From Gemmatimonadota bacterium (GTDB lineage: Bacteria; Gemmatimonadota; Gemmatimonadetes; Gemmatimonadales; Gemmatimonadaceae): 39,195 nt of DNA. The stretch lies in contig JAZKBK010000007.1 of assembly GCA_040388625.1 (NCBI GenBank), positions 1 through 39,195 on the forward strand, written 5' to 3'. The position numbers were made by a program, and so were the translations under genes. Shown piece by piece: positions 1 to 39,195 of this stretch. The notes beneath the pieces were generated by a model. That model saw nothing but the letters and a program-made list of their open reading frames with translations. It was not told where the DNA came from and did not search any database. The stretch's first letter is position 1, and every line of letters begins with the position of its first letter.

Positions 1-55
1 TGCTTGTAGCCGCCGTTGTTCCAGAACAGCCCGGTCAGCTTGTAGAAGCCATTGG
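1..55. repeat. Left copy of 55-bp terminal direct repeat (circular closure)
   Basis: The first 55 bases are identical to bases 39141-39195. A reading frame continues cleanly from base 1 into base 39140, so the repeat duplicates one locus and is not two biological copies. An exact 55-bp overlap is what an assembler leaves when it opens a circular graph. I read it as evidence of a complete circular genome of 39140 bp. Confidence 0.93.
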
Positions 56-263
56 GCAGCGCCACCGTGGCGACATTGGCCACAGTGGCGAGCGGCGTCT
101 CCGTCTCGAAGTACTGCTCACCGAACGCATTGGTGAGCATGTCGTATAGATCGGTGATGCTCTCGTTGATGAACTCGTTGATGTCCGAGTCCTGCAGCGC
201 CTGGTTGTCAGCACGGAGGCGCACGTCAGCTCGTAGGTCGTCGAGTCTCCTAAGTCTCGCCAC
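1..263 (-). CDS. Head-tail adaptor/neck-like protein, N-terminal part (gene spans the circle junction)
   Basis: Seen: a GTG start at 263 follows an AAGGAAGGAGGT ribosome site (269-280) at 5 nt spacing. The frame reads VARLRRLDDLRADVRLRADN and continues without a stop to base 1, then on from 39140 to the stop at 38729. The joined protein is 224 aa. The N-terminus is charged and helical, followed by the segment DINEFINESITDLYDML and a short beta region around LPNGFYKLTGLFW. Known: phage adaptor proteins bolted under the portal have this helical plan and lie between capsid and nozzle genes, as here. Inferred: it is the connector between portal and nozzle. The family assignment comes from pattern memory and position, not from a search. 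Confidence 0.8.
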   Translation of the reverse strand, partial: MARLRRLDDLRADVRLRADNQALQDSDINEFINESITDLYDMLTNAFGEQYFETETPLATVANVATVALPNGFYKLTGLFWNNGGYK

Positions 264-286
264 CGCGCACCTCCTTCCTTACTGCC

Positions 287-952
287 TCAGCTGTTGTTTG
301 ACTCGACCTCGTACCAGCTCGCGATCGGAGCGAAGAGCGGCGTTGAGCCGGCCGCGCCGTATACGTTGAGGGCCAAGCTCGAGCCGGGCGGCAGGATGAT
401 ACGGCCGCGTATCTCGTAGTTGACGAGAGCAAGGCTCAGGATGGCCGCGGAGGCGGCGCTCGGGCTCTGCGCGATCGGGGTCCACACCGGAGCCGTGGGC
501 GCCGTGATGGTGATTGTCGCCTTGCACACGAGCGCAGACGTTGCCGTCGAGAGCGGGTTGCAGTTGGCAATCGCCAACCCAGCCGTGAACGACGTCTGCG
601 CCGGCGTGGTGAACGGAGCGACGGCGACCACGTTGCCGGTTGTGCCGGCCGTGCCGCTGACGAGCCAGACGCCCAGCATGTCGAAGACGGCGGTCTTGGT
701 GTTGGTGGCGGGGTTGGTGATGCCCCACTGCGCCGCCGTGGTCTGGACGGTCTGCACCGGTGCGATACCGGTGATGGCCGCGTTGTTTCCGAGCATAAAG
801 CGCCGACCCTCGCGGGTCATGTCCACGCCTTCCGGCTCGGTGATGGAGACGCTCGCGGCGCCTGTCTGGGTGACTCGGTTGATGACGTCGCCGGACTGCT
901 TGGTCGCGAACGTCTGCGTGCCGACCGTGTACGATGAACTGGAGATAGTCAT
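287..952 (-). CDS. Virion-associated protein of unknown function (221 aa)
   Basis: This protein is rich in Thr, Ser, Ala, Val and Gly with few charged residues, typical of secreted or virion beta-sandwich proteins. No transmembrane segment or signal peptide is evident, and I recognise no catalytic motif. It starts with MTISSSSYTVGTQTF at the ATG at 952, 13 nt after the stop of the acidic 66-aa gene. It sits inside the head and neck block, between capsid-proximal proteins and the adaptor, so a structural role (decoration or head fibre) is inferred. The base and residue bias matches the neighbouring 182-aa and 132-aa proteins. Confidence 0.8.
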   Translation of the reverse strand: MTISSSSYTVGTQTFATKQSGDVINRVTQTGAASVSITEPEGVDMTREGRRFMLGNNAAITGIAPVQTVQTTAAQWGITNPATNTKTAVFDMLGVWLVSGTAGTTGNVVAVAPFTTPAQTSFTAGLAIANCNPLSTATSALVCKATITITAPTAPVWTPIAQSPSAASAAILSLALVNYEIRGRIILPPGSSLALNVYGAAGSTPLFAPIASWYEVESNNS

Positions 953-967
953 GTTCGTTTGCTTTCT

Positions 968-1168
968 TCAGCAGCAGCACTTCACGAACGCGCGGAGGGC
1001 GTCGTACGTGGCCTTGCGTTTGTCTTCCGGGATGTCGGCGGCGTCGCAGAATGCGTCACACGCTTCCATGGCGTCGGAGTCCTCCCCGTCGGCCATGTCC
1101 TCGTCGTCACCTTCATCGTCCCCACCACCCTTGTGGGGAATGGCGAGGACCAGAGCGGGCGCCTTCAC
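968..1168 (-). CDS. Small acidic protein with Cys-Cys-Cys C-terminus (66 aa)
   Basis: A GTG start at 1168 overlaps the previous stop (GTGA), and CAGGTGA upstream gives a Shine-Dalgarno-like site. The protein has an acidic central stretch (GGGDDEGDDEDMADGEDSD), then a short helix with CDAFCDAAD, and ends in RAFVKCCC. I do not recognise it. The five cysteines clustered in the last third and the acidic linker could suit metal binding or disulfide anchoring to a virion partner, but that is speculation. Its position between structural genes suggests it is made late. Confidence 0.7.
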   Translation of the reverse strand: MKAPALVLAIPHKGGGDDEGDDEDMADGEDSDAMEACDAFCDAADIPEDKRKATYDALRAFVKCCC

Positions 1169-1563
1169 GGTGTCACCTGCGAGTTGCGCAGGACCAGCAT
1201 GATCCGAATGGTCACGCTGGTGGGGTCGAGCGCGGTTCCGTCGCTGGACTTCTTGACCTGAAACTCGACGTAGTTGCCCGAGCTCTGAAACCCGGACTCA
1301 GTCACCGGCAAGATGTCCGCATCGAGGGTGCCGGCGGCCTTCAGGATGGTGGCATCGCACCACACGACCTCTTGGTAGATGTCCGAGAGGGTCACCCGAT
1401 AGACGCCCGTACCTGCCGGCTTGGTAACCGTCACATACGAGCTAATCCCGGTCGGGCCGATGGTTCCTACCGCGCTGGCGCCGTCGATTGGAACCTTGAT
1501 GAAGAAGACGTTTGGCTCCATGTGGGGCGTGCGAAACACGCCCTTTAGGCTTCGATTGGCCAT
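1165..1563 (-). CDS. Structural protein of unknown function (132 aa)
   Basis: The ATG at 1563 sits in a TAATG overlap with the stop of the upstream 182-aa gene. The protein reads MANRSLKGVFRTPHMEPNVF and continues in an alternating, mostly beta-strand pattern with many Val, Thr and Ile, ending NSQVTP. A longer open frame to 1914 exists, but it only runs antiparallel through the upstream gene and is compositionally a shadow. Its place two genes after the major capsid gene suggests a head decoration or completion role. I recognise no family. Confidence 0.78.
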   Translation of the reverse strand: MANRSLKGVFRTPHMEPNVFFIKVPIDGASAVGTIGPTGISSYVTVTKPAGTGVYRVTLSDIYQEVVWCDATILKAAGTLDADILPVTESGFQSSGNYVEFQVKKSSDGTALDPTSVTIRIMLVLRNSQVTP

Positions 1564-2111
1564 TACGCATCTCCCAGCCGGAAGGTCAGCGTGATGACGC
1601 CTCCCGGCAGAATCGTGCCAGTGCTCGCGTGCGTCTTGCTGTAGAGAATGCATGCGCCGGCCGCGATGGTCCTGTCGGCAATGGTCGCCGTCAGGGTGAA
1701 GGCGCCGGTCTGGCCAACCGTCATGGTCCCGAGCCCGCCGTTGGCCACGGTGTTCGTGGTCGCCGTCGCCACCGAGGTGGACGTGGCGCCCGCCGATGTG
1801 CGCTTGGTGAGCGTCATCGTCGAGAAGACCGAAGTCGACTCGGTGAAGCCGGTGACACCAGGCCTGAACGAAACGCCCGTGAGCGTCACGTCGAAGCCGG
1901 TGTCGTTGCTCCACAGCACGTTGTCGGTAATGTCGGTACCGGCAGCGGCGTCGTCTCCGGTTCCGATTGCCGCTCCCGCGCCCGGTTTCAGGCAGGGGAT
2001 GCGGAGCGTGAGCAGCTGGCTAAGGACTGCGGCCTGCGTGCTCGAGGGGGTGGCCCCGACGGCCTGAGTCATGCCGAGGAGGAAGGTGCGAACGTCTTTG
2101 ATTGCGGTCAT
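1563..2111 (-). CDS. Probable capsid-associated beta-sandwich protein (182 aa)
   Basis: It begins MTAIKDVRTFLLGMTQ at the ATG at 2111, preceded by GAGGAG 8 nt upstream and only 12 nt after the capsid stop. The N-terminal 45 residues are helical and leucine-rich. The rest is Thr/Ala/Gly/Val-rich with repeated TxTxT strands (TLTGVSF, TMTLTKRTS, FTLTATIADRT), typical of an exposed beta-sandwich. Being directly downstream of the major capsid gene makes a decoration or cement protein the best guess. No enzyme motif is visible. Confidence 0.8.
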   Translation of the reverse strand: MTAIKDVRTFLLGMTQAVGATPSSTQAAVLSQLLTLRIPCLKPGAGAAIGTGDDAAAGTDITDNVLWSNDTGFDVTLTGVSFRPGVTGFTESTSVFSTMTLTKRTSAGATSTSVATATTNTVANGGLGTMTVGQTGAFTLTATIADRTIAAGACILYSKTHASTGTILPGGVITLTFRLGDA

Positions 2112-2123
2112 GGGCTCAGCTCC

Positions 2124-3344
2124 TCACCACGTGATCCGGGCGTTCCAGCCAGGCGCGTAGCAGCCAACGTTTCCGTAGTAGCCAACGCGGATTTGGTAGG
2201 CGTCAGCCCCCGCCTCGCGCAGCCAGGTGTTTCCGTCGAGGTCGAGGATGTGCGGCACGTCTCCGCCCGAGCTCACAAGCTCCCAGGTGTCCATCTGGAG
2301 CAGCCAAGCGGTACCCTTGGGGCACTTGGGGTCGGATACGATCTTCACCGGGCCAGCGCCGGTTTCGACCTCGATGGCCTTATATCCAACGCCAGCGAGC
2401 GTTGAGTCGGCCGACGTGTACTCGCGCTTGGTCCCGAGCAGCTTGACCAGCGGCGATACGTCGAGGTTGTTGGCAAGGAGCGTGTCCGAGGTCCCATTCT
2501 CCTTGAGCACTCTGGCAACCGCCTCGATAAGCACTTCGTCCTGCGGGCCGCCGCTGCCGTTGTAGCGAACGCCGCCGAGGCGGGTGGTGTCGTCGGTTCG
2601 GTCGACACCGAAGAACGCCGTGGCGCCGGGGGCAGACGACGGGATCCAGGCTCCGAGGCCGCTCATGGCAGCGCCGAAGTCACCCTCGCGGAAGATGTAG
2701 TCGGTGTTGAGCGCTCCGGGGATCTGGGTGGACCAGTTGCCACCGGTGGTCGTCAGGGTGCCGAGGTCGCGATCGACGCCGGAGATCTGAACGTGCCCGC
2801 CGCGCACCGAGCCAGACGTGCCGTCGGTGCTAGCCAGCTGAACCCACATGCCCTTATCGAAGCGAGCGATGTCCGCCGGCTTGGAGAGGGTGATGGTCGC
2901 TCCGGCCATGGTGCTCGCGCCGTCGATGACTGCTCGAGCGCCGCCGCCGTTGCCGTAGAGGTCGATTTCCGCCGACTCGCCGCAAGTCTGAATGGCCGAG
3001 TCGAGCTCACCGGACAGCGCATTGACGAGCGACTGGGCGTTACCCTTGCACTCGGCGATGGTCTTGCCGGCGACGCTCGCAACGGCGTAGTCGGTCACCG
3101 TGGTGACTGCGAACTTCTTGTACGAGCTCGGGCCCGCGTTGGCCTGTGCGGTGCCGAAGTTGTGCGATCCGCCCGACACTCGGGCATAGCGCATGACGAA
3201 GTTTTTCTGATCGCCCGGACCGTCGGGGTCCTTGGGGATCATGCCCAGCAATGGCGACTTCTTGTACGCCATCTGCTGAACCTTTTTGGACTGGTACTTG
3301 GTCTTCAGGATCGGCGTTGCCGCCGTCGTATCGAATGCAGCCAT
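2124..3344 (-). CDS. Major capsid protein (406 aa)
   Basis: It probably forms the icosahedral shell with an HK97-type fold. Seen: length near 400 aa, an N-terminal arm (MAAFDTTAATPILKTKYQSK), the segment KKSPLLGMIPKDPDGPGDQKN that resembles the start of a capsid E-loop region, a central Gly/Ser-rich domain, and a beta-rich C-terminus ending YAPGWNARITW. The ATG at 3344 has a strong GGAGG 5 nt upstream. It lies directly after portal and scaffold genes, the standard order for this protein. No delta domain is obvious at the N-terminus, which fits the separate scaffold gene upstream. The role is secure from length, order and composition, although I could not run a fold search. Confidence 0.9.
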   Translation of the reverse strand: MAAFDTTAATPILKTKYQSKKVQQMAYKKSPLLGMIPKDPDGPGDQKNFVMRYARVSGGSHNFGTAQANAGPSSYKKFAVTTVTDYAVASVAGKTIAECKGNAQSLVNALSGELDSAIQTCGESAEIDLYGNGGGARAVIDGASTMAGATITLSKPADIARFDKGMWVQLASTDGTSGSVRGGHVQISGVDRDLGTLTTTGGNWSTQIPGALNTDYIFREGDFGAAMSGLGAWIPSSAPGATAFFGVDRTDDTTRLGGVRYNGSGGPQDEVLIEAVARVLKENGTSDTLLANNLDVSPLVKLLGTKREYTSADSTLAGVGYKAIEVETGAGPVKIVSDPKCPKGTAWLLQMDTWELVSSGGDVPHILDLDGNTWLREAGADAYQIRVGYYGNVGCYAPGWNARITW

Positions 3345-3386
3345 CGAAGCCTCCGGGGGAACCCGGGGGCGCTGTAGCTATTGGGG

Positions 3387-4349
3387 CTAGCGCCACCGCG
3401 AGTCGGCGCGCCTGAGCTCTTCCACGGCTAGCTGAGTGAGCTCTTTATCGCTCATCTCGAGGATGTCTTTGACCGTGCCGGGAGTCGCCCTAGACGCAGC
3501 GTCTTGGTTGGAGATCGAACGCTTTCGCGTTTCGGGCTGCGCCGACTTGACGGCTCCTGCTCGCTCGGAGTTCGTGGGCTCTTGTTGACCGCTCCCACGC
3601 TGGCGGTGTGCTTCGATGCGGCTGTAGTCTGCCGCTGTGTTAGCTTCCAAGTCAGCCAAGACTTTGTCAAGCGGTATTTCTTGGCCTGTGCGCTCGAAGT
3701 TGGAAATGACGATGCTTGTGGCACGTTGCCACACACTCTCCGGCGTATAGGCCGCAAGGTGCGGATACTTCGGCAGCACCGTCTCTACGTAGGGGCGCGT
3801 CTTGGCCATGTAGCTGGAGATGGCCGTCTGCTTCTCGGTCACCTCTGCGGCCTTGGCGCGAGCTTCCTCGTCAGCCTTGGCCTTGGCGTCGCGCTCTGCC
3901 AGCGTCTGCTCGAGCCTGGTCACGCGCTCGTTGGGGTCGTTCTCTTGGAGCGTGCGCTCCATCCAGCTCTTGTAGACGTTGGCCTTGGGTACACCGCGGA
4001 CCTTGGCCACCTGGTCGAGCAGCTTGTCCGGGTCGGTGTCGAGCAGGGCCAGGATCTCCTTGGCCTTGGCCTCGCGCTGCTCGAGTTCGCGTTCCTTCTC
4101 GACGGTGCGGCCTTCGCGCTGGTCGAGCCTGCCCTTGCGGCGGGACAGCTTCTCGCTCCATGCGGTCAGCTTGTCGACAGTGGGTTTAGGCTTCGCCTCC
4201 GCTGCCGGCTCGCCCTCCTTGCCTTCCGTCTCGACAACGTCACCGCCACCCTCTGCCGGCGCGGATTGGGGGCTCTCATCAACGGCAGAGGGGGCGGCAA
4301 CACTTTCGGCCGCGGCATCGCCGGCCTGAACTTTGGTCTCATCGCTCAT
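3387..4349 (-). CDS. Capsid scaffolding protein (320 aa)
   Basis: It probably directs procapsid assembly and is then lost from the head. Seen: an acidic, Pro/Ala/Glu-rich disordered N-terminus (about residues 1-55), a long charged helical and coiled-coil region (about 60-185) with dense Glu, Arg, Lys and Ala (KERELEQREAKAKEILALLD), and a helical C-terminus ending ELRRADSRWR, where basic residues would contact the shell. No protease motif is present. The ATG at 4349 overlaps the portal stop (ATGA), and the gene precedes the capsid gene by 42 nt. Order portal-scaffold-capsid and composition both support the call. Confidence 0.88.
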   Translation of the reverse strand: MSDETKVQAGDAAAESVAAPSAVDESPQSAPAEGGGDVVETEGKEGEPAAEAKPKPTVDKLTAWSEKLSRRKGRLDQREGRTVEKERELEQREAKAKEILALLDTDPDKLLDQVAKVRGVPKANVYKSWMERTLQENDPNERVTRLEQTLAERDAKAKADEEARAKAAEVTEKQTAISSYMAKTRPYVETVLPKYPHLAAYTPESVWQRATSIVISNFERTGQEIPLDKVLADLEANTAADYSRIEAHRQRGSGQQEPTNSERAGAVKSAQPETRKRSISNQDAASRATPGTVKDILEMSDKELTQLAVEELRRADSRWR

Positions 4350-6211
4350 TGAAGGACACTCCCAGGCGGGGGCCCTTGCGGTGGCGGAGCCGGACCGCCT
4401 GGCGTGCCCCCAGGCACCGGCGCTCCCACGACTGGAGACATCCCGCTAAGCTGCGGGTCCTGCCCGGCGCTCTTGCCGGCATTCATCAGCTCTTCCACAT
4501 CGGCCTGGAACTGGAGAATCAGATCCAGGTTCGCCGGCGGGCTCTTGCGGTATTTGTTCCGCGCCCACAGGTAGAAGTCGACGGACGTCTCAAGCGCCTC
4601 ATCGAGATCCATCTGCGGTAGCGGCCCTTGGTATTCGCCGTCCGTCAGCATGCGAGCGAGGCACTCGCGAACGTTGTTGTAGGAGGCGTCGCCCATCTCG
4701 GCGGCCTCCTCGAGCTCGGGGAAGTCGAGCAGGCGCTTACCCTCGGCCGGCGTGATCCATCCCGCGCCGGCCAGGTCTTGCACCTGCTGCATGCGCTGAG
4801 CGGGAGCGCTCGCAAGGGCCGAGGTGGGGAACACCTGGAGCACAGTCGGCTGGCGCTTCATGTCCGGCAGCTCGACTTCTTCGGTCTCGCGCTTGCCCAC
4901 GTAGATGACCGGCTTGCGGCCCGAGCGCTTCGCCATGTCGAGGAGCAACTCCGCCTCGTCCATGCAGAATTCCTCGTAGGCCTGCGCGAAGTCGGCGTAG
5001 CGGCTGTCCTCGATGTCCAGCGCCACCTCTTGGGCCTTGCCGCTCTTGAGGGTCGGATCCTTCTGCCCCGCCGCGGTCATCGCGTTGATGCCGGCCTCGC
5101 GGAACGAAGCGTCGACCAGCCACAGCAGGTGCTGGAACTTCTCGGGGTGCACCGTCTGCGCAACGGCGAACGTGGGCGCCGCGCCGGTGTATTCGAGGAT
5201 TCCGCCAATCTCGTTGTTGAAGTGCGACTTCAGGATCTTGGAGCCGCGCTCGCACAACACCCGGAAGTTCGAGCCGACGTGAAACGAGCGCTGAATCTCC
5301 ATCAGCAGCTTGTTGATCTCGAGCTGTTTGCCCGCGAGCAGCTGGGCCAGGCCAGAGCCGTACCAGCCCAGCACCGGCTCGCAGTAGCGAAGGAAGCGGT
5401 GTTGGAAGCCGGTTGAGTCGCCGAATTGCAGCGTGGCGCCAGGGATGACGATGGCGTCACGGCCATCACTTGCGCCTTCGCCCGACGGCAGGTGCCACGC
5501 CTCGCACACCTCGACTTGGTCACTCGGGACCATATCGCCAGCCGTCCAGCGGCCGCGATCGTCCCAGCCGGCTCGGTCGATCTCCGCCGCGAACTTCGGG
5601 AACTTCTCGGTGAGCACGAGCTTGTCCATCGTGCGCTGCTGGTAGAGGCACCGCGGATCGCCATACTTCGCGTCGGCATCGGCCACGTAGCATTCGGGCG
5701 TGAACGTGCGCTCGAGCGTCGGCTGGCCATCGTTGTCGTGCCCCCTCACGCCGCCGGTGCCGAAGATGAGCGCATCGCGCACCACCTTGCGGTTCAGCCG
5801 ATAGACCTTGTTCTCGTAGAACTGGCCTTCGCTGTACTTGTTGAGCTGCTTCGCCTGCTGCTGGAGGTCCCAGTCCCCCCCGCTGGTCAGCCAGAACGGG
5901 CGAGGCTTGCCCTTCACAATCTTCGCCAGCAGCGTGTCAATGACGCTGCGGACGATGTTCACGGACAGCGGCGCACTCGCGTATGCGGCCTGCGTCGTGT
6001 AGCTGGTGACGCCAAACCCCTGCACAAGGTCAGCGCCGTAGAGGCAATAGTGAATCAGGTCGCGGTCGGTGCGCGCGCTCTGGTTCTCTTTGATGCGGTT
6101 GACGATGCTGAAGATGGCGTCGTGTGCCGGCTGGATTGGGTCGCCTTTCTCGTCCTTCGGCCACCAGCGCTGATCGCGCGCCTCGCCCCCGGTGACCGCG
6201 AGGCTGCTCAC
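4346..6211 (-). CDS. Portal protein (621 aa)
   Basis: It forms the dodecameric DNA channel at the capsid vertex and docks the terminase. Seen: an N-terminal Trp/Lys-rich segment, then AYASAPLSVNIVRSVIDTLLAKIVKGKPRPFWLTSGGDW, a region typical of the podoviral portal wing, a helix-rich clip and stem region (about 270-330, LLAGKQLEINKLLMEIQRSFH), and a Pro/Gly-rich tail (about 590-621). The GTG start at 6211 overlaps the stop of the 79-aa gene (GTGA). It follows the large terminase by one gene and precedes the scaffold, the usual order. Length is within the range for large podoviral portals. Confidence 0.92.
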   Translation of the reverse strand: MSSLAVTGGEARDQRWWPKDEKGDPIQPAHDAIFSIVNRIKENQSARTDRDLIHYCLYGADLVQGFGVTSYTTQAAYASAPLSVNIVRSVIDTLLAKIVKGKPRPFWLTSGGDWDLQQQAKQLNKYSEGQFYENKVYRLNRKVVRDALIFGTGGVRGHDNDGQPTLERTFTPECYVADADAKYGDPRCLYQQRTMDKLVLTEKFPKFAAEIDRAGWDDRGRWTAGDMVPSDQVEVCEAWHLPSGEGASDGRDAIVIPGATLQFGDSTGFQHRFLRYCEPVLGWYGSGLAQLLAGKQLEINKLLMEIQRSFHVGSNFRVLCERGSKILKSHFNNEIGGILEYTGAAPTFAVAQTVHPEKFQHLLWLVDASFREAGINAMTAAGQKDPTLKSGKAQEVALDIEDSRYADFAQAYEEFCMDEAELLLDMAKRSGRKPVIYVGKRETEEVELPDMKRQPTVLQVFPTSALASAPAQRMQQVQDLAGAGWITPAEGKRLLDFPELEEAAEMGDASYNNVRECLARMLTDGEYQGPLPQMDLDEALETSVDFYLWARNKYRKSPPANLDLILQFQADVEELMNAGKSAGQDPQLSGMSPVVGAPVPGGTPGGPAPPPQGPPPGSVLQ

Positions 6212-6447
6212 TCGACGGCCTTCTTGGCTCGAGGCACTAGGCGGACGGTGTTGCCAGAGGAGCGGAACAACAGGTCGAGGGCCGCCTGCTCCACCTCGGT
6301 GGGAGTCAGCTCCTTGGCGGGCGCCTCATCGGCAGGCTGTGCAACTACTGCCCGACCTAGCTCAAGCTGGATCTCGCCAGAGCGATAGCTGTGCACTCCG
6401 TGCTCGCGGAGTAGTGCAAGGAGTGCACGTAGCTCGTCCAGGCCCAC
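6208..6447 (-). CDS. Unknown protein between terminase and portal (79 aa)
   Basis: The frame opens just after a TGA at 6481-6483, and GTG at 6447 is the first usable start. No clear ribosome site precedes it. The protein is helical: LDELRALLALLREHG, a Pro/Ala linker, then LTPTEVEQAALDLLFRSS and a basic end. The stop overlaps the portal start (GTGA). I do not recognise it. A small helical protein here may act in packaging or portal assembly, which is inference from position only. Confidence 0.65.
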   Translation of the reverse strand: MGLDELRALLALLREHGVHSYRSGEIQLELGRAVVAQPADEAPAKELTPTEVEQAALDLLFRSSGNTVRLVPRAKKAVE

Positions 6448-6455
6448 TGATAATG

Positions 6456-6484
6456 GCTGTACACTGCCATATGCTGCGTGTCAA
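6456..6484 (-). promoter_or_regulatory. Candidate promoter upstream of the head genes
   Basis: The 66-nt gap after the large terminase holds a perfect minus-strand TTGACA (6484-6479). A weak -10-like TACAGC (6461-6456) follows at 17-nt spacing. It is the only sizeable gap between packaging and head genes, so a promoter for the morphogenesis block would fit. The -10 match is poor, so this is tentative. Confidence 0.25.
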
Positions 6485-6513
6485 ATCTGCTCATGCCGTG
6501 CAATGTCTGCGCA

Positions 6514-7914
6514 CTACCAAAAGCGCCGGCTGAACCAGTCCACTCCCTGCTCGTCGGCCTCTTTGCGGCGCTCCCAGCGCTCCATGTGCTGCCGGCGTAG
6601 GCGCTCCTCTTCACTTGGCTCCGGCTCCAGGCTCGGGTCGGCATCCTCAGCGAACGCCTTGCACTCGCGCCAGCCGTAGAGGGCGGCGTCGAGGCAGTGG
6701 TTATCGAACCGCGGGTCCTCCTTCTCGCGCTTCTCGTCCCACTGGCAGATGGTCGCCTCCTCGACCCATTGCTTGCACTTGTCGGCCACTACGCGGATGA
6801 GCCCCGACTTGAGGTCGCCGTTGAACAGCTCGATGTAGCCACGCTTGTTGGTCTTCTGCGCGGGCATGATGGGCACCGCGAACCGCTGGCGAGCCTCCTC
6901 GGCGAAGCCCTTGCCGAGCCCCCCGACGTCGCCGACGATGCGGTCGAAGTGCCACTTGGCGTTTAGCTCGCGGACGATGCGCGCCGCTTCCGAGGGGATG
7001 AGGCCCGTTTGGCCCCAGCATTCGAGGAGGACGCACGTTTGCTGGTGCGGCTCCCACGCCCAGATGGCAAAAGCGGTTGCGTCGACCACACCATAATCGC
7101 ACCCAAGGATGGTCTGTCGAGCAGGCCCGCCGCCCAGAACTCCAGTGCCGTTTCGAGTCGGCTCATATTGATAGACCAGCGACCCACTGTCACGTACCCA
7201 TTCACCGAGCCATTCCCTGCGGTAGATCGGGTGGTCCTCGGTCCAATGGTTCGCTTTGCGCTCATGGTCTAGCTCCTCTCGGGCGTGGGGTACGTGAGGG
7301 TTTTCCAGCACCGTCCAATGGTGGAGCTTGAAGGGGCTGGCTGGGTCGGTAGTAGCGTCATGGAACAGCCCAACACAGGCAGCCCCTGGCGTCCCAATAA
7401 GGCATAGAGTGCCTCGAAGGTCGATGAGAGCTGGCCGCAGGATTTCTCGTACGAGACTCTCAAGAACCGAAGGCCTAAAGCTGGCGGCTTCGTCCACGAT
7501 TGCCAGGAGGTACTTGCCTCCACGTAGCCGCTCGATGGTAGCCGCATCATCAGCGCCAACGAGGAAGATGCTTGATCCATTGGGTAGCCTCGCAGTGAGC
7601 TCGGAATGGTTGAAGGTGAGGCCGAGCGAGTGCCGGTGGTCGAAGCGGATGAGCTCCTCCCACAGCAGCCGCTTGGCCGATGCGCGGGTCAGCGCGATGT
7701 ACGCCGACACCGTGCCAGGGTTGCGGAAGGCGGCTAGCAGCAGGTAAGCGCACGCGGCGTACGTCTTACCCGCCCGACGCGAGCAGAGCGCCGCTTTGGC
7801 CCTGCCCGCATCGGCGATGAACGCGAGCTGCTGGGCAAACAGCTCGCGCACGAAGGGGGGCGTGCCCCACCGCTTCTCCGCCTCCAGCACCAGTGGGAGG
7901 ATGTCGTCAGGCAT
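6514..7914 (-). CDS. Terminase large subunit (466 aa)
   Basis: This is the ATP-driven DNA packaging motor with a headful or site-specific nuclease. Seen: a Walker A-type motif CSRRAGKT at residues 44-51, a Walker B motif LLAIVDEA near residue 137, a TGTPG-like motif (CLIGTPGAA), and a C-terminal RNase H-fold nuclease with acidic residues in GCDYGVVD, in IVGDVGGLGKG and in DNHCLDAALYGWR. The C-terminal 45 residues are charged, typical of portal docking. The ATG at 7914 overlaps the stop of a 25-aa membrane peptide gene. Length is at the short end for the family, but both domains look complete. Confidence 0.95.
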   Translation of the reverse strand: MPDDILPLVLEAEKRWGTPPFVRELFAQQLAFIADAGRAKAALCSRRAGKTYAACAYLLLAAFRNPGTVSAYIALTRASAKRLLWEELIRFDHRHSLGLTFNHSELTARLPNGSSIFLVGADDAATIERLRGGKYLLAIVDEAASFRPSVLESLVREILRPALIDLRGTLCLIGTPGAACVGLFHDATTDPASPFKLHHWTVLENPHVPHAREELDHERKANHWTEDHPIYRREWLGEWVRDSGSLVYQYEPTRNGTGVLGGGPARQTILGCDYGVVDATAFAIWAWEPHQQTCVLLECWGQTGLIPSEAARIVRELNAKWHFDRIVGDVGGLGKGFAEEARQRFAVPIMPAQKTNKRGYIELFNGDLKSGLIRVVADKCKQWVEEATICQWDEKREKEDPRFDNHCLDAALYGWRECKAFAEDADPSLEPEPSEEERLRRQHMERWERRKEADEQGVDWFSRRFW

Positions 7915-7984
7915 CGCCTCGCCAATGCGCCCCGAGAATGAACCCGAGAGCGAGCACCATCAGCATTGCGATTAGCTGGCTCAC
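7907..7984 (-). CDS. Single-span membrane micropeptide (25 aa)
   Basis: A GTG at 7984 overlaps the preceding stop (GTGA), and its own TGA (7907-7909) overlaps the terminase start region. The translation is MSQLIAMLMVLALGFILGAHW followed by RGDA: one hydrophobic span with a polar C-terminus. Coupled starts on both sides support translation. The function is unknown. It could be a holin-like or membrane-modulating peptide, but no family can be assigned at this length. Confidence 0.5.
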   Translation of the reverse strand: MSQLIAMLMVLALGFILGAHWRGDA

Positions 7985-8100
7985 TTGGGGTGCGTGCCCA
8001 CGTGTTTCATTATGCCGACGAATGCTCGGACGCCAATCCACCCGCCGTGCCACACGACACTGCACAGCAGCCACCAATAGAAGAATTGCCAGAACGTCAT
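7981..8100 (-). CDS. Trp-rich membrane micropeptide (39 aa)
   Basis: The ATG at 8100 follows a clear GGAGG (spacing 5). The protein begins MTFWQFFYWWLLCSVVWHGG and continues to a basic end (IMKHVGTHPK). Five Trp and four Phe sit mostly in one membrane-spanning segment. The stop overlaps the next GTG start. The strong ribosome site makes this the best supported of the three micro-ORFs here. The function is unknown. Confidence 0.6.
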   Translation of the reverse strand: MTFWQFFYWWLLCSVVWHGGWIGVRAFVGIMKHVGTHPK

Positions 8101-8110
8101 GATTGCCTCC

Positions 8111-8188
8111 TCACACGCATCCCCGAAAGTCGACGGTCGCCGTCCCGCAGTAATGGCAGCAGCACCAGCACCAGAGTAGGACGCTCAC
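8111..8188 (-). CDS. Cys-rich micropeptide (25 aa)
   Basis: The GTG at 8188 overlaps the stop of the zinc-finger gene (GTGA). The translation starts MSVLLWCWCCCHYCGTATVD and ends FRGCV. Six Cys and one His in 25 residues, five of the Cys within eight positions, suggest metal binding or palmitoyl-like membrane attachment, although neither is proven. The stop lies just before the ribosome site of the next micro-ORF. Short length keeps confidence moderate. Confidence 0.45.
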   Translation of the reverse strand: MSVLLWCWCCCHYCGTATVDFRGCV

Positions 8189-8637
8189 GGGTGCTTGCTC
8201 CTCACGTGCGCAGCCATGCCGGCGCCGCTTCGGAATTGCTCGGCGCAGTGGGCGCACTTGAACGTGCCAAGAGCCACATCGATGTCATCGCGAGGCACTT
8301 CCACGCGTCCCCGATGTTCTCCGCCATGCAGCGCAGCCGCGTGCGTCTGCATCGTCAATCCGGCGGCTCGCAACGCCACGCCGTCCATCGGGTCAGGCTC
8401 GAACCTCCGCGCCCACTCCGCCTCCGGCCCCACCGGCACCCTGAACGCCATCGACGCGGGGCTGATGACGTACGCGCCCTTGTTGATCCACACGCTGCCG
8501 CCGGCGTCCTCGTCCAGGTCGGTGATGGTCACCCGCTTGTCCTGGACGTGGATCTGGCCCCCGATGGCTATAACGCGGCTCGTGAACAGGCGCACCGCGG
8601 CGCTGTTGTCCATCAGCTCGATGCGTGAGAGCCTCAT
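8185..8637 (-). CDS. Protein with C-terminal C2H2-type zinc finger (150 aa)
   Basis: The last 25 residues contain FKCAHCAEQF followed by HVRSKHP, giving C-x2-C-x12-H-x4-H, a classical C2H2 spacing that is uncommon in phages. The N-terminal 75 residues are beta-rich (AIGGQIHVQDKRVTITDLDED) with no family I recognise, then comes a charged linker. The ATG at 8637 overlaps the stop of the co-chaperonin gene (ATGA). Position between co-chaperonin and large terminase suggests a role in packaging or late regulation. The finger could bind DNA or RNA, but the DNA target is unknown. Confidence 0.75.
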   Translation of the reverse strand: MRLSRIELMDNSAAVRLFTSRVIAIGGQIHVQDKRVTITDLDEDAGGSVWINKGAYVISPASMAFRVPVGPEAEWARRFEPDPMDGVALRAAGLTMQTHAAALHGGEHRGRVEVPRDDIDVALGTFKCAHCAEQFRSGAGMAAHVRSKHP

Positions 8638-9017
8638 TGCAGGTTCTCCTCACGGCGGATGATGCAGATGATGTACGGCGCCCCGATGGGGTTGCCGTGC
8701 GGGTCGGTCTTGAGGTCAGCCGGCGGCGCATCGCAGACCATGTAGTAATGTTTGCCGTCCGTCTGGAACCCGATGGCCTTGCCGACGAATTTGCACCGGT
8801 CGCCAACGCGAATGCCCGACGTGCACCCTGGCCCCACGGCCATGACCTCGGCCTCCTCGGTGCCGCTCTCGTTGTTGTCGCCCGTTGGGATGATAATGCC
8901 GCTCGCGGTCTTGTGCTCCTCGCTGACCCGCTCGACCACGATCCAATTGTGCAGCGGCTCGAGTGACCGCGACTTCTCCGTGAATAGCTTGACCGCCGAA
9001 ACCGTCGCTGTTCGCAT
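8634..9017 (-). CDS. GroES-like co-chaperonin (127 aa)
   Basis: Seen: LEPLHNWIVVERVSEEHKTA, then SGIIIP, EAEVMAVGPG, IRVGDRCKF and DGKHYYMV in order. These match the GroES landmarks (RPLxDRVxVxR, KTAGGIxxP, GxVxAVGPG, VKVGDxVLF). The GIIIP stretch falls where the GroEL-binding mobile loop lies. Compared with GroES (about 97 aa) there is a C-terminal extension (about residues 95-127) containing DLKTDPHGNPIGAPYII. Known: phage T4 gp31 and related proteins replace GroES so that the large capsid protein folds in GroEL. Inferred: this protein does the same for the capsid or another virion protein. The start ATG at 9017 is in a TAATG overlap with the terminase small subunit gene. Confidence 0.8.
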   Translation of the reverse strand: MRTATVSAVKLFTEKSRSLEPLHNWIVVERVSEEHKTASGIIIPTGDNNESGTEEAEVMAVGPGCTSGIRVGDRCKFVGKAIGFQTDGKHYYMVCDAPPADLKTDPHGNPIGAPYIICIIRREENLQ

Positions 9018-9562
9018 TAGTGTATTTCCTTTCGTTCCTCTGCCTGGTCCAACGCTGCCTTGAGCCGCGCGCGCAGCTCGTCGTCTGTCATGTCTGCTGC
9101 CACGGCCTTCGTCTCCACCTTGCGCACCAGCGCACCCTTGATCTCCGCCTGGAGCCGCACGGCGTTGATGGCCGCGCCCACGTTCTGCGCCGGCTTGCTG
9201 ACCAGCTCATCGCCCACCTTGAACCACTTCACCTCATCCATGGCCGCCGCCTGGAGCGCCTCCAGCTCGGCCATCTTCTGGTCGATGAATTCCTCAATGG
9301 GTGAGCCCCGCCGCCGGATGACACCGCTGGCAACCAGGGCCCTGTCCGCCACGGTGCGCGGATGGATGCCCCATTCCTTGGCCAGCGCCTCGGAGCTGCG
9401 ACCGCCGAACCAGCGGCCAGCCATCATCATGCGGATGATGTGGTCCTCCTGCTCCACCTTGGTCAGCTCGCGCGCGCGTGAGGAGTCGGCGAAGGGCGGC
9501 CCCTCTGCATCGCCAGGGACGAAGACGTAGCCTGTGCTGCTGGGGGGCTTCCGCTTACTCAT
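9017..9562 (-). CDS. Probable terminase small subunit (181 aa)
   Basis: The N-terminal half reads as a HTH domain: KVEQEDHIIRMMMAGRWFGG, then SEALAKEWGIHPRTVADRAL (about residues 60-85). The C-terminal half is long-helical (EEFIDQKMAELEALQAAAMDEV) and ends with charged helices, as in DNA-recognising small terminase rings. It precedes the large terminase by one short cluster. The ATG at 9562 overlaps the upstream stop. A HTH regulator is the alternative, but the size, helical C-terminus and packaging context favour the terminase call. Confidence 0.7.
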   Translation of the reverse strand: MSKRKPPSSTGYVFVPGDAEGPPFADSSRARELTKVEQEDHIIRMMMAGRWFGGRSSEALAKEWGIHPRTVADRALVASGVIRRRGSPIEEFIDQKMAELEALQAAAMDEVKWFKVGDELVSKPAQNVGAAINAVRLQAEIKGALVRKVETKAVAADMTDDELRARLKAALDQAEERKEIH

Positions 9563-9821
9563 CCCCGCCCCCGTGAATGTTTCCGCTGCCCGGCGCAACC
9601 TGTTGTGACGGTAAGGGCGTCTGTGTCTGCTCTGCCTTCGCGGCACACACGGTCGAGCACACATTGACGGGATGTCCATCGATGGCGGCCCACATCCAGC
9701 CAGGAGGCATGCATGTCACCCTAGCCGACGGGAAGTGCACGATCCCAACGGAGCCCAATTCCGACTTGCCGCACACATCGCAAGTCTCGACGTCTGGCGC
9801 GTACCAGTTGACCTTGCTCAC
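9555..9821 (-). CDS. Zinc-ribbon-like small protein (88 aa)
   Basis: A GTG at 9821 follows a purine-rich GGAGGCGGAGG and overlaps the previous stop (GTGA). The N-terminus carries CDVCGKSE, and a second CxxxC lies downstream (NVCSTVCAAK), together a plausible four-Cys zinc site. HFPSARVTCMPPGWMW in between looks like a compact beta hairpin. The last 20 residues are Gln/Pro/Gly-rich and disordered. Function unknown. Confidence 0.7.
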   Translation of the reverse strand: MSKVNWYAPDVETCDVCGKSELGSVGIVHFPSARVTCMPPGWMWAAIDGHPVNVCSTVCAAKAEQTQTPLPSQQVAPGSGNIHGGGDE

Positions 9822-10078
9822 CCTCCGCCTCCCTTCTCCGCCTCGATGAGCTTGCTGATGGCGTACTCGCACCGGTCAGCCGTCAGCTGTTGACGGCACG
9901 CCACGAGCGCCTCCTCCAGCCCCTCCCGTCGCCCCTCAGCGCGGGCATCGGCTTGGATGCGCACGACCAGCCTAAGGAACTCTGCTCGGTGCATGTGAGG
10001 CAATTCCAGATCTAGGCCCGCATAGAGCGGGTCCTGCTCCGGCTCCGTTTCCAGCAGCCACTCCTTCGCCGTCTTCAT
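9818..10078 (-). CDS. Small helical protein of unknown function (86 aa)
   Basis: The ATG at 10078 is coupled to the RusA stop (ATGA). The protein is predicted to be nearly all helix (AEFLRLVVRIQADARAEGRR, LEEALVACRQQL, CEYAISKLIEAEKGGGG). Short proteins of this type are common in the early regions of temperate phages, but I know of no assigned function. Confidence 0.7.
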   Translation of the reverse strand: MKTAKEWLLETEPEQDPLYAGLDLELPHMHRAEFLRLVVRIQADARAEGRREGLEEALVACRQQLTADRCEYAISKLIEAEKGGGG

Positions 10079-10560
10079 CTATCGACCTCCACCGGTGCCA
10101 CCATAATCAGGCACCCATACGCCTTGCTCTTCAGCTGCGTGTAAACCCACATCACCCGCTCGTCAGCATCATCCACGCCCAGCCAATCGGCCACCCCGTC
10201 GCGGATAGCTTTGCAGGCGGCGACGGTGTTGTCGCTATCGAGGAAGCGCGGAGCCAGCCGCTTGATGCTCACCACCGCTGGCAGGATGTCCGGCAGCCTG
10301 CACCCGCTCGCCGATTGCAGATGGGTGGCCGCAAGCCACCGGTGCTGAGCCGCCCGCTTGGCCTTCTTGGCCCAGAATTCCCTCAGGTTCATGACGCTCT
10401 CAAGCTTGACAGGTATCGTCACGCTGACCGTGAAGCGCCCACCCTTGACGGGCTCCAGGTGACACGCAGGCGAGACGAGAGCCGCGGCACGCCTCGCAGG
10501 TCGCCTGACGGGCTCCTCGGCCCGCAGAGCCAGGCCTACGCGTGGCGATGGCCGGCTCAA
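10075..10560 (-). CDS. rusA: RusA-like Holliday junction resolvase (161 aa with TTG start)
   Basis: It cuts four-way junctions symmetrically, resolving recombination intermediates or debranching DNA for packaging. Seen: GRFTVSVTIPVKLESVMNLR as the first strand and dimer region, then RLAPRFLDSDNTVAACKA and IRDGVADWLGVDDADERV, which hold the paired Asp of D-x-D-N, the following Lys and the later Asp of GVDDAD. These match the catalytic set of E. coli RusA (D70, D72, K76, D91). The TTG at 10560 overlaps the previous stop (TTGA), like other couplings here. An internal GTG at 10422 is a possible shorter start. The extra 40 N-terminal residues are low in complexity. Confidence 0.78.
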   Translation of the reverse strand: MSRPSPRVGLALRAEEPVRRPARRAAALVSPACHLEPVKGGRFTVSVTIPVKLESVMNLREFWAKKAKRAAQHRWLAATHLQSASGCRLPDILPAVVSIKRLAPRFLDSDNTVAACKAIRDGVADWLGVDDADERVMWVYTQLKSKAYGCLIMVAPVEVDR

Positions 10561-10763
10561 TTGAGGTCGCTCCGCCGCTCGGGCATCGGATAGAGCTGCA
10601 TGGCGTAGTCGGTATCCGTGCCCCAGGTGGCCCCAATGGCCTTCAGCTTCTCCCTGGCGCGCCTGTTCCGCCTGGCGTCGATGATGCCAGCAATGACGCT
10701 GCTGACGATGCGGTCGACCTGGAGGGCCGCCACGAGGCACAGAATCAGGATGACGTGGTTCAT
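10557..10763 (-). CDS. Small membrane-anchored protein (68 aa)
   Basis: The ATG at 10763 overlaps the stop of the DnaA-like gene. The first 15 residues (MNHVILILCLVAALQ) form a hydrophobic span, followed by a basic helix (IIDARRNRRAREKLKAIG) and an aromatic, Pro-containing tail. Positive charge after the span would keep the tail cytoplasmic. Function unknown. It lies between a replication initiator-like gene and RusA. Confidence 0.68.
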   Translation of the reverse strand: MNHVILILCLVAALQVDRIVSSVIAGIIDARRNRRAREKLKAIGATWGTDTDYAMQLYPMPERRSDLN

Positions 10764-11104
10764 GGTGCCAGCCTCCGCCGCTCGTGCGACTGCACGCCGG
10801 CCATGATGGTTGTGTGGTCGCGACCGAACAGCTTGCCTATGTCGGGATAGCTCCAGTACCCGCGCTGACGCAGCTCCCACCACGCATGATGGCGGGCGAC
10901 GCAGACCCGGTGCGGGCGGATGTGCGAGAACATCTCTTCCAGCGTGACGCCGTAGTGATTGCCGGCGGCCTCAATGAGCCAGAGCACTCCACGGGCTAGC
11001 AGCAGGGCGCGGAGGGGCTCACCGGTCGGCGCCTTGGCAGGCTTCAGCGGCTTGGCTCGGCGCTGCTCCAATGCCTGCTTCCAGATGGGGGCTGGGGCGG
11101 TCAT
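10760..11104 (-). CDS. DnaA domain IV-like DNA-binding protein (114 aa)
   Basis: Residues about 46-110 follow the DnaA C-terminal domain: GVTLEEMFSHIRPHRVCVARH, then AWWELRQRGYWSYPDIGKLFG, then RDHTTIMAGVQ. The RDHTT signature, which reads bases of the DnaA box in the host protein, is intact. No ATPase domain (Walker motifs, AAA+) is present, and only a short, basic, disordered N-terminus precedes the domain. Known: domain IV binds DnaA boxes. Inferred: it binds similar boxes in the phage origin or in host oriC, to initiate, regulate or block replication. The ATG at 11104 is coupled to the upstream stop. Confidence 0.8.
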   Translation of the reverse strand: MTAPAPIWKQALEQRRAKPLKPAKAPTGEPLRALLLARGVLWLIEAAGNHYGVTLEEMFSHIRPHRVCVARHHAWWELRQRGYWSYPDIGKLFGRDHTTIMAGVQSHERRRLAP

Positions 11105-11526
11105 CGGAGGGCCTCTAGTGCGCGCACCATGATTCTGGCGGCCTGGATGTGCCCGTCCCACCACTGCGCAGAGGCCCAATTACGCTGCCCAATCGCTATC
11201 GTCTGAGTGCCCTCCGCCTCCCGGGCCAGCTCTTTCGCCTTCGCAATCGCCTGCTCGAGCTTGTCCGGCTTCGGGGCCTTCGGCTTGGCGATGCCCACAA
11301 TGCGGACGAGGATGTAGCGCCCGCATGCTATGCGCGGTCGGCGATTTCGGATCCATCTGACCGGAACAGCGCGGTTTGCCCAAACGCCGCGCCCACTCTT
11401 CTGGTCCTTTGCAAGCCCATCCTCGTGATGCCCGAGCCAAAGCTCGACGTGGCCGCATTGGGGAGCGCAGCCGTTGCACGGAACATATTTCACCGCCCAG
11501 CCCTTCACTCGCTTCTCTTCGCTCAT
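11101..11526 (-). CDS. Unknown protein (141 aa)
   Basis: The start is ATG at 11526 with GGGAG just upstream. The protein has a beta-rich N-terminal half with CNGCAPQCGHVELW (possible metal site) and IRNRRPRIACGRYILVRIVG. A helical C-terminal half follows (KLEQAIAKAKELAREAEG, AARIMVRALEALR). The basic stretch could bind nucleic acid. I recognise no family. It lies in the replication block. Confidence 0.7.
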   Translation of the reverse strand: MSEEKRVKGWAVKYVPCNGCAPQCGHVELWLGHHEDGLAKDQKSGRGVWANRAVPVRWIRNRRPRIACGRYILVRIVGIAKPKAPKPDKLEQAIAKAKELAREAEGTQTIAIGQRNWASAQWWDGHIQAARIMVRALEALR

Positions 11527-11702
11527 GCTCCCGCCTTCCTGGCCTGCTCGGCCTTCGTTTGCTGCGCCTTGACGCTCTCGTGAAGCCCGCGGGCAAACCC
11601 GCACCGCGAGCAGAATTCAATTCCGTTCTGATTCGTGAAGTACGCCTGCTCGAGGCTGCTGACGCAGCGCTCCACCTGCTTCTGAAACCAGCGCCGGCTC
11701 AT
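11523..11702 (-). CDS. Small zinc-finger-like protein (59 aa)
   Basis: The ATG at 11702 is preceded by GGGAG and overlaps the upstream stop (ATGA). The translation starts MSRRWFQKQVERCVSSLEQA and continues with a CSRCG knuckle and a long charged helix. One Cys pair plus the earlier Cys gives an incomplete zinc site. Function unknown. It is too short for secure assignment, but the start signals are good. Confidence 0.6.
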   Translation of the reverse strand: MSRRWFQKQVERCVSSLEQAYFTNQNGIEFCSRCGFARGLHESVKAQQTKAEQARKAGA

Positions 11703-11995
11703 GCTGCTCCCTTGGCCATTAGCTTCTCGGCCGCTTCTCTGAGCATGTCGGACACATCCTCCGCCGGAAGCTCTCCGCCGCCTGGGAATTGGCCTACAGC
11801 TTCCGCAACCAATTGATCAATCTTGCGCCGGTAATGCGCACGGGTACCCCCTTGGGTCGGGGCGCAGTTCGAGCAGTGGCCGACCTGCTTGGTGCAACCA
11901 TTGTTGCCGCAGGCACCGCGATAGGCGCAGCAAGCAGCCGCGTCCCAATGCGACTTGAATAGCTCACCGCAGGTTCGGCACTTATCAAGGTTCAT
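11699..11995 (-). CDS. Cys-rich protein, likely zinc-binding (98 aa)
   Basis: Ten or so cysteines occur in the first 50 residues (CRTCGELF, ACCAYRGACGNNGC, HCSNC), arranged as successive CxxC-type pairs that could hold two zinc ions. The C-terminal half is helical (KIDQLVAEAVGQF, DVSDMLREAAEKLMA). The ATG at 11995 lies next to the TAA of the replication gene. Proteins of this kind often bridge nucleic acids or proteins, but no target can be read from the sequence. Confidence 0.7.
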   Translation of the reverse strand: MNLDKCRTCGELFKSHWDAAACCAYRGACGNNGCTKQVGHCSNCAPTQGGTRAHYRRKIDQLVAEAVGQFPGGGELPAEDVSDMLREAAEKLMAKGAA

Positions 11996-12904
11996 TTACG
12001 CGGCCCCCTTCCCAATCTTCGCAATCATCTCCGACGCCGCGATCATCCGCTCCACGCTCGCAGGAGGCCCTGTGGGCTCCTTTGGCGTCGGCTTGGGCAT
12101 CCGTACCGGCCCGTCGTGGTCAGCCTGCTCCCTGGCCTGTCTGGTGTCCTTGGCGGCCACATCCTCGCGGGGCTTCTTGGTCTGCTTGCAGTATGCCCGG
12201 AGCTTCTTGGTCAGCGCCTCCCGGTTCAGGCCGAGGCCAGCCGCGTCGCCAGCGCAGTCGCGAATCGACTGGAACAGCCACTCAAGCTTGAGGCCCAATG
12301 GGATTTGCCTGGTCGCGAACTCCTCGGCGACAGCGCGAGCGAGGGGACGGCTCACGATTGACGCGAGCTCGGAGTGTCTGCCCATCTCCGCCAGGATCGC
12401 GTCCTCGTTCGGAGCAGGAGCAGTCGGGGCCGCCGGAGGCGGGCGGTCTGCTCTCTTCTCCTGTCTTGTTATGTCCTCTCCTGTCTTCTCCTGTCCTGTA
12501 GGCGTTACAGGCGTTACAGGCTGTAACGTTTCCTCCGTCGCAAGTGCCCGTTTTCGTTCACGGTGGTCTGCCACTCGCTCGGCACATGACTTGGGCCCAG
12601 CCCACTCGGTCCACTTTTTCACGACGATTCTGTGCACGCCGACCGACTTTTCGATCGAGATCGCGTTGTCTTCGTCGAGACTTTCGCTCGTGAACGCCTT
12701 GAGAGCGACGGCGATCTCGCGCTTGTTGCCGCCGATCAAGTCGTGCACCGCGTCGACAGTGTCCCATGTGGGCGGCAGGTCGATGACGCCGCGCGTCGCC
12801 CTGGACTCCAGGGAGAGCTCGAGCAGCACGAACCGTACGGCGCGTGGTAGCCCCTTCTTGGGACCCTTGGCGAGGCGTCGATGGAACGGGACCCAGTCGC
12901 TCAC
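11996..12904 (-). CDS. Probable replication initiation protein, O-like (302 aa)
   Basis: The N-terminal 120 residues look like a winged-helix domain (VRFVLLELSLESRATRGV, TWDTVDAVHDLIGGNKREIA, VALKAFTSESL). A Pro/Thr/Glu-rich linker (about 130-165) follows, then a helical C-terminal domain (about 165-300, LGLNREALTKKLRAYCKQTKK). Winged helix plus linker plus loader domain is the plan of phage O/DnaD-type initiators. The gene lies directly upstream of small replication genes and of the DnaA-like gene. Phased repeats sit within its linker-coding part (12454-12528), as lambda ori sits in gene O. The GTG at 12904 overlaps the previous stop (GTGA). A replisome-loading protein of another class is possible. 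Confidence 0.65.
   Translation of the reverse strand: MSDWVPFHRRLAKGPKKGLPRAVRFVLLELSLESRATRGVIDLPPTWDTVDAVHDLIGGNKREIAVALKAFTSESLDEDNAISIEKSVGVHRIVVKKWTEWAGPKSCAERVADHRERKRALATEETLQPVTPVTPTGQEKTGEDITRQEKRADRPPPAAPTAPAPNEDAILAEMGRHSELASIVSRPLARAVAEEFATRQIPLGLKLEWLFQSIRDCAGDAAGLGLNREALTKKLRAYCKQTKKPREDVAAKDTRQAREQADHDGPVRMPKPTPKEPTGPPASVERMIAASEMIAKIGKGAA
12454..12528. repeat. Iteron-like repeats inside the replication gene (candidate origin)
   Basis: Seen on the plus strand: TCTTCTCCTGTC at 12454 and 12484, a one-mismatch copy at 12474 and a degenerate copy at 12464, so the period is 10 bp. The tandem 9-mer GGCGTTACA follows at 12501 and 12510, and then an inverted TGTAACG at 12522. Period 10 and period 9 do not reflect a protein repeat in a straightforward way. 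A set of phased repeats inside an initiator gene is the lambda ori arrangement. The region is not AT-rich, so the melting site would lie elsewhere. Confidence 0.45.
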
Positions 12905-13002
12905 TTCCGCCTCCCTGCCCACTGGACGACAACAGCCAAGCCCACGAGGTACCCGCCGAGCAGGGCGAGCTCCGCGACGCAGAGCAGCCGGCGGGCGGTC
13001 AT
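12901..13002 (-). CDS. Single-span membrane micropeptide (33 aa)
   Basis: The ATG at 13002 overlaps the previous stop (ATGA), and the stop overlaps the GTG of the replication gene. The translation begins MTARRLLCVAELALLGGYLV and ends GLAVVVQWAGRRK: a hydrophobic span with basic residues at both ends. Coupling on both sides supports expression. Function unknown. Confidence 0.55.
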   Translation of the reverse strand: MTARRLLCVAELALLGGYLVGLAVVVQWAGRRK

Positions 13003-13277
13003 GTCGCACCGCCCATGTGCCTGAACTGGCAACAGGTCGTGCAATATTCGCCGCTACCGAGATAGTGTTTCAGCGTCGGCGTCTCGCATGTGCAACCTTG
13101 CTGGCCAGGCTCGCCAAGAATCGCCAGCACAGCCGTCAACGAGCGCCGCTCCGTTGCTGCCTCGATGGCAATGTCGCCACAACCGAACTTGGCTTCTTGG
13201 CGTCGGCAATGCTCGATGCGGTTCCTGGCCCATGCACGAAGCTCGTCGACGCGCTCTCTCAGGCCGCTGGCGGTCAT
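12999..13277 (-). CDS. Unknown Cys-containing protein (92 aa)
   Basis: The ATG at 13277 has GGAG 5 nt upstream and overlaps the preceding stop. Sequence: a helical first half (GLRERVDELRAWARNRIEHC), then a C-terminal part with CTCETPT and YCTTCCQFRHMG, a likely zinc knuckle of four Cys plus His. The longer frame to 13373 begins in the preceding gene and was not used. No family recognised. Confidence 0.7.
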   Translation of the reverse strand: MTASGLRERVDELRAWARNRIEHCRRQEAKFGCGDIAIEAATERRSLTAVLAILGEPGQQGCTCETPTLKHYLGSGEYCTTCCQFRHMGGAT

Positions 13278-13768
13278 GCGGTCTCCTTGGGGGCCTGCGC
13301 GCATCTGCACTTGTGGTCCTCGCACGCGGGTCCGCAGTAGCTGCAATTCCACCATTGGGCCGGCAGTCCGCACGGTTCGCCAGTTGGCTCATGGTCATCA
13401 CCATCGAGATACGGGCGCTGCTTGCAGGTTCGCTCCCCCGCCTCGGCCGCCGCGAGCGCTCGCTCAGCGGTATCAACGGCCTCCAGCAGCTCGGGGTGCG
13501 AATAGTCGTCGTCGCCGCGAATGATCTTGGCAAGGCCGGACCGCGCCTCCCTCACCGCCGCCGCGGGCGTGGCGCGCAAGATCGAAAGCTCGCGCTCCAG
13601 CTGGCCAATCTGCTCTATGGCATCCTCTGTCAGCTCCGCCGCGCGCTTCTCGGCGGCTTCGGCGCGGGCGAGCGCATTCGACAAGCGCCGCGCCTCGTAG
13701 CACTGCGTGCAGTTGATGTGGCCATGCGGGCAGTCCAGCTCGGCCTCGGTGATGGGGGCGCCGCTCAT
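13274..13768 (-). CDS. Zinc-binding coiled-coil protein (164 aa)
   Basis: The start is MSGAPITEAELDCPHGHINC at 13768, with GGAGG 4 nt upstream and an ATGA overlap with the ligase stop. An N-terminal C/H cluster (CPHGHINCTQC) precedes a long helix (ALARAEAAEKRAAELTEDAI and onward, about residues 35-65), then a C-terminal cluster (WNCSYCGPACEDHKCRC). Two metal sites flank a coiled coil. This resembles many phage early-region proteins of unknown role. Confidence 0.72.
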   Translation of the reverse strand: MSGAPITEAELDCPHGHINCTQCYEARRLSNALARAEAAEKRAAELTEDAIEQIGQLERELSILRATPAAAVREARSGLAKIIRGDDDYSHPELLEAVDTAERALAAAEAGERTCKQRPYLDGDDHEPTGEPCGLPAQWWNCSYCGPACEDHKCRCAQAPKETA

Positions 13769-15063
13769 GCTGCCTCCCGATAGCCCAGGAGCTGCATCAA
13801 GGATTCGATCCGCATCTCGGCGAAGAACCTGCGGATCGAGCTGGTCTTTCCCGCTCGCACCGCGAACAGGGCCGCCGAGCAACGTGTTTTGACCGCCCGG
13901 ATGGCGAAGTCCTTCTGCGCCTCAATCCCGCGCAGGCTGGCAAAGTCGGCTTCGACTTCGGTCGTGAGCCCATCGAGCCGAGCCTTCGCGTCGTCGAGCA
14001 GCGGCTTGAACTCAGGGAAGGCCGTCAGCACCTCGGAGGTTTCGCCAGCCCGCGCGATCTCAACGAATGCCTTCTGCGACATGCCGTCCTTGGCACGGTG
14101 GAGCGCGACGTAGCCAGGGTGCTTCACCTTGATGCGGTTGAATGCCCCGTCGACGATCACGTATCCCTCTTGGGTGAGCGGCGACATTGACGCGAAGGAT
14201 GCGGCGATCTCCTTGATGCTGGTCAGCGGGAACTCGCGGACCTCGCGAGCGTTGCAGTCGAACGCGCGCGCCGCCTGCCCAACGGGTAGCTCCGCCATGC
14301 TCACGAGATCGCGGGCCCCGAGCAGGGTCAGGCTCGGCTCGGCGTGCACCACGACGATCCGATTGGCCGGGCCGGTCAGCTCGAAGAAGAAGCAATGCTC
14401 GGCCGCCCGTGTCCCTTCCGGCAGACGCCAACCGTGAGCCGCGAAGGTCCGCCAGAAGTAGTCGGCGAACCTGTCCGAGCCTTGGACGTCACCCGATGCG
14501 TCCGGCGTGCCCGACGTGGCCACGTGCCACTCGCCCGCGTATGGGTAGAGCACGCACAGGGAGCCGTCGAGCTTCTCCTGGACGCGCGCTGTCGACCAAT
14601 CGATGGGCGCAGCGTGGCCCTCTCCCTCGTTGAAGAACTTGTCGAAGGCCCGAGAGACCACCCGCCACCCGTCGGCCTCGTCGAGGATGACGCCGCGGCA
14701 TTCGCGGACGATGGGCTCGGCGAAGGGGGACTCGATCTGGTTGTACTTGAACAGAACGAGCTGCGAGTGGATGCCGTGGCGCCGATGTGTGATGGCGTAC
14801 TTGGTGCGCAGTTCCTCCGGCGAGCCGCCGCCGCGGAGGAACGATTGGAGCAGCATCTCCGGCGGGCGATCGGTCCCCGAAACGGTCCCCGACATGGTGG
14901 ACGGTAGCGGTTTTTGTAGGGACGACACGGCATCGCCAGAAAGCTCCGATGCGGTGCCATTCGCCTTGTTTTGCAGCGTTTCATGCTGCTTTTGGTGGCT
15001 GACGTTGCCGGGTTCGATTCCCGGCGCCTCCACCTCAACAACGCTTGTTTCTCGCTGATTCAT
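13765..15063 (-). CDS. T4 Rnl1-family RNA ligase (432-aa frame; conserved domain from residue 70)
   Basis: An ATP-dependent ligase that seals 5'-phosphate and 3'-OH RNA ends through a covalent lysyl-AMP. Seen: motif I EKLDGS with K164, the upstream RECRGVILDE and VVSRAFDKFFNEGEGHAA, FFFELTGPANRIVV (motif IIIa-like), EGYVIVDG (motif IV) and IKVKHPGYV (motif V) with K312 and K314, then a helical C-terminus. The full nucleotidyltransferase core looks intact. ATG 15063 has GGAGG 10 nt upstream and overlaps the integrase stop, so I use it. Residues 10-19 are the reverse reading of the attP tRNA-like core, and homology begins at Met70 (14856). That start gives about 363 aa, near T4 Rnl1 (374 aa). 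After integration only the internal starts (14895 or 14856) would remain with the phage. No polynucleotide kinase gene is present in the genome. Confidence 0.88.
   Translation of the reverse strand: MNQRETSVVEVEAPGIEPGNVSHQKQHETLQNKANGTASELSGDAVSSLQKPLPSTMSGTVSGTDRPPEMLLQSFLRGGGSPEELRTKYAITHRRHGIHSQLVLFKYNQIESPFAEPIVRECRGVILDEADGWRVVSRAFDKFFNEGEGHAAPIDWSTARVQEKLDGSLCVLYPYAGEWHVATSGTPDASGDVQGSDRFADYFWRTFAAHGWRLPEGTRAAEHCFFFELTGPANRIVVVHAEPSLTLLGARDLVSMAELPVGQAARAFDCNAREVREFPLTSIKEIAASFASMSPLTQEGYVIVDGAFNRIKVKHPGYVALHRAKDGMSQKAFVEIARAGETSEVLTAFPEFKPLLDDAKARLDGLTTEVEADFASLRGIEAQKDFAIRAVKTRCSAALFAVRAGKTSSIRRFFAEMRIESLMQLLGYREAA
15007..15034 (+). other. Candidate attP core: 3' end of a tRNA-like gene
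   Basis: On the plus strand, CCGGG-TTCGATT-CCCGG (15008-15024) folds as a perfect T-arm with a standard seven-base loop. Acceptor strand CGCCTCC (15025-15031), discriminator A and CC follow. No anticodon arm or 5' acceptor strand is present, so it is not a functional tRNA. It lies 26 bp beyond the integrase stop, the usual place of attP for tRNA-targeting integrases. U at position 70 with discriminator A is the pattern of tmRNA or tRNA-Ala (G3-U70), so host ssrA or an alanine tRNA is the probable attB. Confidence 0.75.
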
Positions 15064-16157
15064 GAGCTTTCGTCCTCCGACCGGTCCCTAACCGGTCCCT
15101 GGGCTCCCGCCGTGTGACTTGTCGTCCCGCGCTGTTCGAGCAGGCCCACCGCGTCGATCTTCACGTCGGGCGACAGGTGGGCATACCGCATGGTCATCTT
15201 GAGATCGCTGTGGCCGAGCAGCTCTTGGATGGTCTTGATGGGCACGCCTCGCATGGCCAGGTGGCTTGCGAAGGTATGGCGGAGTACGTGCCAGCCGATG
15301 CGGCGGAGCCCCGCGGCCGCGCACGCCGACCAGAGCGGCCACTTGCATTCGCCCCGAGTCAGTATGCTCCCGTGCTCGTCGTCGAAAACATAGATTGACC
15401 CGACGCCAGCATCGGCTTGCTCGAGCGCCGCCATGGCGGTCTTGTTGAGCGGCACCTCCCTCGGCTTGTGGCTCTTGGGCGTGGTCACCTCGCCGCGCAC
15501 AATGGCCTGCCGGACGACCATCTTGGTCCCGTGGATGTCGGACCAGCGGAGCCCGAGCAGTTCGCCGTGGCGGAGCCCAGTGTTAAGCGCGAAGGCGACC
15601 ATGTGGCGCCAGTCGCCAGCGGAAGCGATGAGCCGGTCGGCCTCGTCGAAGGTGAGAAAGTCGAAGTCCTGCACCGGCACCCGAAGCCGCTTGATGCGCG
15701 GTCCCGAGCTCACACGGTGCCAGTCGATGGCCAACGAGTAGAGCTTGGACAGAACGGCCAGGTGATTATTGACCGTCTTGGGTGACAGCTTGAGCTCTAC
15801 CTTGGCGGCCTTGTACGCCTCCACGTCCTCGTCGGCGATTTCGTCGAGCCGGTTGCCGGAGAACCAGGGGGTCAGGTGGGTGTCCAGAATCTGCTTCTTG
15901 GACTGGTACTCGCTGAGCTTGTTGTTGACCTTGGCGTACTTCTCGAGGAAGTCCTTTGCGAAGTCGCCGAAGTCGGGCGCCTTGCTGCCGGGGTCGCGCT
16001 TGTGCTCGAGCTTCGCCCGCAGCGTGCGCTCCATCGCCTGCGCCTCGCTCTTGTTGCGAGCCCCCTTTGCGGCCTGCTTCACACGCACAGCCTTGCCGCC
16101 GCGCCGAATGACGATATCGATGCGCCACCGGCCATCCTTGCGCTTGATGACGCTCAT
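15060..16157 (-). CDS. int: Tyrosine integrase (365 aa)
   Basis: This enzyme integrates and excises the phage at attP. Seen: an N-terminal arm-binding domain with IKRKDGRWRIDIVIRRGGKA, a SAM-like core-binding domain (DFGDFAKDFLEKYA to ALVSKLYSL-type helices), and a catalytic domain with the first Arg in ALNTGLRHGELLGLRW, the HxLRH box in WHVLRHTFASH, and GHSDLKMTMRYAHL, which carries the His and the nucleophile Tyr. All key residues are present. The start is ATG 16157, because it overlaps the excisionase stop (ATGA). The 9-codon upstream extension lacks a ribosome site. The gene order xis-int-attP is standard for tRNA-gene integration. Confidence 0.95.
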   Translation of the reverse strand: MSVIKRKDGRWRIDIVIRRGGKAVRVKQAAKGARNKSEAQAMERTLRAKLEHKRDPGSKAPDFGDFAKDFLEKYAKVNNKLSEYQSKKQILDTHLTPWFSGNRLDEIADEDVEAYKAAKVELKLSPKTVNNHLAVLSKLYSLAIDWHRVSSGPRIKRLRVPVQDFDFLTFDEADRLIASAGDWRHMVAFALNTGLRHGELLGLRWSDIHGTKMVVRQAIVRGEVTTPKSHKPREVPLNKTAMAALEQADAGVGSIYVFDDEHGSILTRGECKWPLWSACAAAGLRRIGWHVLRHTFASHLAMRGVPIKTIQELLGHSDLKMTMRYAHLSPDVKIDAVGLLEQRGTTSHTAGAQGPVRDRSEDESS

Positions 16158-16378
16158 CGGGTGCCACCGCCGGCTGCCCACCATGCGACCGCGGTTGGTC
16201 GATGGATACGGATGGCCCCGCGGAACCTGCGCGCGCCCGGCAGCTGCTTTGCCTCTACCATCGCGTAAACGGTCTTGCGGTCCAGTCGAAACAGCTTGGC
16301 CGCCTCGTCTACGGTCAGCGACTCTGGCTCGGCTTCGTCCGCCGACAAATGCGACCTGGCGCGCTCGGCTGCGCTCAC
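16154..16378 (-). CDS. xis: Excisionase-type HTH protein (74 aa)
   Basis: Residues about 21-65 form a MerR/AlpA-type helix-turn-helix with wing: LTVDEAAKLFRLDRKTVYAM, then VEAKQLPGARRFRGAIRIHR. This is the common DNA-binding domain of phage and island excisionases. The GTG at 16378 lies just past the stops of the preceding ORFs, and its stop overlaps the integrase start. It probably bends att DNA and sets integrase direction. It may also regulate the operon. It is near the family's usual length. Confidence 0.85.
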   Translation of the reverse strand: MSAAERARSHLSADEAEPESLTVDEAAKLFRLDRKTVYAMVEAKQLPGARRFRGAIRIHRPTAVAWWAAGGGTR

Positions 16379-16773
16379 GCTACCCGCCCCCCTCTGGCTT
16401 CCACGCCAGCCTCTCGGCCTCCTCGGGCTCGTGCCGGCACAGCAGCACCCACCACCGCTTGCCGAGCTGGATGCAGTCGCCGATGATGTCCGTCTCCAGC
16501 TGCAGCAGCCGCCGCTTCAGCTCGCCGATATCGGCCTCTAGCATCGCGATCTTGTCTCGGTCGTTCATGCTTCCTCCAGAACTGGCAGGCCTTGCTGTTG
16601 CCGCTGCGCAGGTTGCCGGTCGTCACATACGCGGTTTCGCCGCAGTCGCAGCGGCATTCCCACAGCACCGCGCCGAACAGCCTGCGATTGGCGGTCTCGC
16701 GCGCCACAGTGAGCCGCCCGAAGCGCCGCCCACTGAGGTCGATCCGATTGGCCTGATGATGCGCGCGGGCCAT
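16375..16773 (-). CDS. CxCDCG zinc-type protein with unusual overlapping tail (132 aa as read)
   Basis: The ATG at 16773 lies 2 nt from the upstream stop. The first 65 residues (RIDLSGRRFGRLTVARETAN, VLWECRCDCGETAYVTTGNL, SGNSKACQF) follow a widespread phage pattern in which a FGRLTV strand precedes a CxCDCG zinc hairpin and an LRSG turn, usually ending SCGC. Here it reads on past the place where such proteins normally stop, for about 65 Arg/Ala/Gly-rich residues that run in the +1 frame over the next gene. The extension has the composition of a shadow frame, so either the stop was lost or the overlap is real. Confidence 0.55.
   Translation of the reverse strand: MARAHHQANRIDLSGRRFGRLTVARETANRRLFGAVLWECRCDCGETAYVTTGNLRSGNSKACQFWRKHERPRQDRDARGRYRRAEAAAAAAGDGHHRRLHPARQAVVGAAVPARARGGREAGVEARGGRVA
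16380..16568 (-). CDS. Small helical protein nested in the end of the preceding frame (62 aa)
   Basis: The ATG at 16568 has GGAGG 4 nt upstream, one of the best ribosome sites in the region. The protein opens with a heptad-like helix (MNDRDKIAMLEADIGELKRR, LLQLETDIIG), then CIQLGKRWWVLLCRHEPEEA. The frame lies within the long tail frame of the 16375-16773 gene. The helical plan and start make it the more convincing use of this DNA. Function unknown. Confidence 0.7.
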   Translation of the reverse strand: MNDRDKIAMLEADIGELKRRLLQLETDIIGDCIQLGKRWWVLLCRHEPEEAERLAWKPEGGG

Positions 16774-16775
16774 GG

Positions 16776-17537
16776 CTAGAGCGGCCCCCGCCTCGCAAGC
16801 TTCGCGTTCGCAGCTTGCAACTGGAGCAGCAGCCGATCGCACCGGCGCTGCATGTCGTCCAGCTCGGCCCCGCGCTTGTCAGCCAGCGCACTGCAGCGGT
16901 CGCGGTCACTGCGGGCATCGGCGAGCTGACTGAGGACGCCGCGGGTGTCGATGCCGTGGATCGATGCGGCGACTTGCGGGGCAGCCTTCACCCTCTTGAT
17001 GGCCTCCTCGAGATAGCCGTCGAAGTTGGCGCCGATCCGGTTGTAGCCAGCCATTGACTCGCCAAGCTCAATGATGAGATTGCGCGACACGACGCCATGC
17101 TTCTTGACGTCGAAGTCCGTGCAATCGGCCTTGGGCAGCATGGTCACAGCCGGAGCAGCAGCGGGCGGGGCGAACTCGGGGCGGAGGGCGGCGGAAGCGA
17201 TGGCCATCGCCCCCATGGGTTCGCCGAAGTCGACGGTGACATCCCAAGTGGTCCCTTCGTTGACCCGCTTGACCGTGCCAGCCATGACAACGCGGTCCCC
17301 CACCTTCCACTCCGCAGCCTTCGCGGGGACGGCCGGGGCGGTGTCGATGGGCTCTAGGTCGCCGCTGGCGAACCGAAAGGCAAAGAACGAGACGCCGCTT
17401 TCTCCTTCTTCGCAACGGACCATAGCATTGCCATCGGATACGTAATGACTGACGACGGTTAGCTCTGCGCCGAAACGAGACCCGGGCATGTCCGCTCTTG
17501 CGCACCGCCACTTGCTACCAATCTCCGGCTTGCTCAT
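16776..17537 (-). CDS. Unknown protein with two SH3-like segments and a helical C-terminus (253 aa)
   Basis: The ATG at 17537 overlaps the previous stop (ATGA). Residues 1-60 (IGSKWRCARADMPGSRFGAE, SFFAFRFASGDLEPI) and 75-115 (EWKVGDRVVMAGTVKRVNEG, TWDVTVDFGEPMGAMA) look like small beta barrels of the KOW or SH3 type. The C-terminal 60 residues are a coiled coil (ARSDRDRCSALADKRGAELD, DMQRRCDRLLLQLQAANAKL). Early position and architecture suggest a nucleic-acid or host-protein binder. No family is recognised. Confidence 0.72.
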   Translation of the reverse strand: MSKPEIGSKWRCARADMPGSRFGAELTVVSHYVSDGNAMVRCEEGESGVSFFAFRFASGDLEPIDTAPAVPAKAAEWKVGDRVVMAGTVKRVNEGTTWDVTVDFGEPMGAMAIASAALRPEFAPPAAAPAVTMLPKADCTDFDVKKHGVVSRNLIIELGESMAGYNRIGANFDGYLEEAIKRVKAAPQVAASIHGIDTRGVLSQLADARSDRDRCSALADKRGAELDDMQRRCDRLLLQLQAANAKLARRGPL

Positions 17538-17716
17538 CGCCCCTCCATCCGCAGCTTAGGCCTGCGCTCGAGAGCCACCCGCGAAGCAGGCAGCAGGGTT
17601 TCGGTGAACCATTGAGAGCCCGACCAAGCTTCAGCGCCATCGCGGCGCTCGGGCGGCTGTGGCGAGGGGCCAACATGTTGCGCAGTCTTGGGCTTGCGGC
17701 GAATGCGACTGGCCAT
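17534..17716 (-). CDS. Short basic protein of unknown function (60 aa)
   Basis: The ATG at 17716 lies 2 nt after the stop of the preceding gene, and its own stop overlaps the next ATG (ATGA). The protein is rich in Arg, Pro, Ser and Glu (MASRIRRKPKTAQHVGPSPQ and LLPASRVALERRPKLRMEGR), probably mostly disordered, with one short aromatic patch (GSQWFTETLL). Start and stop coupling are the main evidence that it is translated. Confidence 0.55.
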   Translation of the reverse strand: MASRIRRKPKTAQHVGPSPQPPERRDGAEAWSGSQWFTETLLPASRVALERRPKLRMEGR

Positions 17717-17718
17717 AG

Positions 17719-17958
17719 TTACTTCGCTCCCTTCATGTGATTGCAGATAGCGGCCTGAGCCTCCGACAGAGACCCATGCGTTCCGATGATCTTCCGATGC
17801 CCGTTGCAGTCCCGCGGCGACCTGCTTCCGAAGCGGCCGTCAGCGAGCAGGTAGATGCGCCCCGTCGACTGCGGCGGCTCCTTCGGCTCGACCTTCGGGC
17901 TCGGCGGCAGGCACACGCGCCACGAAAGGCACGGCTGCTGAACAGTCGGGTTCAGCAC
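17719..17958 (-). CDS. Unknown protein, first gene of the leftward operon (79 aa)
   Basis: The GTG at 17958 is chosen because it leaves 54 bp before the divergent lipoprotein start (18013). A longer frame from ATG 18024 would overlap that gene. The conserved-looking part is the C-terminal half: GRIYLLADGRFGSRSPRDCN, then GHRKIIGTHGSLSEAQAAIC. The N-terminal third is Pro-rich with two Cys. No family recognised. If leftward transcription starts at the repressor region, it must pass antisense through the lipoprotein gene to reach this one. Confidence 0.5.
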   Translation of the reverse strand: MLNPTVQQPCLSWRVCLPPSPKVEPKEPPQSTGRIYLLADGRFGSRSPRDCNGHRKIIGTHGSLSEAQAAICNHMKGAK

Positions 17959-18012
17959 TGCACGGCCGTCCCGTGATTGCGCCCCGGGCGGGGGCTGACG
18001 AAAACTACGGGC

Positions 18013-18444
18013 ATGCGAATCCATTGGCTCCTCGTCGTCCCCCTAGTTGCGGTTGGTTGCGGAAGTTCGAAGGGCGGCAACAGCAATGCGCCGCCTGTCC
18101 CCTGTGCGCCGCGTAACGGCACCTACACGGTCACGTTTCACGAGCGGTCCGGCGACTGCGGCCCAATCGCGGAGCAGCTCTTCAACGCCAACCAGTCCAC
18201 CGGCATGGTCAGCGGCCAATCCAGCAATTGCGTCAACTCGACAACAACCAGCGCGGACAACTGCACCGTCACGCTCGATATAACCTGCCCAACCGACAAC
18301 GGGGGCCACGTAACAGACCGCGGCAAGGTGGAGTGGGCCGAGGACGCCTCGATGGCCGGCGGCATCGTACAGACGATCGTCATGCCCCCGCCAGGCCTGA
18401 TCGGGTGCGCCGAGACCTACGACGTTACCTACGTCCGCCAATGA
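18013..18444 (+). CDS. Lipoprotein, probable lysogenic-conversion cargo (143 aa)
   Basis: The ATG at 18013 gives MRIHWLLVVPLVAVGCGSSK: two basic residues, a hydrophobic core and a lipobox-like AVGC, so cleavage before Cys16 and lipid attachment are likely. The mature part has GTYTVTFHERSGDCGPIAEQ and later paired Cys, with a beta-rich, disulfide-capable composition like small myxobacterial lipoproteins. It lies alone on the plus strand between the leftward operon and the minus HTH gene. It probably has its own transcription, as moron genes do. No clear ribosome site is seen. Roles such as superinfection exclusion are inference. Confidence 0.8.
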   Translation: MRIHWLLVVPLVAVGCGSSKGGNSNAPPVPCAPRNGTYTVTFHERSGDCGPIAEQLFNANQSTGMVSGQSSNCVNSTTTSADNCTVTLDITCPTDNGGHVTDRGKVEWAEDASMAGGIVQTIVMPPPGLIGCAETYDVTYVRQ

Positions 18445-18503
18445 GCCGAGCGGACCCGTGGTCCAGTGCAGGCCGTTGTAGCCGGAGGCGAGAATGGCGC
18501 GCA

Positions 18504-18740
18504 TTAGGCGGCCCTCCCCTTTCGAGCCCGCTTCGCCCGGGCCCTTTGGGCGGCTTGCAGCGCAATCAGGTCATCGGTCGTGATACCGTACTTGCGCAGC
18601 TGTTTCGCGTATCGCAGCGATGGGCACACCTCACGGTTGAGCCACAAGGAGAGAAGACCTTGCCCGCAACCAATCTCGCGCCCCAGGTCGATCTGGGTCC
18701 TTGTGCCCTTGGCAGCGTCCAACTTGTCGATCGCGTCCAT
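18504..18740 (-). CDS. Small HTH regulator, Cro/CII-like (78 aa)
   Basis: Residues about 11-50 make a Cro/C1-type helix-turn-helix: TRTQIDLGREIGCGQGLLSL, WLNREVCPSLRYAKQLRKYG. The C-terminus is basic and helical (RARAKRARKGRAA). The ATG at 18740 diverges from the plus-strand HTH gene at 18767 over 26 bp. A TTGACT lies 18778-18773 on this strand, a near-consensus -35, but no good -10 follows. The paired arrangement suggests one half of a genetic switch. Confidence 0.78.
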   Translation of the reverse strand: MDAIDKLDAAKGTRTQIDLGREIGCGQGLLSLWLNREVCPSLRYAKQLRKYGITTDDLIALQAAQRARAKRARKGRAA

Positions 18741-18749
18741 GTAACCAAA

Positions 18750-18770
18750 CCATTAACGCACGAATAATGG
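18750..18770. promoter_or_regulatory. Operator-like inverted repeat between the divergent HTH genes
   Basis: Perfect arms CCATTA (18750-18755) and TAATGG (18765-18770) flank nine bases (ACGCACGAA). The right arm contains the start codon of the plus-strand HTH gene, so a bound repressor would block that gene directly. It also falls between the TTGACT hexamer (18778-18773) and the minus-strand start at 18740. Confidence 0.55.
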
Positions 18771-19357
18771 CTAGTCAATACCGGAAGCCTGCCACAGGCA
18801 AAAAACCCAGCGCCGTCTCTGGCGCACGTCTCCGTCGGCCCGAGGAATGCGATACCGTGGACAGAGTGATCGACTCCGAAAGCGACGACCCAGGCGACGG
18901 GAAGCTATCCAAGGCCGAGATGGCCAACGTGCGGGCATTCATCAAGGCACAGCTAGAGAGCGGGAAATCCCAGGCTGAGGTGGGGCAGCTGATGGGCAGC
19001 TCTCAAGGGCTCATCTCCCGCATCATGAGTGAGACGGCGCCCCACACCATCACCGTCGGGCGAGCTCAACGCATGGCACGCGCGGCCGCGATATCGTACG
19101 AAGTGCTTACCCGGGGTGCAGAGCTTGCAGGGCGATGGGAAACCGTGGATTCAAATAAACTTCGTGGGAGGGCTCTCGACGTACTAAGTAGTCTGTACGA
19201 CGAGGAATTTTTGAGCGCGATGCAGGAACTGCCGGAGCCGCCGGGGAGTGCCAGTTGGACACTCGAGGAGTGGCACGATTTCCTCACAGACGTCCGAAAG
19301 GCTTGGAAGTCCGGCATCTTTGCCATTCCAGGCGTGCGCCCACCAAAGCGGCCATAG
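18767..19357 (+). CDS. HTH repressor-like protein (196 aa)
   Basis: The ATG at 18767 opens MASQYRKPATGKKPSAVSGA. Residues about 48-90 form a Xre-type HTH (LSKAEMANVRAFIKAQLESG, then SQAEVGQLMGSSQGLISRIM). The C-terminal 100 residues are helical (ALDVLSSLYDEEFLSAMQEL) and lack the Ser-Lys protease fold of lambda CI, so SOS-type autocleavage is not expected. The orientation and divergent partner suggest it controls lysogeny. Frames extending upstream of 18767 lie antisense to the other HTH gene and were dropped. Confidence 0.75.
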   Translation: MASQYRKPATGKKPSAVSGARLRRPEECDTVDRVIDSESDDPGDGKLSKAEMANVRAFIKAQLESGKSQAEVGQLMGSSQGLISRIMSETAPHTITVGRAQRMARAAAISYEVLTRGAELAGRWETVDSNKLRGRALDVLSSLYDEEFLSAMQELPEPPGSASWTLEEWHDFLTDVRKAWKSGIFAIPGVRPPKRP

Positions 19358-19412
19358 GCGGGCAGCCGGCCCGCGGCCGTGGTCTTTTCTGGCGGTGGCA
19401 TGTCGATTTCGG

Positions 19413-19441
19413 TTGCAATCAATTAACACGTGCATATTAAT
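19413..19441 (+). promoter_or_regulatory. Candidate promoter and operator of the rightward early operon
   Basis: TTGCAA (19413-19418) and TATTAA (19435-19440) are 16 nt apart. Over the -10 region lies the inverted repeat ATTAA-N10-TTAAT (19422-19441), with CACGTG inside it, and an overlapping TGCAT-N8-ATGCA (19431-19448). The likely transcription start is near 19447, so the 42-aa gene at 19448 may be leaderless. Its arms share ATTAA with the site at 18750. Spacing and hexamers are imperfect. Confidence 0.45.
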
Positions 19442-19447
19442 ACATGC

Positions 19448-19576
19448 ATGGGCAACGACGACTTCGAACGCAACATCCTGATAGTCCTCCAACGCATTGC
19501 AGGCGCTCTCGAGTGCCTCTGCGACCACTTCGGCGCCGGCAAGGCCCCCAAGTCCAGCAAGCGGGGTGGCCGATGA
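19448..19576 (+). CDS. First gene of the rightward operon, unknown (42 aa)
   Basis: The ATG at 19448 gives MGNDDFERNILIVLQRIAGA, then LECLCDHFGAGKAPKSSKRG and GR, with the stop overlapping the next ATG (ATGA). An amphipathic helix followed by a basic tail. It lies immediately after the predicted promoter. Function unknown. The alternative frame from 19444 is a shadow. Confidence 0.55.
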   Translation: MGNDDFERNILIVLQRIAGALECLCDHFGAGKAPKSSKRGGR

Positions 19577-19731
19577 GCCCCCTCCAACGCCGCCGCTGGA
19601 CCTACGTCGGCCCCCAGGTATTCCCAGGCGTCGCCTCGATGCTGCTGGTCAACGACAGCATCGGGAGCACCCGTGCGCTGGTCTGCTACTGGCAGGACGA
19701 GCCGGTCCGGATTCGCGAGGTGGCCCAATGA
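19573..19731 (+). CDS. Unknown small protein (52 aa)
   Basis: Start ATG 19573, overlapping the preceding stop, and its stop overlaps the next start. The protein is beta-rich (RRRWTYVGPQVFPGVASMLL, VCYWQDEPVRIREVAQ) and may form a small SH3-like barrel. Function unknown, but stop/start overlap on both sides supports a real gene. Confidence 0.55.
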   Translation: MSPLQRRRWTYVGPQVFPGVASMLLVNDSIGSTRALVCYWQDEPVRIREVAQ

Positions 19732-20054
19732 GCCGCCTCTCCGCCATCAACGACAGCAACGAGCTGGCCCCCCGCGAGGCGTCGCCGCTGCCCATCCTCG
19801 ACCAGTACGCGGAGCTTTGCAGGTGTATCCGCGCTGACCTTGCTGCTGGCTGGGAGCCACGCGGCTGCATTTGCGCCGGCCTTGCCGTCCAGCCTGACGC
19901 CTCCTTCGAGGCCTACGAGGCGACAGAGCCCGACGCGGCGGCCATCGCTGCCATCGGCGCGGCCCTGGCCTTGGAGCTGGCTTCGCAGCGGGCGCGGATT
20001 GCGTTCCTCAATGAGCAGATGGTGGCCGGCTGGGTGAAGCGGGTGTCGCTGTGA
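19728..20054 (+). CDS. Unknown protein (108 aa)
   Basis: ATG 19728 overlaps the upstream stop. Sequence begins MSRLSAINDSNELAPREASP and is helical in the middle and at the end (AAIAAIGAALALELASQRAR, IAFLNEQMVAGWVKRVSL). Its two cysteines (CRC, CICAG) are few for a metal site. Its last codons lie next to the GTG of the next gene (GTGA). A minus-strand frame over the same DNA is Arg/Pro-rich and was rejected. Confidence 0.65.
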   Translation: MSRLSAINDSNELAPREASPLPILDQYAELCRCIRADLAAGWEPRGCICAGLAVQPDASFEAYEATEPDAAAIAAIGAALALELASQRARIAFLNEQMVAGWVKRVSL

Positions 20055-20224
20055 GCGGCCCGGCAGAGCAGGCGGCGTCCGAGATTGCTCGCCTCGAGAT
20101 TGAGCTGGAGGAGTGCGACCCGGAAGAGCGCGAGGACATCGTGCGCGCCATCCGCGACATCGAACGCGACGAAGCTGACCGCGAGCGATGGGAGCAGGAC
20201 GGCGAAGAGCGAGGCTGGCGATGA
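20051..20224 (+). CDS. Charged helical protein (57 aa)
   Basis: GTG 20051 overlaps the previous stop (GTGA) and its stop overlaps the next ATG. The protein is a single acidic helix rich in Glu, Arg and Asp (EIARLEIELEECDPEERE, IVRAIRDIERDEADRERW). No family; probably a protein-binding helix. Not previously obvious because it is short. Confidence 0.55.
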   Translation: MSGPAEQAASEIARLEIELEECDPEEREDIVRAIRDIERDEADRERWEQDGEERGWR

Positions 20225-20784
20225 CCCCCGCCCGTCCCAGGCGCGTGGAATGCGCCGCCTGTGAGGCCTGGATCCTGCCCGAGGACGCGGCCGAGTGGGA
20301 TGAGCGGGAGCGCGCTTGGTACTGCGGCTGCCCGGGTAGCGCGCCGGGGGAGAACACGCCGCGAATCGTTTGCCCATATGCCAGTGAGCTTTATTGCGAC
20401 GATGAAGCGGCGGAGCTGCCACCGATGCGCCACGAGCCCACGGCGCACTGCGGCTGGGGCGACCACGAAGCGGCGGCGAGCTCTGTGCACGTGATGGCCG
20501 ATGACGATACCGCCTGTGAAGTTTGCATCCACGCGGACCAATTGGCGAAGGAAGAGGAGAGGCCCATGGCTGCGATGAGCGTCGAGAAGGTCAAGATGCG
20601 GCTGGAGCGCATCCGGTGGCAGGCCGAAGCGGAGGCCGATTCCGAAGCTGCCCACGGGCTCGAGGACGACCTGTGGAGCGATGTGCTGCGCGCCATTGCC
20701 GCCAACGAATGCGACGACCCCGTGAATTGCGCGAGGCTCGCGCTCACCACAGCAGATATCCGGTTCAAGCGCGATTGCGCATAA
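20221..20784 (+). CDS. Cys-rich zinc-ribbon protein (187 aa)
   Basis: ATG 20221, coupled to the previous stop. The N-terminal half has several Cys pairs (VECAACEAW, WYCGCPGS, CEVCIHADQ) suited to a zinc ribbon. The C-terminal half is helical (SVEKVKMRLERIRWQAEAEA). The gene is followed, after a clear AGGAG, by the annealing-protein candidate, so a role in recombination or its regulation is conceivable. Unknown family. Confidence 0.7.
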   Translation: MTPARPRRVECAACEAWILPEDAAEWDERERAWYCGCPGSAPGENTPRIVCPYASELYCDDEAAELPPMRHEPTAHCGWGDHEAAASSVHVMADDDTACEVCIHADQLAKEEERPMAAMSVEKVKMRLERIRWQAEAEADSEAAHGLEDDLWSDVLRAIAANECDDPVNCARLALTTADIRFKRDCA

Positions 20785-20793
20785 GGAGACGAT

Positions 20794-21657
20794 ATGGATA
20801 CCAATGGTACGGCGCTCGCCAATGTGGCCGACGCGGAGATTGTGCCGCACGAATACGACGGCCTGACGATGGTCACGACGCCAGCGGAGGCAAAGAAGCG
20901 CCTCCTGGAGCTGCAGAGCTTCGTGCGCAGTGTGATGGTCAAGGGCGACGACTATGGCCGCATTCCTGGCACGCAGAAGGATACGCTCTACAAGGCAGGC
21001 GCCGAGAAGCTGGCCGAGCTCTACGGGTTCGCCTTCGCGTTCGAGATCGTCAAGCGGGTGGAGGACTGGGACAAGCCGCTGTTTTACTATGAGGCCAAGT
21101 GCACCCTGACGAGCCGCCGTGACGGTCGGTTCATCTGCGACGGCATGGGCTCTTGCAACTCCCGCGAGGACAAGTACGCCTGGCGGTGGCTCGGCGAGAA
21201 GTATCTGCCGCCTGGCATCGACAAGGCCGGCCTCAAGAAGAAGCGCTCCGGAAAGGGCAACAACACGTGGTGGAGCTTCCGCCTACCCAACGAGGATATT
21301 TTCTCGGTCATCAACACGCTTCAGAAGATGGCGTGCAAGCGCGCGCTGGTCATGGCTGTCATTGGGGCAACGCGGTCTAGCGCCCTGTTCACGCAAGACC
21401 TCGAGGATATGCCGCGCGAGGAGGAGCCAGAGGAGGAGGCGCAGCCGCTGGATCAGCAGCTCGATGCCGCTATCGTTGCCGAACAGGACAAGCTCGCCGC
21501 GCTCTTCGAGGCGGACCTGCGCCGGGCTGATACCGAAGAGAAGGTAATGGGCATCGGCCAGCTCATCGCACAGGCGCATGCGACCAAAAAGATTACCGAC
21601 GCGCACCGGGCCAGCCTGCGCAAGACTTTCGCCGACGTCTCGAAAGGCTTCAAGTGA
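20794..21657 (+). CDS. Conserved phage protein, possible single-strand annealing protein (287 aa)
   Basis: Start ATG 20794 with AGGAG 5 nt upstream. Residues about 35-60 read SFVRSVMVKGDDYGRIPGTQ, then LYKAGAEKLAELYGFAFAFE, WDKPLFYYEAKCTL and CDGMGSCNSREDKYAWRWLG, with NEDIFSVINTLQKMACKRAL later and an acidic C-terminal tail. I recall this layout from uncharacterised phage and mobile-element proteins that sit beside RecB- or Cas4-like nucleases, as here (GTGA overlap). Pairing of an annealing protein and an exonuclease is the Red or RecET plan. The annealing role is inference; no family is certain. Confidence 0.72.
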   Translation: MDTNGTALANVADAEIVPHEYDGLTMVTTPAEAKKRLLELQSFVRSVMVKGDDYGRIPGTQKDTLYKAGAEKLAELYGFAFAFEIVKRVEDWDKPLFYYEAKCTLTSRRDGRFICDGMGSCNSREDKYAWRWLGEKYLPPGIDKAGLKKKRSGKGNNTWWSFRLPNEDIFSVINTLQKMACKRALVMAVIGATRSSALFTQDLEDMPREEEPEEEAQPLDQQLDAAIVAEQDKLAALFEADLRRADTEEKVMGIGQLIAQAHATKKITDAHRASLRKTFADVSKGFK

Positions 21658-22355
21658 GACTCGCCCCCACGCGGCTCTTCCTGGCAGAGGCTGGCTGCCT
21701 CTATCCCTTCCGGCCCGAGGTGAAGCCGCCATCCGATCCGGAGAACGCTGCGATGCGTCGCGGCAAGTTGGTGCACGCGCTCATCGAGGCCGGAATCAAA
21801 GCGGGCGCTTTGCCGTTGGCGCAGTATCCGAAGGCGCGCGAGGAGGCCATGATGGCTGAGCACGGCTTCGAGTGGCAGAAGAACCGCGCGTCTGGCGCCC
21901 GCCTCGCGGAGCATGTGATCGGGCTGGATCCGTTCACTGGCGACGCGCGGCCATATGAGCACAAGGACCACGTCCCGCAGAATCACATGCCCATCATTGT
22001 GGACTTGGTCATTCTCGGCGACTTGGACATCTGCGACGAGGTGGAAGTGTGGGATTGGAAAACCGGATCGCCATTCTCGTCCTTCAGCTATGAGCCGCAG
22101 GCGTTCGCCAATGCGCTCGGCGTCGGCCTGCTCTTCGGAGCCGACAAGGTGACGACCGGGCTGGCCTACCTGTCGCCCGAAGGCGTGAAGCCCAAGAGCT
22201 GGACGCGCGACGTATTCGACTTCGCGGCGGACAAGGCGAAGCTGCGCATGTGGGCAGAGAAGGCCCCGACAGCGGAGCCGGTTGAGAACGACAAGTGCCG
22301 CTACTGCCCAGTGGGCAAGGCGGGGATGTGCCCAGCGAAGGCCAAGGCAGCATGA
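21654..22355 (+). CDS. PD-(D/E)XK nuclease with Cas4/AddB-like Fe-S cysteines (233 aa)
   Basis: GTG 21654 overlaps the previous stop. Seen: GKLVHALIE with H41, IIVDLVILGD with D117, VWDWKTG with D134 and K136, and Q149 in SYEPQAFANAL, the RecB-family nuclease series. One Cys near the N-terminus (C15) and three near the C-terminus (C215, C218, C226 in DKCRYCPVGKAGMCP) match the 4Fe-4S staple of Cas4, AddB and Dna2. It would degrade or resect DNA ends. No Cas genes are present, so a phage exonuclease role with the gene before it is likeliest. Confidence 0.82.
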   Translation: MRLAPTRLFLAEAGCLYPFRPEVKPPSDPENAAMRRGKLVHALIEAGIKAGALPLAQYPKAREEAMMAEHGFEWQKNRASGARLAEHVIGLDPFTGDARPYEHKDHVPQNHMPIIVDLVILGDLDICDEVEVWDWKTGSPFSSFSYEPQAFANALGVGLLFGADKVTTGLAYLSPEGVKPKSWTRDVFDFAADKAKLRMWAEKAPTAEPVENDKCRYCPVGKAGMCPAKAKAA

Positions 22356-22657
22356 TCTACGTCATCGTAATCCGCGCAGCGAGCTGTCGTGGGGACGCGT
22401 ATGCCCGCGCCGGCGCCGCCCCCGATGCGGCAAGCGCATGGGTCATCCAGCCGCCCCTAGCTGTGCGGCCCAATGGCGATGGCCGCTATACCTACGTGCT
22501 AGGCCCTGATGTGCAGCAATTCGGCTCCATCGCCCTGGCCCGCCAATGGCGGCAGAAGCGGATCGCCTACCAGCGGACCAGGCGGCGGCCGATTGTGAAC
22601 ATGCGGGTCATGCGGGCGGATGTCGCGCGCGTGCCGGCGTGGGAGAGAGCGGGGTGA
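22352..22657 (+). CDS. Unknown protein (101 aa)
   Basis: ATG 22352 overlaps the nuclease stop (ATGA). It begins MIYVIVIRAASCRGDAYARA, a beta strand and a Cys, then an aromatic central part (DGRYTYVLGPDVQQFGSIAL) and a basic helix and tail (RQWRQKRIAYQRTRRRPIVN). The basic C-terminus could contact nucleic acid. No family recognised. Confidence 0.65.
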   Translation: MIYVIVIRAASCRGDAYARAGAAPDAASAWVIQPPLAVRPNGDGRYTYVLGPDVQQFGSIALARQWRQKRIAYQRTRRRPIVNMRVMRADVARVPAWERAG

Positions 22658-22718
22658 TGCGGTGAACGTCTATTCGGAGCTTCGGATACGCGAGAGCGAG
22701 GACAAGGAGGACCGTCTC

Positions 22719-22862
22719 ATGACCACCCGCGCGACGAGCGCCGAATGTTGGCGGCTGATCGACAAGTACGAGGGCACCGCGCACTGGCCGCCGAAGGGCT
22801 GCTGCTACGTGGTGAAGGTGACGAAGAGGCTGGTTAGGCGGCCTTGGAAGAAGCCCGTTTGA
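22719..22862 (+). CDS. Small basic protein (47 aa)
   Basis: ATG 22719 is preferred because AAGGAGG lies 8 nt upstream. An earlier in-frame start has no such site. Sequence: MTTRATSAECWRLIDKYEGT, then GCCYVVKVTKRLVRRPWKKP. A Cys pair and a basic tail. Function unknown. Confidence 0.55.
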   Translation: MTTRATSAECWRLIDKYEGTAHWPPKGCCYVVKVTKRLVRRPWKKPV

Positions 22863-22890
22863 CCGGGTCGAGAGGAACGGAGAAAAGACA

Positions 22891-23124
22891 ATGGCGAAAG
22901 CGAAGACAGAAGAACCGGTTATCATAAACAACAAGGCGGACCCGCCTGAGATCTTGGCGACCTCGATTAGGGAAGTTGCGGAGGCGGCGCGCAAGCTTCT
23001 CGCAACGCGCCTGACGAAGAGGGCTATCCTGGTGCTGCTAAAGGACTCGTGTGGGCTGCCGATGCATGAGATCGAGAAGGTGCTCGACCACGCGGCAAGC
23101 CTCGATCGCTATGTCAAGCGCTGA
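22891..23124 (+). CDS. Small helical protein (77 aa)
   Basis: ATG 22891 after GGAG (spacing 8). After a disordered N-terminus (MAKAKTEEPVIINNKADPPE) the protein is helical (ATSIREVAEAARKLLATRLT, RAILVLLKDSCGLPMHEIEK, VLDHAASLDRYVKR). The second part resembles a small HTH, with SCGLPMHEIEKVL as turn and recognition helix, so a DNA-binding role is possible but not shown. Confidence 0.65.
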   Translation: MAKAKTEEPVIINNKADPPEILATSIREVAEAARKLLATRLTKRAILVLLKDSCGLPMHEIEKVLDHAASLDRYVKR

Positions 23125-23172
23125 CCCTTCGGGTCCTCTTCGGAACAGCAACAACAGGCAGGGAGGGTATCA

Positions 23173-23544
23173 ATGAACGAAGGCAGTACCGGCAAGCTGA
23201 TAACGGCATCGATCCACGTAGCAACGGTGGGGCTAGGCCTCACAGGCGGCTTCATCATCGCGGACCACCTGCTGCTAGGCTGGCTCGCCATCGGTGGCAG
23301 CTTCCTGTGCTGCATTGCAACGCTGTGCAGGGGATGGGTTCTCGATGAGGAGAACGCCGAGCTTCGGGACGCGCTTGCGCCTACGCCATTGCGGATCGTG
23401 GGGCCGCTGCCACCGGCGCGGACGCCAGGCAGGCGGGCTACGGTGGACTGGGGCGAGGGGCGGCGGAGCTTGCCGAGGATACCGCTGCCAGAGATGGACG
23501 ATGGTGCTACTGGGTCGTGGACACCGCCGAAGCAGGCGGCGTGA
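23173..23544 (+). CDS. Two-span membrane protein (123 aa)
   Basis: ATG 23173 has GGGAGG 6 nt upstream. Two hydrophobic segments lie at about residues 8-30 (ITASIHVATVGLGLTGGFII) and 34-53 (LLGWLAIGGSFLCCIATLCR), then a soluble Pro-rich C-terminal half. The two-span plan resembles holins, but the location in the early operon, far from the lysis genes, argues for a superinfection or membrane-defence role. No family recognised. Confidence 0.65.
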   Translation: MNEGSTGKLITASIHVATVGLGLTGGFIIADHLLLGWLAIGGSFLCCIATLCRGWVLDEENAELRDALAPTPLRIVGPLPPARTPGRRATVDWGEGRRSLPRIPLPEMDDGATGSWTPPKQAA

Positions 23545-23574
23545 TAGGATGGGGACGACGAGAGGAGAGCATCG

Positions 23575-23658
23575 ATGATGGACCCAGCGTGGGCGATCAT
23601 AGTCCTGCTATTTGCGTTCTCGATGGGCATCGCTGCCATGCCGAACGGAAAGGGGTAA
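23575..23658 (+). CDS. Single-span membrane micropeptide (27 aa)
   Basis: ATG 23575 (or 23578) after AGGAG. Translation MMDPAWAIIVLLFAFSMGIA, then AMPNGKG. One membrane span, no charge in it. The good ribosome site supports translation; the function is unknown. Confidence 0.5.
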   Translation: MMDPAWAIIVLLFAFSMGIAAMPNGKG

Positions 23659-23668
23659 TGAAGGGCAC

Positions 23669-24214
23669 ATGGGAACCATGACCAATGAAGTACTGCGACG
23701 CGCGCTGACGTTGGCCTGCGAAGAGCTCGCCGCGGAGAACAACGCGCATTGGTACCAGGACGCTCCTCCGCCTAGTGCGGACGAATTGCGCGCCGAGTTC
23801 ATAGAGCAGGCAACTGCGGAGTGCCCTGAAACCGAAGCGCCAGGCTTCGTGGTCGAAGGCTTGACGGCTGAGGATGCTTGCGTCATCGAGAATTGCACAT
23901 TCACGAATAGCATCCCCGCTGAACTGCTACTCCCGGCAGAGGAGAGGTTTCGAAAGTTGAGAGAGGATTTCAAGATCGGCAAGGAGTTGCGGTACTTCGA
24001 TGTCGTCGACTACGGAGCGACGATGAACGGCGTAACCGACGACTGGGAGGCCATTAAGGCGGCCATGAAAGCTGCCGAAGACTGGATCGCTTATGACGAG
24101 TCGAAGGTGGCGGTCGTAGTCTCCTCAAAGCCGGGCGAAGCACGTGTGAGCCATTCTGTAGGTGTGCCGTGGAACGCTATTTTTGAGGGATTTACATGGA
24201 GGCGCGATCCCTAA
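23669..24214 (+). CDS. Protein ending in a truncated pectate-lyase-type (tailspike-like) segment (181 aa)
   Basis: ATG 23669 is used (AAGGG just upstream), with 23678 the alternative. Residues about 10-50 are a small helical region (RALTLACEELAAENNAHWYQ). At about 106-136 the sequence ELRYFDVVDYGATMNGVTDD then WEAIKAAMKAA matches the opening of Pectate_lyase_3 beta-helix proteins (DYGAxGDGxTDDTxAIxxA). The frame ends 45 residues later, long before a beta helix could form. The stop overlaps the convergent SLT gene by 4 nt. Either a remnant of an old spike or a fused module. Function unclear. Confidence 0.68.
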   Translation: MGTMTNEVLRRALTLACEELAAENNAHWYQDAPPPSADELRAEFIEQATAECPETEAPGFVVEGLTAEDACVIENCTFTNSIPAELLLPAEERFRKLREDFKIGKELRYFDVVDYGATMNGVTDDWEAIKAAMKAAEDWIAYDESKVAVVVSSKPGEARVSHSVGVPWNAIFEGFTWRRDP

Positions 24215-24981
24215 GCCTCCCCTTCCCTCCGCGGAGGCAGCGCCACGTCAGGATTCGTATCAGCCTCCCGCGGGTCCTCAGGCGCCGGCGCCGGGTCGGT
24301 CTCGCGAGTAGCGCGTCCCTCCCAGTCGATGAGGCCGGCCAGGTCGAAGCGTTCTGCTGTGGCGGTGTCGGCCAGGTAGACTAGCTCGTGCTGGTGCTGT
24401 TCGTTCCTGCGCTCGATGTAGTAATTGAGCGCTGACACTTCCGAGGACACGTGGGCGCCATACTGGTGCATGTTCCACGGATTGCCTGCATCAGGACGCA
24501 CGGAGCCAGCGTTGTATGCGGCCGAGACCTTGGGGAAGTCGTCGCCGTACTTGTCACGCAAGAAGGCCACGTAGCGCGCTCCCACGTCGATGTTCGTCGC
24601 AGGGTCGAAGAGCGCGGCATCGGTCAGCCTACCCTTGAGTCCCGGGTTCGTGATCTGGAGCAGGCCTACGCCGGTGAGTGGGCGGCCATCAGGGGACACG
24701 ATGGGGACCATCACTCCGTCTTCCCTGCGTTGACGCTCGATTCTGTAGGCTCGCGGGTTGAACCCGCTTTCCTGCCACTCCATGGCTGCGAGCCAGCCTT
24801 CGGGCAGGCTATACTTCTGCTCGGCGACGGTGTTGAGGTCGTGAAACTTGGCCTCGCCCACGTCGAATGCTTGCCGGCGCTCTGGGGCGAGCATCGGGAG
24901 CCGCTCAGCCGGCGGGTTCGGCCATACCCCGATGTCCCAGATGACCACGGCGCCGTCCTCTCGCCTTCTCCAGCCGTACAC
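24211..24981 (-). CDS. SLT-family lytic transglycosylase/endolysin (256 aa)
   Basis: It cleaves peptidoglycan glycan strands. Seen: catalytic Glu71 in WLAAMEWQESGFNP, GVGLLQI at 104-110 and the AYNAG motif near 155-159 with the preceding NIDVGARYVAFLRDKYG helix, which are the Slt70-type motifs in order. No signal peptide is visible, and the C-terminal 50 residues are Pro/Asp/Glu-rich and disordered. GTG 24981 lies 3 nt after the upstream stop. As the last gene in a cassette of membrane and lipoprotein genes, it is probably the endolysin. A virion-associated lysozyme is less likely. Confidence 0.85.
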   Translation of the reverse strand: MYGWRRREDGAVVIWDIGVWPNPPAERLPMLAPERRQAFDVGEAKFHDLNTVAEQKYSLPEGWLAAMEWQESGFNPRAYRIERQRREDGVMVPIVSPDGRPLTGVGLLQITNPGLKGRLTDAALFDPATNIDVGARYVAFLRDKYGDDFPKVSAAYNAGSVRPDAGNPWNMHQYGAHVSSEVSALNYYIERRNEQHQHELVYLADTATAERFDLAGLIDWEGRATRETDPAPAPEDPREADTNPDVALPPRREGEA

Positions 24982-24984
24982 CGG

Positions 24985-25191
24985 TCAACCCCACTTCGCC
25001 GCGGCCTGGCCCTGAAGATCCGCCTCCCCGAGCTCGAGCAGGCCTTTCAAGTAGTCGGCGGGGATGGGGTCGCCGCTGAGGACCATCTGGGCGAGGTCGA
25101 CCAGCTTGGGAATCATCGGGCCCACGCGATGCGGCATGAATGGCGCGAGGGCTCGGAGCACCGCCAGCGCTTCGGTTTCGATGGGGTTCAT
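24985..25191 (-). CDS. Unknown protein in the lysis cassette (68 aa)
   Basis: ATG 25191 overlaps the lipoprotein stop and has AAGGAG upstream. The sequence (MNPIETEALAVLRALAPFMP, then GPMIPKLVDLAQMVLSGDPI) is helical and rather hydrophobic but lacks a clear membrane span. Position between lipoprotein and lysozyme genes suggests a lysis-related role; nothing in it is diagnostic. Confidence 0.65.
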   Translation of the reverse strand: MNPIETEALAVLRALAPFMPHRVGPMIPKLVDLAQMVLSGDPIPADYLKGLLELGEADLQGQAAAKWG

Positions 25192-25433
25192 GGCATCTCC
25201 TTGCAGTTGAAGTCGAGACCACCGGGATAGGCCCGCTGGCAGTCCTCGCTGGCATTGGCGAGCGTTTGCGCGTCGGCGCAGGTCTTGGCCGTCTGGATGA
25301 ACTCCGAGGCCTTCTTGTGGCACGCAGCGGCCGGCGGGATGCGGGCCGCGAGCGCCACGGTGTTCGAGCAGCCAGCGAGCGCCAGGGGGCCGATGACGCC
25401 AAGCCAGCGCAGGAAGGTGCGGAGGCGGCTCAC
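25188..25433 (-). CDS. Small lipoprotein, possible spanin (81 aa)
   Basis: GTG 25433 overlaps the previous stop (GTGA). The N-terminus MSRLRTFLRWLGVIGPLALA is basic then hydrophobic, and a lipobox LAGC follows. The mature part of about 60 residues has three further Cys and no second span. Small outer-membrane lipoproteins beside lysozyme genes are often o-spanins. No matching inner-membrane spanin is obvious, so the role is unproven. Confidence 0.75.
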   Translation of the reverse strand: MSRLRTFLRWLGVIGPLALAGCSNTVALAARIPPAAACHKKASEFIQTAKTCADAQTLANASEDCQRAYPGGLDFNCKEMP

Positions 25434-25633
25434 TTGGCCACCGGGGACACGAGGCCGGCCACCAGGCGGTACAGCTTGGCGACGTCAACGCCTACCGCGG
25501 CGATGCCGTGTCCGACCTTGGTATCGCCAGCCCCGAGCACCGAAACGATGCCGTTGAGGCAGGTGAACCCGCCAGAGACGTAGCCGAGGATGAGAGCCGC
25601 CTGGGCTCCGTATGTCGTCAATGTTTGCAGCAT
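25430..25633 (-). CDS. Small membrane protein, possible holin (67 aa)
   Basis: ATG 25633 is chosen over 25639 because GAAGGAG (25641-25647) is 7 nt from it. The sequence has a hydrophobic region (AQAALILGYVSGGFTCLNGI) and a second weaker one in the C-terminus (AAVGVDVAKLYRLVAGLV). Together with the coiled-coil/TM gene before it, it is a candidate holin. Unconfirmed; the spans are weak. Confidence 0.6.
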   Translation of the reverse strand: MLQTLTTYGAQAALILGYVSGGFTCLNGIVSVLGAGDTKVGHGIAAVGVDVAKLYRLVAGLVSPVAK

Positions 25634-25645
25634 GTTCATTCTCCT

Positions 25646-25999
25646 TCAGTGCAACAACCCGCTCCGGTGGGCCACTTCGAGCCCAACGGCAATCACGCCG
25701 AGCACAAGCCCGGCCCATTTCAAGAGCCGCCGCGGAAGGCTACGAAGGCGCTGGTTCTCCCTCTCCAGCTGCCGCACCTTCGCCTCCTTGGCCTCGTCGG
25801 CCAGGTCATTCCAACTCGCAAAGGCGCGGTCCGTCTGCCGCTGCTTGCGGTTCAGCTGGCGCACCTCCTCGGTCAGCTTCGCGGTCTGCTCGGTGAGCGC
25901 CACGGTCGCCTTGGCCAGCCGGTGATATTCGCCAAGGACGCGGCCCTCTAGTTCGAGGTGGTTGTGCCACTCGGCTTCTGTGATGTTGGCTGCGCTCAT
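25646..25999 (-). CDS. Coiled-coil plus C-terminal membrane span protein, XhlA-like (117 aa)
   Basis: ATG 25999 overlaps the tailspike stop (ATGA). The middle (LTEQTAKLTEEVRQLNRKQR and KVRQLERENQRL) is a long charged helix, and residues about 98-113 (LLKWAGLVLGVIAVGLEV) form one membrane span near the C-terminus. This is the plan of XhlA-type hemolysin/lysis accessory proteins. First gene of the lysis cassette. It could act with the next gene as the holin system. Confidence 0.65.
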   Translation of the reverse strand: MSAANITEAEWHNHLELEGRVLGEYHRLAKATVALTEQTAKLTEEVRQLNRKQRQTDRAFASWNDLADEAKEAKVRQLERENQRLRSLPRRLLKWAGLVLGVIAVGLEVAHRSGLLH

Positions 26000-28365
26000 G
26001 CGTGGGTCACCAGTTTCCACCCGGTGTTACCCGAGCCTGTCTTTTTGACGTAGAGCTCGCCGTTTGTGGTATCGCAGCAGAGCGACCCTAGGTTTGCCGC
26101 CACCACGCTTTCGGGTGACCCGGCATTGTACGTAATGGACGTGGCGGCGCCGATGACCAGGTCCGCTACAAGCAACACCTGCCCGGCCGATGTCAGCCAC
26201 CCGACCGTCGTCTCCGCGCCCCCGCCAGCTCCGTCGATCTGCCAGATCCAACGCACGCGCCCGCTCGGCTCGGCGGCTCCCTGGATCGGTTCGACCTGCT
26301 GATAGAAGTCGACCTGTTTAGACGCGCCCGTGGCGTCGGTTTTCCAGCCCTGCCCGGTGAGCTTTAGCCCAGGGGACCACTGCTGCGCACCGGCGGCTGC
26401 GGCCGTGTTGTTGACTGCCTGGAACGCCGCCTGGAGCGTCGTGCCAAGATTGTTGACCTCTCCCTGCGCCGATCTGACCGCGAGGTTCTCCTTGTACGAG
26501 CCAGCGGCCGGATAATTGACGGTATCGAGGTATTCAGCCGCCACGGTGTGGCCGAGGACCTTGTTGTACCACATGGCCATGTTGGCATCAGTGAGCGCCT
26601 GGATGTAAGCCCCATATTGCAGCGTCGCGACGCTCTGGCTGTCAACGACGTCGTTTTGTCGGACGGTCAGCCGCGTGGCGACTGCGGCAACCTCGGACGT
26701 GGATGCGGTGACGAATACGCCGACCGTGCCGCAATTGGCAATGCTGTTGTGGTGGATCTGCAAGTCGTTGATGATGTTGCTTGCGGCCTGTGTCGCCGTG
26801 TGCGTTCCGGTGCCGGCGCTCGTGAGCGTGATCGGAGTGCCACTCGGCGAGCTCGCGACGCGGAAGTCATCGGCGGAGACGGTGGCGACTACGTAGTAGG
26901 TGTGCCCGGCTGTGAGCCCGCCGATGGCTCCCCCGCTCGTCGTGTAGACGAATGCGTTTCCGGCAACGAAGCCGTGAGCCACGGCGTGCAAGTTGTTGCC
27001 GCTGCGCGTGACCGTTTTGGCGATGCCGGTGTTGGGCGTGCACGCGGTGCCCCAGCGGATCGCGCCCGAAGCGAAGCCGGAGATCTTGTTGTTGTAGATC
27101 TCCACCCCTCCGCCGACGCCTGGCACGCCGCAATTCCCCTCCATCGTCATGCCCCAGCTAAACCCGGGCGTCGCTGTGCCGGTCGTAAAGACGATGGTAT
27201 TGCTGTGAATCTTGACGTCGTGAAAGCCCTTACCGTCCGTCCAGCCAATGGTCGAATTAGGAGCCACATCAATGCCGCTCTCGCCGCTCGCTCCGCCCTG
27301 CTTCAGGTTGAATTGATTGCCATGAACGGCGATGCGGAAACCGCCGGTGCCGAAGCCCTGGTAGAGGGTGATGCCCTGAATGATGCTCGTCGCCACATTC
27401 CCGCTGACGTCGATGTCGCCATAGTCTGCCTGGTCGCCGGCCAGGTTTAGAAACCGCTGCATGTCGGTTACGTTATTGCCGCTGATAACCGCGCCGAAGC
27501 CGTGGTATTCGATGGCCGTGCCTGGACGACAACGCGGGAATGTCGCCAGCGTGGCCGCTGAGATGGCGCCGCCGTCGAAGCGATTGTTGGCGATGACTAC
27601 GCCTGTAGCGCCGCAGGCGATCCGGCTCGCGTCCCCGGCGTGCGGGTCGTCTGCGAGGTGAAGGTGGCGGCCGTTGGTGACGCGAACGTTGGTTGTCAAC
27701 GTGGGGTCGCTGTACTGACCAAGAAGCACGTCGAAGGGGCCGTTGCAGTTCTTGTGCGTGACGTTGTCAACAGTGATGTTGTCGCCGCTCTGGATGGCGA
27801 TCGACGCGCTATGCGAGTAGGTCACGCCACCGTAAGCGGCATTCTCGAACTGGTTGAAGTCGGAATTGTGATCAACGCAGAAGTTGCGGAATTGAACGTT
27901 GCTCGTAAACACGCGCGTTGCCGGGCTGCCGCTATCGAGCAGGCCAAATACCGCTGAATAGCCTCCACTGGCAACGGTTGTATGGCCAGGCCCAACCAGA
28001 ACGTACGACGAATCGCCATCGCCGAGCACGGACACGCCGGAGCGAGGAATCACGAATTCGTGCTTAGGGCCGGTTGGCGCATCCTTTAGGTAGAAGAAGT
28101 ATCCCGGCGGCAGGAATACGCTCCCGCCTCCCTGGGAATAGACGTAGTCGATCGCTTGCTGGAGCTTCTGGGCGTCGTCGTCTGCTTCGGTAATAAACGA
28201 GGCGTCACGATATAGCTTTCCGTCCGCCGGGTTGATGTACTTGCCGTTGGGAGACCCGAATGCGAGCACGCTGATGGCGATGCCGTAGGCGATCGGGTAG
28301 TTGACCCCAGACGGGTCCACGTATTGCGGCTTGTTGTTGGCGAAGCGAATGGTTCCGGTGCCCAT
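25996..28365 (-). CDS. Beta-helix tailspike, probable polysaccharide-binding or -cleaving (789 aa)
   Basis: It mediates host contact. Seen: an N-terminal anchor, then ADDDAQKLQQAIDYVYSQGG and GSVFLPPGYFFYLK at about 60-95, which mark the start of a right-handed parallel beta helix. Repeated strand-turn units with VRVTNGRHLHL, VVIANNRFDGG, AVISGNNVTD and VKIHSNTIVF follow. A trimeric-type C-terminal beta region ends NTGWKLVTHA. Three Asp/Glu could be catalytic, but no lyase or hydrolase residue is certain. It ends just before the lysis cassette, a common place for a receptor-binding gene. The start ATG 28365 is 1 nt after the preceding stop. Confidence 0.85.
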   Translation of the reverse strand: MGTGTIRFANNKPQYVDPSGVNYPIAYGIAISVLAFGSPNGKYINPADGKLYRDASFITEADDDAQKLQQAIDYVYSQGGGSVFLPPGYFFYLKDAPTGPKHEFVIPRSGVSVLGDGDSSYVLVGPGHTTVASGGYSAVFGLLDSGSPATRVFTSNVQFRNFCVDHNSDFNQFENAAYGGVTYSHSASIAIQSGDNITVDNVTHKNCNGPFDVLLGQYSDPTLTTNVRVTNGRHLHLADDPHAGDASRIACGATGVVIANNRFDGGAISAATLATFPRCRPGTAIEYHGFGAVISGNNVTDMQRFLNLAGDQADYGDIDVSGNVATSIIQGITLYQGFGTGGFRIAVHGNQFNLKQGGASGESGIDVAPNSTIGWTDGKGFHDVKIHSNTIVFTTGTATPGFSWGMTMEGNCGVPGVGGGVEIYNNKISGFASGAIRWGTACTPNTGIAKTVTRSGNNLHAVAHGFVAGNAFVYTTSGGAIGGLTAGHTYYVVATVSADDFRVASSPSGTPITLTSAGTGTHTATQAASNIINDLQIHHNSIANCGTVGVFVTASTSEVAAVATRLTVRQNDVVDSQSVATLQYGAYIQALTDANMAMWYNKVLGHTVAAEYLDTVNYPAAGSYKENLAVRSAQGEVNNLGTTLQAAFQAVNNTAAAAGAQQWSPGLKLTGQGWKTDATGASKQVDFYQQVEPIQGAAEPSGRVRWIWQIDGAGGGAETTVGWLTSAGQVLLVADLVIGAATSITYNAGSPESVVAANLGSLCCDTTNGELYVKKTGSGNTGWKLVTHA

Positions 28366-28366
28366 G

Positions 28367-29353
28367 TCAAATTCCGTAGTGCAGCGCGGCGTAATTCTCC
28401 CACCGCGCGCGGTCGATGGCGTTTATCTGACTGCACATGACCACCTCGTCCACGTCGATGGCACAACTTCGCGTGCCGTCCGACAATGCACCTAGCGTGA
28501 GCCCGCTGATATTCCCAGTGCCCACAGTTGAACCGCTGATGACAGTCGAACCGTGAACGCGGCCGATGCTGCTAGCACCGTTCCACTCGGTCCAGATGAA
28601 TGTCTTGGTGGCGGCCACGGTCGACGCGGTCGTGGCCCAATTGACCTCGGTGCCAGCATACATGGACCAGATGTGGCCAGCCGTCGTGGAGGCTGTGACG
28701 ATGGCGCGCGCCACGGATCCGACTCCGTCAAACCACACGTCATGCGATGAGACTGCCGTATATGTCGGCTGCGTGACCACCATGCCAAGCGCGAACGGCT
28801 GACTGCATGTGAACGCGGCCGACTTCAGAAAGTCAGGGTGACCCGCTGTGCCGCGAAATCTGATGTTTGGCGTGCCGGATCCGGCGCGAATAAGCGGTTG
28901 CAGCCCGCCTGTGGCCTGCGACACGTCGTGGTTGAACCCAGACAGGTCCAGCCATGAGCTGGACTGCGCGTCGTAGGTGTTGTCGTTCGCATAGGTGCCA
29001 GCCGGGAAGTTCGCAGTAAGCCCGGTCGACCCAAGCACGTAGGTTGCCGCGGTGAGGACGCCGGTTTCCGCAAAGGTTGCTCCGTTGTCGATGGACCATC
29101 GGAACTTTGCCTGTCCCCGCGATGTGCCTCCGGTGACATCGTTTACCTCGATGCGAATCCCATATGTAAGCGCTGCTGTCCCGCTCAGCGTGACGGCCGG
29201 TGGCGTCGTGCCGCCCGCCGTCGTGGCGCTGCTCACTACCACTCCGGTGTCCGCGCGTAGCCAAAGAACGCACCCAGCCATGTCGCGAGGGAACCACGTG
29301 CGCCGCTTCCCGGACACCGGCAGGCCTAACGCTGTGACGCAAGCGCTACGCAT
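28367..29353 (-). CDS. Concanavalin A/LamG-like virion protein with inserted domain (328 aa)
   Basis: ATG 29353 overlaps the upstream stop (TGATG). After a short N-terminus, LWLRADTGVV and SSWLDLSGFNH mark a LamG opening, but about 75 residues (LTYGIRIEVNDVTGGTSRGQ to GTYANDNTYDAQ) are inserted between these two strands. The rest (FLKSAAFTCSQPFALGMVV, VDEVVMCSQINAIDRARW and ENYAALHYGI) completes a LamG-type sandwich. Likely part of the receptor-binding apparatus beside the tailspike. The longer frame to 29539 is a shadow of the next gene. Confidence 0.8.
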   Translation of the reverse strand: MRSACVTALGLPVSGKRRTWFPRDMAGCVLWLRADTGVVVSSATTAGGTTPPAVTLSGTAALTYGIRIEVNDVTGGTSRGQAKFRWSIDNGATFAETGVLTAATYVLGSTGLTANFPAGTYANDNTYDAQSSSWLDLSGFNHDVSQATGGLQPLIRAGSGTPNIRFRGTAGHPDFLKSAAFTCSQPFALGMVVTQPTYTAVSSHDVWFDGVGSVARAIVTASTTAGHIWSMYAGTEVNWATTASTVAATKTFIWTEWNGASSIGRVHGSTVISGSTVGTGNISGLTLGALSDGTRSCAIDVDEVVMCSQINAIDRARWENYAALHYGI

Positions 29354-29745
29354 CAGATGGCCAGCGCGTGAACGTTTTGGGTTGCCGAGCCGGTGATGGC
29401 AAAGAGCAGGCTCGCGTTGAGCACGCCAGGGAAAAACTCGCGGTCCCCCGGCTGGAGCTCGATGCCCTTGCCGGTGCTGCCAGATGTGACCCCGGTCGCC
29501 AGACCGACGTATACGGCCGATGTGTTCGCCAGCGGGCAACTAACCATGACGCCGATCGTGGCCACTGCGCTCGCAAACGCGTGCGAGTTGGTGTCGGCGA
29601 GCGACAGGTTTTGCCCGGTATCCACGCTTGCCGAAGCGAGCACAGCGTATGGCGTCGTATACATGACGCCCTTGGACGTGCCGAGCGGCGCCGTATTGTC
29701 GCCGTCCGTCAGGGTTCGCGGTGTCGCTGAATACTTGACCTTCAT
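29353..29745 (-). CDS. Small beta-rich virion protein (130 aa)
   Basis: ATG 29745 with GGAGG 10 nt upstream. Thr/Ala/Val/Gly-rich with no long helix; GKGIELQPGDREFFPGVLNA and an end GSATQNVHALAI suggest a small jelly roll or baseplate-type sandwich. It links the ejection proteins and the LamG protein in the operon. No known family; likely a virion protein. Confidence 0.72.
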   Translation of the reverse strand: MKVKYSATPRTLTDGDNTAPLGTSKGVMYTTPYAVLASASVDTGQNLSLADTNSHAFASAVATIGVMVSCPLANTSAVYVGLATGVTSGSTGKGIELQPGDREFFPGVLNASLLFAITGSATQNVHALAI

Positions 29746-29748
29746 TGG

Positions 29749-32265
29749 CTACAGCCCTCCTAACTTCTGCGAGCCGGTAGCGAATGCCCCGGCAATGTCG
29801 ATCTGCCTCTTGGGTGCCCCCTGCGGTTGCCCGCCTGCGCCCTGCTTGCGCTTTGCATACATGGCCTGCACGGTCGAGATGAACCGCGGCGCCATGGTCG
29901 GGGTGACCGGCGCCCCAAGGAATTTGCCGAGCTGGATCTGCTGCTCGTAGCTGATGTTCTTGCCCTTGCTCACCAGGTCCGCGTACTTCTCGAGCAGCTC
30001 TCCCTGCTTCTCGGCATAGAGCTTGGGCATCACGCCTTTCATCACCTCTACCTGGTCGCTGGAGAGCCGCCCGGCCTTGATGTCGGCGATGGTCTGCGCG
30101 GGGTCCACGCCTCGCACGGCCCGCAGCAGCTTGGCGCGGTCGGAGTCGTTCGGTGCCTGGGTGATCCGCGGCACCAGCGTGGCATTGCTCGACGGGGGCG
30201 TGGGGAGCTTCGACTGGACGACCTGCACGGCCTTCTGGATGGTCGCTCCCATCGCCTGGGCCACATTCGGGGCCGACTGCGCAACCTGCCCGATCGCGCC
30301 CGCTGTATGGTTCGCCAGCGACGCCGGGTTGGCCGCCGCATTGGCGACCCGAGAGGCAACCTGCTCATAGCGCTCCTTCGGCGTGGTCGCGACCTTGGCT
30401 GCCGGGTTCAGCATGGGCGCCTCGACGGCCGACTTCACCGCAGCGCTCTTAGCCCCCTCCAGCAGCGCCTTTACGCCCGCCGAAAGCTTGGTGTCCACGT
30501 CGGCCACGGCATGACTCAGGCCAGCCAGCCGCTCGAACGACTTCGCGGCAACGGAATTGCCGTAGGTGTTCGCCAGATGATTCGCCACTCCGCCCGCGAG
30601 CGATGCGCCAAGGGCTGGGATGCCGCCAGCGCCAGCGGCCAGCGTTCCGACAAAGCCTGAGGCCCCGGCCATCTTGTCGCTTAGCCCCACGGTATTGCGC
30701 GCGAGCGCCCGCCCGTTCGCATCGGTCGCGATGCGCTCAGCGTCCCCGAGGTTGCGGTAGCTGGTCTTGAGGGCCTGGTAGCGGCCCGTCATGGCCTTGT
30801 CGCCCATGGCCGCAACGGCGTTGTCTGTCGTCTGCGTGATGGCGTCCTCGAGCATGCCGCGCGCCTGGAGTAGCTGCGCCTGATGCTCGGGAGGGATTAC
30901 GATGCCGCTCTTGCTCTTCGGATAGAGCAGGTCGTCCAGGTTCTTGCGGAACTCCACCGCATCCTTGAGGGACATCTTGGGCGCTACGTCGTTGGCGACT
31001 CCGCTGGCCGCGTGCTCGGCGTCAGCGCTGGCCTCGCCAAAGAAGCGCTTGAGGCTGCTTTGGAGCTTGCCGGCTCGCCCCTCCAGCTCGGGGATGCCGG
31101 TCGCCTTGAGCGGCTCGACAATCTCGCTGCGCACCTTGCTGGCGAACTCCGAAGCGTTGAACTCGAGCTCGGGGTTGGCCCCAAGGTGCTCGTAGACCTT
31201 ATCGCGCAGCTGCCCGAGCTCGGCGCCCACCTCGGCCTTGGCCTTGGGCAGCATCTCCGCCAACTGGTCCGTGGTGCTTGTCCCGGTGAAGAGCCGCTCG
31301 CCATCTCTGAACTTGAACCCGCGCACCTCGCCCGCGATATCGGCGACGCGCTCTTCCATCTTCTCGGCGCTCTTGGTGATGCCGCCCATGTTGCGCACGT
31401 CGCGGGCGTTGGCCCCCAGCGCGCGGATCGTCTGGTTGTCGGCCGCCGACTTGAAGAAGTCTTGTAGGCCGGACTCGCCCGCAATCTTGAACGCCTTCTC
31501 GGTGGCGTACTTGCCCACCTCGGCCGCGGTCCCGATGGCCGCGCCGCCAAGCAGGCCCGCGAGCGCGCCCCCCTTGGCGCCCGCTAGAAGCTTCTCAGCG
31601 GTCAGCTGCTCGTCCCCGAGTGCCGACTCGCTGATGGTCTGCCCAGCGCCGTAGAATGCCCCCTCGGCCGCGCCCTGGGCAGCCATGGGGATTGCCCGCT
31701 GCGCGACCCTTCCGGCCAGGCTCGTCGCGCCTTCACCGACGAGCCCGCGGGTTGCCCCTGCTACGCCTTCCCCGAGATGGGCCACGAGCGAAGTAGGCGC
31801 CACACCGGCAACGTCCGCGGCTGCGCCTGAACCCCCGGAAAGGAGGACGGGGGCAATCGCGCCAGCGATCTCGCTGCCGGTGCGGAGCGTCGGATAGAGC
31901 TCTTTGCGCTCGGCCATGGCCTGGCGGGTTTCGTCCCCGCCAAGCTTCGCCGCCGCGAGGTCGGACAGCCCGAAGGTGGCGCCAGATGCCGCGCCCTCCA
32001 AAGCCGTCTTGGCGACCTCTCCGAGCCCTTGATGTTTGCCGGCAAGCTCTGTCTGCCGCACGTCGTGCTCACTGGTGAGTGAGTAGCCGCTCGAGAGCGC
32101 GTCCGCCGCCTGCTCGGCGGGAACGGTGCCCACGTCACCCTTGGGGCTGATGACCGGGACTGCCTGCCCCTTGGCGAAGGCGAAGGCGCCAGACTTCAGC
32201 CCCTGCGCGGCCGCGCCCTCGTCCACGTCGACCATCTGACCGCTCTGGTTGTCGACGACCCTCAT
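29749..32265 (-). CDS. Large ejection (internal virion) protein (838 aa)
   Basis: Probably injected with the DNA. Seen: a compact N-terminus (MRVVDNQSGQMVDVDEGAAA), then long Ala/Gly-rich stretches with glycine-zipper pattern (KGGALAGLLGGAAIGTAAEV), many predicted helices through residue 560, and a second helical C-terminal half. Membrane-active Ala/Gly helices are typical of P22 gp16-like and T7 gp16-like ejection proteins. It is the third of three consecutive genes of this type. No lysozyme motif was found, so no enzymatic cell-wall role is assigned. Confidence 0.82.
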   Translation of the reverse strand: MRVVDNQSGQMVDVDEGAAAQGLKSGAFAFAKGQAVPVISPKGDVGTVPAEQAADALSSGYSLTSEHDVRQTELAGKHQGLGEVAKTALEGAASGATFGLSDLAAAKLGGDETRQAMAERKELYPTLRTGSEIAGAIAPVLLSGGSGAAADVAGVAPTSLVAHLGEGVAGATRGLVGEGATSLAGRVAQRAIPMAAQGAAEGAFYGAGQTISESALGDEQLTAEKLLAGAKGGALAGLLGGAAIGTAAEVGKYATEKAFKIAGESGLQDFFKSAADNQTIRALGANARDVRNMGGITKSAEKMEERVADIAGEVRGFKFRDGERLFTGTSTTDQLAEMLPKAKAEVGAELGQLRDKVYEHLGANPELEFNASEFASKVRSEIVEPLKATGIPELEGRAGKLQSSLKRFFGEASADAEHAASGVANDVAPKMSLKDAVEFRKNLDDLLYPKSKSGIVIPPEHQAQLLQARGMLEDAITQTTDNAVAAMGDKAMTGRYQALKTSYRNLGDAERIATDANGRALARNTVGLSDKMAGASGFVGTLAAGAGGIPALGASLAGGVANHLANTYGNSVAAKSFERLAGLSHAVADVDTKLSAGVKALLEGAKSAAVKSAVEAPMLNPAAKVATTPKERYEQVASRVANAAANPASLANHTAGAIGQVAQSAPNVAQAMGATIQKAVQVVQSKLPTPPSSNATLVPRITQAPNDSDRAKLLRAVRGVDPAQTIADIKAGRLSSDQVEVMKGVMPKLYAEKQGELLEKYADLVSKGKNISYEQQIQLGKFLGAPVTPTMAPRFISTVQAMYAKRKQGAGGQPQGAPKRQIDIAGAFATGSQKLGGL

Positions 32266-34064
32266 CGCGCGCCCCCTGCCGGCGTGAAGTCGACCTGCCC
32301 GCCGCGCCGCTGCCCGCCCAGCAGTTCGCCAGCGTCGTAGTGCACGCCCTTCTTGATGGTCCCCGTCTTGGGGTCGATTTCGGGGCCTTCGTTGACCGAG
32401 GTATCGGTGTCCGCGCTCGACTCGAGAATGGAGCCGTAGCCCTGGTGAATCTTGCCGGCGAGCGCTGCGGCCTTGTTGGCCGTGGCGAGCCCGTACGGGC
32501 CACCGAGCACGTCCGACGTGTAGCGCTTGATGTCGTCGTCGCGCGTTACGCCCTGCCCCATCAGGCTGTTGCTCGAGTTGATGAACTGCTCGCGCGCATA
32601 GTTGAACTGGCCAACGAGCGGGCTGGTCGGATCGAGCTTTTCGAACCCTGGCGTGTTGGCAATCTTGCGCATTGTCTCCGCTGCGCTGATGGCGGTCTGC
32701 GACATGGCCCGCTTGGTGTTGAGGTCTCCAGCGGCCTTCTCATCGCGGGCCAGGAACTTCTTGCCGCTGAGGTCCTGGACGACCAGCGAGCGGTTGAGGT
32801 TCTCCAGCTTCGGGCCGCCACCGCCGACCACGCGATCCGGCACGACTTGCGTGTGGATCTGGTGCGTGACCTTCAGCATATCGGCCTCAGTCTTGGCCGA
32901 TTCCTCCTGGAGCTTTCCGGATAGGATGTCGATCTTCGCCTCGTCCTCTGGCGCCTTCGCCTGGGCCTTCAGCGCGGCGAGCTGCGATTGAGCGTGCTCC
33001 AGGTACTGCGCCTTGGTGGCAATGTCGGCCTGTCGCTCGTCTTGGAAGCGCGCCAGGTTGTCCTTGTAAAGCGACTGCTGGTCCTGGAAGGCTGCACGCT
33101 TGTTGTCGCGATTGTCCTTCTGCTCGGCGATGTCGTTGTCGATCGACTTGTTGAGGATGCCGAGCGCCACGTTGGGCTGCCCGGTCATGCCGGCGCCGAG
33201 CTGCCCCAGGCCGACCATCAGCGCGCCCCAGAACTTGTCGGCGTTGGACTGGTTGCGGAAGATGCGGCTCGAGTCGATGTCCTGGCGCGACTCCTGGCGC
33301 AGCTGGCCCAGCTTGTCCATGTCCGAAGCGATCGACTGCTGCCGGATGGCCTCGTTGTCCTGGCGTTGCGCCTCCAGGTTGCGGAGCCCTTCGGGGATCT
33401 GGCTCATGACGCCGGCCTCGCCGATGTCGGCCTGCTGTTGCGCCGCGCCCGCCTTCTGCGTGCCCTCCCACTGGGTCTGGTAGCCGCGCTTGATGTTGGC
33501 CTGGGCGTCTGGGTCGTAGCTGGTCGACCCCATCACCTCGCCGACCTTGCGCTCGCCGCCGCGGATGACTTGCGTGCCGCCACCTCCGAATGAGATGGGC
33601 ATGCCCTGGCGTTGGCCGCCCACCTGGACGCGCTGATCTGGGGGCACGAAGTTGGCGCCTGCATCCGGAGCCGCAGCCTGGGCCGGAGGCGCGCCGCCCA
33701 AGGCTTTCGGCGTAATGCCCAAGTCTGGGCCTCCGCCTTGGAGCGGCTGAGTGTCACCAACCTTGCTGTTGACCCAATCGCGCGCCCTTGCCCACAGGCC
33801 TGGGTTTTCTGGCGGGGTCATGTTCTGGTCGGGCAGCTCGATGCTGTTGCTCGCGATCCGATTGTCCTGCTGCGGAGCCATGGCGGCTTCGGCGATACCG
33901 GCGCGCAGCTGAGACGGGGGCGCGCCCATGCCCGATTGCTTCTGCTGGTCGATGCCCATCTTGATGGACGGCGGCAGATAGGCCGTGGGGATGGCCTGGC
34001 CGGTGTCGTCAATGGCCATGTAGCCACCGGAGGGGAGCGTGGAGTAGTCGACTATGCGCGCCAT
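32262..34064 (-). CDS. Ejection/internal virion protein (600 aa)
   Basis: ATG 34064 overlaps the upstream stop. It has a disordered Gln/Pro/Gly-rich N-terminal third (about 1-200), then long charged helices (IRQQSIASDMDKLGQLRQES, LEHAQSQLAALKAQAKAPED) and a helical C-terminus. Coiled-coil, Ala/Gln-rich proteins between nozzle and tailspike genes are usually P22 gp20-like ejection proteins. No membrane anchor or enzyme motif is evident. Confidence 0.8.
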   Translation of the reverse strand: MARIVDYSTLPSGGYMAIDDTGQAIPTAYLPPSIKMGIDQQKQSGMGAPPSQLRAGIAEAAMAPQQDNRIASNSIELPDQNMTPPENPGLWARARDWVNSKVGDTQPLQGGGPDLGITPKALGGAPPAQAAAPDAGANFVPPDQRVQVGGQRQGMPISFGGGGTQVIRGGERKVGEVMGSTSYDPDAQANIKRGYQTQWEGTQKAGAAQQQADIGEAGVMSQIPEGLRNLEAQRQDNEAIRQQSIASDMDKLGQLRQESRQDIDSSRIFRNQSNADKFWGALMVGLGQLGAGMTGQPNVALGILNKSIDNDIAEQKDNRDNKRAAFQDQQSLYKDNLARFQDERQADIATKAQYLEHAQSQLAALKAQAKAPEDEAKIDILSGKLQEESAKTEADMLKVTHQIHTQVVPDRVVGGGGPKLENLNRSLVVQDLSGKKFLARDEKAAGDLNTKRAMSQTAISAAETMRKIANTPGFEKLDPTSPLVGQFNYAREQFINSSNSLMGQGVTRDDDIKRYTSDVLGGPYGLATANKAAALAGKIHQGYGSILESSADTDTSVNEGPEIDPKTGTIKKGVHYDAGELLGGQRRGGQVDFTPAGGAR

Positions 34065-35425
34065 CAAAACCCCGGATTCGAAGGATCGTAGTAGTCCTTC
34101 GTCTGCGACCCAGCGGCTGGCGCACCGGCGTTCGATTGCATGTAGGCTGCGCCCATCGTCGCGCCAGCGCCTATCATGGATCCTGCCATCTGACGTTGAC
34201 TCGCGGCGTCCTGCATCTGCGCCTGTACCGCGCCGCCTTGTAGCCCTGCCTTGATGCGCTGCGCGTCCATGGCGGTGCTCACGTTGAATTGCTGATTGCC
34301 CTGCTGCATGTGCCGCGCGTCCTGGTAGGCGCCGAGGTAGCCCATCTCTCGGCCCTGGTTGAGCGAGTTTTGCCCGGCTTGCAGGTTGGCGTTGTTGAGA
34401 TTCTGTTGCGACTCGAGCTGAGCCCGCTGGAGCGCGCTGGACGCATCGAGCCCCATCGCTTGGAGCTCCTGCGCACGCTTCTGAACCATGACGTCATTCT
34501 GCATGCCGAAGTTCTGGAGCGTCTGCCCGCGCTGGTTCGTGAGCGCACCGCCCAGCTCGCCGCGCGCCTGGGCGTATTCCTGCGCGCGCAGGGTGGCCGC
34601 CTGCTGGATGGCCTGCTGCTGCGTGTTGGCCCCCGCAGTGATGGCTGCCCTGGTTGCGGCGCCGTAGTCCATTGGGCCTGCGCTAGCGACCATTGATTGC
34701 TGCGCCGCTAGATTCTGATCCGTCGTCTGCGCGAGCTGAGCCTGGGCGAGCGACGGCTGGCCGCCGTTGAGGTCGGAGTTGAGCCGGTTGACGAGCTGTT
34801 GCTGCCCCTGACCAGAGGCGACGGGGTCTTGCTGCATGTTGAGCAGCGAGCCGCTTAGGTCCTGGCCGCCCTGGCGGAACATGCTGCGGTCCGCCTGGTA
34901 CATGCGCATGTCGGGCCGCACCATCGATACCTGGGGGGCCTGGCGGTCATACGAGGCGGCGGCCTGCGTATTGAACCGCGCCGGGTCCGACATGTCGGGG
35001 GCCTTCGGAAGCGAATTGGCAATGCTGTTGGCCTGGTCGATGGCCGCGCGCACCGCCATTGCGTTCTGTGGCGACGGGTTCGCGTCGAATGCAGCCTTGG
35101 CAGCTGTATACTGGTCCTGCGCAGCCTGCGCGAGCGGCGCCTGCTGCGCCTGCTGCTGGGCGATTGCATCAAGCTGCGCCTTCTCCTGAGGCGTAGTCCC
35201 GCCCCATCCGGAGCCGATGCCGGCGTTCGGGTCCAGCGTTGGCGTGTAGACGCCGTTGGCTGCGGCTTGCGCATTCGCAGCAGCATCGGATGATTCATTG
35301 GCTGCGTCTGCTGATTGGCCAACGCCATAGCCAGCCGCACCGCCTGCGACGGCCCCTGCTGGCCCGCCAACCAAGAATCCGCCAGCGCTACCGAGCGCGG
35401 CTCCTAGGTATTTCCAGCCGCTCAT
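34064..35425 (-). CDS. Ejection/internal virion protein with glycine-zipper N-terminus (453 aa)
   Basis: ATG 35425 overlaps the nozzle stop (ATGA). The first 35 residues (MSGWKYLGAALGSAGGFLVG, then GPAGAVAGGAAGYGVG) form a Gly/Ala zipper. The body is Ala/Gln-rich and helical throughout (AQAQLAQTTDQNLAAQQSMV, ATLRAQEYAQARGELGGALT). Such zippers insert into membranes and are typical of P22 gp7-like ejection proteins. It follows the nozzle gene and precedes two larger proteins of the same class. Confidence 0.8.
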   Translation of the reverse strand: MSGWKYLGAALGSAGGFLVGGPAGAVAGGAAGYGVGQSADAANESSDAAANAQAAANGVYTPTLDPNAGIGSGWGGTTPQEKAQLDAIAQQQAQQAPLAQAAQDQYTAAKAAFDANPSPQNAMAVRAAIDQANSIANSLPKAPDMSDPARFNTQAAASYDRQAPQVSMVRPDMRMYQADRSMFRQGGQDLSGSLLNMQQDPVASGQGQQQLVNRLNSDLNGGQPSLAQAQLAQTTDQNLAAQQSMVASAGPMDYGAATRAAITAGANTQQQAIQQAATLRAQEYAQARGELGGALTNQRGQTLQNFGMQNDVMVQKRAQELQAMGLDASSALQRAQLESQQNLNNANLQAGQNSLNQGREMGYLGAYQDARHMQQGNQQFNVSTAMDAQRIKAGLQGGAVQAQMQDAASQRQMAGSMIGAGATMGAAYMQSNAGAPAAGSQTKDYYDPSNPGF

Positions 35426-38409
35426 GCTTTTGCTCCTGCTTGCAGCAACTTGTCGAAGGCGCCGCGAATCGGCTTGGCCTTGAGTAGGATCCCGGTCGTC
35501 CAGTAGCCCTCACCGGTCGATGCGCCGTCCTCGTAGTCATGGACGCGCACGCGATAGCTCTGGCCCTTCTGATCGGGCAGATGGGCCGCTACCTGCTCGA
35601 GTCCGAGAGCTGCGAGCGCAGCGGCATCCCACGTGAAATCCATCGTGTACGCGTCCGAATAGTCCTTGGCCACCTGGACCTCGAGACCGTGATCGTCGCG
35701 CCACTGGCCGAGCACCATCACACGGTTGACGCGCGCGAACCCCTGCGATCCGGACGGCTCTATCCATGCCGTCTCCAGCGTCATTGGCACATAGGCGCCA
35801 TCATCGAGATAGGTGGTCGAGTCCTCCCGATAGACGTGGCCGTCCGCCTTGGTCCAATGCCACACGCCATCAGCGAACACCGAGTCGACGGCCGGCGCCC
35901 CATCATTGAGCGCCCAGTGTGTCCACCGGTCCTGCGAATAGTCGTAGACCAGCGTCACGCCTGCCGGGGTCACCAGCGGGGCCACGGGATCCACCATGGT
36001 GAAGCGAATCTCAAGCCGGTCGGGCACCATCTCGGCGCTCGTGCATGTCTGGTAGTTGCTGGTGAAGTAGTCGACCGCGGCCCCGATGTAGCTCACCTGC
36101 TCCGAGCGGTTCAGGAGGTAGATGCCCTTCTTGGACAGAAACATGATGCCGTCTGGCGTCTGCACTACGCTGCGCGGATTGACGCACCCAGCGTCCGAGG
36201 AGATGAGCTGAGGCAGGCTGAGGTCGTTGTTCTGCCCGAGCTGGTTCGACCCGCGCCCGGTCACCTTGAAGATGCGGTCGTCCTTGAAAAGCACAAGCTT
36301 GTCGTCGAGGCTGGCAATGGCAGACAGGTCGCCGCCTGGTTCCACGCGAAAGCGCTGAATATTGCTGAACCACACATCCTCGCCAGGAGCGACGTCGCCC
36401 GAGTAGAAAACAAGCTTCGGGTCCGCCGATGAGATGCCCCACACGCGCCCCTGATGCAGGACCATCTGTTTCGACGGCAGCGGAGGCTCGCGGTCGAGGA
36501 TGCCGCCGTCGGTGTAGAGACGGCGCTCTGTGATGATGAGCGAGTCGTTGGTGGAATCCACGAACGTCGCAGTGGCAGACTTGGGGTCAATCTTCGAGGA
36601 GCCTACGTAGTAGTGGGTTGTCACCGCTCCGGTGGATGGTGCCGTCCTGAAGTACGAGATCGACCCCTGCTGGCGAGCGCTTGTCCACCCGAGCTGCGTC
36701 ATGTTGAGCTGCGTCGTGACCAACGTCACCTTGCCGAGTCCGGCCCCCGCTGTGGTCGTGGCTGCAATGGGCACTGACGTCGTGCTGCGCGCCGTGTTTC
36801 CTTTGGCATCAGCCGATTCATAGACCGCTACGTAGCTGTAGACGCCATTGTCCATTCCGGCCGCGCCGATCGCGCCAGGCGTTGCGGAGATGAACTCTGG
36901 GTAAGCGTGGAAGTTGTTCTCCGAGACGTTGACGCCGTCGTACTTGACCGCTGCCCCGTTCGCGAAAAGCGTGTCCCCGTTTGCCTCCACCGGGAGCAGG
37001 CGAGTCGGCGATATGAAGTCTGTCTCCGCGGAGATGAGTCCCTGTCTCGTGGTCGTAGTGGAAAGGAACTTGTACGCGTACGTGAGCAGCGTCCTATAAA
37101 CGCCAGTGGTCGAGGCAACCACGTCGGACAGCATCGGCGGAGACGAGCCACCGGCAGACCGATAGGCATGGACCGCGACCGGCACGAACGCCGAAGTGAC
37201 CGCGTCGTTGAGTTGCACGGTGAAGTGGGAGACCTGCTGCCCGACCGCCGACGCATACCCTGCGTTAACGTAGAACTTGGAGGCGTACGTGTAGGGCTTG
37301 GAAGACAGAAAGTGGTTGTAGAGCGGGCCTCGGACCGTGCCGACGACTCCAGCGCTCGTGACGGTCGCCCACTCCACGTATGGCAAAGCGGGCGCGTTGG
37401 CCGCCCAGTCCCACACGGCAAGGACCGTCGTGGCGTCGTAGCGCACCAGCCCGGCGTTGCTGTTCACCGGTGCAGCTGCCGCGCTCACGGTGAACGGGGC
37501 CACCGTCTGCGCCGTCGTGGCCGCGTTGAAGCACGCCGCGCGCATCACACCAAGGGCAAGATTGTAGTAGAGCACCGTGCCGAATTCGCCCTCAGTGGCC
37601 ATCACGGCGAGCCCGCGATTGCTGGCCTCTGCGCCAACGACGGTGGGGCCTGCAACACTAGCGAACGTGATCGCATTCATGCGCCATGCGCGCACGTCCG
37701 GAGTGGCGCTCGACCAGGCAAGTACGACGTCCGTCGAGCTCACGGCAACCATGTCGAAGGCTGCGCGCGCAGCTGATACCGCGGCTCCTGTCTGAATGTT
37801 CGTGCTCGCCGATAGGGTCTCGAGAGAGCAATTGATGAGGACCGCGTTGATCTTCTGGAGCGCGTTCGACGAGAAGGCGACGAACACGAATGAGCCCACG
37901 GTCACGGAATGGACTACGTTCCAGACGCCTGTAGAGTCGACAAGTGTCCGCGAGATGAGGGCGCCCGTGGCCTCATTCGATAGCTGGATCGTCACGTAGC
38001 CGTTGGTAGAATCGATCCACGAATCTACACGCACGCCGGCAGAGAGCGCGGTTGAATATCCAACGAATGCGGACACGCTCTGATCGAGGATAACCGACTT
38101 CTGCGAGATGGATGCCGCTGGCACGCGGCCTACGGAGTGCCAGCCGTTGAACGGCGGCGACCCAGCAGCGTCATAGTTGTAGAGCGCATTGCCGTCGCAC
38201 GCGATGAGCATGCTGCCAAGCGTGGCCAGCCGGATGATGCTCGACAGATTGTGCAGCAGCGCGGTGTAGCCGTAGCGCTTCTTGTAGACACCCTGGGTCT
38301 GGACCTGCGCGTTCTCTGCAATCGTCAGCGTCCCAGGGGGCGCTGTGCGCGGATCCATCTTGGTATCGAGCGCGCCGAATTGGACCTGGAGGTTTTCGAA
38401 GTCGCCCAT
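35422..38409 (-). CDS. Tail nozzle/hub protein, P22 gp10-like (995 aa)
   Basis: The start is MGDFENLQVQFGALDTKMDP at ATG 38409, in TAATG overlap with the previous stop. A longer frame to 38523 overlaps the preceding gene and is a shadow. The first 50 residues carry APPGTLTIAENAQVQTQGVY and KKRYGYTAL, recalling gp10-like proteins. Repeated strand units follow, and at about 700-830 the sequence LVFYSGDVAPGEDVWFSNIQ, LSAIASLDDKLVLFKDDRIF and GIMFLSKKGIYLLNRSEQVS shows beta-propeller blades. At 995 aa it is twice the length of P22 gp10, so extra propeller-like domains are added. It lies between adaptor and ejection genes, as expected. Confidence 0.85.
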   Translation of the reverse strand: MGDFENLQVQFGALDTKMDPRTAPPGTLTIAENAQVQTQGVYKKRYGYTALLHNLSSIIRLATLGSMLIACDGNALYNYDAAGSPPFNGWHSVGRVPAASISQKSVILDQSVSAFVGYSTALSAGVRVDSWIDSTNGYVTIQLSNEATGALISRTLVDSTGVWNVVHSVTVGSFVFVAFSSNALQKINAVLINCSLETLSASTNIQTGAAVSAARAAFDMVAVSSTDVVLAWSSATPDVRAWRMNAITFASVAGPTVVGAEASNRGLAVMATEGEFGTVLYYNLALGVMRAACFNAATTAQTVAPFTVSAAAAPVNSNAGLVRYDATTVLAVWDWAANAPALPYVEWATVTSAGVVGTVRGPLYNHFLSSKPYTYASKFYVNAGYASAVGQQVSHFTVQLNDAVTSAFVPVAVHAYRSAGGSSPPMLSDVVASTTGVYRTLLTYAYKFLSTTTTRQGLISAETDFISPTRLLPVEANGDTLFANGAAVKYDGVNVSENNFHAYPEFISATPGAIGAAGMDNGVYSYVAVYESADAKGNTARSTTSVPIAATTTAGAGLGKVTLVTTQLNMTQLGWTSARQQGSISYFRTAPSTGAVTTHYYVGSSKIDPKSATATFVDSTNDSLIITERRLYTDGGILDREPPLPSKQMVLHQGRVWGISSADPKLVFYSGDVAPGEDVWFSNIQRFRVEPGGDLSAIASLDDKLVLFKDDRIFKVTGRGSNQLGQNNDLSLPQLISSDAGCVNPRSVVQTPDGIMFLSKKGIYLLNRSEQVSYIGAAVDYFTSNYQTCTSAEMVPDRLEIRFTMVDPVAPLVTPAGVTLVYDYSQDRWTHWALNDGAPAVDSVFADGVWHWTKADGHVYREDSTTYLDDGAYVPMTLETAWIEPSGSQGFARVNRVMVLGQWRDDHGLEVQVAKDYSDAYTMDFTWDAAALAALGLEQVAAHLPDQKGQSYRVRVHDYEDGASTGEGYWTTGILLKAKPIRGAFDKLLQAGAKA

Positions 38410-38732
38410 TACCACACCTCCAGCGAGACGGTGCAGGTCGAAGGCGAGTAGATCGTGATCGTCTTTGCATCCCAGGCGACGCGCCGGTATCCGCCGCCGC
38501 CAGTGTCGTCGAGGACGGCCCACCCTTGCGGCTGCCGGTCGAGCTTGTGGTTGATGACGTTGTTGGTCAACGTCACGAGGCTCACCGACTGCGTCACCGA
38601 GTCGAGCCGAGGATTGGCGAGCACGGGGCGCAGAGAACCGGCGACGCGCCCAGACAAGGCGTTGCCCTGCCGCGCGAGCTCATCGGGCGTCGTCGGCGTG
38701 AACTGCACGGGAGCGAAAGCGGGGAGCGTCAT
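38409..38732 (-). CDS. Small virion protein with LDRQPQGW-type motif (107 aa)
   Basis: ATG 38732 overlaps the adaptor stop (ATGA). The C-terminal half (NNVINHKLDRQPQGWAVLDD, then YRRVAWDAKTITIYSPSTCT and VSLEVW) is a pattern I recall from short podoviral tail proteins near nozzle genes: a strand pair with a conserved Gly-Trp, then WD and a final beta hairpin. The N-terminal half is Pro/Ala/Thr-rich. It probably forms a trimeric beta knob on the tail. The longer frame is a shadow. Confidence 0.75.
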   Translation of the reverse strand: MTLPAFAPVQFTPTTPDELARQGNALSGRVAGSLRPVLANPRLDSVTQSVSLVTLTNNVINHKLDRQPQGWAVLDDTGGGGYRRVAWDAKTITIYSPSTCTVSLEVW

Positions 38733-39195
38733 CGCAGACCCACTCCCCACGGCCACGCGCTGACCGATGTCACATCCTGGATGCGTCCAGGCTCGGACTG
38801 GTTGCGCTCGGCCATCGATGCGATGCGCGCCTCCATGCGCGCCTTGCGCGGAGCGAGCAGCGCGGCGTCGCCGTCGTTGCCTTCGTGCTCTAGACACTTC
38901 ATGGCCGCGTCGAGGATGACCCACTCTTCCCAACCGTTGTAGCCGTCGAAGGTGTCCGAGTCGGCCGACAGGCGCACCGCCGCCGGGATGTACTTCAGGA
39001 TCAGCGCATAGACGCTGTTGGGCGCTGGCGAAAAGCGCAGGTTGGCGACCTGGAGCCGGTAGCGGATGTCGCTATATACCGACCAGCCGGCACCCTGGAT
39101 GTAGTCCTCGGCTTCGGCCGGCTGCGTCTGCGTCAGCCGGTGCTTGTAGCCGCCGTTGTTCCAGAACAGCCCGGTCAGCTTGTAGAAGCCATTGG
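38729..39195 (-). CDS. Head-tail adaptor/neck-like protein, C-terminal part (gene spans the circle junction)
   Basis: This is the second part of the 224-aa protein begun at 263. It reads in frame from 39140 to its stop at 38729, and 39141-39195 repeats bases 1-55. The segment includes a helical linker, RYRLQVANLRFSPAPNSVYA, VRLSADSDTFDGYNGWEEWV and a C-terminal helix (LAPRKARMEARIASMAERNQ). The FDGYNGWEEWVILDAA stretch is one I recall from phage neck adaptors. The stop overlaps the next start (ATGA). Confidence 0.8.
   Translation of the reverse strand, partial: NGFYKLTGLFWNNGGYKHRLTQTQPAEAEDYIQGAGWSVYSDIRYRLQVANLRFSPAPNSVYALILKYIPAAVRLSADSDTFDGYNGWEEWVILDAAMKCLEHEGNDGDAALLAPRKARMEARIASMAERNQSEPGRIQDVTSVSAWPWGVGLR
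39141..39195. repeat. Right copy of 55-bp terminal direct repeat
   Basis: Exact duplicate of bases 1-55. See the left copy. It is a contig-closure overlap, not a physical phage terminus, because the coding frame runs through it unbroken. Confidence 0.93.

Follow-up and report, generated by a model that had tools for sequence, protein, structure and literature searches.

Bacteriophage T4 encodes gp31, a co-chaperonin that lacks the roof loops of GroES and folds gp23 (PMC6318259). A GroES from a siphovirus was reported in 2015, in a study that also noted earlier cases from myoviruses and podoviruses (PMC4294664). The 13 core genes of the HTVC023P-type pelagiphages, which are podoviruses, include groES (PMC9599517), and the GroES of roseophage CRP-902 is on record as well (PMC10149686). 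In the podoviruses of 40–60 kb in which we found GroES, its gene is located shortly before the capsid genes; in ct2G2228 (40 kb), HTVC027P, CRP-902 and 023Pt_psg01 it precedes the capsid gene by a few genes. The GroES of ct2G2228 retrieved 20 IMG/VR loci when used as a query, and that of CRP-902 retrieved 434 IMG/VR stretches. Among the ct2G2228-type loci that we examined, terminase, portal and capsid genes surround GroES in L127 and L134, and portal and capsid genes do so in L140. An earlier note on the DNA described here held that phage co-chaperonins come mostly from large phages and that one in a 39-kb podovirus is unusual, a view that is outdated given these IMG/VR stretches and the core status of the gene in HTVC023P-type phages. 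We left aside, because they may be host DNA, records labeled as phages of Acinetobacter, Salmonella, Listeria and Enterococcus with housekeeping-like GroES proteins.

The window (i.e., the whole 39,195-nucleotide stretch analyzed) is a phage contig in an assembly from the Gemmatimonadota, a phylum whose phages are little described. Its co-chaperonin gene adds a divergent and compact member to the phage GroES proteins and otherwise confirms a known strategy. Like T4 gp31, the protein has a predicted Cpn10 fold (Z 8.1–8.8 to gp31), a mobile loop, a shortened roof and a head-protein context; unlike gp31, to which it is only 13–14% identical, it has a mobile loop of about 18 residues by alignment (22 in gp31), an insertion ahead of the final strand, and a 39-kb genome around it rather than that of a large myovirus. 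It shares with HTVC023P-type pelagiphages, roseophages CRP-901/902 and ct2G2228-type phages a small podoviral genome and a place in the head module, but identity to these proteins is 20–30%, the 17-residue insertion is missing from those that we aligned, and their genes are found shortly before the capsid genes whereas ours is upstream of terL. Bacterial GroES/Cpn10 proteins resemble it in fold (Z up to 11.2), in the Gly-hydrophobic tripeptide and in the EV-AVG and VGD motifs, and differ from it in sequence (22–37% identity), in the roof, which is 8 residues shorter here than in Escherichia coli, and in lacking the insertion and the N-terminal extension.

A GroES-type gene in the head and packaging block

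The earlier note had called a 127-aa ORF at 8634–9017, which exists but reads on the minus strand; the plus strand has internal stops in the same register. G+C at codon positions 1, 2 and 3 is 58, 45 and 85%, which fits a coding frame of a GC-rich genome. The gene and its neighbors are as follows.

8634–9017, minus strand: phage GroES/Cpn10 co-chaperonin (groES), 127 aa, 13.8 kDa, ATG start
9017–9679, minus strand: upstream gene, resembling a small terminase gene in position only; its stop codon (TAA) shares bases with the groES ATG (TAATG)
8185–8637, minus strand: orf150, downstream gene of 150 aa between groES and terL; its start overlaps the groES stop (ATGA)
6514–7914, minus strand: terminase large subunit (terL), 466 aa; PF03237 8.1e-10, PF17289 5.5e-6, phrog_2 2.7e-36
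4346–6211, minus strand: portal protein, 621 aa, 68.5 kDa; phrog_156 4.8e-5, with homologues adjoining terL in relatives
2124–3344, minus strand: major capsid protein (MCP), 406 aa, 42.4 kDa; NF033394 capsid_maj_Podo 1e-22, 80.8 bits against a cut-off of 80; phrog_14242 1.6e-17

The identity claimed by the earlier note, which had proposed a Cpn10 HMM search as a check, holds: the product scored 41.9 bits (E = 1e-10) against Pfam PF00166 Cpn10, above the gathering cut-off of 21.1, and the fold and mobile loop described below agree. It also matched phrog_3188 (co-chaperonin GroES) in PHROGs at 1.5e-12 and solved GroES chains at a best E of 4.5e-7. A GroES profile made from 33 other proteins, with the 127-aa protein left out, recovered the ORF (35.5 bits, 4.4e-9) and found no second match in the window. 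The best NCBIfam co-chaperone GroES model gave 38.3 bits and did not reach its cut-off of 120, which marks the protein, on sequence, as a divergent member of the Cpn10 family rather than a housekeeping orthologue.

On the minus strand the genes run in the order terS-like, groES, orf150, terL, portal, a 320-aa ORF without a name, and MCP. The phage groES thus has the location among head genes looked for in a gp31-like function, with codon overlaps on both sides and terL, portal and MCP downstream. The small terminase gene that the earlier note placed beside it fits by position, but Pfam, PHROGs and NCBIfam searches returned nothing for the 9017–9679 product. A C2H2 zinc-finger-like motif is present at the C terminus of orf150, where all Pfam matches fall below their cut-offs.

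The window is one entire contig of a 3.84-Mb, 22-contig assembly. Bases 1–55 and 39141–39195 are identical, so the contig probably represents a circular phage genome of 39,140 bp closed on an assembler k-mer, 55 bases being a common k-mer length. A tyrosine integrase gene (15060–16184, minus strand; PF00589 6.1e-30) suggests a temperate podovirus, though this probably circular contig stands apart from those of the chromosome. Directly beside the integrase is a gene for a T4 Rnl1-like RNA ligase (13765–15063, minus strand; PF09511 3.6e-14), whose product also matches phrog_562, "RNA ligase and tail fiber protein attachment catalyst", at 1.9e-41. We found no tRNA within the window. Comparison of the integrase region with the chromosome contigs of the assembly gave no convincing att match; the bacterium of the assembly is thus a candidate host only. 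This bacterium has its own groES, whose product finds its nearest relatives among Gemmatimonadota proteins (89% to one from a Gemmatimonadetes MAG), and beside that gene a single-copy groEL at C1:483180–484691. No GroEL was recognized on the phage contig.

Protein anatomy and predicted structure

Alignments to E. coli GroES and to 33 other GroES sequences delimit the following segments of the protein.

8967–9017, minus strand: N-terminal extension, residues 1–17, ahead of the usual GroES start (LEPLH); pLDDT below 50 at residues 2–12
8862–8927, minus strand: mobile-loop segment, residues 31–52, 2 residues longer than in E. coli GroES; pLDDT 58 over residues 41–50
8889–8897, minus strand: putative GroEL-binding tripeptide I41-I42-I43
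8802–8834, minus strand: shortened roof segment, residues 62–72, with no strand predicted between 62 and 73
8673–8729, minus strand: 17-residue insertion within residues 97–115, between the penultimate and last strands (flanking strands predicted at 89–95 and 115–121)
8655–8675, minus strand: last beta-strand YIICIIR, residues 115–121, equivalent to ILAIVEA of E. coli GroES; from the alignment, both AlphaFold2 models and VIA alignments reaching residues 119–127

By alignment, the N-terminal strand LEPLHNWIVVER is kept, as are the EV-AVG strand and the VGD turn. Residues G40-I41-I42-I43 align with G24-I25-V26-L27 of the E. coli mobile loop, and the glycine is conserved. From Gly62 to Gly72 there are only 10 residue steps, against 18 in E. 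coli GroES (G44–G62), so the roof beta-hairpin, a trait of the canonical bacterial GroES subtype, is missing. The roof is shortened similarly, by eye, in other viral GroES proteins (L140, L310), and N-terminal extensions, here of ~17 residues, are also found in other phage GroES proteins. The 30-residue C-terminal extension described in the earlier note is really the 17-residue insertion ahead of the last strand (alignment; predicted strand 115–121), after which only six residues follow. The insertion is absent from all 33 of the other aligned GroES sequences; it is, in these alignments, the only unusual part of the protein, unseen elsewhere among the sequences aligned.

AlphaFold2 with a 34-sequence alignment gave a model with a mean pLDDT of 76.2 and a pTM of 0.67, in which the barrel is confident and the N terminus and mobile loop are low. 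Compared with the PDB by VIA, this model has co-chaperonins as all 16 of its best matches (Z 11.2–8.1), T4 gp31 among them (1g31, Z 8.1; 2cgt, Z 8.8); Z then falls to 6.6 or below for oxidoreductases that share the GroES-like fold. The top 25 Foldseek matches in the PDB are GroES/Cpn10 proteins, with gp31 at rank 27, and those viral Foldseek matches that bear names are GroES/Cpn10 proteins too. A single-sequence model was not confident (pLDDT 35), so the predicted fold leans on the GroES alignment, yet its C-terminal strands fall at about the same places. The beta-barrel and the mobile-loop-like segment, either of whose absence the earlier note had said beforehand would speak against a GroES, are both present in these predictions and alignments.

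A probable role in head morphogenesis and its alternatives

We think it probable that this protein is a phage GroES-type co-chaperonin that acts as a heptameric lid on host GroEL for a phage head protein, likeliest the MCP. Its identity and fold are supported by sequence and structure prediction, and we infer that it forms a ring, binds GroEL and serves such a client. The phage GroES would form a heptamer that caps the putative host GroEL, single copy in the same assembly. Its shortened roof would make for a more open dome, as has been described for gp31, and such a reduced-roof cage would suit a phage head protein, likeliest the 42.4-kDa MCP, as gp31 does gp23. The position of groES within the head and packaging block, with codon overlaps, together with podoviral homologues upstream of capsid genes, argues for a morphogenesis role. 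In line with the earlier note, we infer that the protein may adjust the host chaperonin for a virion protein, a proposal that fits the operon position and the precedents of T4 gp31 and the podoviruses.

The accepted limit of the GroEL–GroES cage is ~60 kDa. Two clients had been proposed in the earlier note: the capsid protein, which at 42.4 kDa fits the cage, and the nozzle protein, which we reject on size because the nozzle-like protein, at 110.6 kDa, is too big. The ORF call for the latter gives 1033 aa instead of the 995 aa first given, and start codon choice may explain the difference. The portal, at 68.5 kDa, is somewhat above the limit. Since the MCP lies below it, a bigger cage is not obviously needed.

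That the capsid protein fits a normal cage is also what one would expect if the phage GroES were an additional co-chaperonin of general use, boosting GroEL capacity or tolerance in infection, with no dedicated virion substrate. The mobile loop and binding tripeptide are GroES-like, and shortened roofs in other viral GroES proteins (L140, L310) are likewise consistent with this. We nevertheless consider it unlikely, because groES lies inside the head and packaging block with overlapping start and stop codons and its podoviral homologues are directly upstream of capsid genes. Less probable again, and by a good deal, is that the protein keeps the GroES fold but no longer binds GroEL and now serves the virion as a structural or assembly component. 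Its location among head genes, the insertion and N-terminal extension, and a weak match to phrog_931 "head morphogenesis" (5.6e-4) would agree with such a role, but the mobile loop and the hydrophobic GIII are kept, and phrog_931 scores far more poorly than the co-chaperonin family phrog_3188.

What counts against a head-protein client is that phages with a related MCP manage without GroES in the records tested. MCP homologues came from two IMG/VR scans, 13 loci in one (26–39% identity) and, in the other, the best 80 of 284 with an MCP alignment (37–42%); over these 93 rows identity was 26–42%, with a median of 39%. For the terminase, identity was 27–47% in the 13 loci of the first scan, and a single fragment, L166, gave 55%. 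Searches for Cpn10 in the entire records of those 13 loci, in 34 of the longer records from the second scan and, by profile, in 103 loci yielded nothing. Many of these records are fragments, so this absence holds only for the stretches in the records; more than 1.5 kb upstream of terL is present in 30 of the 93 distinct loci. Because these phages are without groES there, comparing phages with related structural genes could reveal the head protein that needs the phage lid. Several relatives (L007, L009, L015, L147, L172, L181) have different small accessory genes in the place upstream of terL, and by eye some of these resemble GNAT acetyltransferases or ClpP/SppA-like proteases.

Origin of the phage gene

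With the window protein as query, we found no close relative in IMG/VR or in GTDB species genomes. Genomes of the same family and order gave weak matches only (E 6e-4 or worse), and the loci among them that we read (L004, L031, L033) encode bacterial GroES of the ordinary kind. In a tree of 43 rows, the podoviral GroES proteins form one clade (100/98) that excludes the window protein, whose own branch is long. Forcing it into the podoviral clade was not rejected (p-AU 0.29), while forcing it into the Gemmatimonadota GroES proteins was weakly rejected (p-AU 0.04).

Within our preferred reading of a lid for a head protein, a narrower version is conceivable, though we hold it only tentatively and think it more doubtful than otherwise: the protein may be a lineage-specific roofless co-chaperonin, acquired separately from the podoviral GroES clade, whose insertion tailors the lid to one head protein. 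A recent copy of the host groES taken up as cargo is very improbable, for although the bacterium of the assembly has its own GroES and the phage protein has the fold and motifs of bacterial GroES, the two are only 27% identical, the grouping with Gemmatimonadota GroES is weakly rejected, and the phage GroES stands on a long branch of its own.

Another small phage may have a complete chaperonin pair aboard: L310 (IMGVR_UViG_3300030503_000341, 40,111 bp) encodes a short-roofed GroES at ~6001–6258 and, just downstream at 6992–8743, a GroEL that matches phrog_5725 at 4.7e-108.
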